Below, piece by piece: positions 1 to 42,289 of a DNA stretch of 42,289 nt; position 1 is the stretch's first letter, and every line of letters starts with the position of its first letter. This DNA is from Trueperaceae bacterium (GTDB lineage Bacteria > Deinococcota > Deinococci > Deinococcales > Trueperaceae). The DNA is taken from positions 1 through 42,289 of the forward strand of contig REEJ01000155.1 of assembly GCA_007695125.1 (NCBI GenBank), given 5' to 3'. Both the position numbers and the translations under genes were made by a program. The notes below the pieces were generated by a model, which was given only the letters and a program-made list of their open reading frames with translations, had not been told where the DNA came from and ran no database searches.

Positions 1-401
1 CGTCGGCCACGCGCTACCGGTCGAACCTGCACGCGCAGCACGTGCGCGTGTTCGCAGACGTCCACGTCAAACACGGCGCGCACGCGATCACCGCCGACCG
101 CAGCCTCGAAGAGCTGACCCGCGACCTCGAGTTCTTCGACGCCGACGCCGTCATCGTCACGGGTCAGCGCACCGGCGACGGCGCCGACGTCGGCGAGCTG
201 CGCACCGTGCGAGCCGCCACGCAGCTCCCGCTGCTCGTCGGCAGCGGCGTGACCGAGGCGAACGTCGGCCAGATCCTCGGCACGGCCGGCGGCGTGATCG
301 TCGCCAGCGCCCTCAAGGAGGAAGGGGTGTGGTGGGCGCCGGTCGCCGAGGAGCGGGTGCGCTCGTTCATGCGCGTCGTCGCCGGCGTCGACACGGCCTG
401 A
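1..401 (+). CDS. BtpA/SgcQ family protein, C-terminal part (5' truncated by window edge)
   Basis: The reading frame is open from base 3, so the ORF-track start at 42 (GTG) is only an internal codon and the true start lies upstream. The visible part is the C-terminal half of a TIM-barrel protein of the BtpA/SgcQ family: FADVHVKHGAH, then VIVTGQRTGDG, then LLVGSGVTEANV and GVIVASALKEEG, the usual order of phosphate-binding-like barrel loops in this family. BtpA is named for a role in photosystem I biogenesis, but in non-photosynthetic bacteria relatives (SgcQ) sit in carbohydrate operons and their reaction is unknown. It lies 166 bp upstream of iolD on the same strand. A role in sugar or polyol metabolism is suggested by context only. 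Family call fairly sure, function unknown. Confidence 0.8.
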   Translation, partial: SATRYRSNLHAQHVRVFADVHVKHGAHAITADRSLEELTRDLEFFDADAVIVTGQRTGDGADVGELRTVRAATQLPLLVGSGVTEANVGQILGTAGGVIVASALKEEGVWWAPVAEERVRSFMRVVAGVDTA

Positions 402-461
402 ACGACCCACGAGCCGCAAGCGCGGGACGCGCCGCCCCTGCCCGTCGGCGGCGCTCCGTCG

Positions 462-467
462 TACCCT
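462..467 (+). promoter_or_regulatory. Putative -10 element of the iol operon (TACCCT)
   Basis: TACCCT matches the TAnnnT element seen before many genes here. It would start transcription near base 474 and give a leader of about 94 nt before iolD. No convincing -35 hexamer is visible. Confidence 0.45.
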
Positions 468-481
468 GATGAGATCGACAC

Positions 482-524
482 GCACCGCAGCCGGGACGGC
501 CCGCAGCGGGCCCGCGCACGGTGC
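482..524 (+). other. Stem-loop structure in the iolD leader
   Basis: An outer stem GCACCG (482-487) / CGGTGC (519-524) encloses a hairpin GGCCCG (498-503) / CGGGCC (507-512) with a 3-nt loop. It lies between the putative promoter and the iolD ribosome-binding site (purine-rich GAGGGGGAG, about 557-565). Possible roles are mRNA protection or translational control. In DNA this GC-rich, chance stems are common. Confidence 0.35.
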
Positions 525-567
525 CGGAGGGAGTCCGACATGAGGGGGACCAAGCGAGGGGGAGCGC

Positions 568-2481
568 ATGGCTGACGTGCGCGCCACCGTCGGTCAGGCG
601 ATCGTGCGCTACCTGGCCGCCCAACACAGCGAACGCGACGGCCAGCGCCGCCGGGCGATCCCGGCCGCCTGGGCGATCCTCGGCCACGGCAACGTCGCCG
701 GCCTCGGTCAGGCACTCGAGGAGCTCGGCGGGCCGCTCGACCTGCCCACCTACCGGCCGCAGCACGAGCAGGCGATGGTCCATGCCGCGGCCGCGTACGC
801 CAAACACGTCGACCGCCTGGCGACCCACGCCTGCACCGCGTCGATCGGCCCGGGCAGCGCCAACATGTTCACCGCCGCCGCCGGCGCGACGGTGAACCGC
901 CTGCCGGTGCTGCTGTTCCCGAGCGACCTGTTCGCCAACCGCCTGCCCGACCCGGTGCTGCAGCAGCTCGAGCACCCCAGCGAGCACGACGTGACCGTCA
1001 ACGACGCGTTCCGGAGCGTGTCGCGCTTCTTCACGCGCGTCCACCGGCCCGAGCAGCTGCTGTCGGCGCTGCCCGAGGCGATGCGCGTGTTGCTCGACCC
1101 GGTCGAGACGGGCGCGGTCACGATCGCGCTGCCCGAGGACGTGCAGGTCGAGGCGTTCGACTGGCCATCGACCTTCTTCGAGCCGCGCGTATGGCACGTG
1201 CGGCGCCCCATGCCCGAGCCCGAGGCCGTGGAGCGCGCCGCGCGCCTGCTGCGCCGCGCCGAGCGCCCGCTGATCGTCACGGGCGGCGGCACCATCTACG
1301 CGGGTGCGACAGACGCGTTGCGTGCGTTCGCCGAGCGTTTCGGCGTCCCGGTGGTCGAGACCCAGGCCGGTAAGGGTGCGCTCCCCTGGGATCACCCGCT
1401 GAACGCCGGACCTGTCGGCGCCAACGGTGGCCTGGCGGCCAACCGGCTCGCGGCCGGCGCCGACCTGGTGCTGTGCGTCGGCACGCGCCTCGGCGACTTC
1501 GCCACGGGCTCCATGACGGCCTTCGCGCGCGACGACGTGCGCTTCGTCGGCCTCAACGTGGTGCCGATGGACGCCCACAAGCTCGGGGCCCTGGCGCTCG
1601 TGGCCGACGCGCGTCGTGGACTCGAGGCGCTGCACGAGGCGCTCGCCGGCTGGTCCGGCAGCGACGGTGCGTACCAAGACGAGGTCCGCGACCGCAAGGC
1701 GGAGTGGGACGCCATCGTCGACGACCTGCGCGCCCCGGTGAGCGGTCCCAGGCCGACGCAGGCGTCCGTGATCGGCGTCGTGAACGAGGTCTTCGGTGGC
1801 GAGGCCACCGTCATCAACGCGGCGGGTAGCATGCCCGGCGACCTGCTCAAGCTCTGGCGCGGCAGCGACCCGAAGGCCTATCACGTCGAGTACGGCTTCT
1901 CCTGCATGGGGTACGAGATCCCGGCGGGCCTCGGCGTCAGGCTGGCGGATCCGCAACGCGACGTGGTCGTGTTCGTCGGCGACGGCACCTACCTGATGAT
2001 GAACGGCGAGATCGTCACGGCCGTGGCCGAGGGGTTGGCGTTCACGATCGTGATCAACGACAACGGCGGCTACCAGTCGATCCACGGCCTGCAGCGCAGC
2101 GTCGGCTCGCCCTCGTTCCTGAACGAGCTGCGCCATCGCGACCCGGCCAGCGGGCGCACCGACGGACCGACGGTGGCCGTCGACTTCGTGCGCCACGCCG
2201 AGGCCATGGGGGCGCTGGCGCTCGAGGCGCTCGACCTGGACGGGCTGCGCGAGGCGCTCGCCGTGGCGCGCGCCAGCGAGCGCGTCGCCGTGGTCGTCGT
2301 GCGCACCGACCCCGAGCGGCGGGTCCCCGGCTTCGAGGGCTGGTGGGACGTGCCCGTGGCCGAGGTGAGCGAGCAGGCGAGCGTGCGCGATGCGCGCGCC
2401 GCCTATGAGGTGAACGCGGCGCGGCAGCGCCGCTTCGTGGCGCGCCACACGCGCGCCGCCGGAGAGGACGACGGATCGTGA
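568..2481 (+). CDS. iolD: 3D-(3,5/4)-trihydroxycyclohexane-1,2-dione hydrolase (IolD)
   Basis: ThDP-dependent ring-opening enzyme of myo-inositol catabolism. It hydrolyses the cyclic diketone made by IolE to 5-deoxy-D-glucuronate, the substrate of IolB, in the cytoplasm. The 637 aa length is normal for IolD. The N-terminal pyrimidine-binding domain carries the cofactor-activating glutamate (E67 in RPQHEQAM). The C-terminal domain carries the ThDP/Mg motif beginning GDG at about 471 and ending near N497 (VINDN), with standard spacing. A ribosome-binding site GAGGGGGAG directly precedes the ATG. The stop overlaps the iolG start (GTGA), so iolD, iolG and iolE are translationally coupled. Gene order and the partners iolG, iolE and iolB make IolD much more likely than another ThDP enzyme such as acetolactate synthase. 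Confidence 0.93.
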   Translation: MADVRATVGQAIVRYLAAQHSERDGQRRRAIPAAWAILGHGNVAGLGQALEELGGPLDLPTYRPQHEQAMVHAAAAYAKHVDRLATHACTASIGPGSANMFTAAAGATVNRLPVLLFPSDLFANRLPDPVLQQLEHPSEHDVTVNDAFRSVSRFFTRVHRPEQLLSALPEAMRVLLDPVETGAVTIALPEDVQVEAFDWPSTFFEPRVWHVRRPMPEPEAVERAARLLRRAERPLIVTGGGTIYAGATDALRAFAERFGVPVVETQAGKGALPWDHPLNAGPVGANGGLAANRLAAGADLVLCVGTRLGDFATGSMTAFARDDVRFVGLNVVPMDAHKLGALALVADARRGLEALHEALAGWSGSDGAYQDEVRDRKAEWDAIVDDLRAPVSGPRPTQASVIGVVNEVFGGEATVINAAGSMPGDLLKLWRGSDPKAYHVEYGFSCMGYEIPAGLGVRLADPQRDVVVFVGDGTYLMMNGEIVTAVAEGLAFTIVINDNGGYQSIHGLQRSVGSPSFLNELRHRDPASGRTDGPTVAVDFVRHAEAMGALALEALDLDGLREALAVARASERVAVVVVRTDPERRVPGFEGWWDVPVAEVSEQASVRDARAAYEVNAARQRRFVARHTRAAGEDDGS

Positions 2482-3533
2482 GCGCACCCCTGGGCTTCGC
2501 CGTGATCGGCGCCGGACGCATCGGCGCGCTCCACGCCCGACACCTGGCCGGCGCCGTCGAGGGGGCGCGGCTCGAGGCCGTGTTCGACGTCGACGAGGCC
2601 GCCGCCCGTGCCGCCGCGATCGGCGGCGCCGCGGCACTGACCGACCTCGGCGAGGCGCTCGCCCATCCGCGCGTCGACGCGGTCGTGATCGCCTCGCCCA
2701 CCAGCGCCCACGCCGAGCAACTGCGCCTGGCCGCCGAGGCCGGCAAGGCGATCTTCTGCGAGAAGCCCGTCGCCGACGACCTGGCGCAGACGATCGCGGC
2801 CATGGACGCCGTCGAGCGCGCGGGCGCGCCGTTCCAGATCGGCTTCAACCGGCGCTTCGACCCGGCCTACGCCGAGCTGGCGCGCGCGATCGGCGCCGGT
2901 GAGCTCGGCAAGGTCGAGCTGTTCCGCAGCCAGTCGACCGACCCGCGGCCCGCACCCGAGGCGTACATCGCCTCGTCGGCGGGCTTCTTCCGAGACTCGG
3001 TGATCCACGACATCGACACCGCCCGCTTCGTGGTCGGTGAGGTCGAGCGTGTCACCGCGCTGGGGCGCGTCCTGGTCGATCCGCTCTACGAGAAGTACGG
3101 CGACGTCGACACCAGCGTCATCACGCTCGAGTTCGCCTCCGGCGCGCTGGGCGTGCTGATGAACTCGCGGCGCACGGTCTACGGCCACGACCTGCGCGTC
3201 GAGGTGCACGCCGAGCGCGGCAAGCTCGTGGCCGAGGACGAACGCGCGACCAAGCTCTGGCGCTACGATGCCCACGGCCTCCACGGCGACTTCTTCGACC
3301 ACTTCCTCGACCGCTTCCGCGATGCCTATCGACGCGAGCTGCAGGCGTTCGTCGACGCGGTGCGCGCCGGTCGCGCGCCGGCCCCCGGACCGGTCGACGC
3401 GATCGAGACCCTGCGCGTCGCCGACGCCGCTACGCTGAGCCTCCACGAGGGCCGGCCGGTGCGCGTCGACGAGGTCACGGCGGCGCCCGAAGGCGCGCCC
3501 GAAGCCGCGCCCGCGGCGGGTGTGGGCTCGTGA
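2478..3533 (+). CDS. iolG: Inositol 2-dehydrogenase, Gfo/Idh/MocA family (IolG)
   Basis: NAD-dependent oxidoreductase that oxidises myo-inositol to 2-keto-myo-inositol (scyllo-inosose), the first step of the pathway. The 351 aa protein has an N-terminal Rossmann fold (GAGRIG at 11-16), the family EKP motif at 95-97 (active-site lysine 96), and the catalytic Asp/His pair D173 and H177 in RDSVIHDID. The GTG start lies inside the iolD stop (GTGA). The C-terminal about 20 residues are an Ala/Pro/Glu-rich tail with no recognisable function. The substrate could be another inositol isomer or a related polyol, since family members differ subtly, but the flanking iolD and iolE genes strongly favour inositol. 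Confidence 0.88.
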   Translation: MSAPLGFAVIGAGRIGALHARHLAGAVEGARLEAVFDVDEAAARAAAIGGAAALTDLGEALAHPRVDAVVIASPTSAHAEQLRLAAEAGKAIFCEKPVADDLAQTIAAMDAVERAGAPFQIGFNRRFDPAYAELARAIGAGELGKVELFRSQSTDPRPAPEAYIASSAGFFRDSVIHDIDTARFVVGEVERVTALGRVLVDPLYEKYGDVDTSVITLEFASGALGVLMNSRRTVYGHDLRVEVHAERGKLVAEDERATKLWRYDAHGLHGDFFDHFLDRFRDAYRRELQAFVDAVRAGRAPAPGPVDAIETLRVADAATLSLHEGRPVRVDEVTAAPEGAPEAAPAAGVGS

Positions 3534-4465
3534 GCGCCATCCGCGTCGCGAACGCGCCCTGCTCGTGGGGCACGATCGAGGGCTTCGGTGGCGGCGTCCC
3601 CTGGCCGCAGATGCTCGACGAACTCGTCGACACCGGCTACCAGGCCACCGAACTCGGCGACCTCGGCTATCTGCCGAGCGAGCCAGACGCGTTGCGTGAG
3701 GCGCTCTCGAGCCGTGGTCTGGCGCTCCTCGGTGGCTTCGAGGCGGTGCCGCTGCTGCGCCAGGGCGTGGTGAGCGAGCGCCGCGAGCGGCTGCTCACGG
3801 TGGCGCGGCTGATGGCGGCGGTCGCCGACGTCGGCGACGCCGGCCGCCCGCCCTGGTTCATCCTCGCCGACGACAGCGCCGATCGCCCCGCCCGCATGGC
3901 GAACGCCGGCCGCATCACGGCCGCGCACGCCCTCGACCTGGCCGAACGCGCCCGCTTCGCCGCCAACGCCGAGGAGGTCGCTCGGCTCGTCGAAGGCGAG
4001 ACCGGCCTGCGCACGCTCTACCACCACCACTGTGGCCACCACATCGAGACGCCCGACGAGATCGAGGCGTTCCTCGACGCCACCGATCCCGCGCTGCTGC
4101 AGTTGGTCTTCGACACCGGCCACGCCGTCTACGGCAGCGGCCAGCGCGACGACGACGGCCGGCTGGCGGCGCGGCTCATGGAGCGCTGGTGGGAGCGCAT
4201 CGCCTACGTCCACTTCAAGGACTGCGAGCCCGAGGTGGCCGAGCGGGCCCGGCAGGAGGGCTGGACGTACGGCGAGGCCGTCGGCGCCGGCGTGTTCTGC
4301 GAGCTCGGTCGCGGCAGCGTCGACTTCGCCGCCGTGCTGGCCGGGCTGCGCGAGCGCGGCTACGACGACTGGATCACGGTGGAGCAAGACGTGCTCCCCG
4401 GCATGGGAACGCCGGCGGCGAGCGCCCGGCGCAACCGCGACACCCTGCGCGCGCTCGGCCTCTGA
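3530..4465 (+). CDS. iolE: 2-keto-myo-inositol dehydratase (IolE)
   Basis: Sugar-phosphate isomerase/epimerase-type TIM barrel of 311 aa. IolE removes water from 2-keto-myo-inositol to give the cyclic dione cleaved by IolD. The N-terminus RVANAPCSWGTIEGFG is typical of IolE, as are YHHHCGHHIETPDEIEAF in the middle, the metal-ligand stretch FDTGHAVYGSG, and AYVHFKDCEP. The start GTG overlaps the iolG stop by 4 nt (GTGA), a third coupled junction. A 59-nt gap with its own ribosome-binding site follows before iolB. Confidence 0.9.
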   Translation: MSAIRVANAPCSWGTIEGFGGGVPWPQMLDELVDTGYQATELGDLGYLPSEPDALREALSSRGLALLGGFEAVPLLRQGVVSERRERLLTVARLMAAVADVGDAGRPPWFILADDSADRPARMANAGRITAAHALDLAERARFAANAEEVARLVEGETGLRTLYHHHCGHHIETPDEIEAFLDATDPALLQLVFDTGHAVYGSGQRDDDGRLAARLMERWWERIAYVHFKDCEPEVAERARQEGWTYGEAVGAGVFCELGRGSVDFAAVLAGLRERGYDDWITVEQDVLPGMGTPAASARRNRDTLRALGL

Positions 4466-4524
4466 GCCAGGCGCGTGCTCGATCGCCGCACGGACGCGGC
4501 ACCCCGCACGAAGGAGGAGACACC

Positions 4525-5367
4525 ATGGAACACGTCGTGCCACGCCGCCCCACCGGCACGCTCCACGCCGAGGTCACGCCGGCCTCGGCCGGTTGGCGAC
4601 ATCTCGGCTTCGAGCTCCGCACGCTCGCCGACGGCGCCGCGTTCGAGCACAGCAGCGCCGACCATGAGGTCGCCCTGATCCTGCTCGCCGGCGACGCCGA
4701 ACTGCGCCTGGGCGGCGAGCGCCACGAGGTGCAGGGTCGCCGCGGCGTGTTCGAAGGGCTGCCCCACGGGCTGTACGCGCCGCCGGGCTGCGACTACGGG
4801 CTCGTCGCGCGCGGACCGGTCGAGTTCGCGCTCGGCAGCGCCCGGGCCGACGGGACGTTGCCGCCGCGTCTGATCACCCCGGACGACGTGACCGTCGAGA
4901 TCCGTGGTGGACACAACGCCACGCGCCAGATCAGCCACGTGATCGATCCCGGCCAGGCCGAGCGCTTGCTGTGCGTCGAGGTGTACACGCCCTCGGGCAA
5001 CTGGTCGAGCTACCCGCCCCACAAGCACGACGTGTACGAGGCGGGCGTCGAGGCCGAGCTCGACGAGGTCTACCACTTCCGCCTCGATCCCGCGGACGGC
5101 TGGGCGCTGCAGCGGCTCTACAACGACGACCGCTCGCTCGACGAGGTGGTCGTGGCGCGCGACGGCGACACCGTCATGGTGCGCGAGGGGTACCACCCAG
5201 TGGTGGTCGCCCCCGGCTACGACGCCTACTACCTGAACCTGCTCGCCGGCGATCACCCCACGTGGGATGCCCGCGACGAACCCGACTTGGCTTGGGTGCG
5301 GGGCTCGTGGGAGGGGCGCGAGGGGCGGCTGCGGCTGCCGCTGCGCGGGAGCGGGCGGGACGGCTGA
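4525..5367 (+). CDS. iolB: 5-deoxy-glucuronate isomerase (IolB)
   Basis: Cupin-fold metalloenzyme that converts 5-deoxy-D-glucuronate to 2-deoxy-5-keto-D-gluconate, the fourth step of inositol breakdown. The ATG at 4525 follows an excellent ribosome-binding site (AAGGAGGAG). The longer ORF-track frame from 4189 overlaps iolE and is rejected. The 280 aa length matches the family. Metal ligands are visible in PPHKHD (H166, H168), DEVYHFR, and REGYHPVVVAPGYDAYYLN. It is the last recognised iol gene here. The kinase (iolC), aldolase (iolJ) and semialdehyde dehydrogenase (iolA) needed to finish the pathway are not in the window and may lie upstream. Confidence 0.92.
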   Translation: MEHVVPRRPTGTLHAEVTPASAGWRHLGFELRTLADGAAFEHSSADHEVALILLAGDAELRLGGERHEVQGRRGVFEGLPHGLYAPPGCDYGLVARGPVEFALGSARADGTLPPRLITPDDVTVEIRGGHNATRQISHVIDPGQAERLLCVEVYTPSGNWSSYPPHKHDVYEAGVEAELDEVYHFRLDPADGWALQRLYNDDRSLDEVVVARDGDTVMVREGYHPVVVAPGYDAYYLNLLAGDHPTWDARDEPDLAWVRGSWEGREGRLRLPLRGSGRDG

Positions 5368-5489
5368 GCGGGGCGGGCCGCCGGCCTCGTGACGATCGAT
5401 CGTGCTGCCACGGCTGCCGCGGCCATCGATGACCGCTCGATGAACGTCCCGGGATGACCTTCCCCTGACTCGCCTGGTCGAGGATGCGA

Positions 5490-5495
5490 TAGACT
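5490..5495 (+). promoter_or_regulatory. Putative -10 of the first ABC-transporter operon (TAGACT)
   Basis: TAGACT, with a weak -35-like CTGACT at 5465-5470 (19-nt spacer), lies in the 232-bp gap after iolB. Transcription would begin near 5502 and give a leader of about 98 nt. The rest of the gap shows nothing else I can name, and no T-tract terminator after iolB. Confidence 0.45.
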
Positions 5496-5556
5496 GACGC
5501 ATCACCCCGATGGGACGGCGCCGCCGCTCCCACGCACAACCCAGCAACGCGTCGCC

Positions 5557-5572
5557 GTCGGCCGCTGCCGAC
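5557..5572 (+). other. Short perfect hairpin in the binding-protein leader
   Basis: GTCGGC / GCCGAC, 6 bp with the 4-nt loop CGCT, ends 12 nt before the AAGGAG ribosome-binding site of the gene at 5600. Its placement resembles the leader hairpins before nifJ and the second binding-protein gene. Confidence 0.35.
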
Positions 5573-5599
5573 CCGACCATGCGTAAGGAGACCGATCTG

Positions 5600-6604
5600 A
5601 TGAAGCGCCTTACACTCGTCCTCGTAGCCGCAGCCGCCCTGTTCCTGAGCCACGCTCAGGCGCAGCGCGTCAACCTCCTCTGTAGCCCCGACCTCGCCTG
5701 GTGCGAGGCGCTCGGCCCCGCCTTCACGGAAGCCACGGGCATCCCCCTCGAGTTCATCCGCGTCAGCTCGCAAGACGCGCTCGCGCGCATCCGCGCCGAG
5801 TCGGCCAACCCCGTCTTCGACGTGTGGTTCGGCGGCACGGGCGACCCGCACCTGATCGCCATGCGCGACGGGGTCGCGGAGATGTACATCCCGAGCACGT
5901 GGGACGACATCATCCCCGAGCTCAAGTCGGTCATCAACGAGGAGTACATCCCGCTGTACGCCGGCGCCATCGGCTTCGTCATCAACGAGGAAGCGCTGGG
6001 CGACCTGCCGCTGCCGCGCTCCTGGCGCGACCTGACCGACCCCATGTACCGCGGCCTCATCGCCATGCCCGACCCGACCAGCTCCGGCACGGCGTACACC
6101 ACGCTCGCCACGCTGCTGCAGGTCTTCGGCGAGGAGGACGGCTGGGAGCTCGTCGAGGGCATCCACATGAACGTGGCGCAGTACACCAGCTCGGGCAGCG
6201 CTCCCGGACAGCTGGCCGGCCGCGGTGAAGTCGCGATCGCGATCCAGTTCATGCACGACGGCGTCAAGTTCGCCGCGCAAGGCTTCCCGCTCACCGTCTT
6301 CGCGCCCGAAGAGGGTGTCGGCTACGAGATCGGTGGCATCAGCCTCATCGCCAACGCCCCCAACCGCGATGCCGCCATCGCGTTCATCGAGTGGGCGCTG
6401 ACCCCCGAGGCGCAGGCCATCGCCGGCGAACTGGGTGACTCCTACCAGATCCAGTCGAACATGAACACCGTGCAGCACCCGCTCGCACCGAACTTCGACG
6501 AGATCAACCTGATCGAGTACGACTTCGATCGCTGGGGCGACCCCGCGGTCCGCGACCAGGTCCTCACGCGCTGGCTCAACGACGTCTTCGCCATCCCGCG
6601 CTGA
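5600..6604 (+). CDS. ABC transporter substrate-binding protein, COG1840 (AfuA/FbpA-type)
   Basis: Secreted solute receptor of 334 aa for the permease and ATPase encoded downstream. The start at 5600 is set by AAGGAG 9 nt upstream, and it gives a clean signal peptide (MKRLTLVLVAAAALF..SHAQAQ) cleaved near residue 20-22. There is no lipobox cysteine. Next come two cysteines (C28, C35), the stretch DVWFGGTGDPHL (74-85), and an SSGTAY loop (161-166). The family is often annotated 'iron(III)', but I find no adjacent tyrosine pair like the ferric ligands of FbpA. AfuA relatives bind sugar phosphates and other COG1840 members bind phosphonates, so the substrate is open. It directly follows the iol operon but has its own promoter, so a link to inositol is only a guess. 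Confidence 0.85.
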   Translation: MKRLTLVLVAAAALFLSHAQAQRVNLLCSPDLAWCEALGPAFTEATGIPLEFIRVSSQDALARIRAESANPVFDVWFGGTGDPHLIAMRDGVAEMYIPSTWDDIIPELKSVINEEYIPLYAGAIGFVINEEALGDLPLPRSWRDLTDPMYRGLIAMPDPTSSGTAYTTLATLLQVFGEEDGWELVEGIHMNVAQYTSSGSAPGQLAGRGEVAIAIQFMHDGVKFAAQGFPLTVFAPEEGVGYEIGGISLIANAPNRDAAIAFIEWALTPEAQAIAGELGDSYQIQSNMNTVQHPLAPNFDEINLIEYDFDRWGDPAVRDQVLTRWLNDVFAIPR

Positions 6605-6622
6605 ACCTGACGCACGCCACGA

Positions 6623-6658
6623 CGCTCCGCTCACACCCGTATCGGTGTGAGCGGAGCG
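6623..6658 (+). other. Strong intercistronic hairpin after the binding-protein gene
   Basis: A perfect 15-bp stem, CGCTCCGCTCACACC (6623-6637) with GGTGTGAGCGGAGCG (6644-6658), and a 6-nt loop, starts 18 nt after the stop codon. No T-tract follows. The likely role is protecting the upstream mRNA from 3' decay, or partial termination, so that binding protein exceeds permease. Confidence 0.75.
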
Positions 6659-6670
6659 CGCCGACCGACC

Positions 6671-6703
6671 CGGCCGGGGGGCGACACCCCGCACCCCCGG
6701 CCG
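6671..6703 (+). other. Second GC-rich stem-loop before the permease gene
   Basis: CGGCCGGGGG (6671-6680) pairs perfectly with CCCCCGGCCG (6694-6703) across a 13-nt loop. Together with the hairpin just upstream it fills most of the 121-bp gap and ends 22 nt before the permease ATG. Confidence 0.6.
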
Positions 6704-6725
6704 TGCCACGCCGAGCGAACCCACC

Positions 6726-8957
6726 ATGGCCGTGACCACCCCCACCACTCCCTCCCGCACCGGCAACGGCATGGGCCTGCGCTTCAGTGGCGCGTGGCTC
6801 CCCGCCCTCGTCGCGATCGTCACCTACCTGACGCTGCCGTTCGGGCGCCCGGGTCGGCCCTTCTTGACGATCGAACCCGACCTCTACGCGCTCGCACTCG
6901 GGGCGCCGCTGCTCTGGATCGTCCTGTTGGGTGCCGTGGCGTCGTTCGTGGTGTCGCTGCTGCGGCTCAACACCGCGGTCCGCGGCGATGTGCTCATCGC
7001 CACCGGGACCGTCGGCCTCGGCGCTGGCGTGCTGTGGTTCATCCTCAGCGCCACGCCCTTCGGCATCGGCGCGCTCCTCACGCTCGCCGCACTCGCGCTC
7101 GTGCTCGGTCACGCGCTCAGCGAGAGCGGCCGCATCCAGGGCGACGCGTTCATCGCCACCAGTATCTTGGTCGTCTCGCTCTTCGTCATCCTGTTCATCA
7201 TCTATCCGCTCTTCACCGTGCTGCGTGCCGCCGTCATCATCGACGGCTCGTTCGACCTCTCACAACTGCGCCGCACGTTGACCCACCCGCTCTTCTTCTT
7301 CCTCGACAACCCCCGCTCGCAGATCGACGAGATCGGCCTGACGCTGCGTTGGGGCATGGTCGTCGCCGTCCTGACTGGCGCCTGGGCGGTGTTCCGGCGG
7401 CGTTCGGTGCCGGTCGTGGCCTTGCGCCTCGTCCTGGGTGGCATCGCCGGCCTGATCATCGGGGTGCTGCTGTACGGCCGCGGTGCCCTGCCCACCAGCC
7501 TGCTCACCGTCGCCATCGTCGCGCCCACCTGCACCCTGCTCGGACTCGCCTTCGCGCTGCTCGGTCAGCGCGCACGCTTCAAGCCGATTCGCCGTTCGCT
7601 CGATGTGATCAGCGTCCTCCCCATCATCACGCCGCCGTTCATCCTGGCGTTCGCGATGATCTTCCTGCTGGGGCGTCGCGGCATCGTCACGCACGGCCTG
7701 TTCGACATGTCCACCAACTGGATCTACGGCATTCCCGGCGTCGCGATCGCACAGATCCTCGCCTTCACGCCCATCGCCTACCTGCTGCTGCGCGGCTCCA
7801 TCTCGTCGCTCAACCCGGCGCTCGAGGAGGCCGCCCAGACGCTGGGCGCGGGACCGTGGACCACCATGCGCACGATCACATGGCCGCTCGTGCGGCCGGG
7901 TCTGGCCGCGGCCTTCCTGCTCTCGATGATCGAGTCGCTTGCCGACTTCGGCAACCCGATCATCCTCGGCGGTGACCGCAACTACCTGGCGACGGAGGTG
8001 TACTTGTCGCTCACGGGACGCTTCAACCCGAACGAGGCGGCGGCCTACGGCGTCGTGTTGCTGGCCCTCGTGCTCGGCGCGTTCTTCATCCAGCGCCTGT
8101 GGCTCGGCGGCGGCTCCTTCGTGACGGTCACCGGCAAGCCATCGAGCGGCGCGTTGGCACCGATCCCGCGGGTGCTCGAGATCGGCCTCACGCTGGTCCT
8201 GTTCGTGTGGACCGTGTTCGTCGCGGCGCTCTACATCTCGATCGTGGTCGGCTCGTTCGCGCAGCTCTGGGGTGTGAACTACACCTTCACGACGCGCCAC
8301 TACGAAGACTTCATGCGCGCCGGCTGGCCGGTCTTCCTCTACACCGCCCGCGTCGCGGCGATCAGCGCGGTGCCGGCGATGCTGCTGGGCTTCCTCGTCG
8401 CCTACCTCGTGTCGCGCCACCGCTTCTTCGGGCGCCGCTTCGTCGAGTTCGGATCGCTCCTCTCGTTCGCCACCCCGGGTACGGTCATGGGCGTCGCGTA
8501 CATCTTCGCGTTCAACACCGGACCGTGGCTGCTCACCGCCAGTGCCACGATCATCATTCTGGCGCTCGTCTTCCGCAACATGCCCGTCGCCATCCGCGCC
8601 GCGGTGGCCGGCCTGGCGCAGATCGACCCCAGCCTGGAGGAGGCGTCCACCATGCTGCGGGCCCGCTCGCTCACGACCCTGCGGCGGGTGCTGTTCCCGC
8701 TCCTGGTCAACACGCTCGTGACCGGCCTGATCTTCGCCTTCGTCTCGGCGATGACGGCCGTGAGCCAGGTCATCTTCCTGGTCAGCCCCGGCAACCAGCT
8801 CGCCACCGTCTTGCTGCTCGGCTGGGTGGAGCAGGGCCAGCTCGGTAGGGCCGCGGCCATGGGCACGATCCTGATCGTATCGATGCTCTTCACCATCCTG
8901 GTGGTGTTGGGCCTGGCGCAGCGCATCAGCGCTCGCGTCGTGAGGGTGGAGGGCTGA
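6726..8957 (+). CDS. Enlarged ABC permease, FbpB/AfuB-type double domain with extra membrane segments
   Basis: Integral membrane channel subunit of 743 aa, compared with 556 aa for its paralogue at 31788. The two permease halves each have a coupling-loop motif for the ATPase: EEAAQTLGAGPWTTMRTITWP near 365, and EEASTMLRARSLTTLRRVLFP near 636. The second has R where the family normally has the conserved glycine. The extra length comes from about 150 N-terminal residues with four or so hydrophobic helices (for example LWIVLLGAVASFVVSLL and LWFILSATPFGIGALLTLAALALVLG) and an insertion at about 205-275 with two or three further helices. Both lie in one uninterrupted frame, so this is not a frameshift artefact. 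The stop overlaps the ATPase start by one base (TGATG). Confidence 0.88.
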   Translation: MAVTTPTTPSRTGNGMGLRFSGAWLPALVAIVTYLTLPFGRPGRPFLTIEPDLYALALGAPLLWIVLLGAVASFVVSLLRLNTAVRGDVLIATGTVGLGAGVLWFILSATPFGIGALLTLAALALVLGHALSESGRIQGDAFIATSILVVSLFVILFIIYPLFTVLRAAVIIDGSFDLSQLRRTLTHPLFFFLDNPRSQIDEIGLTLRWGMVVAVLTGAWAVFRRRSVPVVALRLVLGGIAGLIIGVLLYGRGALPTSLLTVAIVAPTCTLLGLAFALLGQRARFKPIRRSLDVISVLPIITPPFILAFAMIFLLGRRGIVTHGLFDMSTNWIYGIPGVAIAQILAFTPIAYLLLRGSISSLNPALEEAAQTLGAGPWTTMRTITWPLVRPGLAAAFLLSMIESLADFGNPIILGGDRNYLATEVYLSLTGRFNPNEAAAYGVVLLALVLGAFFIQRLWLGGGSFVTVTGKPSSGALAPIPRVLEIGLTLVLFVWTVFVAALYISIVVGSFAQLWGVNYTFTTRHYEDFMRAGWPVFLYTARVAAISAVPAMLLGFLVAYLVSRHRFFGRRFVEFGSLLSFATPGTVMGVAYIFAFNTGPWLLTASATIIILALVFRNMPVAIRAAVAGLAQIDPSLEEASTMLRARSLTTLRRVLFPLLVNTLVTGLIFAFVSAMTAVSQVIFLVSPGNQLATVLLLGWVEQGQLGRAAAMGTILIVSMLFTILVVLGLAQRISARVVRVEG

Positions 8958-10030
8958 TGGACAGCACGACGACGGTGGTCAAGGGCATCCAGCCGGCGAC
9001 GGTCGACCTGCGCGGGCTCCTCAAGCGTTTCGGCAAGGACGTCGTCGCCGTGAACGACGTCGACCTCTTCATCGAGCGCGGCGAGCTGCTCACGCTGCTC
9101 GGTCCGTCCGGCTGCGGCAAGACGACGATCCTGCGGCTGATCGCGGGCCTCGAGCGCCCGACGGCCGGTCAGATCCTGATCGACGACGACGACGTCTCGC
9201 GGCTGCCCGCCTACCTGCGCGACATCACGATGGTGTTCCAGTCGTACGCGCTCTTCCCCCACATGAACGTGTTCGAGAACGTCGCCTACGGCGTGCGCGT
9301 CGCCAAGCGGCCCAAGCAGGAGATCGAGGAACGCGTGCACGAGGCGCTCGCGATGGTGGGCCTCGAGGACTACGGGAAGCGCGCCACCAACGCCCTCTCG
9401 GGCGGTCAACAGCAACGCGTGGCGCTGGCGCGCGCGCTCGTGATCCGGCCGCGCGTGCTGCTGTTCGACGAGCCGCTCTCGAACCTCGACGCGAAGCTGC
9501 GCAAGCGCGTCCGCGAGGACATCCGCAGCCTGCAGCAGCGCCTGGGCATCACCAGCGTGTACGTGACGCACGACCAGGAAGAGGCGTTGGCGATCAGCGA
9601 CCGGGTCGTGGTGATGAACCAGGGCATCATCGAGCAGATCGGTTCGCCGCACGTGCTCTACACCCGGCCCGCGTCGCGCTTCGTGGCCGACTTCATCGGC
9701 TCCGCCAACTTCATCCCCGGCCACTACGACGGCCAGGCGATCGACGTGCTCGGGTACCGGCGCCCCCACGTGCAGGACATGGCGAGCGGGCCCGTCACGG
9801 TGATGGTGCGCCCGGAGGCGATCGAGTTCGCCCGCGAGGGCGAGGAGGGCGTCGAGGCGACGTACCTGAGCAGTGCCTACCTGGGGCCCGTCACCGAGTT
9901 CATCTTCGACATCGGCGGGGTCGAGGTCTTCGCGACCATCTCCGGTCTCGGCATGTCGGTCGCCGAACGCGGCGACACGGTCCGGCTGCGCTTCAACGAG
10001 GCGGGCGTGTCGCTGCTGCCGCCGGAGTAA
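8957..10030 (+). CDS. ABC transporter ATP-binding protein, FbpC/PotA-type
   Basis: Cytoplasmic motor subunit of 357 aa for the importer encoded just upstream. It has Walker A GPSGCGKTT (49-57), Q-loop VFQSYALFPHMN, signature LSGGQQQR, Walker B LLFDEPLSNLDAKLR and H-loop THDQEEA. The C-terminal third (from about 240) is a TOBE-like domain (VMVRPEAIEFA..) typical of this importer class. Its start shares one base with the permease stop, so the two are coupled. It ends in TAA, 21 bp before the convergent monooxygenase gene ends, with no clear terminator between. Confidence 0.92.
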   Translation: MDSTTTVVKGIQPATVDLRGLLKRFGKDVVAVNDVDLFIERGELLTLLGPSGCGKTTILRLIAGLERPTAGQILIDDDDVSRLPAYLRDITMVFQSYALFPHMNVFENVAYGVRVAKRPKQEIEERVHEALAMVGLEDYGKRATNALSGGQQQRVALARALVIRPRVLLFDEPLSNLDAKLRKRVREDIRSLQQRLGITSVYVTHDQEEALAISDRVVVMNQGIIEQIGSPHVLYTRPASRFVADFIGSANFIPGHYDGQAIDVLGYRRPHVQDMASGPVTVMVRPEAIEFAREGEEGVEATYLSSAYLGPVTEFIFDIGGVEVFATISGLGMSVAERGDTVRLRFNEAGVSLLPPE

Positions 10031-10051
10031 CGGGCGCGGCCGGCAGCGCGG

Positions 10052-11155
10052 TCACGACGGCTCGACGCCTGGGGCCGACGCGCGCTCGCGGGCCGCGACC
10101 TCGCGCCGCACGATCGGCGCCACCTCGGTACCGAGCAGCTCGATCGAGCGCAACACCTGCGCGTGCGGCAGCGTGCCGAGGCCCATCTGGAAGAGCGCCC
10201 GGCGGTGTCCGAAGAGCGCGTGCTGGGCCAGGATCTTCTCGGCCACCTGCTCGGGATCGCCGACCGCCAACGAGCCGCGCGGCTCGCGCATCGCCTCGAA
10301 CTGCTCGCGCGTCATCGCCGGCCAGCCGCGCTCGCGGCCGATGCGCGTCATCACCGCGGCGTAGGGCGCGAAGGCCGTGTCGGCCGCCGCCTGCGACGTG
10401 GGCGCGACGAAGGCATGGCCGTTCACGCTCATCGGCACGAGCGCCGGGTCGAAGCCGCCGCGCAGCAGCCCCTCGCGGTGGATCTCGGCGAACGGCACGA
10501 AGCGCTCGGGCAGACCGCCGATGATGGCGAGCGCCATGGGCAGTCCCAGCATGCCGGCGCGCAGCGCCGATTGGGGTGTGCCGCCGACGCCCACCCACAC
10601 CGGCAGCGGGTCTTGCACGGGGCGCGGATGGACCTCCTGGCCGTCGAGCGGGGCACGCGTGCTGCCGCGCCACGTCACGCGTGTGCGCTCGCGCACGGCC
10701 AGCAGGAGCTCGAGCTTCTCGGTGAACAGCCGGTCGTAGTCCTCGAGCGCGTAGCCGAAGAGCGGGAAGGACTCGGTGAACGAGCCGCGGCCGGCCAGCA
10801 CCTCGGCGCGACCGTTCGACAGCAGGTCGAGGGTCGCGAAGCGCTGGAACACGCGGATCGGATCGTCGGACGACAGCACCGTCACGGCCGACGTCAGACG
10901 CAGCCGCTCGGTGCGCTCCGCGATGGCGGCGAGCACCACCTCGGGTGCCGAGACGAGGAAGTCGGCGCGATGGTGCTCGCCCACTCCGAACACGTCCAGG
11001 CCCACCTGCTCGGCGAGGACGGCCTCCTCGACGATCTGGCGCATCCGCTGACGAGGCTCGATGACGTGGCCCGTGACGGGGTCGGGGCCGTGGTCGCCGA
11101 ACGTGAAGACGCCGAGCTCGAAGGGTGCGGGTGTGTGCGTGGGCGCCGCGCTCAC
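10052..11155 (-). CDS. LLM-class (bacterial luciferase-like) flavin-dependent oxidoreductase
   Basis: TIM-barrel flavin enzyme of 367 aa from the luciferase-like monooxygenase family, which uses reduced FMN or F420. The N-terminus [10 protein letters not shown], the stretch [12 protein letters not shown] (the EHH motif), and [19 protein letters not shown] are characteristic. [12 protein letters not shown] lies in the cofactor-phosphate region. The substrate cannot be told from sequence. It is a lone minus-strand gene in a plus-strand region. I keep the GTG start at 11155. A TACCCT promoter element 36 nt upstream would give a leader of about 30 nt. The upstream end faces the HAD gene divergently. 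Confidence 0.85.
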
Positions 11156-11191
11156 GCTGGCTCGGCGCTGGCGCTCGGACCGGCCTGCTCG

Positions 11192-11197
11192 AGGGTA
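11192..11197 (-). promoter_or_regulatory. Putative -10 of the LLM oxidoreductase gene (TACCCT on minus strand)
   Basis: The plus strand reads AGGGTA. It would start transcription near 11185 and leave a short leader before the GTG at 11155. Confidence 0.4.
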
Positions 11198-11321
11198 ACG
11201 ACGATCGTGTTCGCCATGCTGGGCCTCCCGCCGCGGTTCGCGCCCTGGCGCGCCGCCTCGCCCGAGGGTACGTCGCTGCGGCCGGGGCGGTCGGTCGCCA
11301 TCGCGACCGCACTGCGCGGGC

Positions 11322-11327
11322 TACGCT
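11322..11327 (+). promoter_or_regulatory. -10 element of a leaderless transcript (TACGCT)
   Basis: TACGCT, five bases (GCGGC), then the GTG at 11333. The expected transcription start coincides with the start codon, which fixes the start of the HAD gene far inside the 645-aa ORF-track frame. Confidence 0.6.
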
Positions 11328-11332
11328 GCGGC

Positions 11333-12100
11333 GTGCACTTCGACCTCGAACACCCCGTGCTCGTGTACGCCTGCGACATCGACGGCTGCCTCGCGGCGGC
11401 CGACCACGCGGCGTACGACCTCGTCGCCCTGCAGGCGCTGGCCGAGCGCAACCGCGCCAGCGAGGACGACCCGACCATCCCCGCGCTCACCTTCGTGACC
11501 GGGCGACCGCACGCCTACGTCGACGCCCTCATGCAGGCCCTCGACGTGCGGCTGCCGGCGTCGTTCGAGAACGGCGTCGGGCTCGCCACCCGGCACCCGT
11601 ACGAGGCCTGGTTGATCGACGAGGTGGAAGCGGCGAGGGGCGCGATGGACGAGGCTCGCTCGCTGCTCGAGGCGCACGACGAGGTCGTCCTGCAGTTCGG
11701 CAAGGTGGCCTCGCTCAGCGTGTTCGACGCCACCGGCGAACGCGACGTCCCCGCGCTGGCCGCCTTCCTGCGCGCGTTCGTCGCGGAGCGGTCGCTCGGC
11801 GTCGACGTCGACCCCTCGACGGACTGCGTGAACCTGCTGCTCCCCGGCATCGACAAGGCGGTCGGCTTCGCAGCGCTGTGCGAAACGCTCGACCTGCCCG
11901 AGGTGGCCGTGGCCGGGATCGGCGACAGCGTCGGTGACGTGGCGTGGCTGCGGCGCTGCGGCGTCAGCCTCGCGCCCGCGGGCGCGGTCGCGGAGGTGAA
12001 GGCCGTCGTCAGCGCGGTCTCGGCGCATCACGACGTCGCGGCCGCCCTGGAGGGGTACGACGCGCTCATCGCGGCCAACCGGGTGCTTGCAGCGCGGTAG
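11333..12100 (+). CDS. HAD-superfamily hydrolase (Cof / sugar-phosphatase-like)
   Basis: Cytoplasmic phosphatase of 255 aa. Motif I is CDIDGC (nucleophile D15, acid D17), motif II is the FVTGRP stretch, and motif IV is GIGDSVGD (D198, D202). The region between motif II and the late lysine (GIDKAVGFA) is about 100 residues, which fits a type II cap as in Cof-like and sucrose-phosphatase-like enzymes. The substrate is unknown, most likely a small phosphorylated metabolite. The start is placed by the TACGCT promoter, which leaves no leader. The ORF-track frame begins more than 1 kb upstream, antisense to the LLM gene, and is not real there. Its TAG stop forms the first half of the next gene's -10 box. 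Confidence 0.8.
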   Translation: MHFDLEHPVLVYACDIDGCLAAADHAAYDLVALQALAERNRASEDDPTIPALTFVTGRPHAYVDALMQALDVRLPASFENGVGLATRHPYEAWLIDEVEAARGAMDEARSLLEAHDEVVLQFGKVASLSVFDATGERDVPALAAFLRAFVAERSLGVDVDPSTDCVNLLLPGIDKAVGFAALCETLDLPEVAVAGIGDSVGDVAWLRRCGVSLAPAGAVAEVKAVVSAVSAHHDVAAALEGYDALIAANRVLAAR

Positions 12101-12103
12101 GAT
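12098..12103 (+). promoter_or_regulatory. -10 element (TAGGAT) overlapping the upstream stop codon
   Basis: The TAG stop of the HAD gene is the first half of TAGGAT. Seven bases follow, then the ATG at 12111, so the SDR gene should be leaderless. Confidence 0.6.
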
Positions 12104-12110
12104 CGCCACG

Positions 12111-13073
12111 ATGATCGGACCACTCACGGGCAAGGTCGCGCTCGTCGCCGGCGCCACCCGCGGCGCCGGGCGTGGCATCGCGGTGGCGCTGGGCGAGGCG
12201 GGTGCGACGGTGTACTGCACCGGCCGCAGCTCGCGCACCACGCCGCGCCCGCAGCGCCCGGACGACGCGAGCCCGTTCGAGCTGCGCGGTCGCCCCGAGA
12301 CGATCGAGGAGACCGCCGAGCTGGTCGAGGCCGCCGGCGGCACCGGCATTGCGGTGCGGATCGACCACACCGACGAGATCCAGGTCGAGGCCTTGCTGGC
12401 CCGCATCGAGCGCGACGGCGGCCGCCTCGACGTGCTGGTCAACGACGTGTGGGGCGGCGACGCGCTGACCGAGTGGGGCGTGCCGTTCTGGGAGCTCGAC
12501 CTCGCCAAGGCACGCACCATGCTCGAGCGCGGCCTGCTGTCGCACCTGATCACGGCGCGCCACGCGGCGGGGCTCATGGTGGGTGCCGGGAGCGGGCTGG
12601 TGGTCGAGATCACCGACGGAGAGCGGCTCGATTACCGTGGCACGCTCTTCTACGACATGGTCAAGACCAGCGTGATCCGCGCCGCGTTCGCGATGTCCGA
12701 GGAACTGCGGCCGCACGGCGTGGCGGCCCTGGCGCTCACGCCAGGGTTCCTGCGCTCCGAGGCGATGCTCGAGCACTTCGGCGTCAGCGAGGCCACCTGG
12801 CGCGACGCCGTGGCGATCGACCTCAACTTCGTCCACTCCGAGACGCCGCGCTTCGTCGGGCGCGCCGTGGCAGCGCTGGCCGCCGACCCGGACGTGATGG
12901 AGCGCAGCGGCCGCGTGTGGTCGTCGTGGACGCTGGCGCGCGACTACGGCTTCAGCGACGTCGATGGCGCCCGACCCGACTGGGGCACGCATGCCGATCG
13001 CCAACCGTTCGGGCGCGCCGCGCGCGCCGCGCATCGGCGCTTCCTGCGTGCCTTCGAGCGCGACGACGCCTGA
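12111..13073 (+). CDS. Short-chain dehydrogenase/reductase (SDR)
   Basis: NAD(P)-dependent oxidoreductase with a Rossmann fold, 320 aa. The cofactor motif GATRGAGRG lies at about 14-22, followed by TGRSS, which suggests NADPH. VNDVWGGD replaces the usual NNAG-type motif, and the catalytic pair is YDMVK. The usual active-site serine region reads VEITDG, with no serine in place, as in some DHRS1-like SDRs. The overall layout (long insertion after strand 2, C-terminal extension to 320 aa) also resembles DHRS1-like proteins. I start it at 12111 (MIGPLTGKVALV) and not at the ORF-track 12087, because the promoter lies between the two. Substrate unknown. Confidence 0.82.
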   Translation: MIGPLTGKVALVAGATRGAGRGIAVALGEAGATVYCTGRSSRTTPRPQRPDDASPFELRGRPETIEETAELVEAAGGTGIAVRIDHTDEIQVEALLARIERDGGRLDVLVNDVWGGDALTEWGVPFWELDLAKARTMLERGLLSHLITARHAAGLMVGAGSGLVVEITDGERLDYRGTLFYDMVKTSVIRAAFAMSEELRPHGVAALALTPGFLRSEAMLEHFGVSEATWRDAVAIDLNFVHSETPRFVGRAVAALAADPDVMERSGRVWSSWTLARDYGFSDVDGARPDWGTHADRQPFGRAARAAHRRFLRAFERDDA

Positions 13074-13097
13074 GCATGCCCGCCCCGGTGACCACGG

Positions 13098-13103
13098 TAG
13101 GCT
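13098..13103 (+). promoter_or_regulatory. Putative -10 element (TAGGCT)
   Basis: TAGGCT lies 49 nt before the ATG at 13153. It would give a leader of about 43 nt for the two-gene unit of unknown function. Confidence 0.4.
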
Positions 13104-13152
13104 CGGTCAGCGCCGCGGTGCGCGGGCGCCGCCCGGCAGCGGCCACCTTGCC

Positions 13153-13938
13153 ATGACCCACGCCCCCTACGTCACCCACTTGCTCGCTTTGGCGACGCGC
13201 ACCCGAGACCCGCTCCGTCTCGCGGTCACGTTGCGTGTGCAGTACCCGGAGTGGGGTGCGCGAGCGACCTACGCCGCATACGGCCTGCGCGACCTGCTCG
13301 ACCACCTCGGCTGGCCGCTCGACACCTCGCTGCCGCAGCGCTTCGAGGCGTTCGCGCAGGAACTCGCCGACGCCCACCCCGAACCGTTGTGGGCGCTGCG
13401 GCGTAGCCAGATGCGGCAGCTGGTGTCGCTGATCGAGCGTCCGCAGCCGCTCACGCTGCGCCAGCGCCGCGGAGCTCCCGGGGTCGATGGGGCGTTGGCG
13501 CCCTTGCTCGTCGCCTGTGCCGATCGCGGCTTGACCCTCGCCGACGTCCGCCATGCGCTCGGGATCGAGCTCGGACTGTCGCGCTCGGGGCTCGTCGGCG
13601 TAGGCGGCGCGGCCGTCGCCGACGACCCGGGCGGGCCCGACGTGGCCGGGCCCGGCGTGGCGGGTCTGACGGATCTGGTCGCGGCGCTGGCACCCTGGCG
13701 TGCGGAGGTGGGTGGCCTCGAGCTCGGGCACTACGTCGACGTGTTGCGCCGCAGCGATCGCGAGTTCCACCCCGACGTCCTGCGGGCGGCGACCCTACGC
13801 GACCTGGCGGCCCTCGGCCGCGCCTCGATGCCCAGCCCCGAGCAGCGCCTGGAGGCGAGCCTCGCCGAGTTGGTCGAGCACGACGACGACGAGGACGCCT
13901 TCGTGGTGCCGGCGCGCAGCGGGGCGATGCAGGCATGA
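13153..13938 (+). CDS. Protein of unknown function (261 aa)
   Basis: I do not recognise a family. The start at 13153 (MTHAPYVTHLLAL) is chosen because the frame upstream to 12964 overlaps the SDR gene. There is no signal peptide or membrane helix. The N-terminal half (1-120) looks helical, with repeated Leu/Ala heptads. A Gly/Pro-rich linker (about 155-175, DDPGGPDVAGPGVAG) follows, then a helical C-terminal domain and an acidic stretch (EHDDDEDAF) near the end. Codon use matches its neighbours. The stop overlaps the start of the next unknown gene by 4 nt (ATGA), so the two products are probably made together and may interact. Confidence 0.65.
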   Translation: MTHAPYVTHLLALATRTRDPLRLAVTLRVQYPEWGARATYAAYGLRDLLDHLGWPLDTSLPQRFEAFAQELADAHPEPLWALRRSQMRQLVSLIERPQPLTLRQRRGAPGVDGALAPLLVACADRGLTLADVRHALGIELGLSRSGLVGVGGAAVADDPGGPDVAGPGVAGLTDLVAALAPWRAEVGGLELGHYVDVLRRSDREFHPDVLRAATLRDLAALGRASMPSPEQRLEASLAELVEHDDDEDAFVVPARSGAMQA

Positions 13939-14330
13939 CGCGGCTGCTGCCCTCGTTCGCCGACCTCATGCTGCTGCCGACGCTCGTCGACCCCGACGCC
14001 GAGGTGCGGCTCGAGCACGATCGGATCGTGGTCAGGAGCGCGCAGCAGGCGCTCATGCGGCAGACGCTCGCGGTCTACCCACACGTCGCCGCGCGGGTTC
14101 GCGGGGACGACGAACTGGTGCTCGAACCGCTCGTGCCTGCTCGGGCCCGCGTGGTCCTGGTGTGGCCCGGGGGTGAGACGGTGGGCGTCACGGTGTGGCC
14201 CAACGGCTTCGTGTCGATCAGGCGCGCCGACGCCACGCTCGACGCGTCGCTGGAAGGCGACGGCGTGACGCTGGTGGAGTGCCCGGACGGCGAGACGCTG
14301 GCCGATGCCCTCGCCCGGCTCGAGACGTGA
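13935..14330 (+). CDS. Protein of unknown function (131 aa), coupled to the preceding gene
   Basis: No family recognised. The ATG overlaps the stop of the 261-aa gene (ATGA). The sequence alternates short hydrophobic and charged stretches (ARVVLVWPGGETVGVTVWPNGFVSI), which suggests a small mixed alpha/beta or beta-rich domain. There are no cysteines and no membrane segment. It ends 61 bp before a convergent minus-strand gene, across a 12-bp tandem repeat. Probably cytoplasmic. Translational coupling suggests a shared task with its partner, nothing more. Confidence 0.65.
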   Translation: MTRLLPSFADLMLLPTLVDPDAEVRLEHDRIVVRSAQQALMRQTLAVYPHVAARVRGDDELVLEPLVPARARVVLVWPGGETVGVTVWPNGFVSIRRADATLDASLEGDGVTLVECPDGETLADALARLET

Positions 14331-14336
14331 CGCTGC

Positions 14337-14385
14337 CGGTTCGGCGCCGCGGTTGGAGCCACGGTCGGCGCCGCGGTCGGAGCCA
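14337..14385. repeat. 12-bp tandem repeat between convergent genes
   Basis: Four copies of a CGGTCGGCGCCG / CGGTCGGAGCCA type unit (13, 12, 12, 12 bp) occupy most of the 61-bp convergent gap. Copies 1 and 3 are near-identical, as are copies 2 and 4, so the array can also be read as a 24-bp unit duplicated once. It contains the palindrome GGCGCC twice. It may help end transcription from both sides. Confidence 0.7.
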
Positions 14386-14391
14386 CGGTGC

Positions 14392-14604
14392 TCAGGGTTC
14401 GGCGGCGAGCTGCTCCTCGTCGGCTTCCGCCTCACGGAGCCGGAACAGCACCTCCTCGTGCTCGAGCGTCCACGGTTCGTCGCGTTCGACCGCGTCGAGG
14501 CATGCGCCGCAGACGAGGCCGAGCACCTCGGCGGGACGTTCGTGGCAGAGCTCGCACAGGCCTTCTTCAGAGATCGCTGGTGTGAGACCGACGTCGCTGT
14601 CCAT
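14392..14604 (-). CDS. Small zinc-ribbon-like protein (70 aa)
   Basis: A compact protein with two Cys pairs, CELC (about 22-25) and CGAC (about 37-40), spaced as in a single treble-clef or zinc-ribbon site. An acidic helical tail (LEHEEVLFRLREAEADEEQLAAEP) follows. I start at 14604 (MDSDVGLTP): the ORF-track GTG at 14619 lies inside the GAAGGAGG ribosome-binding site that serves the ATG. A TAGGCT promoter lies just upstream. Such small proteins often bind a protein or nucleic-acid partner, but the role is unknown. It is transcribed divergently from the MFS gene with 98 bp between starts. Confidence 0.7.
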   Translation of the reverse strand: MDSDVGLTPAISEEGLCELCHERPAEVLGLVCGACLDAVERDEPWTLEHEEVLFRLREAEADEEQLAAEP

Positions 14605-14622
14605 GTGCGCCTCCTTCACTCC

Positions 14623-14628
14623 AGCCTA
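14623..14628 (-). promoter_or_regulatory. -10 element of the zinc-ribbon gene (TAGGCT on minus strand)
   Basis: The plus strand reads AGCCTA. It puts transcription start just before the AAGGAGG site, so this small gene has a minimal leader with a Shine-Dalgarno sequence. Confidence 0.5.
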
Positions 14629-14691
14629 GGGCATCGCGACCGGTCGCACGGTCGACGCGCCGACGCGTGTGAGCAGCGTGGTCGGGGACGG

Positions 14692-14697
14692 TACCCT
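14692..14697 (+). promoter_or_regulatory. -10 element of a leaderless transcript (TACCCT)
   Basis: TACCCT, five bases (GGCGC), then the GTG at 14703 of the MFS gene. It is back to back with the minus-strand promoter about 65 bp away. Confidence 0.6.
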
Positions 14698-14702
14698 GGC
14701 GC

Positions 14703-15968
14703 GTGAGCCGACCACAGCGCCTCGCGTTCTGGACCCTGTGCGGCGCGATGGGTCTGGTGACGCTGACGCTCGCGACGGTCGCCACGGCGGTGCCGTTGTA
14801 CGCCGTGGCGCTCGGCCTCGACGCCGCCACCGTCGGCCTCCTGGTGGCGCTCCCGAACGTGTTCCCCGTGCTCCTCGCGGTGCCCGCCGGCCGAGCCGTC
14901 GACGGGAAGGGGGCGCTGCGCTGGATGCTGGTCGGGAGCCTCGGTCTGGTGAGCGCTCCGCTGATCGTCGCCACGGTCGGCGGTACCGGCGCGCTGGTGG
15001 CCAGCCAGCTGCTGCTCGGGCTGTTCCACGTGTTCCTGACGCTGGCCTCGCAGGCGTTCGTGGCGGCGCTCGGCACGCGAGCGAGCTTCGAGCGCGACTT
15101 CGCGTGGTACTCCACCTCGCTCGCAGCCGGGCGGCTCGGTGGGCCGCTGCTGGCAGGGGTGATGATCGACGCCGCCGGGTTCCGGCCGGCGTTCGCGGTC
15201 GTGACCGGCGCCCTGGTGATCAGCACGGTCCTGGTCGCGACGTTGCGACGGTGGCGACCCGAGCCTGACACGACCGTGGCCACGCCACGCCAGGCCCGCG
15301 ACGAGGCGGCGGCCGGCAGCCCGCCCACCGACGCTCCACGGCCCACCGCCGCTCCGCCGCCCGCCGGCTCGCGCGCGTTGCTCGGCAACGTCGGGCTCCA
15401 GCTGGCGGTGCTGTCGAGCGCCGGGGTGTTCGTCGCCATCGCGGTCAGGCAGGCGTTCCTGCCCGTGTACCTGAGCGAGCTGTCGTACAGCGCCACCAGC
15501 ATCGGCGCGCTCCTGAGCCTCGGTGGGCTGGCCGCCGTGCTGGTGCGGCCGATCATGCCGCTGCTGTCGCGCACGATGGGCGGTCCGGCGCGAACGCTCG
15601 TGGTCGCCATGTCGGCCGTCGCGATCGGCGTGGGGCTGACGGGGCTCGTCTCCTCGTACGGCGTCATCGCGCTGCTCACCGTGACCGCCGGCCTCGGCGC
15701 AGGCGTCGGCTTGCCGCTGTCGATCGTGACCGTGGCGTCGCACGTCGATCCGCGCAGCCGCGGCCTGGCCCTCGGGATCCGGCTCTCGCTCAACCGGGTG
15801 GCGCAACTGGTCGCACCCGTCGCCATCGGTGCGGTGGTGGCGGCATCGGGCTTCGCGCTCGGCTTCGCCCTCGCCGGCGGCGCGTTGGCCGCCCTGGCGC
15901 TCCTGGCGGCGGCGCGGGTCGGAGCGTTCGAGGCTGCCGCGTTGGACGGTGAGCGACCGATGCCATAG
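14703..15968 (+). CDS. Major facilitator superfamily transporter
   Basis: Membrane transporter of 421 aa with about 12 hydrophobic helices in two six-helix halves, joined by a hydrophilic Pro/Ala-rich loop (about 190-225). The loop between helices 2 and 3 (AGRAVDGKGALRW) is the MFS signature region. The class resembles drug or small-metabolite exporters, but the substrate cannot be read. The GTG start is set by the leaderless promoter. The TAG stop is also the first half of a TAGCAT -10-like box before the SMR remnant. The divergent small zinc-ribbon gene may be unrelated. Confidence 0.85.
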   Translation: MSRPQRLAFWTLCGAMGLVTLTLATVATAVPLYAVALGLDAATVGLLVALPNVFPVLLAVPAGRAVDGKGALRWMLVGSLGLVSAPLIVATVGGTGALVASQLLLGLFHVFLTLASQAFVAALGTRASFERDFAWYSTSLAAGRLGGPLLAGVMIDAAGFRPAFAVVTGALVISTVLVATLRRWRPEPDTTVATPRQARDEAAAGSPPTDAPRPTAAPPPAGSRALLGNVGLQLAVLSSAGVFVAIAVRQAFLPVYLSELSYSATSIGALLSLGGLAAVLVRPIMPLLSRTMGGPARTLVVAMSAVAIGVGLTGLVSSYGVIALLTVTAGLGAGVGLPLSIVTVASHVDPRSRGLALGIRLSLNRVAQLVAPVAIGAVVAASGFALGFALAGGALAALALLAAARVGAFEAAALDGERPMP

Positions 15969-15971
15969 CAT
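15966..15971 (+). promoter_or_regulatory. Putative -10 element (TAGCAT) overlapping the MFS stop codon
   Basis: The TAG stop of the MFS gene is the first half of TAGCAT. Eight bases follow before the ATG at 15980. It would drive the short SMR-like frame and the glycosidase gene. Confidence 0.45.
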
Positions 15972-15979
15972 GGTTGGCC

Positions 15980-16063
15980 ATGGCATGGACGCTGCTGATC
16001 ATCGCCGCGCTCTTCGAGGCGGCGTGGGCCGTCGGCCTGCGGCTGAGCGGCGGGACGCTGTGA
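15980..16063 (+). pseudogene. Truncated SMR-family (SugE/Gdx-type) transporter remnant, 27 codons
   Basis: A short frame absent from the ORF track encodes MAWTLLIIAALFEAAWAVGL followed by RLSGGTL and a stop. This is the first transmembrane helix of a small multidrug resistance protein of the SugE/Gdx type, including the essential proton- and substrate-coupling glutamate (E13) and the start of the next loop (SGG.T). Everything after about residue 26 of a normally about 105-residue protein is missing. The TGA stop overlaps the GTG of the large glycosidase gene (GTGA). It looks like a deletion that joined the head of an SMR gene to the next gene. It could still be translated and act as a coupling leader peptide. 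Confidence 0.7.
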
Positions 16064-18525
16064 CCGCCCGCACCGTTCGGCGCGACGACGACGCGAGCCG
16101 CGCGCTGGCGGCGTGGTCGCGCGACGTCGAACGCGTCGGCGGAACGGCTCCGATCGACGCCTTCGTCGCCGCACGCGCACGAGCGCGGCGGCTCGGTGCC
16201 CACGTGGTGCACGACGCAGTCGGCGAGCGTGTCGAGTTCGGCTTCTGGGCGCACGATCTGGACGACCGGCGCGTGCCGGACGAGCGCGTGCGGCTCGAAC
16301 TCCACATCCCGCAGGGCGCGGTCGATCCGTCGGCACCGCCGTCGCTCGCGCGCTTCACCCGCGTGCGACTGCCGCTCGAGCGCGACGGCGGCTTCTTCTG
16401 GGTGGCCGTGCGGGGCGTGCCGATCGGCACGCGCTCGCGCCTGGGCGCCCTCTACGCGTTGGCCTACGCCGACGAGCACGGCACCTGGACGACCCGGCCG
16501 GACCCGCTCGGCGCGTCGTACCCGTTCGGCGCCTTCGCGCCGGCCGAGGTCTACGATGTCGCCGCGATGCACGAGGGGCGCGCCGACCTGGGCACCTTCG
16601 AGAGCCTGGCGGCGGGCCCGCAGGCGACGGCAGGCGACGCCGTACCGCGCTTCCCGGCGCCGACCAACGTGCTCCAGCTCCACGTCGCCAGCGCCACGAA
16701 GGGGGGCACCATCGCCGACCTCACGCGCGTGGTGCGGCGCGTGGCCGAGAAGGTCGTCGCCGGCGCCGAGCTCACGCCCTTCGAGCGCTGCTTCAGCGAG
16801 TACGACGCCGTCCAGCCGCTGCCGCTCGAGCCGACGATCGAGCGCGAGGCCGGTCAGCGGCCGTGGTCGCCCCTGGCCGGGCGCGGCGTCGCGGTCGACG
16901 CCGACGCCGACACCGGGGTCGAGGTCGACGTGGCGCTGCGTCGGCCCGACGTTCGCGACTGGGGGTACGACGTCGCGTTCGTCGGCATGGGAGCGACCAA
17001 CCCCGCCCTGCTCGCGAGTGGGCGGCCCGACGAACTGGTCGACCTGGCGGTCGCGCTGCACACCTTCCCGGTCCGGCCGATGATGCTGATCCTCGACCTG
17101 GTGTACGGCCACGCCGACGACCAGTCGCTCTCGATCCTCGCGCCGGCGTTCTTCCGGGGTCCGAACATGTACGGCCAGGACGTGAACCAACAGCACCCGG
17201 TGGTGCGCGCGATCATGCTCGAGTTGCAGCGCCGGCGCGTGAACGTGGGAGCCGACGGCATCCGCGTCGACGGCGCCCAGGACCTCAAGACGTTCGATCC
17301 CGTGAGCGGCACGCTGGCGCACGACGACGACTACCTGCTCGAGATGGGTGAGCTCGTCCAGGAGGTCGGGGGCGTGCGCTACCGCCCGTTCTGCATCTTC
17401 GAGGACGGCCGGCCCTGGCCGCGCGAGGACTGGCCCACCGCCAGCACGTATCGGGAGGTCACCGAGCGCCAACCGCACGCCTACCAGTGGGGTCCGCTGA
17501 CCTTCGCCCACAACACCCCGGCGCTGCGCGGTTTCTGGTGGGACCGCTGGTGGCGGGTGGAGGAGATCCTCGCGATCGGCGACCGCTGGGTGTCGGGCTG
17601 CGCCAACCACGACACCGTGCGCCGCGGCACGCAGCTCGATCCGGCCGGGCCGATCAACCACCGCCTCGGCGATACGCTGCCCGACGTCTTGCGGCGGGCG
17701 TACGACCACCCGGCGGGGACGCTCTTGACGTACGTCGCCTTCCCAGGCCTGCCGATGGACTTCCTCAACGCCGTCGCGCGCGCGCCGTGGGGCTTCGTCC
17801 GCGATACCGACGACCGTTACGCGGTGAAGGTCGCCGCCGAGGAGGCCGGCTTCCTCGCGTGGCAGGTGACGCCCGAGGGCTTCGCGGCCGCCGACGCCTT
17901 CGTGCACCTGAAGGCGCTCGGGTTCGACGACCTGGCCGCGCTTCGGCGCGCCTTCCGGGCGCTCGAGGCCGAGGTCGCCGGCGGTGCCGATCTGATGGCG
18001 GTGGCCGGGCGCGTCGCCCCGCTGCTCCCCGCCGCGCTCGGCGAGCGCCCCGGCGTCGACGACCTCAAGCGCGTCGCCGCCGCCTTCATGGCCGACGCCG
18101 CCGCGTGGTGCAACGTCGAGCGGCACGCCGCGCGCATCGACGCGACGGCCGCGACGTTCGCGGCGCGCGTGCGGGCGCTCCGGCGGTCGCGGCCGTGGCT
18201 GGCCGCGGCGCTGCGGGCCGGCGAGTCGTGCCGGCTGCACGACCCACCACCGCCGGATCACCGACCGGGCAGGGTCGATGCCGCCAGCGAGGCACTGCGC
18301 CCCGCCAGCACCCGTGTCGACGCGCTCAGGATCGCCCCGGCGGGCGGCGAGCGGCTGTGGCTCGTCGCCAACCTCGAGGGCGAGGCGATCGACGTCGACC
18401 TCGGCGCGGCTCCCGAGGGCGGGCCCTGGCGCGTGCTGCTCGCCTCGCCCGGGGCCGTCGTCGACGAGACGATCACGAGCGCGCGACTGCCCGACGGGGA
18501 AGGCGTGGTCCTGGTCGCGGGCTGA
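16060..18525 (+). CDS. GH13-like glycoside hydrolase, probable glucosylglycerol hydrolase (GghA-like)
   Basis: Large cytoplasmic enzyme of 821 aa with the signature blocks of an alpha-amylase-type barrel: LDLVYGHADDQ (region I), NVGADGIRVDGAQD with likely nucleophile D404 (region II), FCIFEDGRPW with likely acid E448 (region III), and CANHDTVRRGTQ with D518 (region IV). GPNMYGQDVNQQHPVVRA and the overall length recall the cyanobacterial glucosylglycerol hydrolase (Slr1670 type), which breaks down this osmolyte to glucose and glycerol. The C-terminal about 80 residues look like a beta-sandwich. The GTG start at 16060 overlaps the SMR remnant stop. The N-terminal region (1-60) may have been affected by the same rearrangement. 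Another clan GH-H hydrolase or phosphorylase is possible. Confidence 0.65.
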   Translation: MTARTVRRDDDASRALAAWSRDVERVGGTAPIDAFVAARARARRLGAHVVHDAVGERVEFGFWAHDLDDRRVPDERVRLELHIPQGAVDPSAPPSLARFTRVRLPLERDGGFFWVAVRGVPIGTRSRLGALYALAYADEHGTWTTRPDPLGASYPFGAFAPAEVYDVAAMHEGRADLGTFESLAAGPQATAGDAVPRFPAPTNVLQLHVASATKGGTIADLTRVVRRVAEKVVAGAELTPFERCFSEYDAVQPLPLEPTIEREAGQRPWSPLAGRGVAVDADADTGVEVDVALRRPDVRDWGYDVAFVGMGATNPALLASGRPDELVDLAVALHTFPVRPMMLILDLVYGHADDQSLSILAPAFFRGPNMYGQDVNQQHPVVRAIMLELQRRRVNVGADGIRVDGAQDLKTFDPVSGTLAHDDDYLLEMGELVQEVGGVRYRPFCIFEDGRPWPREDWPTASTYREVTERQPHAYQWGPLTFAHNTPALRGFWWDRWWRVEEILAIGDRWVSGCANHDTVRRGTQLDPAGPINHRLGDTLPDVLRRAYDHPAGTLLTYVAFPGLPMDFLNAVARAPWGFVRDTDDRYAVKVAAEEAGFLAWQVTPEGFAAADAFVHLKALGFDDLAALRRAFRALEAEVAGGADLMAVAGRVAPLLPAALGERPGVDDLKRVAAAFMADAAAWCNVERHAARIDATAATFAARVRALRRSRPWLAAALRAGESCRLHDPPPPDHRPGRVDAASEALRPASTRVDALRIAPAGGERLWLVANLEGEAIDVDLGAAPEGGPWRVLLASPGAVVDETITSARLPDGEGVVLVAG

Positions 18526-18654
18526 GCGCGACGCGGTGCCCCCGCGCTCCGTCCGCACCCGGATCGTTTCGCGGTCGGGCGGTCGGATCGCCGGGTACAC
18601 ACGTCCCGAACGGCTGTCGGAGAAGGGCCGACGCGTGTAGTAGGCCCCGAGACC

Positions 18655-18660
18655 TACGCT
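18655..18660 (+). promoter_or_regulatory. Putative -10 of the nifJ operon (TACGCT)
   Basis: TACGCT lies in the 231-bp gap before nifJ, with a start near 18667 and a leader of about 90 nt. Upstream of it the gap holds only a weak 5-bp hairpin (GTCGG 18616-18620 / CCGAC 18628-18632). Confidence 0.45.
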
Positions 18661-18674
18661 AGAGACACGCTGTA

Positions 18675-18733
18675 CGGGTCGCGCGGCGTGCGCACCCGGC
18701 GCCCTCTCGGGCGCGCGCACGCCCCGCGACCCG
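18675..18733 (+). other. Long stem-loop in the nifJ leader
   Basis: CGGGTCGCG (18675-18683) pairs with CGCGACCCG (18725-18733). After one C/C mismatch, GGCGTGCGC (18685-18693) pairs with GCGCACGCC (18715-18723). Inside is a third stem GCGCCC / GGGCGC (18699-18714) with loop TCTC. That is 24 base pairs with one mismatch and one 5-nt bulge, filling most of the leader. Confidence 0.75.
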
Positions 18734-18744
18734 GCCTTGGCCGG
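18731..18744 (+). other. CTTG-loop hairpin abutting the nifJ ribosome-binding site
   Basis: CCGGC / GCCGG with the loop CTTG, a known class of stable RNA tetraloop. Its first three bases also belong to the long stem upstream, so the two structures compete slightly. AAGGGG follows at once and then the ATG at 18757. Confidence 0.5.
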
Positions 18745-18756
18745 AAGGGGTCCAGC

Positions 18757-21700
18757 ATGGCAACACGCCGCACCGTCGTCGACGGGAACGAGGCAGCCGC
18801 ACGCATCGCCCACCTGACGAACGAGGTGATCGCGATCTACCCGATCACCCCCGCTTCGTCGATGGGAGAGCTCTCCGATGCGTGGTCGTCGGCAGGCCGC
18901 AAGAACCTGTGGGGCGTCGTCCCCGAGGTGATCGAGATGCAGAGCGAGGGCGGCGCCGCCGGCGCCGTGCACGGCGCGCTGCAATCGGGCTCGCTGACCA
19001 CCACGTTCACCGCCTCGCAGGGGTTGCTCCTCAAGTACCCCAACATGTTCAAGATCGCCGGCGAGCTCACGCCCGCGGTGTTCCACATCGCGGCGCGCGC
19101 ACTCGCGACGCACGCGCTGTCGATCTTCGGCGACCACTCCGACGTGATGTCGGTCCGCTCCGCCGGCTGGGCGATGCTGTTCTCGAACTCGCCGCAGGAG
19201 GCGCAGGACATGGCGGCGATCGCGCAGATGGCCACGCTGGCCACGCGCGTCCCCTTCCTGCACGTCTTCGACGGCTTCCGCACCAGCCACGAGGTCAACG
19301 TGGTCGAGCTGCTCGAAGAGGACGTGCTGCGTGGCCTGATCGACGAGGACCTGATCCGCGCCCACCGCGAGCGTTCTCTCAGCCCCGAACGCCCGCTGAT
19401 CCGCGGCACGGCCCAGAACCCCGACGTGTTCTTCCAGGCGCGCGAGGCCGCCAACCCGTTCTACGCGGCGGTGCCCGCCGCCGTGCAGCGCGCGATGCGC
19501 CGTTTCGAAGAGGCCACCGGGCGCGCCTACCACCCCTTCGAGTACCACGGAGCGCCTGACGCCGAGCGCGTGCTCGTGCTGATGGGCTCGGGTGTCGGTG
19601 CGGCGAAGGAGGCGGTCGCCACGCTCGCAGCCGCCGGCGAGAAGGTCGGCGTGCTGACCGTCCGCCTGTTCCGCCCGTTCGACGTCGAAGCGATGCTCGC
19701 CGAGCTGCCCGCGACCGTCACCGGCATCGCGGTGCTCGATCGCGTCAAGGAGCCCGGCTCCGTCGGCGAGCCGCTCTACCAGGACATCGTCGTCAGCGCC
19801 GCGCGCTCCTGGCCCAGCGACCGAGCGCGCCCCGTCGTCATCGGCGGCCGCTACGGCCTCGCCTCGAAGGAGTTCACGCCCGCCATGGCGAAGGCTGCGC
19901 TCGACGAGCTGCAGGCCGACGTCCCTCTGCAGGGCTTCACCCTCGGCATCGTCGACGACGTCAGCCACACCAGCCTCAAGCACGACCCCAGCTTCGTCAC
20001 CGAGCACCCCGACATCCGCCGGGCCGTCTTCTACGGCCTCGGCAGCGACGGGACGGTCGGCGCGACGCGCAACACCGTCAAGATCATCGGCGAGCAGACC
20101 GACCTCTTCGCCCAGGGCTACTTCGTCTTCGACTCGAAGAAGGCCGGCGCCGTCACGGTGTCGCACCTGCGCTTCGGCCCCGAGAAGATCGATTCCACGT
20201 ACCTGATCGGCGAGGCGGACTTCGTCGGCGTCCACCAGTTCGAGTTCCTCGAGAAGTTCGACGTGCTCGGCCTCGCAGGCCGCGGCGCGACCATCCTCAT
20301 CAACAGCCCGTACGGCCCCGACGAGGTCTGGGACCACCTGCCCTTCGAGGTGCAAGAGCGGCTGATCGAGGTGGACGCCAAGGTCTTCGTGGTCGACGCC
20401 CTCACCGTGGCCCGCGAGGCGGGCTTGGCGGGGCGCATCAACACCGTGATGCAGGCGTGCTACTTCGCCCTCTCCGGTGTGTTGCCCAAGGACGAGGCGA
20501 TCGCGCAGATCAAGGAGTCCATCGATCGCAGCTACGGCAAGCGCGGCCGCTCGGTGCTCGAGCGCAACTACGCCGCCGTCGACGCGTCGCTGGCCGGCCT
20601 CCACGAGGTCACCATCCCCAGCGAGGTGACGGCGACCACGCGGCTGCGTCCGGCCGTGCCCGAGTACGCGCCCGACTTCGTGCAGCGCATCACGGCCCGC
20701 ATCATCGAAGGCCAAGGCGACCTGCTCCCGGTCTCGGCGCTGCCCGTCGACGGCACCTTCCCGACCGCGACCAGCCAGTTCGAACGCCGCTCCATCGCGG
20801 TCGAGGTCCCGATCTGGGACCCGGAGATCTGCACCCAGTGCGCGCTGTGCGCGATCGTCTGCCCGCACGCCTCGATCCGCGTGAACGCCTACGACCCGGC
20901 CCTGCTCGACGACGCCCCCGAGGGCTTCAAGTCGGTGCCGTACAAGAGCAAGAACCCCGCCACCGCCGGCTTCGCGTTCACGGTCCAGCTCGCGCCGGAC
21001 GACTGCACCGGCTGCGGCGTCTGCGTCGACGTGTGCCCGGCGCGCTCCAAGACCGAGGTCAAGCACAAGGCCATCAACATGGAGCCCAAGGTCGACCACC
21101 TCGAGGTCGAGCGCGAGACGTGGGACTTCTACCGCACCATCCCCGAGCCGCGGCCCGACTGGGGCAGCGAGACGCCGATCAAGGCCTCGCAGCTGCGCCA
21201 GCCGCTGTTCGAGTTCTCGGGCGCCTGCGCGGGCTGCGGTGAGACCCCGTACATCAAGCTCGTCACCCAGATGTTCGGCGACCGCATGGTCATCGCCAAC
21301 GCGACCGGCTGCTCATCGATCTACGGAGGCAACCTGCCGACCACGCCCTACGCGCAAGACGCAGCGGGCCGTGGTCCCGCCTGGTCGAACTCGCTCTTCG
21401 AGGACAACGCCGAGTTCGGTCTCGGCATGCGCCTGGCGGTCGACGCCCAGCGCGACCTCGCCGTCCACACGCTCGAGACCCTGCGCGGCACGCTCGGCGA
21501 CGAGATCGTCGACGCGCTGATCGCCGGAGCCGAGGGCGAGGCCGGCGACGACGCCGCCGTGGCGTCGCAGCGCGAGCGCATCGCCGCGCTCCGCACCACC
21601 CTCGAGGGTCTGTACGGCGGCGCGCAGGAGGCCGACGCGCGCCGACTCGACGACGTGGCCGACGCGCTCGTCCCGCGCTCGGTCTGGATCATCGGCGGCG

Positions 21701-22383
21701 ACGGCTGGGCGTACGACATCGGTTCGTCCGGTCTCGACCACGTGCTGGCCTCGGGACGCGACGTCAACATCCTGGTGCTCGACACCGAGGTGTACAGCAA
21801 CACCGGCGGCCAGGCCTCGAAGTCGACCCCGCGCGCCGCGATCGCCAAGTTCGCCGCAGCCGGCAAGTCGATCGGCAAGAAGGACCTCGGCATGGTCGCG
21901 ATGGCGTACGGCAACGTCTACGTCGGACAGATCGCGATCGGCGCGAACCCCTCGCAGACGATCAAGACGCTGCGCGAGGCCGCCGCGTGGCCGGGGCCGT
22001 CACTCGTCATCGCCTACAGCCACTGCATCGCCCACGGCATCGACATGACCACCGCCTTCAGCCACCAACGCGACGTCGTGAAGAGCGGTATCTGGCCGCT
22101 GTTCCGCTTCGACCCGCGCCTCGCCACCGGCGAGAGCGGCACGCCGATGCAGCTCGATTCGCGCAAGCCGACCGTCCCCTTCTCGACCATCGCCCAGAAG
22201 GAGGGCCGCTACGCGATGCTCACGCGCGCCCACCCGGAGCGTGCCGAGCACCTCTTCCAGCTCGCTCAGGCCGACATCGACGCCCGTTGGGAGCTCTACG
22301 AGCAACTCGCCGGGATGCACCGCAGCGCCCCCATCAGCGCGGACGCCGCATTGAACGCAACCAGCACGACCGAGGAGGGCTGA
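18757..22383 (+). CDS. nifJ: Pyruvate:ferredoxin (flavodoxin) oxidoreductase
   Basis: Single-chain homodimeric-type enzyme of 1208 aa that converts pyruvate and CoA to acetyl-CoA, CO2 and reduced ferredoxin. Domains run in the normal order. The N-terminal pyrimidine-binding domain has YPITPASSMGE. A transketolase-C-like domain follows (about 260-410, VLVLMGSGVGAAKEAV). The gamma and EKR region has FGPEKIDSTYLIGEADFVG. A two-cluster ferredoxin domain has CTQCALCAIVCP from C692 and CTGCGVCVDVCP from C750. The C-terminal ThDP domain has CAGCGETPY from C824 and GDGWAYDIG near 981. All cluster cysteines are present. The start at 18757 has AAGGGG upstream and removes a non-homologous 23-residue extension in the ORF track. 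The stop lies one base before the next gene's ATG. The oxygen sensitivity of many such enzymes suggests a microaerobic or protected role. Confidence 0.95.
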   Translation: MATRRTVVDGNEAAARIAHLTNEVIAIYPITPASSMGELSDAWSSAGRKNLWGVVPEVIEMQSEGGAAGAVHGALQSGSLTTTFTASQGLLLKYPNMFKIAGELTPAVFHIAARALATHALSIFGDHSDVMSVRSAGWAMLFSNSPQEAQDMAAIAQMATLATRVPFLHVFDGFRTSHEVNVVELLEEDVLRGLIDEDLIRAHRERSLSPERPLIRGTAQNPDVFFQAREAANPFYAAVPAAVQRAMRRFEEATGRAYHPFEYHGAPDAERVLVLMGSGVGAAKEAVATLAAAGEKVGVLTVRLFRPFDVEAMLAELPATVTGIAVLDRVKEPGSVGEPLYQDIVVSAARSWPSDRARPVVIGGRYGLASKEFTPAMAKAALDELQADVPLQGFTLGIVDDVSHTSLKHDPSFVTEHPDIRRAVFYGLGSDGTVGATRNTVKIIGEQTDLFAQGYFVFDSKKAGAVTVSHLRFGPEKIDSTYLIGEADFVGVHQFEFLEKFDVLGLAGRGATILINSPYGPDEVWDHLPFEVQERLIEVDAKVFVVDALTVAREAGLAGRINTVMQACYFALSGVLPKDEAIAQIKESIDRSYGKRGRSVLERNYAAVDASLAGLHEVTIPSEVTATTRLRPAVPEYAPDFVQRITARIIEGQGDLLPVSALPVDGTFPTATSQFERRSIAVEVPIWDPEICTQCALCAIVCPHASIRVNAYDPALLDDAPEGFKSVPYKSKNPATAGFAFTVQLAPDDCTGCGVCVDVCPARSKTEVKHKAINMEPKVDHLEVERETWDFYRTIPEPRPDWGSETPIKASQLRQPLFEFSGACAGCGETPYIKLVTQMFGDRMVIANATGCSSIYGGNLPTTPYAQDAAGRGPAWSNSLFEDNAEFGLGMRLAVDAQRDLAVHTLETLRGTLGDEIVDALIAGAEGEAGDDAAVASQRERIAALRTTLEGLYGGAQEADARRLDDVADALVPRSVWIIGGDGWAYDIGSSGLDHVLASGRDVNILVLDTEVYSNTGGQASKSTPRAAIAKFAAAGKSIGKKDLGMVAMAYGNVYVGQIAIGANPSQTIKTLREAAAWPGPSLVIAYSHCIAHGIDMTTAFSHQRDVVKSGIWPLFRFDPRLATGESGTPMQLDSRKPTVPFSTIAQKEGRYAMLTRAHPERAEHLFQLAQADIDARWELYEQLAGMHRSAPISADAALNATSTTEEG

Positions 22384-22384
22384 C

Positions 22385-23392
22385 ATGGGGGTCGACCTGC
22401 GTACCCGCTATCTGGGGCTCGAGCTCGCCAACCCACTGGTGGTGGCGGCCTGCCCGCTGACCGGTGAGGTCGACAGCCTGCAGGCGCTGCAGAGCGCCGG
22501 TGTCGGCGCCGTGGTGCTGCGCTCGCTGTTCGAGGAGCAGATCGAGCACGAGGAGATCGCCGCGCACGACCTGTTCCTGCAGGGGGCGGAGATCTCGCCC
22601 GAGGTGACCGGCTACTTCCCCGAGCTCGAGGACTACAACACCGGGCCCGATGCCTACCTCGGCCTCATCCAGCAGGCGAAGAAGGCGCTCTCGGTGCCCG
22701 TGATCGCCAGCCTGAACGGCCACACCAGCGGTGGTTGGACGCGCTACGCGGGCCTGTTCGAGGAGGCCGGGGCCGACGCGATCGAGCTGAACGTCTACTT
22801 CCTGGCCACCGATCCGCGCATGTCGTCCGCCGACGTCGAGCAGCGCTACATCGACCTCGTCGCCGCGGTGGCGCAGCAGGTGTCGATCCCGGTGTCGGTG
22901 AAGATCGGCCCGTTCTTCTCATCGCTGCCGAACTTCGTGCTGCGCGTGTTGGACGCCGGTGCCAAGGGCATGGTGCTCTTCAACCGCTTCGTGCAGCCCG
23001 ACATCCACCTCGACGAACTGACCATCGGCCCGCGCCTGGTGCTCTCCACCCCGGAGGAGGCGCGCCTGGCGCTGCGCTGGATCGCGATCCTGCGTGCCCA
23101 CACCGACGCCTCGCTGGCGGCGAACTCCGGCGTGCACTCCGCCGACGACGCGATGAAGCTGCTGCTGGCCGGCGCCGACGTGGTGCAGGTCGCCAGCGCC
23201 TTCATCCAGCGCGGCCCGTACTTCGCCGAGACGCTGCTGCGCGGCATCGAGGCGTGGATGGAGCAGGGTGAGTACGAGAGCGTCGCCCAGCTACGCGGCA
23301 GCCTCAGCCAGCGCAACGTCCCCGACCCGGAGGCGTTCGAGCGGGCGAACTACATGAAGGCGCTGGTGACGTTCACGAACGAGCGCGCCTGA
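22385..23392 (+). CDS. Dihydroorotate dehydrogenase-like protein, partner of nifJ
   Basis: FMN-type TIM barrel of 335 aa. Motifs of the dihydroorotate/dihydropyrimidine dehydrogenase superfamily are present: LELANPLVVAACPLTG at the N-terminus, VIASLNGHTSGGW, AIELNVYF, VSVKIGPFFSS, and VVQVASAFIQRGP near the phosphate site. It differs from true PyrD and often sits next to nifJ in genomes, so it may be a flavoprotein handling electrons from ferredoxin or acting on an unknown substrate. It begins one base after the nifJ stop with GAGGAGGG as ribosome-binding site, so it is surely in the same operon. Neither a dedicated electron-transfer subunit nor pyr genes are nearby. Function is inferred, not known. 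Confidence 0.75.
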   Translation: MGVDLRTRYLGLELANPLVVAACPLTGEVDSLQALQSAGVGAVVLRSLFEEQIEHEEIAAHDLFLQGAEISPEVTGYFPELEDYNTGPDAYLGLIQQAKKALSVPVIASLNGHTSGGWTRYAGLFEEAGADAIELNVYFLATDPRMSSADVEQRYIDLVAAVAQQVSIPVSVKIGPFFSSLPNFVLRVLDAGAKGMVLFNRFVQPDIHLDELTIGPRLVLSTPEEARLALRWIAILRAHTDASLAANSGVHSADDAMKLLLAGADVVQVASAFIQRGPYFAETLLRGIEAWMEQGEYESVAQLRGSLSQRNVPDPEAFERANYMKALVTFTNERA

Positions 23393-23429
23393 AGGGTCGG
23401 CCATGGACCGCGACACCCCTCCGGTGCGC

Positions 23430-23435
23430 TACCGT
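23430..23435 (+). promoter_or_regulatory. -10 element of a leaderless transcript (TACCGT)
   Basis: TACCGT, six bases (GACGCC), then the ATG at 23442. Confidence 0.55.
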
Positions 23436-23441
23436 GACGCC

Positions 23442-24047
23442 ATGGCGACGGACCAACGTCCGGATGTGCGCCCCGGCGCGCGTCACCACTTCGAGGTGGC
23501 CTGGGTGGATCTCGACACGGCCCCGGGTCACCTCGGCTTGGCGATGGCGCCCGGCAGGAACGAGGACGACGGCGACGTCGTGCTGTGGCGACGTGACCTG
23601 CACGCCGACCTCCGTCGGCTCCGTCACGTCCACCGCTGCGACGTCCTCGTCTCGCTGCTGAGCGACGATGAACTCGCCGAGCTCGGCATCGCCGGCCTCG
23701 ACGACGCGGTCGCCGTCCACGGGATCGAACACCATCGCCTGCCCGTCCGCGACGGCAGCGCCCCCGAGCCGGAGCAACTGGCGGAGGTGCTGGCCTTGAT
23801 GGACGCGTTGCGTGACCGCCTGCTCGCCGGACGGACGGTGGTGCTGCACTGCCGCGTCGGCCAGGGGCGCTCGGGGATGCTCGCCGCCCTGCTCGTCGCC
23901 AGCTTGTGGGCCCTGCCCGTCGAGGCCATCGCTCGCGTTCGGCGCGCCCAGCCGCGGGCCGTCGAGACCGTGCAGCAGGAGCACTACGTGTTCGACACCG
24001 CATTCGCCTGGTTCCGTCACCACGTCGCGAACCGCAACCCTGCCTGA
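23442..24047 (+). CDS. Cysteine-dependent protein phosphatase (dual-specificity/tyrosine type)
   Basis: Protein of 201 aa with the PTP active-site signature HCRVGQGRSG (Cx5R, nucleophile C137) near the C-terminus. A preceding LPVRDGSAPEPEQL stretch supplies the general-acid loop (aspartate in PVRDG). The fold order (DVLVSLLSDDELAELGI, then the acid loop, then the P-loop) matches the CDKN3-like and dual-specificity-like bacterial phosphatases. It may act on phospho-Tyr/Ser/Thr or on a small phosphorylated molecule. I place the start at 23442 (MATDQRPDV) because a TACCGT promoter lies between it and the ORF-track start at 23403. The following oxidase gene has its own promoter, so this is likely a single-gene unit. 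Confidence 0.82.
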   Translation: MATDQRPDVRPGARHHFEVAWVDLDTAPGHLGLAMAPGRNEDDGDVVLWRRDLHADLRRLRHVHRCDVLVSLLSDDELAELGIAGLDDAVAVHGIEHHRLPVRDGSAPEPEQLAEVLALMDALRDRLLAGRTVVLHCRVGQGRSGMLAALLVASLWALPVEAIARVRRAQPRAVETVQQEHYVFDTAFAWFRHHVANRNPA

Positions 24048-24085
24048 CGACGGGTCGTCCTGGACGGTGGCTCGCGCGCGGACGG

Positions 24086-24091
24086 TAGGCT
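24086..24091 (+). promoter_or_regulatory. -10 element of a leaderless transcript (TAGGCT)
   Basis: TAGGCT, five bases (GGCCC), then the ATG at 24097. Confidence 0.6.
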
Positions 24092-24096
24092 GGCCC

Positions 24097-25212
24097 ATGG
24101 AACGCTTCGATGCCATCGTGATCGGCACCGGCGTGGCCGGCGCTTCGGCGGCTGCCAGCCTGGCGCGGCGCGGCCGCGTGCTCGTCCTCGAACAGTTCGA
24201 CTTCCTGCACGAGCGCGGCTCGTCGCACGGCGGCTCGCGCATCTTCCGCCACGCCTACGACGACGAGCGCTACGTGCGCCTGGCGCAGGCCGCCGACCAG
24301 CGCTGGCGCGCGCTCGAGGCGCGCAGCGGCGAGCGGCTGCTGCTGCGCACGGGTGGCCTCGACCTAGGCACGCTGGGTGAGGGCGACCTCGATCCGATCG
24401 AGGCGGCCCTCGGCGCCGCCAGCAGCCCCGTCGAGCGGCTCACGGCCGACGAGGTCCGTCGGCGCTTCCCCGCCTACGCCCTCGGCGACGACCGCGAGGC
24501 GCTGTTCTCTCCGGACGCCGGCGTCCTGGCCGCCACACGCGCGGTCGCCACGCTGCTGCGCGACGCCGCCTGCGAAGGCGCCGTGCTGCGCGAGCGGACG
24601 CCCGTCACCGAACTGGCCGTGCACGACGACGGGGTCGAGTTGGCGACGCCCTCCGGGCGGGTCGCGGCCGACCGCCTCGTGGTGGCCGCCGGGGCCTGGA
24701 CCGACCGGCTGCTCTCGGACCTGGGGGTACCGCTGCGCGTCGAGCAGCAGCAGGTGCTCTACCTGCGGGTCACGGACGGCCGCGTGCACGCACCGGAGCG
24801 CATGCCGGTGTTCATCGACCGGCGCGGCATGATCTACGGCTTCCCGCTCTTCGAGCGCCCGCACGCGCTCAAGGTGTCGGACCACGAGGGGGCGCCGACG
24901 GTGACGCTCGAGGAGCGCACGTTCGACGTCGACGTGGAGCGCGCTGCCGACACCGCCAGGCGCGCGTCCGAGCTGCTCCCCGGCGTCACGACCGAGGTCG
25001 TCGAGGCGCAGACCTGCCTCTACACCAAGACGCCCGACGAGCACTTCGTCCTCGACCGGCTCCCCGGGCACCCGCACGTGGTCGTGATGGCCGGCTTCTC
25101 CGGCCACGGCTTCAAGTTCGGCGCGGTGCTGGGCGACGTGGCCGTGGCGCTGCTCGATGGCGAGGACGACGCGTTCGATCTCAGCCTGTTCGGGATCGCA
25201 GTGCGGGGATGA
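24097..25212 (+). CDS. FAD-dependent amine oxidase, monomeric sarcosine oxidase / N-methyl-tryptophan oxidase type
   Basis: Flavoenzyme of 371 aa that oxidises a secondary or N-methyl amino acid to imine, with H2O2 as product. The N-terminal dinucleotide fold is IVIGTGVAGASAA. SSHGGSRIFRHAY is the diagnostic loop of this family. QTCLYTKTPDEHFVLD contains the cysteine (C307) that binds FAD covalently in monomeric sarcosine oxidase, followed by the C-terminal SGHGFKFGAVLGD. The ORF-track frame begins 95 codons earlier inside the phosphatase gene. The TAGGCT promoter and the domain start fix 24097. Exact substrate (sarcosine, N-methyl-tryptophan, pipecolate) cannot be decided from the sequence. 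No glycine-cleavage or folate genes flank it. Confidence 0.83.
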   Translation: MERFDAIVIGTGVAGASAAASLARRGRVLVLEQFDFLHERGSSHGGSRIFRHAYDDERYVRLAQAADQRWRALEARSGERLLLRTGGLDLGTLGEGDLDPIEAALGAASSPVERLTADEVRRRFPAYALGDDREALFSPDAGVLAATRAVATLLRDAACEGAVLRERTPVTELAVHDDGVELATPSGRVAADRLVVAAGAWTDRLLSDLGVPLRVEQQQVLYLRVTDGRVHAPERMPVFIDRRGMIYGFPLFERPHALKVSDHEGAPTVTLEERTFDVDVERAADTARRASELLPGVTTEVVEAQTCLYTKTPDEHFVLDRLPGHPHVVVMAGFSGHGFKFGAVLGDVAVALLDGEDDAFDLSLFGIAVRG

Positions 25213-25321
25213 GCGACCCGAGACCCTGGACCATCGCGGGTCCCGAGGGTCGGCGCATCGGCGGCGTGTCGATCTCGGCGCTGTGCTCGGTGGCACACCG
25301 ATGCCCGCCCGATGGAACGCG

Positions 25322-25327
25322 TACATT
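25322..25327 (+). promoter_or_regulatory. -10 element of a leaderless transcript (TACATT)
   Basis: TACATT, six bases (GCAGCC), then the GTG at 25334. It selects the GTG over the in-frame ATG at 25304, which lies upstream of the promoter. Confidence 0.6.
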
Positions 25328-25333
25328 GCAGCC

Positions 25334-26026
25334 GTGGCATCGCGCGATCCAGCACCAGACACGTTCACCGGCTTCGGCCCCGCCGTCACGGACTGGTTCG
25401 TGGCACTCGCGAGCGACGACTCGCGCGCCTTCTGGCGTGCCACGCGCGATGTCTGGCAACGCGACATCCGCTCGCCGCTCGAGGCGCTGCTCGGCGAGCT
25501 GGCGGCCGAGGTCGGTGGCCGCGTGAAGCTCTTCCGCCCCTACCGCGACATGCGCTACGCGTCGGCGGACGCGGGGCCTATCAAGCCGCAGGCGGGCGGG
25601 CTGGTGCGCACGGCCGAGAGCGCGTCGGCGCGCTACGTGGAGGTGTCGATCGAGGGCTTCTACGCCGGGCGCGGCATGTACCGCTTCGAGCGCGATCAGC
25701 TCGAGCGCTACCGGGCTGCGGCGCTCGAGGCGCGTAGCGGCGAGCGCCTCGAGGGACTGCTCGTGCGGGCTGCTGCCGACGCCTTGGAGGTCGGCGGGGA
25801 CGCGCTCAAGACCGTCCCGCGCGGCGTGGCGCGCGACCATCCGCGCGCCGCCCTGCTGCGCCGCAAGGGCTTGTTCCTCGGCGCCACGCTGCCGCCCGGA
25901 GCGGCGCTCGAGACCAGCGCGCCGCGGGACCATGCGCGGCGCGTGTGGGCCGCGGCGGACGAGGCGATCGCGTGGCTGGACGCGCACGTGGGGCCGAGCG
26001 AGCTGCCGCGGCCGGGGCGGCGCTGA
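25334..26026 (+). CDS. DUF2461 family protein
   Basis: Protein of 230 aa that matches the DUF2461/TIGR02453 pattern: FTGFGPAVTDWFVALASDDSRAFW near the N-terminus, then the block LFRPYRDMRYASADAGPIKPQAGG, then VEVSIEGFYAGRGMYRF and a late RRKGLFLG motif. The biochemical role of the family is unknown. I use the GTG at 25334. The length then fits the family, and the upstream frame (25157-25333) overlaps the oxidase gene and contains the promoter. The following HAD gene starts 4 bp after this stop, so the two are probably co-transcribed. Confidence 0.82.
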   Translation: MASRDPAPDTFTGFGPAVTDWFVALASDDSRAFWRATRDVWQRDIRSPLEALLGELAAEVGGRVKLFRPYRDMRYASADAGPIKPQAGGLVRTAESASARYVEVSIEGFYAGRGMYRFERDQLERYRAAALEARSGERLEGLLVRAAADALEVGGDALKTVPRGVARDHPRAALLRRKGLFLGATLPPGAALETSAPRDHARRVWAAADEAIAWLDAHVGPSELPRPGRR

Positions 26027-26030
26027 GCGC

Positions 26031-26840
26031 ATGGCTTCTGTCGGCGAGATACCCCTGGGGTCGATCGACACCGTCTTCCTCGACCTCGACGGGTGCGTGT
26101 GGTTCGGCGACGAACTCGCCGACGGCGCCGTCGAGGTGGTGGAGGGCCTGCGATCGAGCGGGCGGCGCGTCGTGTTCCTCACCAACACCAGCTACATGCG
26201 AGCCGCCACGGTGGCGGCCAAGCTGCGTCGCCTCGGGATCGACGCTGCAACGGACGACGTGGTGCTGCCGGTCGAGGTCTTGGGCGATCACCCGGCGCTG
26301 CGCGACGGGCCTCGGGTGTGGTACTTCGGCCCTGACGGCGTCCGTGACGCGGTGGCCGAGGTCGCCGAGCTCGCCCAGCGGCCGGAGGATGCCGAGCTCG
26401 TGCTGCTCGGGCGCGACACCTCGCTCAGGTACGACGACCTGACCGACGCCTTGGGCGTCCTGGTGCGGGGCGGTCGCTTGCTGGCGCTCAACGTCGACCC
26501 CCAGGTGCCGATCGGGGGCGGCCGCGTGGTGCCGGGGATCGGCGCCATCGCCGCCGCGCTGACGTACGCGAGCGGCGTGCGCGCGGAGGTCGTCGGGAAG
26601 CCCTCGGCGACGTTCTTCGAGGCGGCGATGCGGCGCTACGGGGCCACCGCGGAGCGCTCGGTCATGATCGGCGACACGCTCGACTCGGACATCGCAGGGG
26701 GGCTCGGCGTTGGTATGCGGACGGTGCTGTTGGGCTACGGCTCGCCCTCGGCGCTCGAGCCGCCACCGGTCCCCGACCACCATGTGCCGGACCTACGCGC
26801 CGCGTGGGCGTTGCTCGCAGGCGCCACCGAAGCGGGTTGA
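26031..26840 (+). CDS. HAD-IIA family phosphatase (NagD-like)
   Basis: Cytoplasmic phosphatase of 269 aa. Motif I is FLDLDGCVW (D18 nucleophile, D20), motif II is FLTNTS, the motif III lysine is in VVGKPS, and motif IV is GDTLDSDI. The cap between motifs II and III is the alpha/beta C2-type of the NagD/4-nitrophenylphosphatase group. Likely substrates are small phosphorylated sugars or nucleotides, but none can be named. The start at 26031 follows the DUF2461 stop by 4 bp, so the ORF-track start inside that gene is rejected. It ends convergently with the ThuA-like gene across 51 bp that hold no clear terminator. Confidence 0.85.
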   Translation: MASVGEIPLGSIDTVFLDLDGCVWFGDELADGAVEVVEGLRSSGRRVVFLTNTSYMRAATVAAKLRRLGIDAATDDVVLPVEVLGDHPALRDGPRVWYFGPDGVRDAVAEVAELAQRPEDAELVLLGRDTSLRYDDLTDALGVLVRGGRLLALNVDPQVPIGGGRVVPGIGAIAAALTYASGVRAEVVGKPSATFFEAAMRRYGATAERSVMIGDTLDSDIAGGLGVGMRTVLLGYGSPSALEPPPVPDHHVPDLRAAWALLAGATEAG

Positions 26841-26891
26841 GATCGGACCGTGCGGTCGTGGCCCACGTCGTCGGCGTGGCGGTGCGTGTCG

Positions 26892-27566
26892 TCAGGTCGT
26901 CGGTCGCATGGCGCCTGCGGCCCACGCCGCCAGCCGCTCGTACGCTCGCTGCAGCGGCGCGTGCGAGACGTCGGCGACGCTGTGGCCGACGCTGAGGTAC
27001 GCGACGCGACCCGCACCCCAGCGACGCGTCCAGGCAGCGGGCACGCGGACGCCGTCGAGCCACGGGTACGGCTCGGCGTCGAAGGTCAGGTGGGCGTGCA
27101 CCTGGACGGCGGGGTCGACGAGCATCGCGTAGCGCTCGGTCTCGAGCTCGACCGCTGGTAGGTCGCCCAGCAGTGCGCTGCCCGGGTCGAAGACGACGCG
27201 GTGCCGATGCATGTCGCCCGGGTGGCCGACGAACTGCCCACCGACGAGCCATTGGTACGACAGGGCGTTCCTGAACGCGTCGCCCATGCCGCCGTGGATG
27301 CCGACGAGGCCGAGACCGCGCTCGACGGCGTCGACGAGCGACCGCTCGGCCTCCTGCTCGAGCGTCCCCATCGTCCAGTTCGGGACCAGCAAGGTGAGCT
27401 GGTCCAGGGCGTCGGCGTCGAGGAGGCGATCGAGGTCGCGGACGACCTCGCTCTCGATGCCGTGGGCGGCGAGGCGTTCGGCGGTCCAGGCGGCCACGGC
27501 GTCCGGGTCGTGTCCGCTCCAGCCACCGGTGAGGATCCAAGCGCGTGCCGGGCGATGCGTGTCCAT
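26892..27566 (-). CDS. ThuA-like domain protein
   Basis: Protein of 224 aa with the class-I glutamine-amidotransferase-like fold of the ThuA (trehalose utilisation) family: AWILTGGWSGHDPDAVA at the N-terminus, LVGIHGGMGDAF in the position of the nucleophile elbow (no cysteine), GGQFVGHPGDMHRHRVV, and FDAEPYPW. ThuA-domain proteins occur in sugar metabolism, but the reaction is mostly undefined. The start is ATG 27566, set by a minus-strand TACACT box 7 nt upstream. The ORF-track extension to 27656 runs past the promoter. Divergent from lutA with 98 bp between start codons. Confidence 0.75.
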   Translation of the reverse strand: MDTHRPARAWILTGGWSGHDPDAVAAWTAERLAAHGIESEVVRDLDRLLDADALDQLTLLVPNWTMGTLEQEAERSLVDAVERGLGLVGIHGGMGDAFRNALSYQWLVGGQFVGHPGDMHRHRVVFDPGSALLGDLPAVELETERYAMLVDPAVQVHAHLTFDAEPYPWLDGVRVPAAWTRRWGAGRVAYLSVGHSVADVSHAPLQRAYERLAAWAAGAMRPTT

Positions 27567-27573
27567 GAGGTGC

Positions 27574-27579
27574 AGTGTA
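27574..27579 (-). promoter_or_regulatory. -10 element of a leaderless transcript (TACACT on minus strand)
   Basis: The plus strand reads AGTGTA. Seven bases separate it from the ATG of the ThuA-like gene. Confidence 0.55.
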
Positions 27580-27653
27580 GGTCGGGATGCGCTCGGCTGG
27601 CGACGGACGCGCGCCCCGCTCGCGAGGCTCGTCCGTCGCGGCGTGAGACCTGG

Positions 27654-27659
27654 CATACT
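27654..27659 (+). promoter_or_regulatory. Putative -10 of lutABC (CATACT), leaderless
   Basis: CATACT keeps the key A at position 2 and T at position 6 and lies five bases (CGCGT) before the lutA ATG. No Shine-Dalgarno sequence precedes lutA. Confidence 0.5.
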
Positions 27660-27664
27660 CGCGT

Positions 27665-28453
27665 ATGCCCGCCCTCCCGTCTGCTAGCGGTGCCCGTGCC
27701 GCTCGCGCCCCGCACCGCGTCGCACTCTTCGTCCCCTGCTACGTCGACACGCTCTTCCCGGAGGCGGCCAAGGCCGTCGTCGCGGTGCTCGAGCGCCTCG
27801 GTGTCGGGGTGGACTTCCCGCGTGAGCAGACCTGCTGCGGGCAGATGCACGTCAACACCGGCTACCAGCACGAGGCCGTGCCGTTGGTGCGGAACTTCGT
27901 CCGGGCCTTCGCGGCGGCCGAGACGGTGGTGGCGCCGTCGGCGTCGTGCGTCGCCCTCGTACGCGATCACTACGCCCACCTCGCTGCGAGGGCAGAGGAC
28001 CCCGCACTGGAGCGTGAGGTGGCCGCGCTGGTGCCGCGGGTGGTGGAGCTGACCGAGTACCTGATCGACCACCTCGGCGTCGAGGACGTCGGCGCATCGT
28101 TCCCGCACGCGGTCGCGTTCCACCCGACGTGCCACTCGCTGCGCATGCTCCACGTCGGCGACCGCCCGCTGCGGCTCCTGCGACACGTCCGTGGCCTGCG
28201 CCTGCAGGAGTTGCCGCGCAGCGACCAGTGCTGCGGCTTCGGCGGCACCTTCGCCGTCAAGAACGCCGACACGTCCGCGGCGATGCTCGCCGACAAGGTC
28301 GCCGACGTCATCGGTAGCCGCGCCGAGGTGCTCGTGGCCGCCGACAACTCGTGCCTGATGCACATCGGCGGCGGGCTGTCGCGCCAACGCACCGGCGTGC
28401 GCACGATGCACCTGGCCGAGGTCTTGGCCAGCACCGAGGGGTCGTACGCATGA
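27665..28453 (+). CDS. lutA: L-lactate oxidation complex, Fe-S oxidoreductase subunit LutA
   Basis: Subunit of the LutABC system that oxidises L-lactate to pyruvate and passes electrons to the respiratory chain. The 262 aa protein has two cysteine-rich CCG domains: first FVPCYVDTLFP with CCGQMHVNTGY, second FHPTCHSLRML with CCGFGGTFAVKN. These are the ligands for a non-cubane or 4Fe-4S cluster as in heterodisulfide-reductase-type proteins. GlpC-like proteins share the domains, but linkage to lutB and lutC decides. The stop overlaps the lutB start (ATGA). Confidence 0.92.
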   Translation: MPALPSASGARAARAPHRVALFVPCYVDTLFPEAAKAVVAVLERLGVGVDFPREQTCCGQMHVNTGYQHEAVPLVRNFVRAFAAAETVVAPSASCVALVRDHYAHLAARAEDPALEREVAALVPRVVELTEYLIDHLGVEDVGASFPHAVAFHPTCHSLRMLHVGDRPLRLLRHVRGLRLQELPRSDQCCGFGGTFAVKNADTSAAMLADKVADVIGSRAEVLVAADNSCLMHIGGGLSRQRTGVRTMHLAEVLASTEGSYA

Positions 28454-29928
28454 GCGCGACAGGTCCGGAGCGCGTCGAGCTGCCGTACCTGCAGGCGGCC
28501 TCCGAGGCGCTCCAGGACGCGCAGCAGCGGCGCAACCTGGCGAACGCGACGACGACGATCCGCGCCAAGCGCGCCGCCGTCACCGCCGAGATGTCGGACT
28601 GGGAGGGCCTGCGCTCGGCGGGGAAGGCGATCAAGGCACACGCCCTGGCGAACCTCGGGCACTACCTGGAGCGGCTCGAGGCCAGCGTCACGGCCGCCGG
28701 CGGTCGGGTGCACTGGGCGCGCGACGCGGTCGAGGCGAACGCCGTCGTCCGCGCTCTGGTGCGCGCCACCGGGACGCGCGAGGTCATCAAGGTCAAGTCG
28801 ATGACGACCGACGAGATCGGCCTCAACCGGGCGCTTGCGGAGGACGGTGTCCAAGCGATCGAGACCGACCTGGCGGAGCTGATCGTGCAGCTCGCGGGCG
28901 AGGCGCCGTCGCACATCCTGGTGCCGGCCATCCACAAGAACCGGGCCGAGATCCGCTCGCTGTTCGTTCGCGCCTTCGGCCTCGCACCCGAGGCCTTGTC
29001 GGACGACCCGGCCGAACTCGCCGGCGCCGCCCGGCGCTACCTGCGTGAGCGCTTCCTCGCCACCGGGGTCGCGGTGTCGGGTGCGAACTTCGCGGTGGCC
29101 GAGACCGGCAGCGTGATCGTGGTCGAGTCCGAGGGGAACGGTCGCATGTGCACCACGCTGCCGCACACGCTGATCAGCGTCATGGGCATCGAGAAGGTGC
29201 TGCCGCGCTGGCGCGATCTCGAGGTGTTCTTGCAGCTGCTCCCGCGTTCCTCGACCGCCGAGCGCATGAACCCCTACACCAGCGTCTGGACGGGGGTCCA
29301 CGCCGGCGACGGTCCCCAGGCGTTCCACCTGGTGCTCCTGGACAACGGCCGCTCGCGCACGCTCGCCGACGAGATCGGCCGCGAGACGCTGCGCTGCATC
29401 CGCTGCAGCGCCTGCCTGAACGTCTGCCCGGTGTACGAGCGCGTCGGTGGGCACGCCTATGGCTCGGTCTACCCGGGCCCGATCGGGGCGATCTTGAACC
29501 CGCAGCTGCGCGACGTGCGGCGCGACGAGGCGCTCCCGTACGCCTCGACGCTGTGCGGCGCCTGCTTCGAAGTGTGCCCGGTGGCGATCGACATCCCGCG
29601 CATCCTGGTCGAGCTCCGGCACCGCACGGTGCAGCGCACGCGCGAACGGAGTCCGCTGCCCGTCGGCTCGGCAGAGGACGCCGCCATGAACGCCGCCGCG
29701 CGGGTGTTCGCCGACCATCGCCGTTTCGAGGCCGCCCAGCGTCTGGCGCGCTGGGGCCAGGCCCCCTTCGTGCGCCGCGGCGTGATCCGCTCGCTCCCCG
29801 GGCCGCTGGCGGGGTGGAGCGCGGTGCGCGACCTGCGCCCGCTGCCGCGCCAGACGTTCCGCGAGTGGTGGCGCTCGCGCGAGGCCGCGGCTGGTGGACA
29901 CGGGGGAGGGAGCGGCGACGATGCCTGA
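28450..29928 (+). CDS. lutB: L-lactate oxidation complex, Fe-S subunit LutB
   Basis: Core subunit of 492 aa. The N-terminal LUD domain includes KSMTTDEIGLN and AVAETGSVIVVESEGNGR. The central to C-terminal ferredoxin-like domain carries two 4Fe-4S sites, CIRCSACLNVCPVY and CGACFEVCPVAID. A C-terminal helical domain follows, including the GPLAGWSAVRDLRPLPRQTFREWW tail typical of LutB. The true start is the ATG at 28450 overlapping the lutA stop, not the ORF-track 28351. It overlaps lutC by 8 nt. Electrons from lactate probably leave through these clusters to the quinone pool. No lactate permease (lutP/lldP) is adjacent. Confidence 0.94.
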   Translation: MSATGPERVELPYLQAASEALQDAQQRRNLANATTTIRAKRAAVTAEMSDWEGLRSAGKAIKAHALANLGHYLERLEASVTAAGGRVHWARDAVEANAVVRALVRATGTREVIKVKSMTTDEIGLNRALAEDGVQAIETDLAELIVQLAGEAPSHILVPAIHKNRAEIRSLFVRAFGLAPEALSDDPAELAGAARRYLRERFLATGVAVSGANFAVAETGSVIVVESEGNGRMCTTLPHTLISVMGIEKVLPRWRDLEVFLQLLPRSSTAERMNPYTSVWTGVHAGDGPQAFHLVLLDNGRSRTLADEIGRETLRCIRCSACLNVCPVYERVGGHAYGSVYPGPIGAILNPQLRDVRRDEALPYASTLCGACFEVCPVAIDIPRILVELRHRTVQRTRERSPLPVGSAEDAAMNAAARVFADHRRFEAAQRLARWGQAPFVRRGVIRSLPGPLAGWSAVRDLRPLPRQTFREWWRSREAAAGGHGGGSGDDA

Positions 29929-30580
29929 GGACGCCCGCAGCGCGCTGCTCGCCGCCGTCCGAAGCGCCACCGATGCGGTGCGCGACGCCGACGTCGACGG
30001 TGCCTACGAGGAAGTGGCTCGCGACTACCGCAGGCACGGCGAGGCGAGCGTCGAGGCGCGCCTCGAGCTGCTGTGCGAGCGTCTCGCCGACTACGGCGTG
30101 CGGGTGACCCGAACGAGCGGCGGCGGTGTGGCGAACGCGGTGGCCGCCTGGGCCGCGGAGCGCACCGTGCGCTCGTGGGTCGTGCCGCCTGGTCTGCCCG
30201 ACGCCTGGCTGGCGCGGACGCGAGACGTGGACGTCGTGCCCGACGACGCCGATCCGCGCGCGCTCGACGCCGCCGACGCCGTGGTGACGGGCTGCGCCGT
30301 GGCGGTTGCGGAGACGGGCAGCATCGTGCTCGACGCCGGCCCCGGGCAAGGGAGGCGGGCCGCGACCCTCGTCCCGGACGCGCACCTCTGCGTGGTGCGC
30401 GCATCGCAGGTGGTCGAGCTCGTCCCCGAGGCGATCGACGTGCTCACGGCGGCGGCTCGCTCCGGTCGTCCACTGACGTGGGTGTCTGGTCCGTCGGCCA
30501 CGTCCGACATCGAACTCGTGCGGGTGGCGGGCGTGCACGGACCGCGCACGCTCGCCGTGGTGTTGCTCGAAGGCGCCTGA
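29921..30580 (+). CDS. lutC: L-lactate oxidation complex, LUD-domain subunit LutC
   Basis: Third subunit, 219 aa, with a single LUD domain: AVTGCAVAVAETGSIVLDAGPGQGRRAATLVPDAHLCVV, then SGPSATSDIELVRVAGVHGPRTLAVVLLE, the classic LutC ending. The ATG at 29921 overlaps the lutB stop by 8 nt. The ORF-track start at 29894 is less likely because a GGGGGAGGGAG purine tract lies between the two. The operon ends here: a TATACT promoter 53 bp downstream belongs to the next transporter operon. Confidence 0.9.
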   Translation: MPEDARSALLAAVRSATDAVRDADVDGAYEEVARDYRRHGEASVEARLELLCERLADYGVRVTRTSGGGVANAVAAWAAERTVRSWVVPPGLPDAWLARTRDVDVVPDDADPRALDAADAVVTGCAVAVAETGSIVLDAGPGQGRRAATLVPDAHLCVVRASQVVELVPEAIDVLTAAARSGRPLTWVSGPSATSDIELVRVAGVHGPRTLAVVLLEGA

Positions 30581-30632
30581 TTCGCGCACCGGACGAGACG
30601 TTCGTCATGTCATGAGATCCTCGGGGTGGCCG

Positions 30633-30638
30633 TATACT
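30633..30638 (+). promoter_or_regulatory. Putative -10 of the second ABC-transporter operon (TATACT)
   Basis: TATACT is the best -10 match in the window. Transcription would start near 30645 and leave a leader of about 80 nt before the binding-protein gene. Confidence 0.55.
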
Positions 30639-30663
30639 GAGGTTCGCACTGTCCGCGCCATCT

Positions 30664-30693
30664 CGACCCCAGGGCGCTAGAGGCGCCAGGTCG
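30664..30693 (+). other. Stem-loop in the second binding-protein leader
   Basis: CGACC (30664-30668) pairs with GGTCG (30689-30693), and inside it GGCGC (30673-30677) pairs with GCGCC (30683-30687) around a 5-nt loop. It lies about 20 nt before the GGAGG ribosome-binding site. Confidence 0.45.
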
Positions 30694-30723
30694 ACGGCGC
30701 GGTTGCATCACGGAGGTGCACGT

Positions 30724-31710
30724 ATGATCAGCCGTATCACGATCGTCCTCGTCGCGCTCGCGCTCGGCCTCGCCGCCGCGCAGAGCCTCACCATCTACTC
30801 GAGCGTCGACGAGGAGAACGCCCAGCGGATCCTCGCGGCCTTCACCGCCGACACCGGCATCAGCGTCAACATGGTGTTCCTGTCGTCCGGTCCGGCGCTG
30901 TCGCGCATCGAGGCGGAGCAGAACAACCCGCAGGCCGACGTCTGGTTCGGCGCGCCGAGCGAGAACCACGTGCTCGCCAAGGACCGCGGCCTCACGCAGC
31001 CGTACGTGTCGGCGCACGCCGACGCGCTCGTGGCCGAGTTCAAGGACGCCGACGGGTTCTGGCACGCAATCTACACCAACCCGCTCGCCCTCGGCGTGCG
31101 CACCGACGTGCTCGCGGACCGCGGCCTCGAGGTGCCCCGCACGTGGGAAGACCTCACCGACCCCGCCTACCAGGGCCTGATCCAGATGCCCTCGGTCCAG
31201 TCCTCCGGGACGGCCTACGCCGTGTTGCTCACCATGATCGAGCTCTACGGCGAAGACGCCGCCTTCGACTACATGCGGCGCCTCAACCCCAACGTGCAGA
31301 CCTACACCCAGTCCGGCACCGCCCCGTCGGGCGCGCTCGGCATCGGTGAGACCGTCATCGCGCTGCAGTTCTCGCCCGGCTTCCTGCGCCTCGTCGACGA
31401 GGGCTTCCCGGTCGAGGTCGTGTTCCCCGCCGAGGGCGTGGGCTACGAGGTCGCCGCCATGTCGATCCTGGCCGGCACGCGCAACCTCGAGGCCGCCCAA
31501 ACGTTGGTCGACTGGATGACCAGCGAAGCCGGCCAGACCCAGCTCTCGGTCGAGAAGACCTACTTCCTGCCGATCCGCGGCGACGTCTCCGCCGGTGAGG
31601 GCATCCCCTCGCTCGACGAGATCAACCTGGTCAGCTACAGCGGCGTGTTCGCGGCGGAGAACCGCGAGCGCCTGGTCGACCGTTGGGTCGACGACGTCCT
31701 GGGCCAGTAA
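30724..31710 (+). CDS. ABC transporter substrate-binding protein, COG1840 (second system)
   Basis: Exported solute receptor of 328 aa. The ATG at 30724 follows GGAGG by 8 nt and gives the signal peptide MISRITIVLVALALGLAAAQ, cleaved near residue 19-20, with mature start SLTIYSSVDEENAQ. DVWFGAPSENHV and the SSGTAY loop (160-165) match the paralogue at 5600. The cysteine pair of that paralogue is absent, and like it this protein has no adjacent tyrosine pair of the ferric-binding type. It follows lutC by 143 bp with its own promoter. The usual label is iron(III) or AfuA-type. A phosphorylated organic solute is at least as plausible. Confidence 0.87.
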   Translation: MISRITIVLVALALGLAAAQSLTIYSSVDEENAQRILAAFTADTGISVNMVFLSSGPALSRIEAEQNNPQADVWFGAPSENHVLAKDRGLTQPYVSAHADALVAEFKDADGFWHAIYTNPLALGVRTDVLADRGLEVPRTWEDLTDPAYQGLIQMPSVQSSGTAYAVLLTMIELYGEDAAFDYMRRLNPNVQTYTQSGTAPSGALGIGETVIALQFSPGFLRLVDEGFPVEVVFPAEGVGYEVAAMSILAGTRNLEAAQTLVDWMTSEAGQTQLSVEKTYFLPIRGDVSAGEGIPSLDEINLVSYSGVFAAENRERLVDRWVDDVLGQ

Positions 31711-31728
31711 GGCCTTCGCTCTCCTCAC

Positions 31729-31767
31729 CGCTCGTGGCGCGCCCGTGAACCGGGTGCGCCACGAGCG
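31729..31767 (+). other. Strong intercistronic hairpin between binding protein and permease
   Basis: CGCTCGTGGCGC (31729-31740) pairs perfectly with GCGCCACGAGCG (31756-31767). A G/T wobble and a 4-bp inner stem CCCG / CGGG extend it to about 17 bp with a 5-nt loop. It starts 18 nt after the stop codon and no T-tract follows. Same position as, but different sequence from, the hairpin at 6623. Confidence 0.75.
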
Positions 31768-31787
31768 TCCCCTGCGAGGCCTCCATC

Positions 31788-33458
31788 ATGCGCGCAGCAC
31801 GCAGACAGGTCACGATCCTCGCCCGCGACCCGGTGCTCTTGGCACTGGTGCTGTTCATCATGGCCGCTGTGGGTCTGTTCGTCGTCTACCCGCTCATCCA
31901 GGTCCTCGTCGCCAGCTTCCAAGTCCGTGGTGACTGGACCACCGCCAACTACGAGCTCCTGTCCACGCGCCGGCTCTACCGTGCGGCGCTCTCGAACAGC
32001 CTCCAGGTGGCGGCGCTCGTGGGGGTGGTCGGAACGACGCTCGGGTTCGTGATCGCGTTCACCCTGACGCGGACCAACGTCCCCTTCAAACGTGCGCTGC
32101 ATCTGCTGACGTTGCTGCCGATCATCTCGCCGCCGTTCGTCGGCGCGATCTCGATCCTGTTCCTGTTCGGGTTCAACGGCCTCGTCACGAAGCAGTTGCT
32201 GGGTTTGCAGGACTTCAACATCTACGGCCGCTGGGGCGTGATCGCCTCGCAGATCTTCACGTTCGCACCGCTCGCCTATCTGTCGCTCCGCGGCGTGCTC
32301 CAGTCGATCAACCCGACGCTGGAGGACGCCGCCTTCAACATCGGCGCCACCAAGTGGCAGGCGTTCTGGAAGGTCACCTTCCCGCTCGCCCTGCCCGGCA
32401 TCTTCAGCGCCTTCCTCGTGGTCTTCATCGAGTCGATCTCGGACTTCGGCAACCCGCTCGTCCTCGCCGGCGCGGCGTTCCCGATGCTGGCGCCGCAGGC
32501 GTACCTCGAGATCACCGGCAGCTTCAACCTCGGGCGCGGCGCCATGCTCGCCACGATCTTGCTGCTCCCGTCGCTGACCGCCTTCGCCATCCAGCGCTAC
32601 TGGGTCTCGAAGCGCCAGTACGTCACCGTCACCGGCAAGCCGACCTCGTCGACGTCCAAGATCGTCAGCCCGTTCGCGAAGTGGTCGCTGTTCTCGGTCA
32701 CGGCCGCGTTCGGCGTCCTCGTGATCGCCTTCTACGCCGTGATCATCCTCGGCGCGTTCACGCGGGTGTGGGGGTTCGACTACAGCCTCACGCTGCAGCA
32801 CATGCGCTACGTGTTCTCCGTCGGGCTCGGCTCGGTGACCGACACGTTGATGATCGCGGTGGTGTCGACCCCGATCTCGGGCGTGCTGGGCATGCTGATC
32901 GCCTTCCTGGTGGTGCGCCGCACCTTCCCGGGGAAGGCGGCGCTCGAGTTCGGCTCGATCCTGATGTACGCGGTCCCCGGGACGGTCGTCGGGATCGGCT
33001 ACATCCTGGCCTTCAACCAGCGCCCGCTCATCCTCACCGGCACGTTCGCCATCCTGGTGCTCGCCTTCGTGTTCCGCTACGTGCCCGTCGGCATCCAGAA
33101 CGGCATCGCCGTCCTGAAGCAGATCGATCCCCACATCGAGGAGGCCTCGCAGAACCTGGGCGCGGATGGCGTCACGACCTTCCGCAAGGTGACGCTGCCG
33201 CTCATTGCTCCGGCCTTCTTCTCCGGTCTCGTCTACGCCTTCGTGCGCGCCATGACGGCCATCTCGGCCGCCATCTTCCTCGTGTCGGCGAACTGGAACC
33301 TGATGACGGTCCAGATCCTCAACCAGGTCGGGTCCGGGCGCTTGGGTGTCGCGGCCGCGTTCTCCATCCTGACGATCGTGATCGTCACGATCGCCATCGC
33401 CATCATCGGCTTCCTGGTCGAGCGGACCAGCAAGACGAAGACCACCATCCGCTTCTGA
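31788..33458 (+). CDS. ABC transporter permease, FbpB/AfuB-type (second system)
   Basis: Membrane channel of 556 aa, the normal size for the fused two-domain permease of this class, with about 12 helices. Both coupling loops are intact: EDAAFNIGATKWQAFWKVTFPLALPG near 177 and EEASQNLGADGVTTFRKVTLPLIAPA near 451, each with the conserved glycine. The start ATG at 31788 gives MRAARRQVTILARDP before the first helix. Only weak purine-rich sequence (GCGAGG) precedes it. The gap to the ATPase gene is 30 bp. Confidence 0.9.
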   Translation: MRAARRQVTILARDPVLLALVLFIMAAVGLFVVYPLIQVLVASFQVRGDWTTANYELLSTRRLYRAALSNSLQVAALVGVVGTTLGFVIAFTLTRTNVPFKRALHLLTLLPIISPPFVGAISILFLFGFNGLVTKQLLGLQDFNIYGRWGVIASQIFTFAPLAYLSLRGVLQSINPTLEDAAFNIGATKWQAFWKVTFPLALPGIFSAFLVVFIESISDFGNPLVLAGAAFPMLAPQAYLEITGSFNLGRGAMLATILLLPSLTAFAIQRYWVSKRQYVTVTGKPTSSTSKIVSPFAKWSLFSVTAAFGVLVIAFYAVIILGAFTRVWGFDYSLTLQHMRYVFSVGLGSVTDTLMIAVVSTPISGVLGMLIAFLVVRRTFPGKAALEFGSILMYAVPGTVVGIGYILAFNQRPLILTGTFAILVLAFVFRYVPVGIQNGIAVLKQIDPHIEEASQNLGADGVTTFRKVTLPLIAPAFFSGLVYAFVRAMTAISAAIFLVSANWNLMTVQILNQVGSGRLGVAAAFSILTIVIVTIAIAIIGFLVERTSKTKTTIRF

Positions 33459-33488
33459 CGCCGACGAGCGCTCCGCGAGGTGCCCCGC

Positions 33489-34625
33489 ATGCCGTACACG
33501 GTTCCAGCACACCACGCCGTCCCCGATGCCGAGGCCGACCTACGCCTCGTCGGCTTGGGCAAGACCTTCGTGAGCCAAGACGACCCGAGCCAGGACGTGG
33601 TGGCTGTCGACGCCGTCGACCTGTCGTTGCGCAAGGGGCAGCTCGTGACCCTGCTCGGGCCCTCCGGCTGCGGCAAGACCACGCTCCTGCGCATGATCGC
33701 CGGCTTCGAGGAGCCGACGGCGGGCGACATCTACTTCGGCGACAAGCGCGTGAACGAGCTCGCGCCCAACAACCGCGACGCCGCGATGGTGTTCCAGAGC
33801 TACGCGATCTTCCCGCACCTGAACGTGTACGACAACATCGCCTTCGGCTTGCGCCTGAAGCGCCTCCCGCGAGGCGACCTGCAGCGCCGCGTCGACCGAG
33901 TGGTCGAGCAGGTCGGGCTCACGGGCATGACGCAGCGCGCCCCGAGTGCGCTCTCTGGCGGCCAGCAGCAGCGCGTGGCGCTCGCGCGCTGCATCGTGAT
34001 GGAGCCGCGCCTGCTGCTCTTCGACGAGCCCCTGTCGAACCTCGACGCCAAGCTGCGCGACCAGATGCGCGTCGAGATCCGCGAGCTCCAGCAGCGCATG
34101 GGCATCACCAGCGTGTACGTGACGCACGATCAGGTGGAGGCGATGTCGCTCTCCGACCTGGTCGTAATCATGAACCTCGGTCGTGTGGAGCAGGTCGGGA
34201 CGCCGGTGGAGGTCTACGGCAAGCCGGCCTCGCGTTTCGTGGCCGACTTCATCGGCAAGGCCAACTTCCTCGAGGGGCGAGCCGTCGACGACACCACCAT
34301 CGAGGTCGCCGGCGTGCGTATCGACGTGCCGAACGGCGTGCCTCACGCCGCTGGGCAGGCCGTCACGGCCGTGGTGCGACCGGAGGCGTTGCGTCTGCAC
34401 CAGGGTGATGAAGGTACGCGCGGCACGCTCCGCGGCCGGGTGAAGCGCGCGGCGTTCCTGGGTGCGATCGGCGAGGTCGTCGTCGACGTCGAGGGCCAAG
34501 GCACGTGGTTGATCGACGTGCCGAACGCCGCCGAGGTGGGTCTGCCAGCCGCCGGAGACGCCGTAGGCGTGTCGCCGTCGGCCCGCTCGGTGCACGTGTT
34601 GCCGGGCTCGGCTTCCGCGCAGTAG
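33489..34625 (+). CDS. ABC transporter ATP-binding protein, FbpC/PotA-type (second system)
   Basis: Motor subunit of 378 aa. Walker A is GPSGCGKTT (57-65), followed by VFQSYAIFPHLN, LSGGQQQR, LLFDEPLSNLDAKLR and THDQVEAM. A C-terminal TOBE-like domain starts near residue 290 (VVRPEALRLHQ). The ATG at 33489 has GCGAGG about 9 nt upstream and is preferred over the ORF-track GTG at 33480. It ends in TAG, 78 bp before vapB. About 40 residues separate the N-terminus from Walker A-proximal strands, slightly longer than its paralogue. Confidence 0.92.
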   Translation: MPYTVPAHHAVPDAEADLRLVGLGKTFVSQDDPSQDVVAVDAVDLSLRKGQLVTLLGPSGCGKTTLLRMIAGFEEPTAGDIYFGDKRVNELAPNNRDAAMVFQSYAIFPHLNVYDNIAFGLRLKRLPRGDLQRRVDRVVEQVGLTGMTQRAPSALSGGQQQRVALARCIVMEPRLLLFDEPLSNLDAKLRDQMRVEIRELQQRMGITSVYVTHDQVEAMSLSDLVVIMNLGRVEQVGTPVEVYGKPASRFVADFIGKANFLEGRAVDDTTIEVAGVRIDVPNGVPHAAGQAVTAVVRPEALRLHQGDEGTRGTLRGRVKRAAFLGAIGEVVVDVEGQGTWLIDVPNAAEVGLPAAGDAVGVSPSARSVHVLPGSASAQ

Positions 34626-34663
34626 CCGCCGCCTGCCGCCGTGAAGGCCTGAGGCTGCCCGTC

Positions 34664-34691
34664 GCATCATTGCATCACTGCATCATGATGC
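34664..34691 (+). promoter_or_regulatory. Operator-like repeats upstream of vapB
   Basis: Three GCATCA-type direct repeats start at 34664, 34672 and 34680 with an exact 8-bp period. The last forms the perfect 12-bp palindrome GCATCATGATGC (34680-34691). They cover the -35 region and spacer of the vapB promoter. This is the expected layout for a ribbon-helix-helix antitoxin that represses its own operon. Confidence 0.7.
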
Positions 34692-34697
34692 TACGAT
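34692..34697 (+). promoter_or_regulatory. -10 element of the vapBC transcript (TACGAT)
   Basis: TACGAT abuts the operator palindrome and is followed by six bases (GCGCGC) and the ATG at 34704, so the mRNA should be leaderless. The start codon sits in the palindrome GCGCATGCGC. Confidence 0.6.
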
Positions 34698-34703
34698 GCG
34701 CGC

Positions 34704-34931
34704 ATGCGCACGACGATCGACCTCCCCGACGACCTCCACCAGCGGGCCAAGGCCATCGCGCGTGACACCGAGAGAAGCCTGAGCGAGACCGTGGCGGAGC
34801 TGATGCGCCGTGGCCTCGAGCGAGACGATGCCCGCGAGGTGCGCATGAGCCCGACGACCGGGCTCCCGCAGGTCACCGTCGGACGCGTGGTCACGAGCGA
34901 CGACGTGCGTGCGGCGGACGACGACGCGTGA
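34704..34931 (+). CDS. Ribbon-helix-helix antitoxin (VapB-like)
   Basis: Antitoxin of 75 aa. The N-terminus MRTTIDLPDDLHQRAKAIARDTERSLSETVAELMRRGL is a CopG/Arc-type ribbon-helix-helix DNA-binding domain, with the beta-strand residues TTID contacting DNA. The C-terminal half (VTVGRVVTSDDVRAADDD) is the flexible toxin-binding tail. It should dimerise on the repeats at 34664-34691, repress the operon and neutralise the PIN toxin encoded next. Its stop overlaps the vapC GTG by 4 nt (GTGA). Confidence 0.85.
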   Translation: MRTTIDLPDDLHQRAKAIARDTERSLSETVAELMRRGLERDDAREVRMSPTTGLPQVTVGRVVTSDDVRAADDDA

Positions 34932-35326
34932 CCGCGCTCCTCGACGCCAACGCGCTGATCGCACTCGTCGTGCGAGACCACGTTCATCACGACCTCATGG
35001 GTCGCTGGTGGCGATCATGGCAAGGAGGCTACGTGACCACACCTTCGACGCAGGCGAGTCTGCTCCGCTTCCTCGTACGCGAGGGTAGCGGTATCGCGAC
35101 GGCTACGGCGGTCCTCGACGGCATGACGCGCCACCCGCGCCACACCTTCTGGCCCGACGCCCTGCCGTACCGGGAGGTCGATCTCGGGCGCGTCATGGGT
35201 CACCGTCAGGTGACCGACGCGTACCTCGCGGCCAGCGCCCGCGCGCACGGAGGCAGCGTTGTCACGCTCGACCGGGGCTTCGCCGCCGCCCACCCCGACG
35301 TCGCCGTGCTGCTGCGCCCCGCCTGA
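34928..35326 (+). CDS. PIN-domain ribonuclease toxin (VapC-like)
   Basis: Toxin of 132 aa, a Mg-dependent RNase that in this family cuts tRNA or rRNA. LLDANALIALV supplies the first acidic residue (D6), VTDAYLAASA the next (D97) and VVTLDRGF the last (D115). The usual second-position glutamate reads TQASLLRFL, with Q42 in its place. From memory this also occurs in some VapC subfamilies, so it need not mean inactivity. The GTG start overlaps the vapB stop, ensuring coupled synthesis. Confidence 0.85.
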   Translation: MTALLDANALIALVVRDHVHHDLMGRWWRSWQGGYVTTPSTQASLLRFLVREGSGIATATAVLDGMTRHPRHTFWPDALPYREVDLGRVMGHRQVTDAYLAASARAHGGSVVTLDRGFAAAHPDVAVLLRPA

Positions 35327-35352
35327 ACGCGGGCCGGTACGCGGCCGAGCGG

Positions 35353-35358
35353 TACCCT
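35353..35358 (+). promoter_or_regulatory. -10 element of a leaderless transcript (TACCCT)
   Basis: TACCCT, five bases (CGGAC), then the ATG at 35364. Confidence 0.6.
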
Positions 35359-35363
35359 CGGAC

Positions 35364-36032
35364 ATGAGCGAACCTCGGACCCTGCTCTGCTTCGGCGACT
35401 CCAACACCTGGGGTTTCGACCCGCTCGGCGGCGGACGTTATCCGCGCGGCGTGCGCTGGCCCGGTGCCGCGGCGACGGCGCTCGGCCCCGACTGGTGCGT
35501 CGTCGAGGCGGGGCTGAACGGGCGCACGAGCGTCTTCGAGGACCCGATGGGCGACCTCGCCGGCGTTCGACACCTGGGCCCCGTGCTCGCCAGCGCCGCT
35601 CCCGTCGACGTGGTCGCGATCGTGCTCGGGACCAACGACCTCAAGACGCGCTTCGGCGCCAGCGCTCCGGAGATCGCCGACGGTGCCGGGGTCGTCGTCG
35701 ATCGCGCCCTCGCCAGCCGAGCCGGGCCGAACGGATGCCCGCCAGCCGTGCTCCTGGTCGCGCCGCCGCCGATCGATGCCGGCCAGGCCCTGGCCGAGCG
35801 CGACCCCGAGGCGTTCGCGGAGCGTACGGCGGCCTGGCACGATGCGCGCGCTCGGTCGCTCGCGTTCGCGCACCACTACGCGCGCGTCGCAGACCAGCGC
35901 GGCATCGCGTTCCTCGACGCCGGTGCGCATCTGCGCAGCAGCGACGTCGACATGATCCATTGGTCGCCTGCGGCCCACGCTGCGCTCGGGAGCGCGGTGG
36001 CCGAGGCGGTTCGGAGGCTCACGGTTCAGTGA
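35364..36032 (+). CDS. SGNH/GDSL-type hydrolase (arylesterase-like)
   Basis: Serine esterase of 222 aa with no signal peptide. Block I is CFGDSNTWG (nucleophile serine), the glycine block is around GLNGRTS, block III is VLGTNDLK (GxND), and block V is SSDVDMIHWSPAAHAALG with the catalytic Asp-x-x-His. This layout and length fit the bacterial arylesterase / acyl-CoA thioesterase-like SGNH group. The start at 35364 is fixed by the promoter. The 35-residue extension in the ORF track overlaps vapC. Substrate unknown. Confidence 0.87.
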   Translation: MSEPRTLLCFGDSNTWGFDPLGGGRYPRGVRWPGAAATALGPDWCVVEAGLNGRTSVFEDPMGDLAGVRHLGPVLASAAPVDVVAIVLGTNDLKTRFGASAPEIADGAGVVVDRALASRAGPNGCPPAVLLVAPPPIDAGQALAERDPEAFAERTAAWHDARARSLAFAHHYARVADQRGIAFLDAGAHLRSSDVDMIHWSPAAHAALGSAVAEAVRRLTVQ

Positions 36033-36100
36033 GGTCGAGTCCGTGTCGCGCCGTCTCCCGTCTGCGTGCGCGTGTACCGCGCCGTGTGCGAGCATGTGGC

Positions 36101-36775
36101 GTGGACCGTGCGCGAATCCTGATCGTCGAGGACGACATCGCCTTGGCCCGCGTGCTCGACGATGAGCTGTCGCAGGCCTACGGCACGACCGTGGTCGCGA
36201 CGGGCCGCGCCGCGTTGGACGCGATCGCGAGCGAGCCGGTCGATCTCGTGGTGCTCGACTTGAACCTCCCCGACATGGACGGGCTCGACGTCGCACGCTC
36301 CCTGAGCGCGGAGGGCGCGGCGGTCGACGTCCTCATGCTCACGGCCAGGGCGGACGTGGCGAGTCGAGTCGCCGGACTGTACGCCGGAGCGGTCGACTAC
36401 GTCGCCAAGCCGTTCGACATGGACGAACTGCTGGCGCGAGTGCACGCGCAGCTTCGCAGACGCAGTGAGACGTCGATGCTGGCGTGGGGTCCGCTCGAGG
36501 TCTCGACCCACCTCCAGCGCTGCACCGTGGGTGGTGCCAACGTGGCGCTGTCTGCCTCCGAACTGCGGCTCCTGACGCTGCTCCTGACGAGGCAGGGGCG
36601 CGTCCACGCTCGCCCTGAGCTCGAGCGCACCCTGTATGGGGATCATTCGCCCGCTTCGAACGCGGTGGAGGTGCTGGTGTCGCGGCTGCGCGGTCGCCTC
36701 GCGGAGCACGGCCTCGAGCACGTGATCGAGACCGTTCGCGGGCTCGGTTACGTCGTGCGCCCGTACCGTTCGTGA
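36101..36775 (+). CDS. OmpR/PhoB-family response regulator
   Basis: Two-domain transcription factor of 224 aa. The receiver domain (1-120) has the acidic pair E10/D11-D12, phospho-acceptor D53 in VVLDLNLPD, T in MLTARAD and K in YVAKPFD. The DNA-binding winged helix (about 130-224) ends with VEVLVSRLRGRL and IETVRGLGYVVR. The GTG at 36101 begins directly before RARILIVEDD. The ORF-track frame starting at 35495 runs through the esterase gene and is not real there. A weak -10-like GAGCAT lies five bases before the start. The stop overlaps the kinase start (GTGA), so this regulator pairs with that kinase. Confidence 0.9.
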   Translation: MDRARILIVEDDIALARVLDDELSQAYGTTVVATGRAALDAIASEPVDLVVLDLNLPDMDGLDVARSLSAEGAAVDVLMLTARADVASRVAGLYAGAVDYVAKPFDMDELLARVHAQLRRRSETSMLAWGPLEVSTHLQRCTVGGANVALSASELRLLTLLLTRQGRVHARPELERTLYGDHSPASNAVEVLVSRLRGRLAEHGLEHVIETVRGLGYVVRPYRS

Positions 36776-38091
36776 CGCTGCGCGCGCGGGTCACGCTGCT
36801 GGTCGTGGCCGTCACGTGCGCGACCGTCCTCGCGTTCGGAAGCGTGGTCCTCGGCACCTTCGAACGGCAGTTGTGGGCACAGCTCGAGACGGTGCTGACA
36901 AGCGACCTCGAGCGTGTCGCGCTGTTGCTGGAACAGCCGACGCTCGGCGCCAGCTTCGGTGGCCCCGCCAGCGCCGGCGTGACGCTGGAGTTCGTCGCCG
37001 CGGACGGTGCGGTGGTGCTCGCATGGGGGGACGGCGGTGCGCTGCCGAGCGTCGACCGGCCGACGCCGATCGAGCGCGATGGCCGACGCTATCTGGTCGC
37101 GCAGGTGCCGTGGATCGCGGTTGACGGCTGGGTGCGCATGGCGCACGACGTGACCGTGCCCGCGGCGTCGGTGGCGAGCGTTCGCTGGATCGTGCTGGCC
37201 ACCGGTCTCACGGTGGTGCTCGTCGCGGCCGCGCTCGCGCTGGCGGGCGCGGGTCGCATCCTCGGTCCGTTGTCGGACGTCGCGCGCCAGACGCGCGATC
37301 TCGATCCGGCCGTGCCGGCCGGCGTCACCTACCGGGGGCCACGCGACGAGGTGTTCGAGCTCACGACGAGCCTGAACGGTGCGCTCGGAGCGATCCGCGA
37401 GCGCCGGGAGCGCGAGCGCGCGTTCCTGCTCGAGGTGGCGCACGAACTGGCCGCGCCGCTGACGCTCGTGGACTACCATCTCGACCGCCTGCGCCGGCGC
37501 GACCAGGACGACGATCGTCTGCGCGCCGCCTCGGACGCCGCACGCGAGTTGCTGCGCACGTCGCAGGACCTCTTGGCGCTCGCCCGCGGCGAGCTCCAGC
37601 GCGAGCTGACGTACGAGGTCCTCGACCTGGGCGACGTCATCGGCCGCGTCGCGGACGAGTACCCGGGTGTGCGCACCGATTTCGAGGGTCGGGCCGAGGT
37701 CTTCGGCGACCCGGAGCGGCTCAAGCAGGCGATCCGGAACCTGGTCCGCAACGCCGTGCAGGCCTCCGGGGGTACGGACGGCGTGCGCGTGGTCCTGACG
37801 CGCTCCGATGCCCGTCACGTCCTTCGCGTCCATGACGTCGGCCGGGGCATGCCACCGGAGACGGTCCAGCGCGCCTTCGAGCACGGCTTCAGCGGTGCGG
37901 CCGGCGTCGGCGTCGGGCTGTCGGTGGCCAAGGACATCATCGAACGCCATGGCGGTAGCGTGCGCGTCGCCGCGAGTTCGGCCGCCGGCACCACCATGGA
38001 GGCGTTCCTCCCCGACGTCGATTCGCATCTCACCGCCGAGGAGGATGTGCGCGTTGTCGTATCGACGATGGCGGGTGACGCCGTAGATTGA
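36772..38091 (+). CDS. Sensor histidine kinase
   Basis: Membrane sensor of 439 aa. Transmembrane helices lie at about 7-27 and 138-160 and enclose an about 110-residue extracytoplasmic sensor region. A HAMP-like linker follows, then the phospho-acceptor helix FLLEVAHELAAPL (H224) and the catalytic domain with N-box RNLVRNAVQASGG, G1 box VHDVGRGMP and G2 box GVGVGLSVAKDIIERHGG. The H-box reads HELAAPL where HELRTPL is common. The signal sensed is unknown. The acidic C-terminal tail after about 415 has no assigned role. A TAGATT promoter element overlaps the last codons and probably drives the next gene. Confidence 0.9.
   Translation: MTLRARVTLLVVAVTCATVLAFGSVVLGTFERQLWAQLETVLTSDLERVALLLEQPTLGASFGGPASAGVTLEFVAADGAVVLAWGDGGALPSVDRPTPIERDGRRYLVAQVPWIAVDGWVRMAHDVTVPAASVASVRWIVLATGLTVVLVAAALALAGAGRILGPLSDVARQTRDLDPAVPAGVTYRGPRDEVFELTTSLNGALGAIRERRERERAFLLEVAHELAAPLTLVDYHLDRLRRRDQDDDRLRAASDAARELLRTSQDLLALARGELQRELTYEVLDLGDVIGRVADEYPGVRTDFEGRAEVFGDPERLKQAIRNLVRNAVQASGGTDGVRVVLTRSDARHVLRVHDVGRGMPPETVQRAFEHGFSGAAGVGVGLSVAKDIIERHGGSVRVAASSAAGTTMEAFLPDVDSHLTAEEDVRVVVSTMAGDAVD
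38084..38089 (+). promoter_or_regulatory. Putative -10 element (TAGATT) at the end of the kinase gene
   Basis: TAGATT overlaps the first base of the kinase TGA stop. It would start transcription near 38096 and leave a leader of about 43 nt, with GGAGAGG before the ATG at 38139. Confidence 0.45.
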
Positions 38092-38138
38092 AGGCGAAGC
38101 GCCGGCGAGGCATGCGTCGCCTGCGCGGAGAGGTCGAG

Positions 38139-38978
38139 ATGCGCATCGTGATCACGGCTGCCCTTGTCGCGCTCCTGGGCATAGCGCTGGCCGTCACGTT
38201 GCCGCCCGACGCGACCATGTTCGTGACCGACGACGACGGCGTGATCGTCGGCGTAGGGCGCAGCCATGCCGGGGAGACGTTCGTCCTCGACGTCATCGCG
38301 TCATACCAGGGCTTCGCTCGGTTGGTGATCGTGACGAGTGGCGGCACCGTCGAGGTCCACGACGTGATGGTGACTGGGGGCACCGTCCTGCTCGAGTTCG
38401 TCGACCTGCGTGCGATCGCACGCAGGTCCGGTTTCGTCGAGGTGTTCGTCGAGGCGATCGATGTGTTCGATGCGGCGTACCAGCACCTTCCTGCGGCTGT
38501 GCCCGGGTCCGAACCGGACGCTGCGCCGCCCGTGGACCATCCCGGCTCGGCAGGAGCGCCCTCGCAGCCGGCCGACGCCGGCCACGCGGAGCAGGGCCCG
38601 GACGATGGGCCGGGCGCAGCGCCGGCGCCCGTGAGCCCCGTCCCGGCGCCACCGGTCGTGGGCCCGGCCGATCCTCCCGCTGGTTCGCCCGACACACCCG
38701 CCGGGCCGCCGGTCGCGCCCGGTCCACCGGGCGAGCAGGGACCGCCCGCTTCGGCACCGGGCCTACCGGATGGACCGCCCGCGCCCGGTCCACCGGGCGA
38801 GCAGGGACCGCCCGCTTCGACACCGGGCCTACCGGATGGACCGCCCGCGCACGGTCCGGGTGGCGCCCACGGCGGTGGCCCGGATGGAGCCGATGGGCCG
38901 ACGTCGGATGACGAAGACGCCGACGAGGACCCGGACGACGATCAGCCTGGCCCGCCAGGCCTGGACCGCAGGCCCTGA
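38139..38978 (+). CDS. Secreted protein with Pro/Gly-rich collagen-like repeats
   Basis: Unrecognised exported protein of 279 aa. The ATG at 38139 follows GGAGAGG and gives a signal peptide (MRIVITAALVALLGIALAVT). The ORF-track start at 38088 would bury it. Residues about 25-120 look beta-rich (MFVTDDDGVIVGVG.., FVLDVIASYQGFARLVIVTSGGTVEVHDV). From about 120 to 250 the chain is Pro/Ala/Gly-rich with two near-identical 22-residue repeats of PGPPGEQGPPAS type, then a very acidic stretch (TSDDEDADEDPDDD). GPPGEQGPP triplets are collagen-like but short. Likely an extracellular or surface protein with an extended stalk. It directly follows the two-component system, so it may be its target. Confidence 0.7.
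   Translation: MRIVITAALVALLGIALAVTLPPDATMFVTDDDGVIVGVGRSHAGETFVLDVIASYQGFARLVIVTSGGTVEVHDVMVTGGTVLLEFVDLRAIARRSGFVEVFVEAIDVFDAAYQHLPAAVPGSEPDAAPPVDHPGSAGAPSQPADAGHAEQGPDDGPGAAPAPVSPVPAPPVVGPADPPAGSPDTPAGPPVAPGPPGEQGPPASAPGLPDGPPAPGPPGEQGPPASTPGLPDGPPAHGPGGAHGGGPDGADGPTSDDEDADEDPDDDQPGPPGLDRRP
38715..38846 (+). repeat. 66-bp tandem duplication within the secreted protein gene
   Basis: Copies at 38715-38780 and 38781-38846 differ at one position that I can see (TTCGGCACC against TTCGACACC). A degenerate third start (GCGCACGGTCC) follows. The unit keeps the frame (22 codons), so copy number can change without breaking the gene. Confidence 0.85.
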
Positions 38979-38985
38979 CCGAGCG

Positions 38986-39906
38986 TCAGCCGTCGACCTC
39001 GCCCGTGCCGCGCACCCGCAGGCCCTGCGCCGGGAGATCGACGTCGACCTTGGCACCCTGCGGACGCCAGCTGGCGCGCCCCTGCTTGCGCGCCGTGTGT
39101 TCGCGCCAGCCGTAGTCGCCGTCGGCGATCGGATCGTCCCCGCCCACGCCCATCTCGGGCCAGGGGATGCGCCGGCCCTCGAAGTCGCGCGCCGCGCGGG
39201 TCTGCTCGTCGTGCCGGTCGATCAGCGCCGCCTCGTCGTCGGGGTCGAGCGACCACGTCTCGTGGCGCACGAGCAGGGGCAGCGGTAGCCTGGGGCGCAG
39301 CGCGGGCCGGTGGCCGGCGCCGGGTCGGCCGACCGAGAGGCCCACGAGTGGCACCACGCGCTCGGGAAGGCCCAGCGCCTGGGCGATCTCGAGCGAGCCG
39401 TTGAGGACGCCGCCCAGCATCACCGTTCCGTAGCCGAGCGATTGCGCCGTGAGCGAGGCGTTCTGGAGCCCGACCGTGAGGTCGGCGGTGGCGCTGATCA
39501 GCATGCGCAGGTCGTGCGCAGTGTAGGTGTACCCCTGGGCGTGCGTCACCTCGCGGGCACGCCGCAGGTCGGCGCAGCCGACGATCAGCAGCGGTGCCTG
39601 GTCGATCCAGCGCTGGTTGCCGGCCAACTGCGCCATGCGGCGCTTGCGCTCGGGGTCGCGCACGAGGACATGCGTGTAGCTGTGCAACGCCGACGAGGTC
39701 GGACCGCGCACGAGGGCGGCCTGGAGCGCGTCCTCCACGTCGTCCGGCAGGGGATCGGGGCCGAAGGCGCGGACGCTGGCATGGGTCAGGACGGTGGCGA
39801 GGACGCCGCGGGAGTGCCGGGCGAGGGCGCTGACGGCGTCCGCAGCGTCGTCGCCGAGGACGCTCGCGGCGGCCTGGTGCACGGGATCGTCGTGGGTCGT
39901 GGGCAT
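38986..39906 (-). CDS. Nitroreductase family protein (NfsA/FRP-like)
   Basis: FMN-dependent NAD(P)H oxidoreductase of 306 aa. It has THASVRAFGPDPLPDD near the start (the R-x-F flavin motif region), SYTHVLVRDPERKRRMAQLAGNQRWI, TVGLQNASLTAQSLGYGTVMLGGVLN (the flavin-binding helix and loop), and LPERVVPLVGLSVGRPG. The length and long C-terminal extension fit the NfsA/FRP branch, which reduces nitroaromatics, quinones or free flavin. A leaderless minus-strand promoter sits 5 nt before the ATG. It converges with the secreted repeat protein gene with only 7 bp between stops. Confidence 0.87.
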   Translation of the reverse strand: MPTTHDDPVHQAAASVLGDDAADAVSALARHSRGVLATVLTHASVRAFGPDPLPDDVEDALQAALVRGPTSSALHSYTHVLVRDPERKRRMAQLAGNQRWIDQAPLLIVGCADLRRAREVTHAQGYTYTAHDLRMLISATADLTVGLQNASLTAQSLGYGTVMLGGVLNGSLEIAQALGLPERVVPLVGLSVGRPGAGHRPALRPRLPLPLLVRHETWSLDPDDEAALIDRHDEQTRAARDFEGRRIPWPEMGVGGDDPIADGDYGWREHTARKQGRASWRPQGAKVDVDLPAQGLRVRGTGEVDG

Positions 39907-39911
39907 GTCGC

Positions 39912-39917
39912 AGGGTA
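39912..39917 (-). promoter_or_regulatory. -10 element of a leaderless transcript (TACCCT on minus strand)
   Basis: The plus strand reads AGGGTA. Five bases (GCGAC on the coding strand) separate it from the nitroreductase ATG at 39906. The rest of the 188-bp gap to the next gene shows only a 7-bp inverted repeat (GGCCACG 39982-39988 / CGTGGCC 40010-40016). Confidence 0.6.
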
Positions 39918-40094
39918 CCGACTACGACGGCCGACCGCAGCAAGCACCGGACACGCACGGTGCCGCCAGCAGCCGCGTCACGGCCACGCCTCCCAACGAT
40001 CGGGTCGCACGTGGCCACGCGCTGCGCGACCGATGCCGATCTCGCCGGGCGTGCCCCTTGCCGCGCGTTCGGCGTGCAGCGTCGGGTGCCGGCG

Positions 40095-40901
40095 CTAGGC
40101 GTTCGCCGCTGCGTGTTGCAGGAACCCTTCGAAGTGTTTCGCACGCTCCGCGTGCCCCGCCTCGACGAGGCGCACGTAGAAGGTCTCGTCGAACGACAGC
40201 CCGAGCTCACCTCGAACGCACCGGATGACCGGAGCGACGAGGCGATCGAGGGCACCGACCTCTTCCATCGTCGAACGGATCAACTGCATCAGAGCCGGCG
40301 TGAAGACGGCCTCGATCGACCGCTCCTCCGCGCGCAGTGCCTCGCCCCGGCGACGCTCGTGCTCGAGCAACCGTCTGGTGCCCCCGCCGGGGTCCTCGCC
40401 TTCCTCGATCGTCCGTTCGAGCCGTTCCTGTTCCGCCTCGCAGCGTGCGATCTTCTCGGCGAGGGCGTTCAAGCGCTTGTACTGCTGGTCGACGCCGTTG
40501 CGCTGCGCCGAGAGGCGGATGAAGGCGCCGGTGAGGGCCTGCTCGAAGTCGGCGACGGCTCGGATGGTGTCTTCTTCGCCGACGATGGTGACCTTGCCCA
40601 TCGCCGCGGCCTTGCCCATGTAGGACCGCATCAGGTCCTGGAACGGTACGTCGAGTTCGCCGAAGTTCCCGACCATGGTCATCCCCGTCGCGATCGCGTC
40701 GAAGGCCCCCAGGTAGACGTCGCGTCGCATCGACAGGTCGCGCGTTCGCTCTGCGATCTCACGCTCGTGTGCGTGTTGGAGTCGCAACCGCTTGGTGTTC
40801 GACGCGTTCGTCAGGGCCACGCCGATCACCGTGATCAGCGAGCCGACCAAGAAGCCCCAGACGGTGGCGGGCACGGCTTCGAGCATGCCGACGAGGTCCA
40901 C
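40095..40901 (-). CDS. Membrane-anchored coiled-coil protein of unknown function
   Basis: Protein of 268 aa, no family recognised. One N-terminal transmembrane helix (about 14-32, VWGFLVGSLITVIGVALTNA) follows a short outside segment. The rest is cytoplasmic and highly helical, with charged heptads (QHAHEREIAERTRDLSMRRDVYLGAF and NALAEKIARCEAEQERLERTIEE), suggesting coiled-coil oligomerisation. A conserved-looking globular end contains LIRSTMEEVGALDRLVAPVIRCVRGELG. The start is GTG 40901 behind a GGGGG purine run. An ATG five codons later is possible. It may organise a membrane complex, but nothing nearby names a partner. Ends in TAG. Confidence 0.65.
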   Translation of the reverse strand: MDLVGMLEAVPATVWGFLVGSLITVIGVALTNASNTKRLRLQHAHEREIAERTRDLSMRRDVYLGAFDAIATGMTMVGNFGELDVPFQDLMRSYMGKAAAMGKVTIVGEEDTIRAVADFEQALTGAFIRLSAQRNGVDQQYKRLNALAEKIARCEAEQERLERTIEEGEDPGGGTRRLLEHERRRGEALRAEERSIEAVFTPALMQLIRSTMEEVGALDRLVAPVIRCVRGELGLSFDETFYVRLVEAGHAERAKHFEGFLQHAAANA

Positions 40902-40949
40902 GGTTCAACCCCCAGGTTCGCGCGCTGTGGTGGCGCCGGTCTCACTCCC

Positions 40950-40955
40950 AGGGTA
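40950..40955 (-). promoter_or_regulatory. Putative -10 of the coiled-coil gene (TACCCT on minus strand)
   Basis: The plus strand reads AGGGTA. It would give a leader of about 42 nt. The remaining 174-bp divergent gap shows no clear plus-strand promoter for the ATPase gene. Confidence 0.4.
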
Positions 40956-41075
40956 GGCGAGCACCCGAGGGCGCATGTCCCGATCGCACGGCGATGGCGC
41001 CTTTGCTGACGACGGAGTCCGCCGCGGTGGACACCCTGACCGCCCCATGACGTTCGCCTGACACGCTGCGAGGCG

Positions 41076-42143
41076 ATGGCCGCGGACCTCGTCGTCGACG
41101 CACTCCACCACCGCTACGGTAGCGTCGTCGCGTTGGAGCGCGCAGACCTGACGGTCCACGCGGGCGAGCTCGTGGCGCTGCTCGGGCCGTCAGGGTCGGG
41201 CAAGTCGACGCTGCTCGCCGCCGTCGCGGGGATGCTCGAGCCGACCGCGGGCAGCGTGACGCTCGGCGGGCGCGACCTGCTGGCGCTGCCGGCCGAGCGC
41301 CGCGGGCTCGGCATGGTCTTCCAGGACTACGCCTTGTGGCCCCACATGCGCGTCGAGGACAACGTCCGCTTCCCGCTCGCCCGGCGCGGCGTCCCCCGAG
41401 CGCTGGCGAGAGAGCGGGCGCTGCGCTCGCTGGAGCGCGTCGGGCTCGCCGGCTTCGAGCGTCGGCGGCCGAGCGAGCTCTCCGGCGGCCAGCAGCAGCG
41501 CGTCGCGCTGGCGCGCGCCATCGTCGCCGAGCCCGAACTGCTGCTGCTCGACGAGCCGCTCTCGGCCCTCGACCCCGACACCCGCGCCGGCGTGCGCAGC
41601 GAGCTCGCGGCGTTGCTGCGCGACCTCGGCATGACCACGGTGTTGGTGACCCATGACCGCGACGACGCCTTCGAGCTCGCCGACCGCGTCGCCGTCTTGC
41701 TCGACGGTCACGTCGCACACGTCGGCACGCCGGAGACGGTCTTCGAGCGTCCGGCGTCGCTCGGCGTCGCCCGCTTCCTCGGCCTCAACGTCGTCCATGG
41801 CGTGTCGGACGCACCAGGCCGGGCACGCGTCGGTGACAGCGTCTTGGAACTGCCCGAGGGCGCCCCGACCGGTCGCGTCGCGCTCACCTTCACCAGCGCA
41901 CGGCTGCGGCCCGTCAGCCTCGCCAACGTCGGCGAGCGCGGCGTCTTGCGCTGCGTCGTCATCGGCCACCGCTACACCGCCGGCGGCCACCGCCTGCGCG
42001 TGCGCCCCGACGGCGTGGACGAGACCATCGCATTGACGATCCCGGATCCACCGAGCGGCGACACGATCCTCGTGTACGTGCCCCCCGAGGCGCTGCACGT
42101 GCTCCCCGACCACCCACCCGAAGCGGTCGCTCGCGCGGCCTGA
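41076..42143 (+). CDS. ABC transporter ATP-binding protein, FbpC-type (third system)
   Basis: Motor subunit of 355 aa. It has Walker A GPSGSGKST (37-45), VFQDYALWPHMR, LSGGQQQR, LLLDEPLSALDPDTR, THDRDDA and a C-terminal TOBE-like region (VALTFTSARLRPV..). It is less similar to the other two ATPases here than they are to each other (LSALDPDTRAG in place of LSNLDAKLR), so it likely belongs to a separate transporter. The ATG at 41076 has GCGAGG almost adjacent. Gene order differs too: ATPase first, then binding protein 19 bp later, with the permease presumably beyond the window. Confidence 0.9.
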   Translation: MAADLVVDALHHRYGSVVALERADLTVHAGELVALLGPSGSGKSTLLAAVAGMLEPTAGSVTLGGRDLLALPAERRGLGMVFQDYALWPHMRVEDNVRFPLARRGVPRALARERALRSLERVGLAGFERRRPSELSGGQQQRVALARAIVAEPELLLLDEPLSALDPDTRAGVRSELAALLRDLGMTTVLVTHDRDDAFELADRVAVLLDGHVAHVGTPETVFERPASLGVARFLGLNVVHGVSDAPGRARVGDSVLELPEGAPTGRVALTFTSARLRPVSLANVGERGVLRCVVIGHRYTAGGHRLRVRPDGVDETIALTIPDPPSGDTILVYVPPEALHVLPDHPPEAVARAA

Positions 42144-42162
42144 CGCACGCCCAGGAGGCATC

Positions 42163-42289
42163 ATGATCCACCGCTCGCTCGTCGCTCTCGCCCTCGCCGC
42201 GCTGCTCGGCCTCGCCGCTGCGCAGCAGCCGGTGACCTTCTACACCGCCGGTCCCGGCGGGCTCGCCAACGCCCTCGCCGAGGCCTTCA
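42163..42289 (+). CDS. ABC transporter substrate-binding protein, N-terminus only (3' cut by window edge)
   Basis: Not in the ORF track because the frame runs off the end. The ATG at 42163 follows AGGAGG by 5 nt. The 42 visible codons encode a signal peptide MIHRSLVALALAALLGLAAAQ and the mature start QPVTFYTAGPGGLANALAEAF. This is the usual opening of a COG1840 binding protein (strand, then the first ligand-loop and helix). It completes the expected partner set of the ATPase upstream. Confidence 0.75.
   Translation, partial: MIHRSLVALALAALLGLAAAQQPVTFYTAGPGGLANALAEAF

Follow-up and report, generated by a model that had tools for sequence, protein, structure and literature searches.

Organization of the locus

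We analysed positions 1 to 42,289 of the forward strand of contig REEJ01000155.1 from a Trueperaceae bacterium, a stretch that we refer to as the window. Between an MFS transporter gene and a GHL5-family glycosidase gene lies a short open frame of 27 codons on the plus strand, which runs from ATG 15980 to TGA 16061-16063 (translation MAWTLLIIAALFEAAWAVGLRLSGGTL, followed by the stop). Its stop codon overlaps GTG 16060-16062 in the arrangement GTGA; from GTG 16060, the downstream frame encodes 821 amino acids and extends to 18525. On the other side, the stop codon TAG of the MFS gene forms the first half of a TAGCAT box. We used profiles from Pfam (PF00893, PF07690, PF14872) and NCBIfam (NF008512), and RF01763 for the guanidine-III riboswitch; omega values compare the window with G004, a sister species of the same genus. 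The features are as follows.

14703-15968, plus strand: MFS transporter gene (PF07690, E=5e-36; omega 0.084)
15966-15971, plus strand: TAGCAT, probably the -10 box of the former gdx promoter, which has come to stand at a spacing of 8 nt from ATG 15980 (leaderless geometry)
15980-16039, plus strand: SugE/Gdx codons 1-20, encoding TM1 with Glu13 and Trp16 (NF008512, E=2e-5; 82-84% identical in DNA to the heads of sugE in congeners)
16029-16039, plus strand: putative deletion joint on the GTCGGCCT repeat (best join at nt 50-60 of the frame)
16040-16063, plus strand: native SugE C-terminus RLSGGTL with its own stop codon, by likeness to the ends of congeneric SugE
16024-16059, plus strand: probable N-terminal extension of the glycosidase, VGRRPAAERRDA, starting at GTG 16024 behind GAGG (16016-16019) and overprinted on the gdx remnant
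16060-18525, plus strand: GHL5-family (PF14872) glycosidase gene, incoming (E=3e-233; omega 0.24)
18594-22383, plus strand: pyruvate:ferredoxin oxidoreductase (PFOR) gene with its upstream region; in congeners with intact gdx, this gene is the conserved neighbour on the right

The short frame carries the head of a SugE/Gdx transporter

A preliminary description of this DNA had taken the short frame for the TM1 head of an SMR (SugE/Gdx) transporter. Profile searches for SMR similarity confirm this assignment: the SugE profile NF008512 matches at 24.8 bits over profile positions 1-25 of 104, and PF00893 matches with E=0.003 (18.5 bits, positions 1-25 of 93). Both scores lie below the curated cut-offs for whole proteins (126 bits for NF008512 and 23.7 bits for PF00893), which is to be expected of a frame of 27 amino acids. 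Glu13 and Trp16 of the SMR TM1 are present in the window and in G004.

The remnant shares with Gdx/SugE proteins the N-terminal 20 residues including Glu13 and Trp16, the C-terminal residues with the stop, and the PFOR gene next door, as in congeners. In contrast, TM2-TM4, the riboswitch and the Shine-Dalgarno (SD) sequence are gone, the length is 27 instead of about 107 residues, and purifying selection on the frame is not seen. It falls short of the four transmembrane helices and roughly 105 amino acids of the SMR family. In Gdx-Clo, Y59, S42, and W62 of TM2/TM3 serve as tyrosine switch and binding-site residues (PMC9574504); in the remnant, the region that would hold their equivalents is deleted. 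Across the 349 contigs of the window's own genome, there is no PF00893 match passing E 0.001.

The junction recurs in a second species and intact gdx occurs in congeners

In G004 (contig PWQI01000142.1), the order MFS, short frame, glycosidase, PFOR is continuous, with 95.8% identity to the window over 3.27 kb. The window genome is a fragmented draft of 349 contigs, so that an assembly or binning artefact might have fused gdx to an unrelated gene, but the same junction occurs in another species, in an independent contig that differs from the window by 4%. This makes an assembly deletion very unlikely and leaves the artefact with a vanishingly small probability.

Closely related genomes do carry a full SMR gene here, as a comparison that the preliminary description had called for shows. 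Among the six other genomes of the genus, G002 and G006 have an intact sugE of 107 amino acids and no GHL5 gene; the gene order is MFS, sugE, PFOR in G006 and sugE, PFOR in G002. Only G004 among these six has the GHL5 gene. The absence of GHL5 from the gdx-bearing congeners indicates that the glycosidase gene is the newcomer at this locus. On the right-hand side of the junction, 139 of 2000 shuffles were as good as the match to the DNA that follows sugE in G006.

An internal deletion probably joined the head of gdx to its tail

The preliminary description had proposed that a deletion removed TM2-TM4 and left a truncated head. The loss of these helices stands, but the remnant is not simply truncated: its tail, GLRLSGGTL up to the stop, corresponds to the native SugE C-terminus, which points to an internal, in-frame deletion of 80 codons. 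Intact gdx has 107 codons and the remnant has 27, a difference of exactly 80 codons (240 bp). The best join falls on the GTCGGCCT repeat, which in the intact congener G002 codes for VGL twice, once where TM1 ends and once close to the C-terminus. The residues before the stop, RLSGGTL, resemble RLTGGVP before the stop in G006, RLTSGVA before the stop in G002, and the RLTGG of other genera.

At the DNA level, the last 21 coding bases share 12 of 21 nucleotides with the SugE tail, which is expected by chance in about 2% of cases, and this nucleotide match alone is unremarkable. The low identity would suit a simpler history, in which gdx was cut short after codon 20 by the glycosidase gene and the final seven codons arose by chance. 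We consider this improbable, given that none of the 846 other pre-stop heptapeptides in the window matches the SugE tail as well (BLOSUM score 19), and given that at four of the five tail sites that differ between the window and G004, one of the two copies retains the base of the intact tails. The ancestor of both probably read VGLRLxGGTP before the stop, closer still to the SugE C-terminus.

The 27-codon frame is decaying

Our substitution tests compare the two genomes that carry the junction, the window and G004, and draw on 10-14 differences each. The stretch 16008-16088 differs at 14 of 81 nucleotides, several-fold above the surrounding divergence. Within the short frame, there are nine nonsynonymous differences and one synonymous difference, a ratio distinct from that of the GHL5 gene (omega 0.24; Fisher p=0.005) and of the MFS gene (omega 0.084; p=0.0003). 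The G004 copy reads MAWTLLIIAGSCEAAWAVDLLPNGGTP; it gains an Asp and a Pro and has no Pfam match. These substitutions indicate that the frame is decaying and no longer constrained as a protein, one of the fates that the preliminary description had offered.

Another of those fates was retention as a membrane micropeptide, with TM1 and its Glu13 forming a selected small protein. Both species retain Glu13 and Trp16, and the frame is open; against this, nonsynonymous changes outnumber synonymous ones nine to one, the G004 copy no longer matches any Pfam family, and the TM2 and TM3 residues on which transport depends are missing. A selected micropeptide is therefore highly improbable.

The riboswitch is gone and a promoter-like box adjoins the start codon

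In relatives, a guanidine-III riboswitch (RF01763) precedes gdx, scoring 59.6 bits in G002, 60.3 in G011, 52.6 in G029, and 47.4 in G052, with others besides; that of the G006 gdx is degenerate (25.3 bits). This aptamer was not found in the window. Intact gdx genes also have a strong SD (-9.3 kcal/mol in G006 and -9.5 in G002), and there is none before ATG 15980 in the window (-3.4 kcal/mol).

Upstream of the guanidine-III core, a TANNNT box occurs in 10 of 10 cases examined in relatives, and in three of these it reads TAGCAT. The window has a box of the same kind; unlike in riboswitch-controlled gdx, no aptamer follows it and it stands directly before the ATG. TAGCAT had been called promoter-like in the preliminary description, and its resemblance to the promoter box of congeneric gdx genes is in keeping with this. 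We infer that it is the old gdx promoter box, moved to the start codon by deletion, a homology that rests on a few bases.

The spacing of 8 nt between TAGCAT and ATG 15980 falls inside a peak in the window's own genome: among 213 genes from 419 kb of sampled contigs, 32 have TANNNT at 5-8 nt before a candidate start (four spacings summed), compared to a background of about two per spacing. Leaderless genes with an adjacent -10 motif have been published for Deinococcus-Thermus (PMC12340547). The box in the window shares with them the TANNNT a few bases before the ATG and the genomic peak at 5-8 nt; here, however, the arrangement is predicted from sequence, was apparently made by deletion, and precedes the remnant of a gene. 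Starting at 15966, the window and G004 are identical over a run of 42 nt that includes codons 1-9 (probability about 0.02 under four-fold-site divergence), weakly suggesting that the promoter and the region of the start codon matter.

Separately, in genomes of the genus that lack gdx, a guanidine-III riboswitch can precede the gene of a different small membrane protein (PF06695), which suggests that this protein is a candidate for an alternative guanidine exporter.

The incoming gene encodes an intact GHL5 glycosidase

The downstream gene shares with GHL5 (PF14872) glycosidases a full-length profile match at the E-value given above, and it has an intact N-terminus and evolves under purifying selection. 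Its homologues in our search are mostly in cyanobacteria, with about 38-49% identity to cyanobacterial and Ornithinimicrobium proteins. A closer relative (73% identity) occurs in G021, another genus of Trueperaceae, elsewhere in the genome, where it adjoins an aldo/keto-reductase-like frame as judged from translations. By sequence, the glycosidase has no match among solved structures. The GHL5 family may include the glucosylglycerol hydrolase GghA; a search of the genomes of the genus found no ggpS, the gene for glucosylglycerol-phosphate synthase. This absence and a probable lineage-specific extension of 12 amino acids at the N-terminus set the present case apart from other GHL5 glycosidases.

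The N-terminus of the glycosidase, which the preliminary description had feared might be damaged, is intact: the protein lines up start to start with L029 and L030, GHL5 homologues from other Trueperaceae, whose start codons fall at the position of GTG 16060.

The glycosidase probably starts within the gdx remnant

Within 16024-16059, all five differences between the window and G004 fall on third positions of glycosidase codons and leave the encoded residues unchanged (chance probability about 0.013), and over 16008-16059, 8 of 10 differences are third-position in this frame (binomial about 0.003). The five synonymous differences argue that the glycosidase probably starts at GTG 16024, so that 12 former gdx codons would be read in another frame. 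GAGG lies four bases upstream of GTG 16024, and the SD duplex of -7.1 kcal/mol is moderate: the 5% null quantile is -7.2, so that roughly one random position in twenty does as well. Starts at ATG 15970 or ATG 15985 were rejected; both are open in the window, but G004 has an in-frame TGA at 16015-16017.

Alternatively, the short frame could serve as a translational coupler, a third option of the preliminary description: a leaderless 27-codon frame would be translated, and ribosomes stopping at TGA 16061-16063 would re-initiate at GTG 16060. Overlapping stop and start codons bring about translational coupling in bacteria and archaea (PMC6728339), and here the GTGA overlap and the open frame are retained in both species, TAGCAT is in a leaderless position for ATG 15980, and GTG 16060 is the homologous start; it has no good SD (-5.5 kcal/mol), compared to the AGGAGG of the L003 GHL5 gene (-10.3). 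An open frame of 27 codons in two sequences is weak evidence, however; the mRNA region shows no more structure than shuffled sequences do, and the changes in codons 16024-16059 are those of a stretch translated as part of the glycosidase. We therefore regard coupling as unlikely: the overlap is real, but the substitution pattern favours a start upstream of it. An RNA structure sequestering GTG 16060 was also considered and did no better than shuffles.

Discussion

Taken together, the locus is best explained as the scar of a gdx/sugE guanidinium-exporter gene whose remnant is now the 5' end of an incoming GHL5 gene, and we hold this account as a whole to be likely. In the ancestor of the genus, gdx would have stood behind its promoter and a guanidine-III riboswitch and ahead of the PFOR gene. 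In the lineage that led to the window and G004, the GHL5 gene would have become attached at the stop codon of gdx; TM2-TM4 would have been deleted in frame (240 bp) between the two VGL-coding repeats, and loss of the riboswitch with its SD would have brought the old -10 box TAGCAT to within 8 nt of the gdx ATG. The remnant promoter would then drive transcription of the glycosidase gene, now without the guanidine riboswitch, and about 12 remnant codons, read in the other frame from GTG 16024, would probably form the new N-terminus of the enzyme. The data show the identity of head and tail, the junction in two species, the intact gdx of congeners, the missing riboswitch, and the lack of constraint on the short frame; we infer in what order the events took place, that the promoter is active, that the transcript is leaderless, and where exactly the glycosidase starts.

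Gene decay with probable promoter capture and possible overprinting is a known kind of event. More specifically, deletions may have turned an exporter gene under riboswitch control into both a leaderless promoter and an N-terminal extension, made by overprinting, of a newly arrived enzyme; we put this forward tentatively, at somewhat less than even chances. If true, what is left of one gene has been put to new use as the beginning of a different protein, read in another frame. A single genus shows three states: riboswitch and gdx intact (G002), riboswitch decayed with gdx intact (G006), and gdx gutted with its promoter probably captured (the window and G004). With these states side by side, one can read off how regulation and the ends of proteins shift when one gene replaces another, and the locus also suggests that leaderless promoters can arise through deletion of a regulated 5' leader.

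Distribution of PF06695 and gdx

Within the genus, the window's own genome and G001 carry a PF06695 protein and lack intact gdx, while the congeners G002 and G006 carry gdx and lack the PF06695 protein; neither was found in G003-G005, and these absences are soft because the genomes are drafts. Given that the two occur in different genomes of the genus, the PF06695 protein may be an alternative guanidinium exporter. Our literature search found no paper connecting PF06695 with the guanidine-III riboswitch.

The gene for this 'small multi-drug export' protein (~149 aa) lies directly 3' of a guanidine-III riboswitch in two genomes, with a weaker case in G043:

PF06695 'small multi-drug export' loci and guanidine-III riboswitch scores
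Window's own genome, G000:C92:602-1128 (L063/L119): 41.7 bits
G001, G001:C287:856-1381 (L062/L120): 43.4 bits
Weaker case, G043:C194 (L121): 24 bits

On G000:C92, the PF06695 gene is followed after ~1 kb by a cyclic di-GMP-II riboswitch (L119 2167-2250; 71.7 bits, exceeding the gathering score).

Divergence at the junction and aptamer decay

The two species that carry the junction diverge more than elsewhere at 16008-16088 of the window: compared with L002, the sister species' stretch, 14 of 81 nt differ there, with a dense cluster at 16008-16015.

In G006, the guanidine-III aptamer ahead of intact gdx (L009 713-776) is decayed, scoring 25.3 bits against a gathering score of 36. This pairing of decayed aptamer and intact gene suggests that in this genus guanidine control can disappear earlier than gdx itself.
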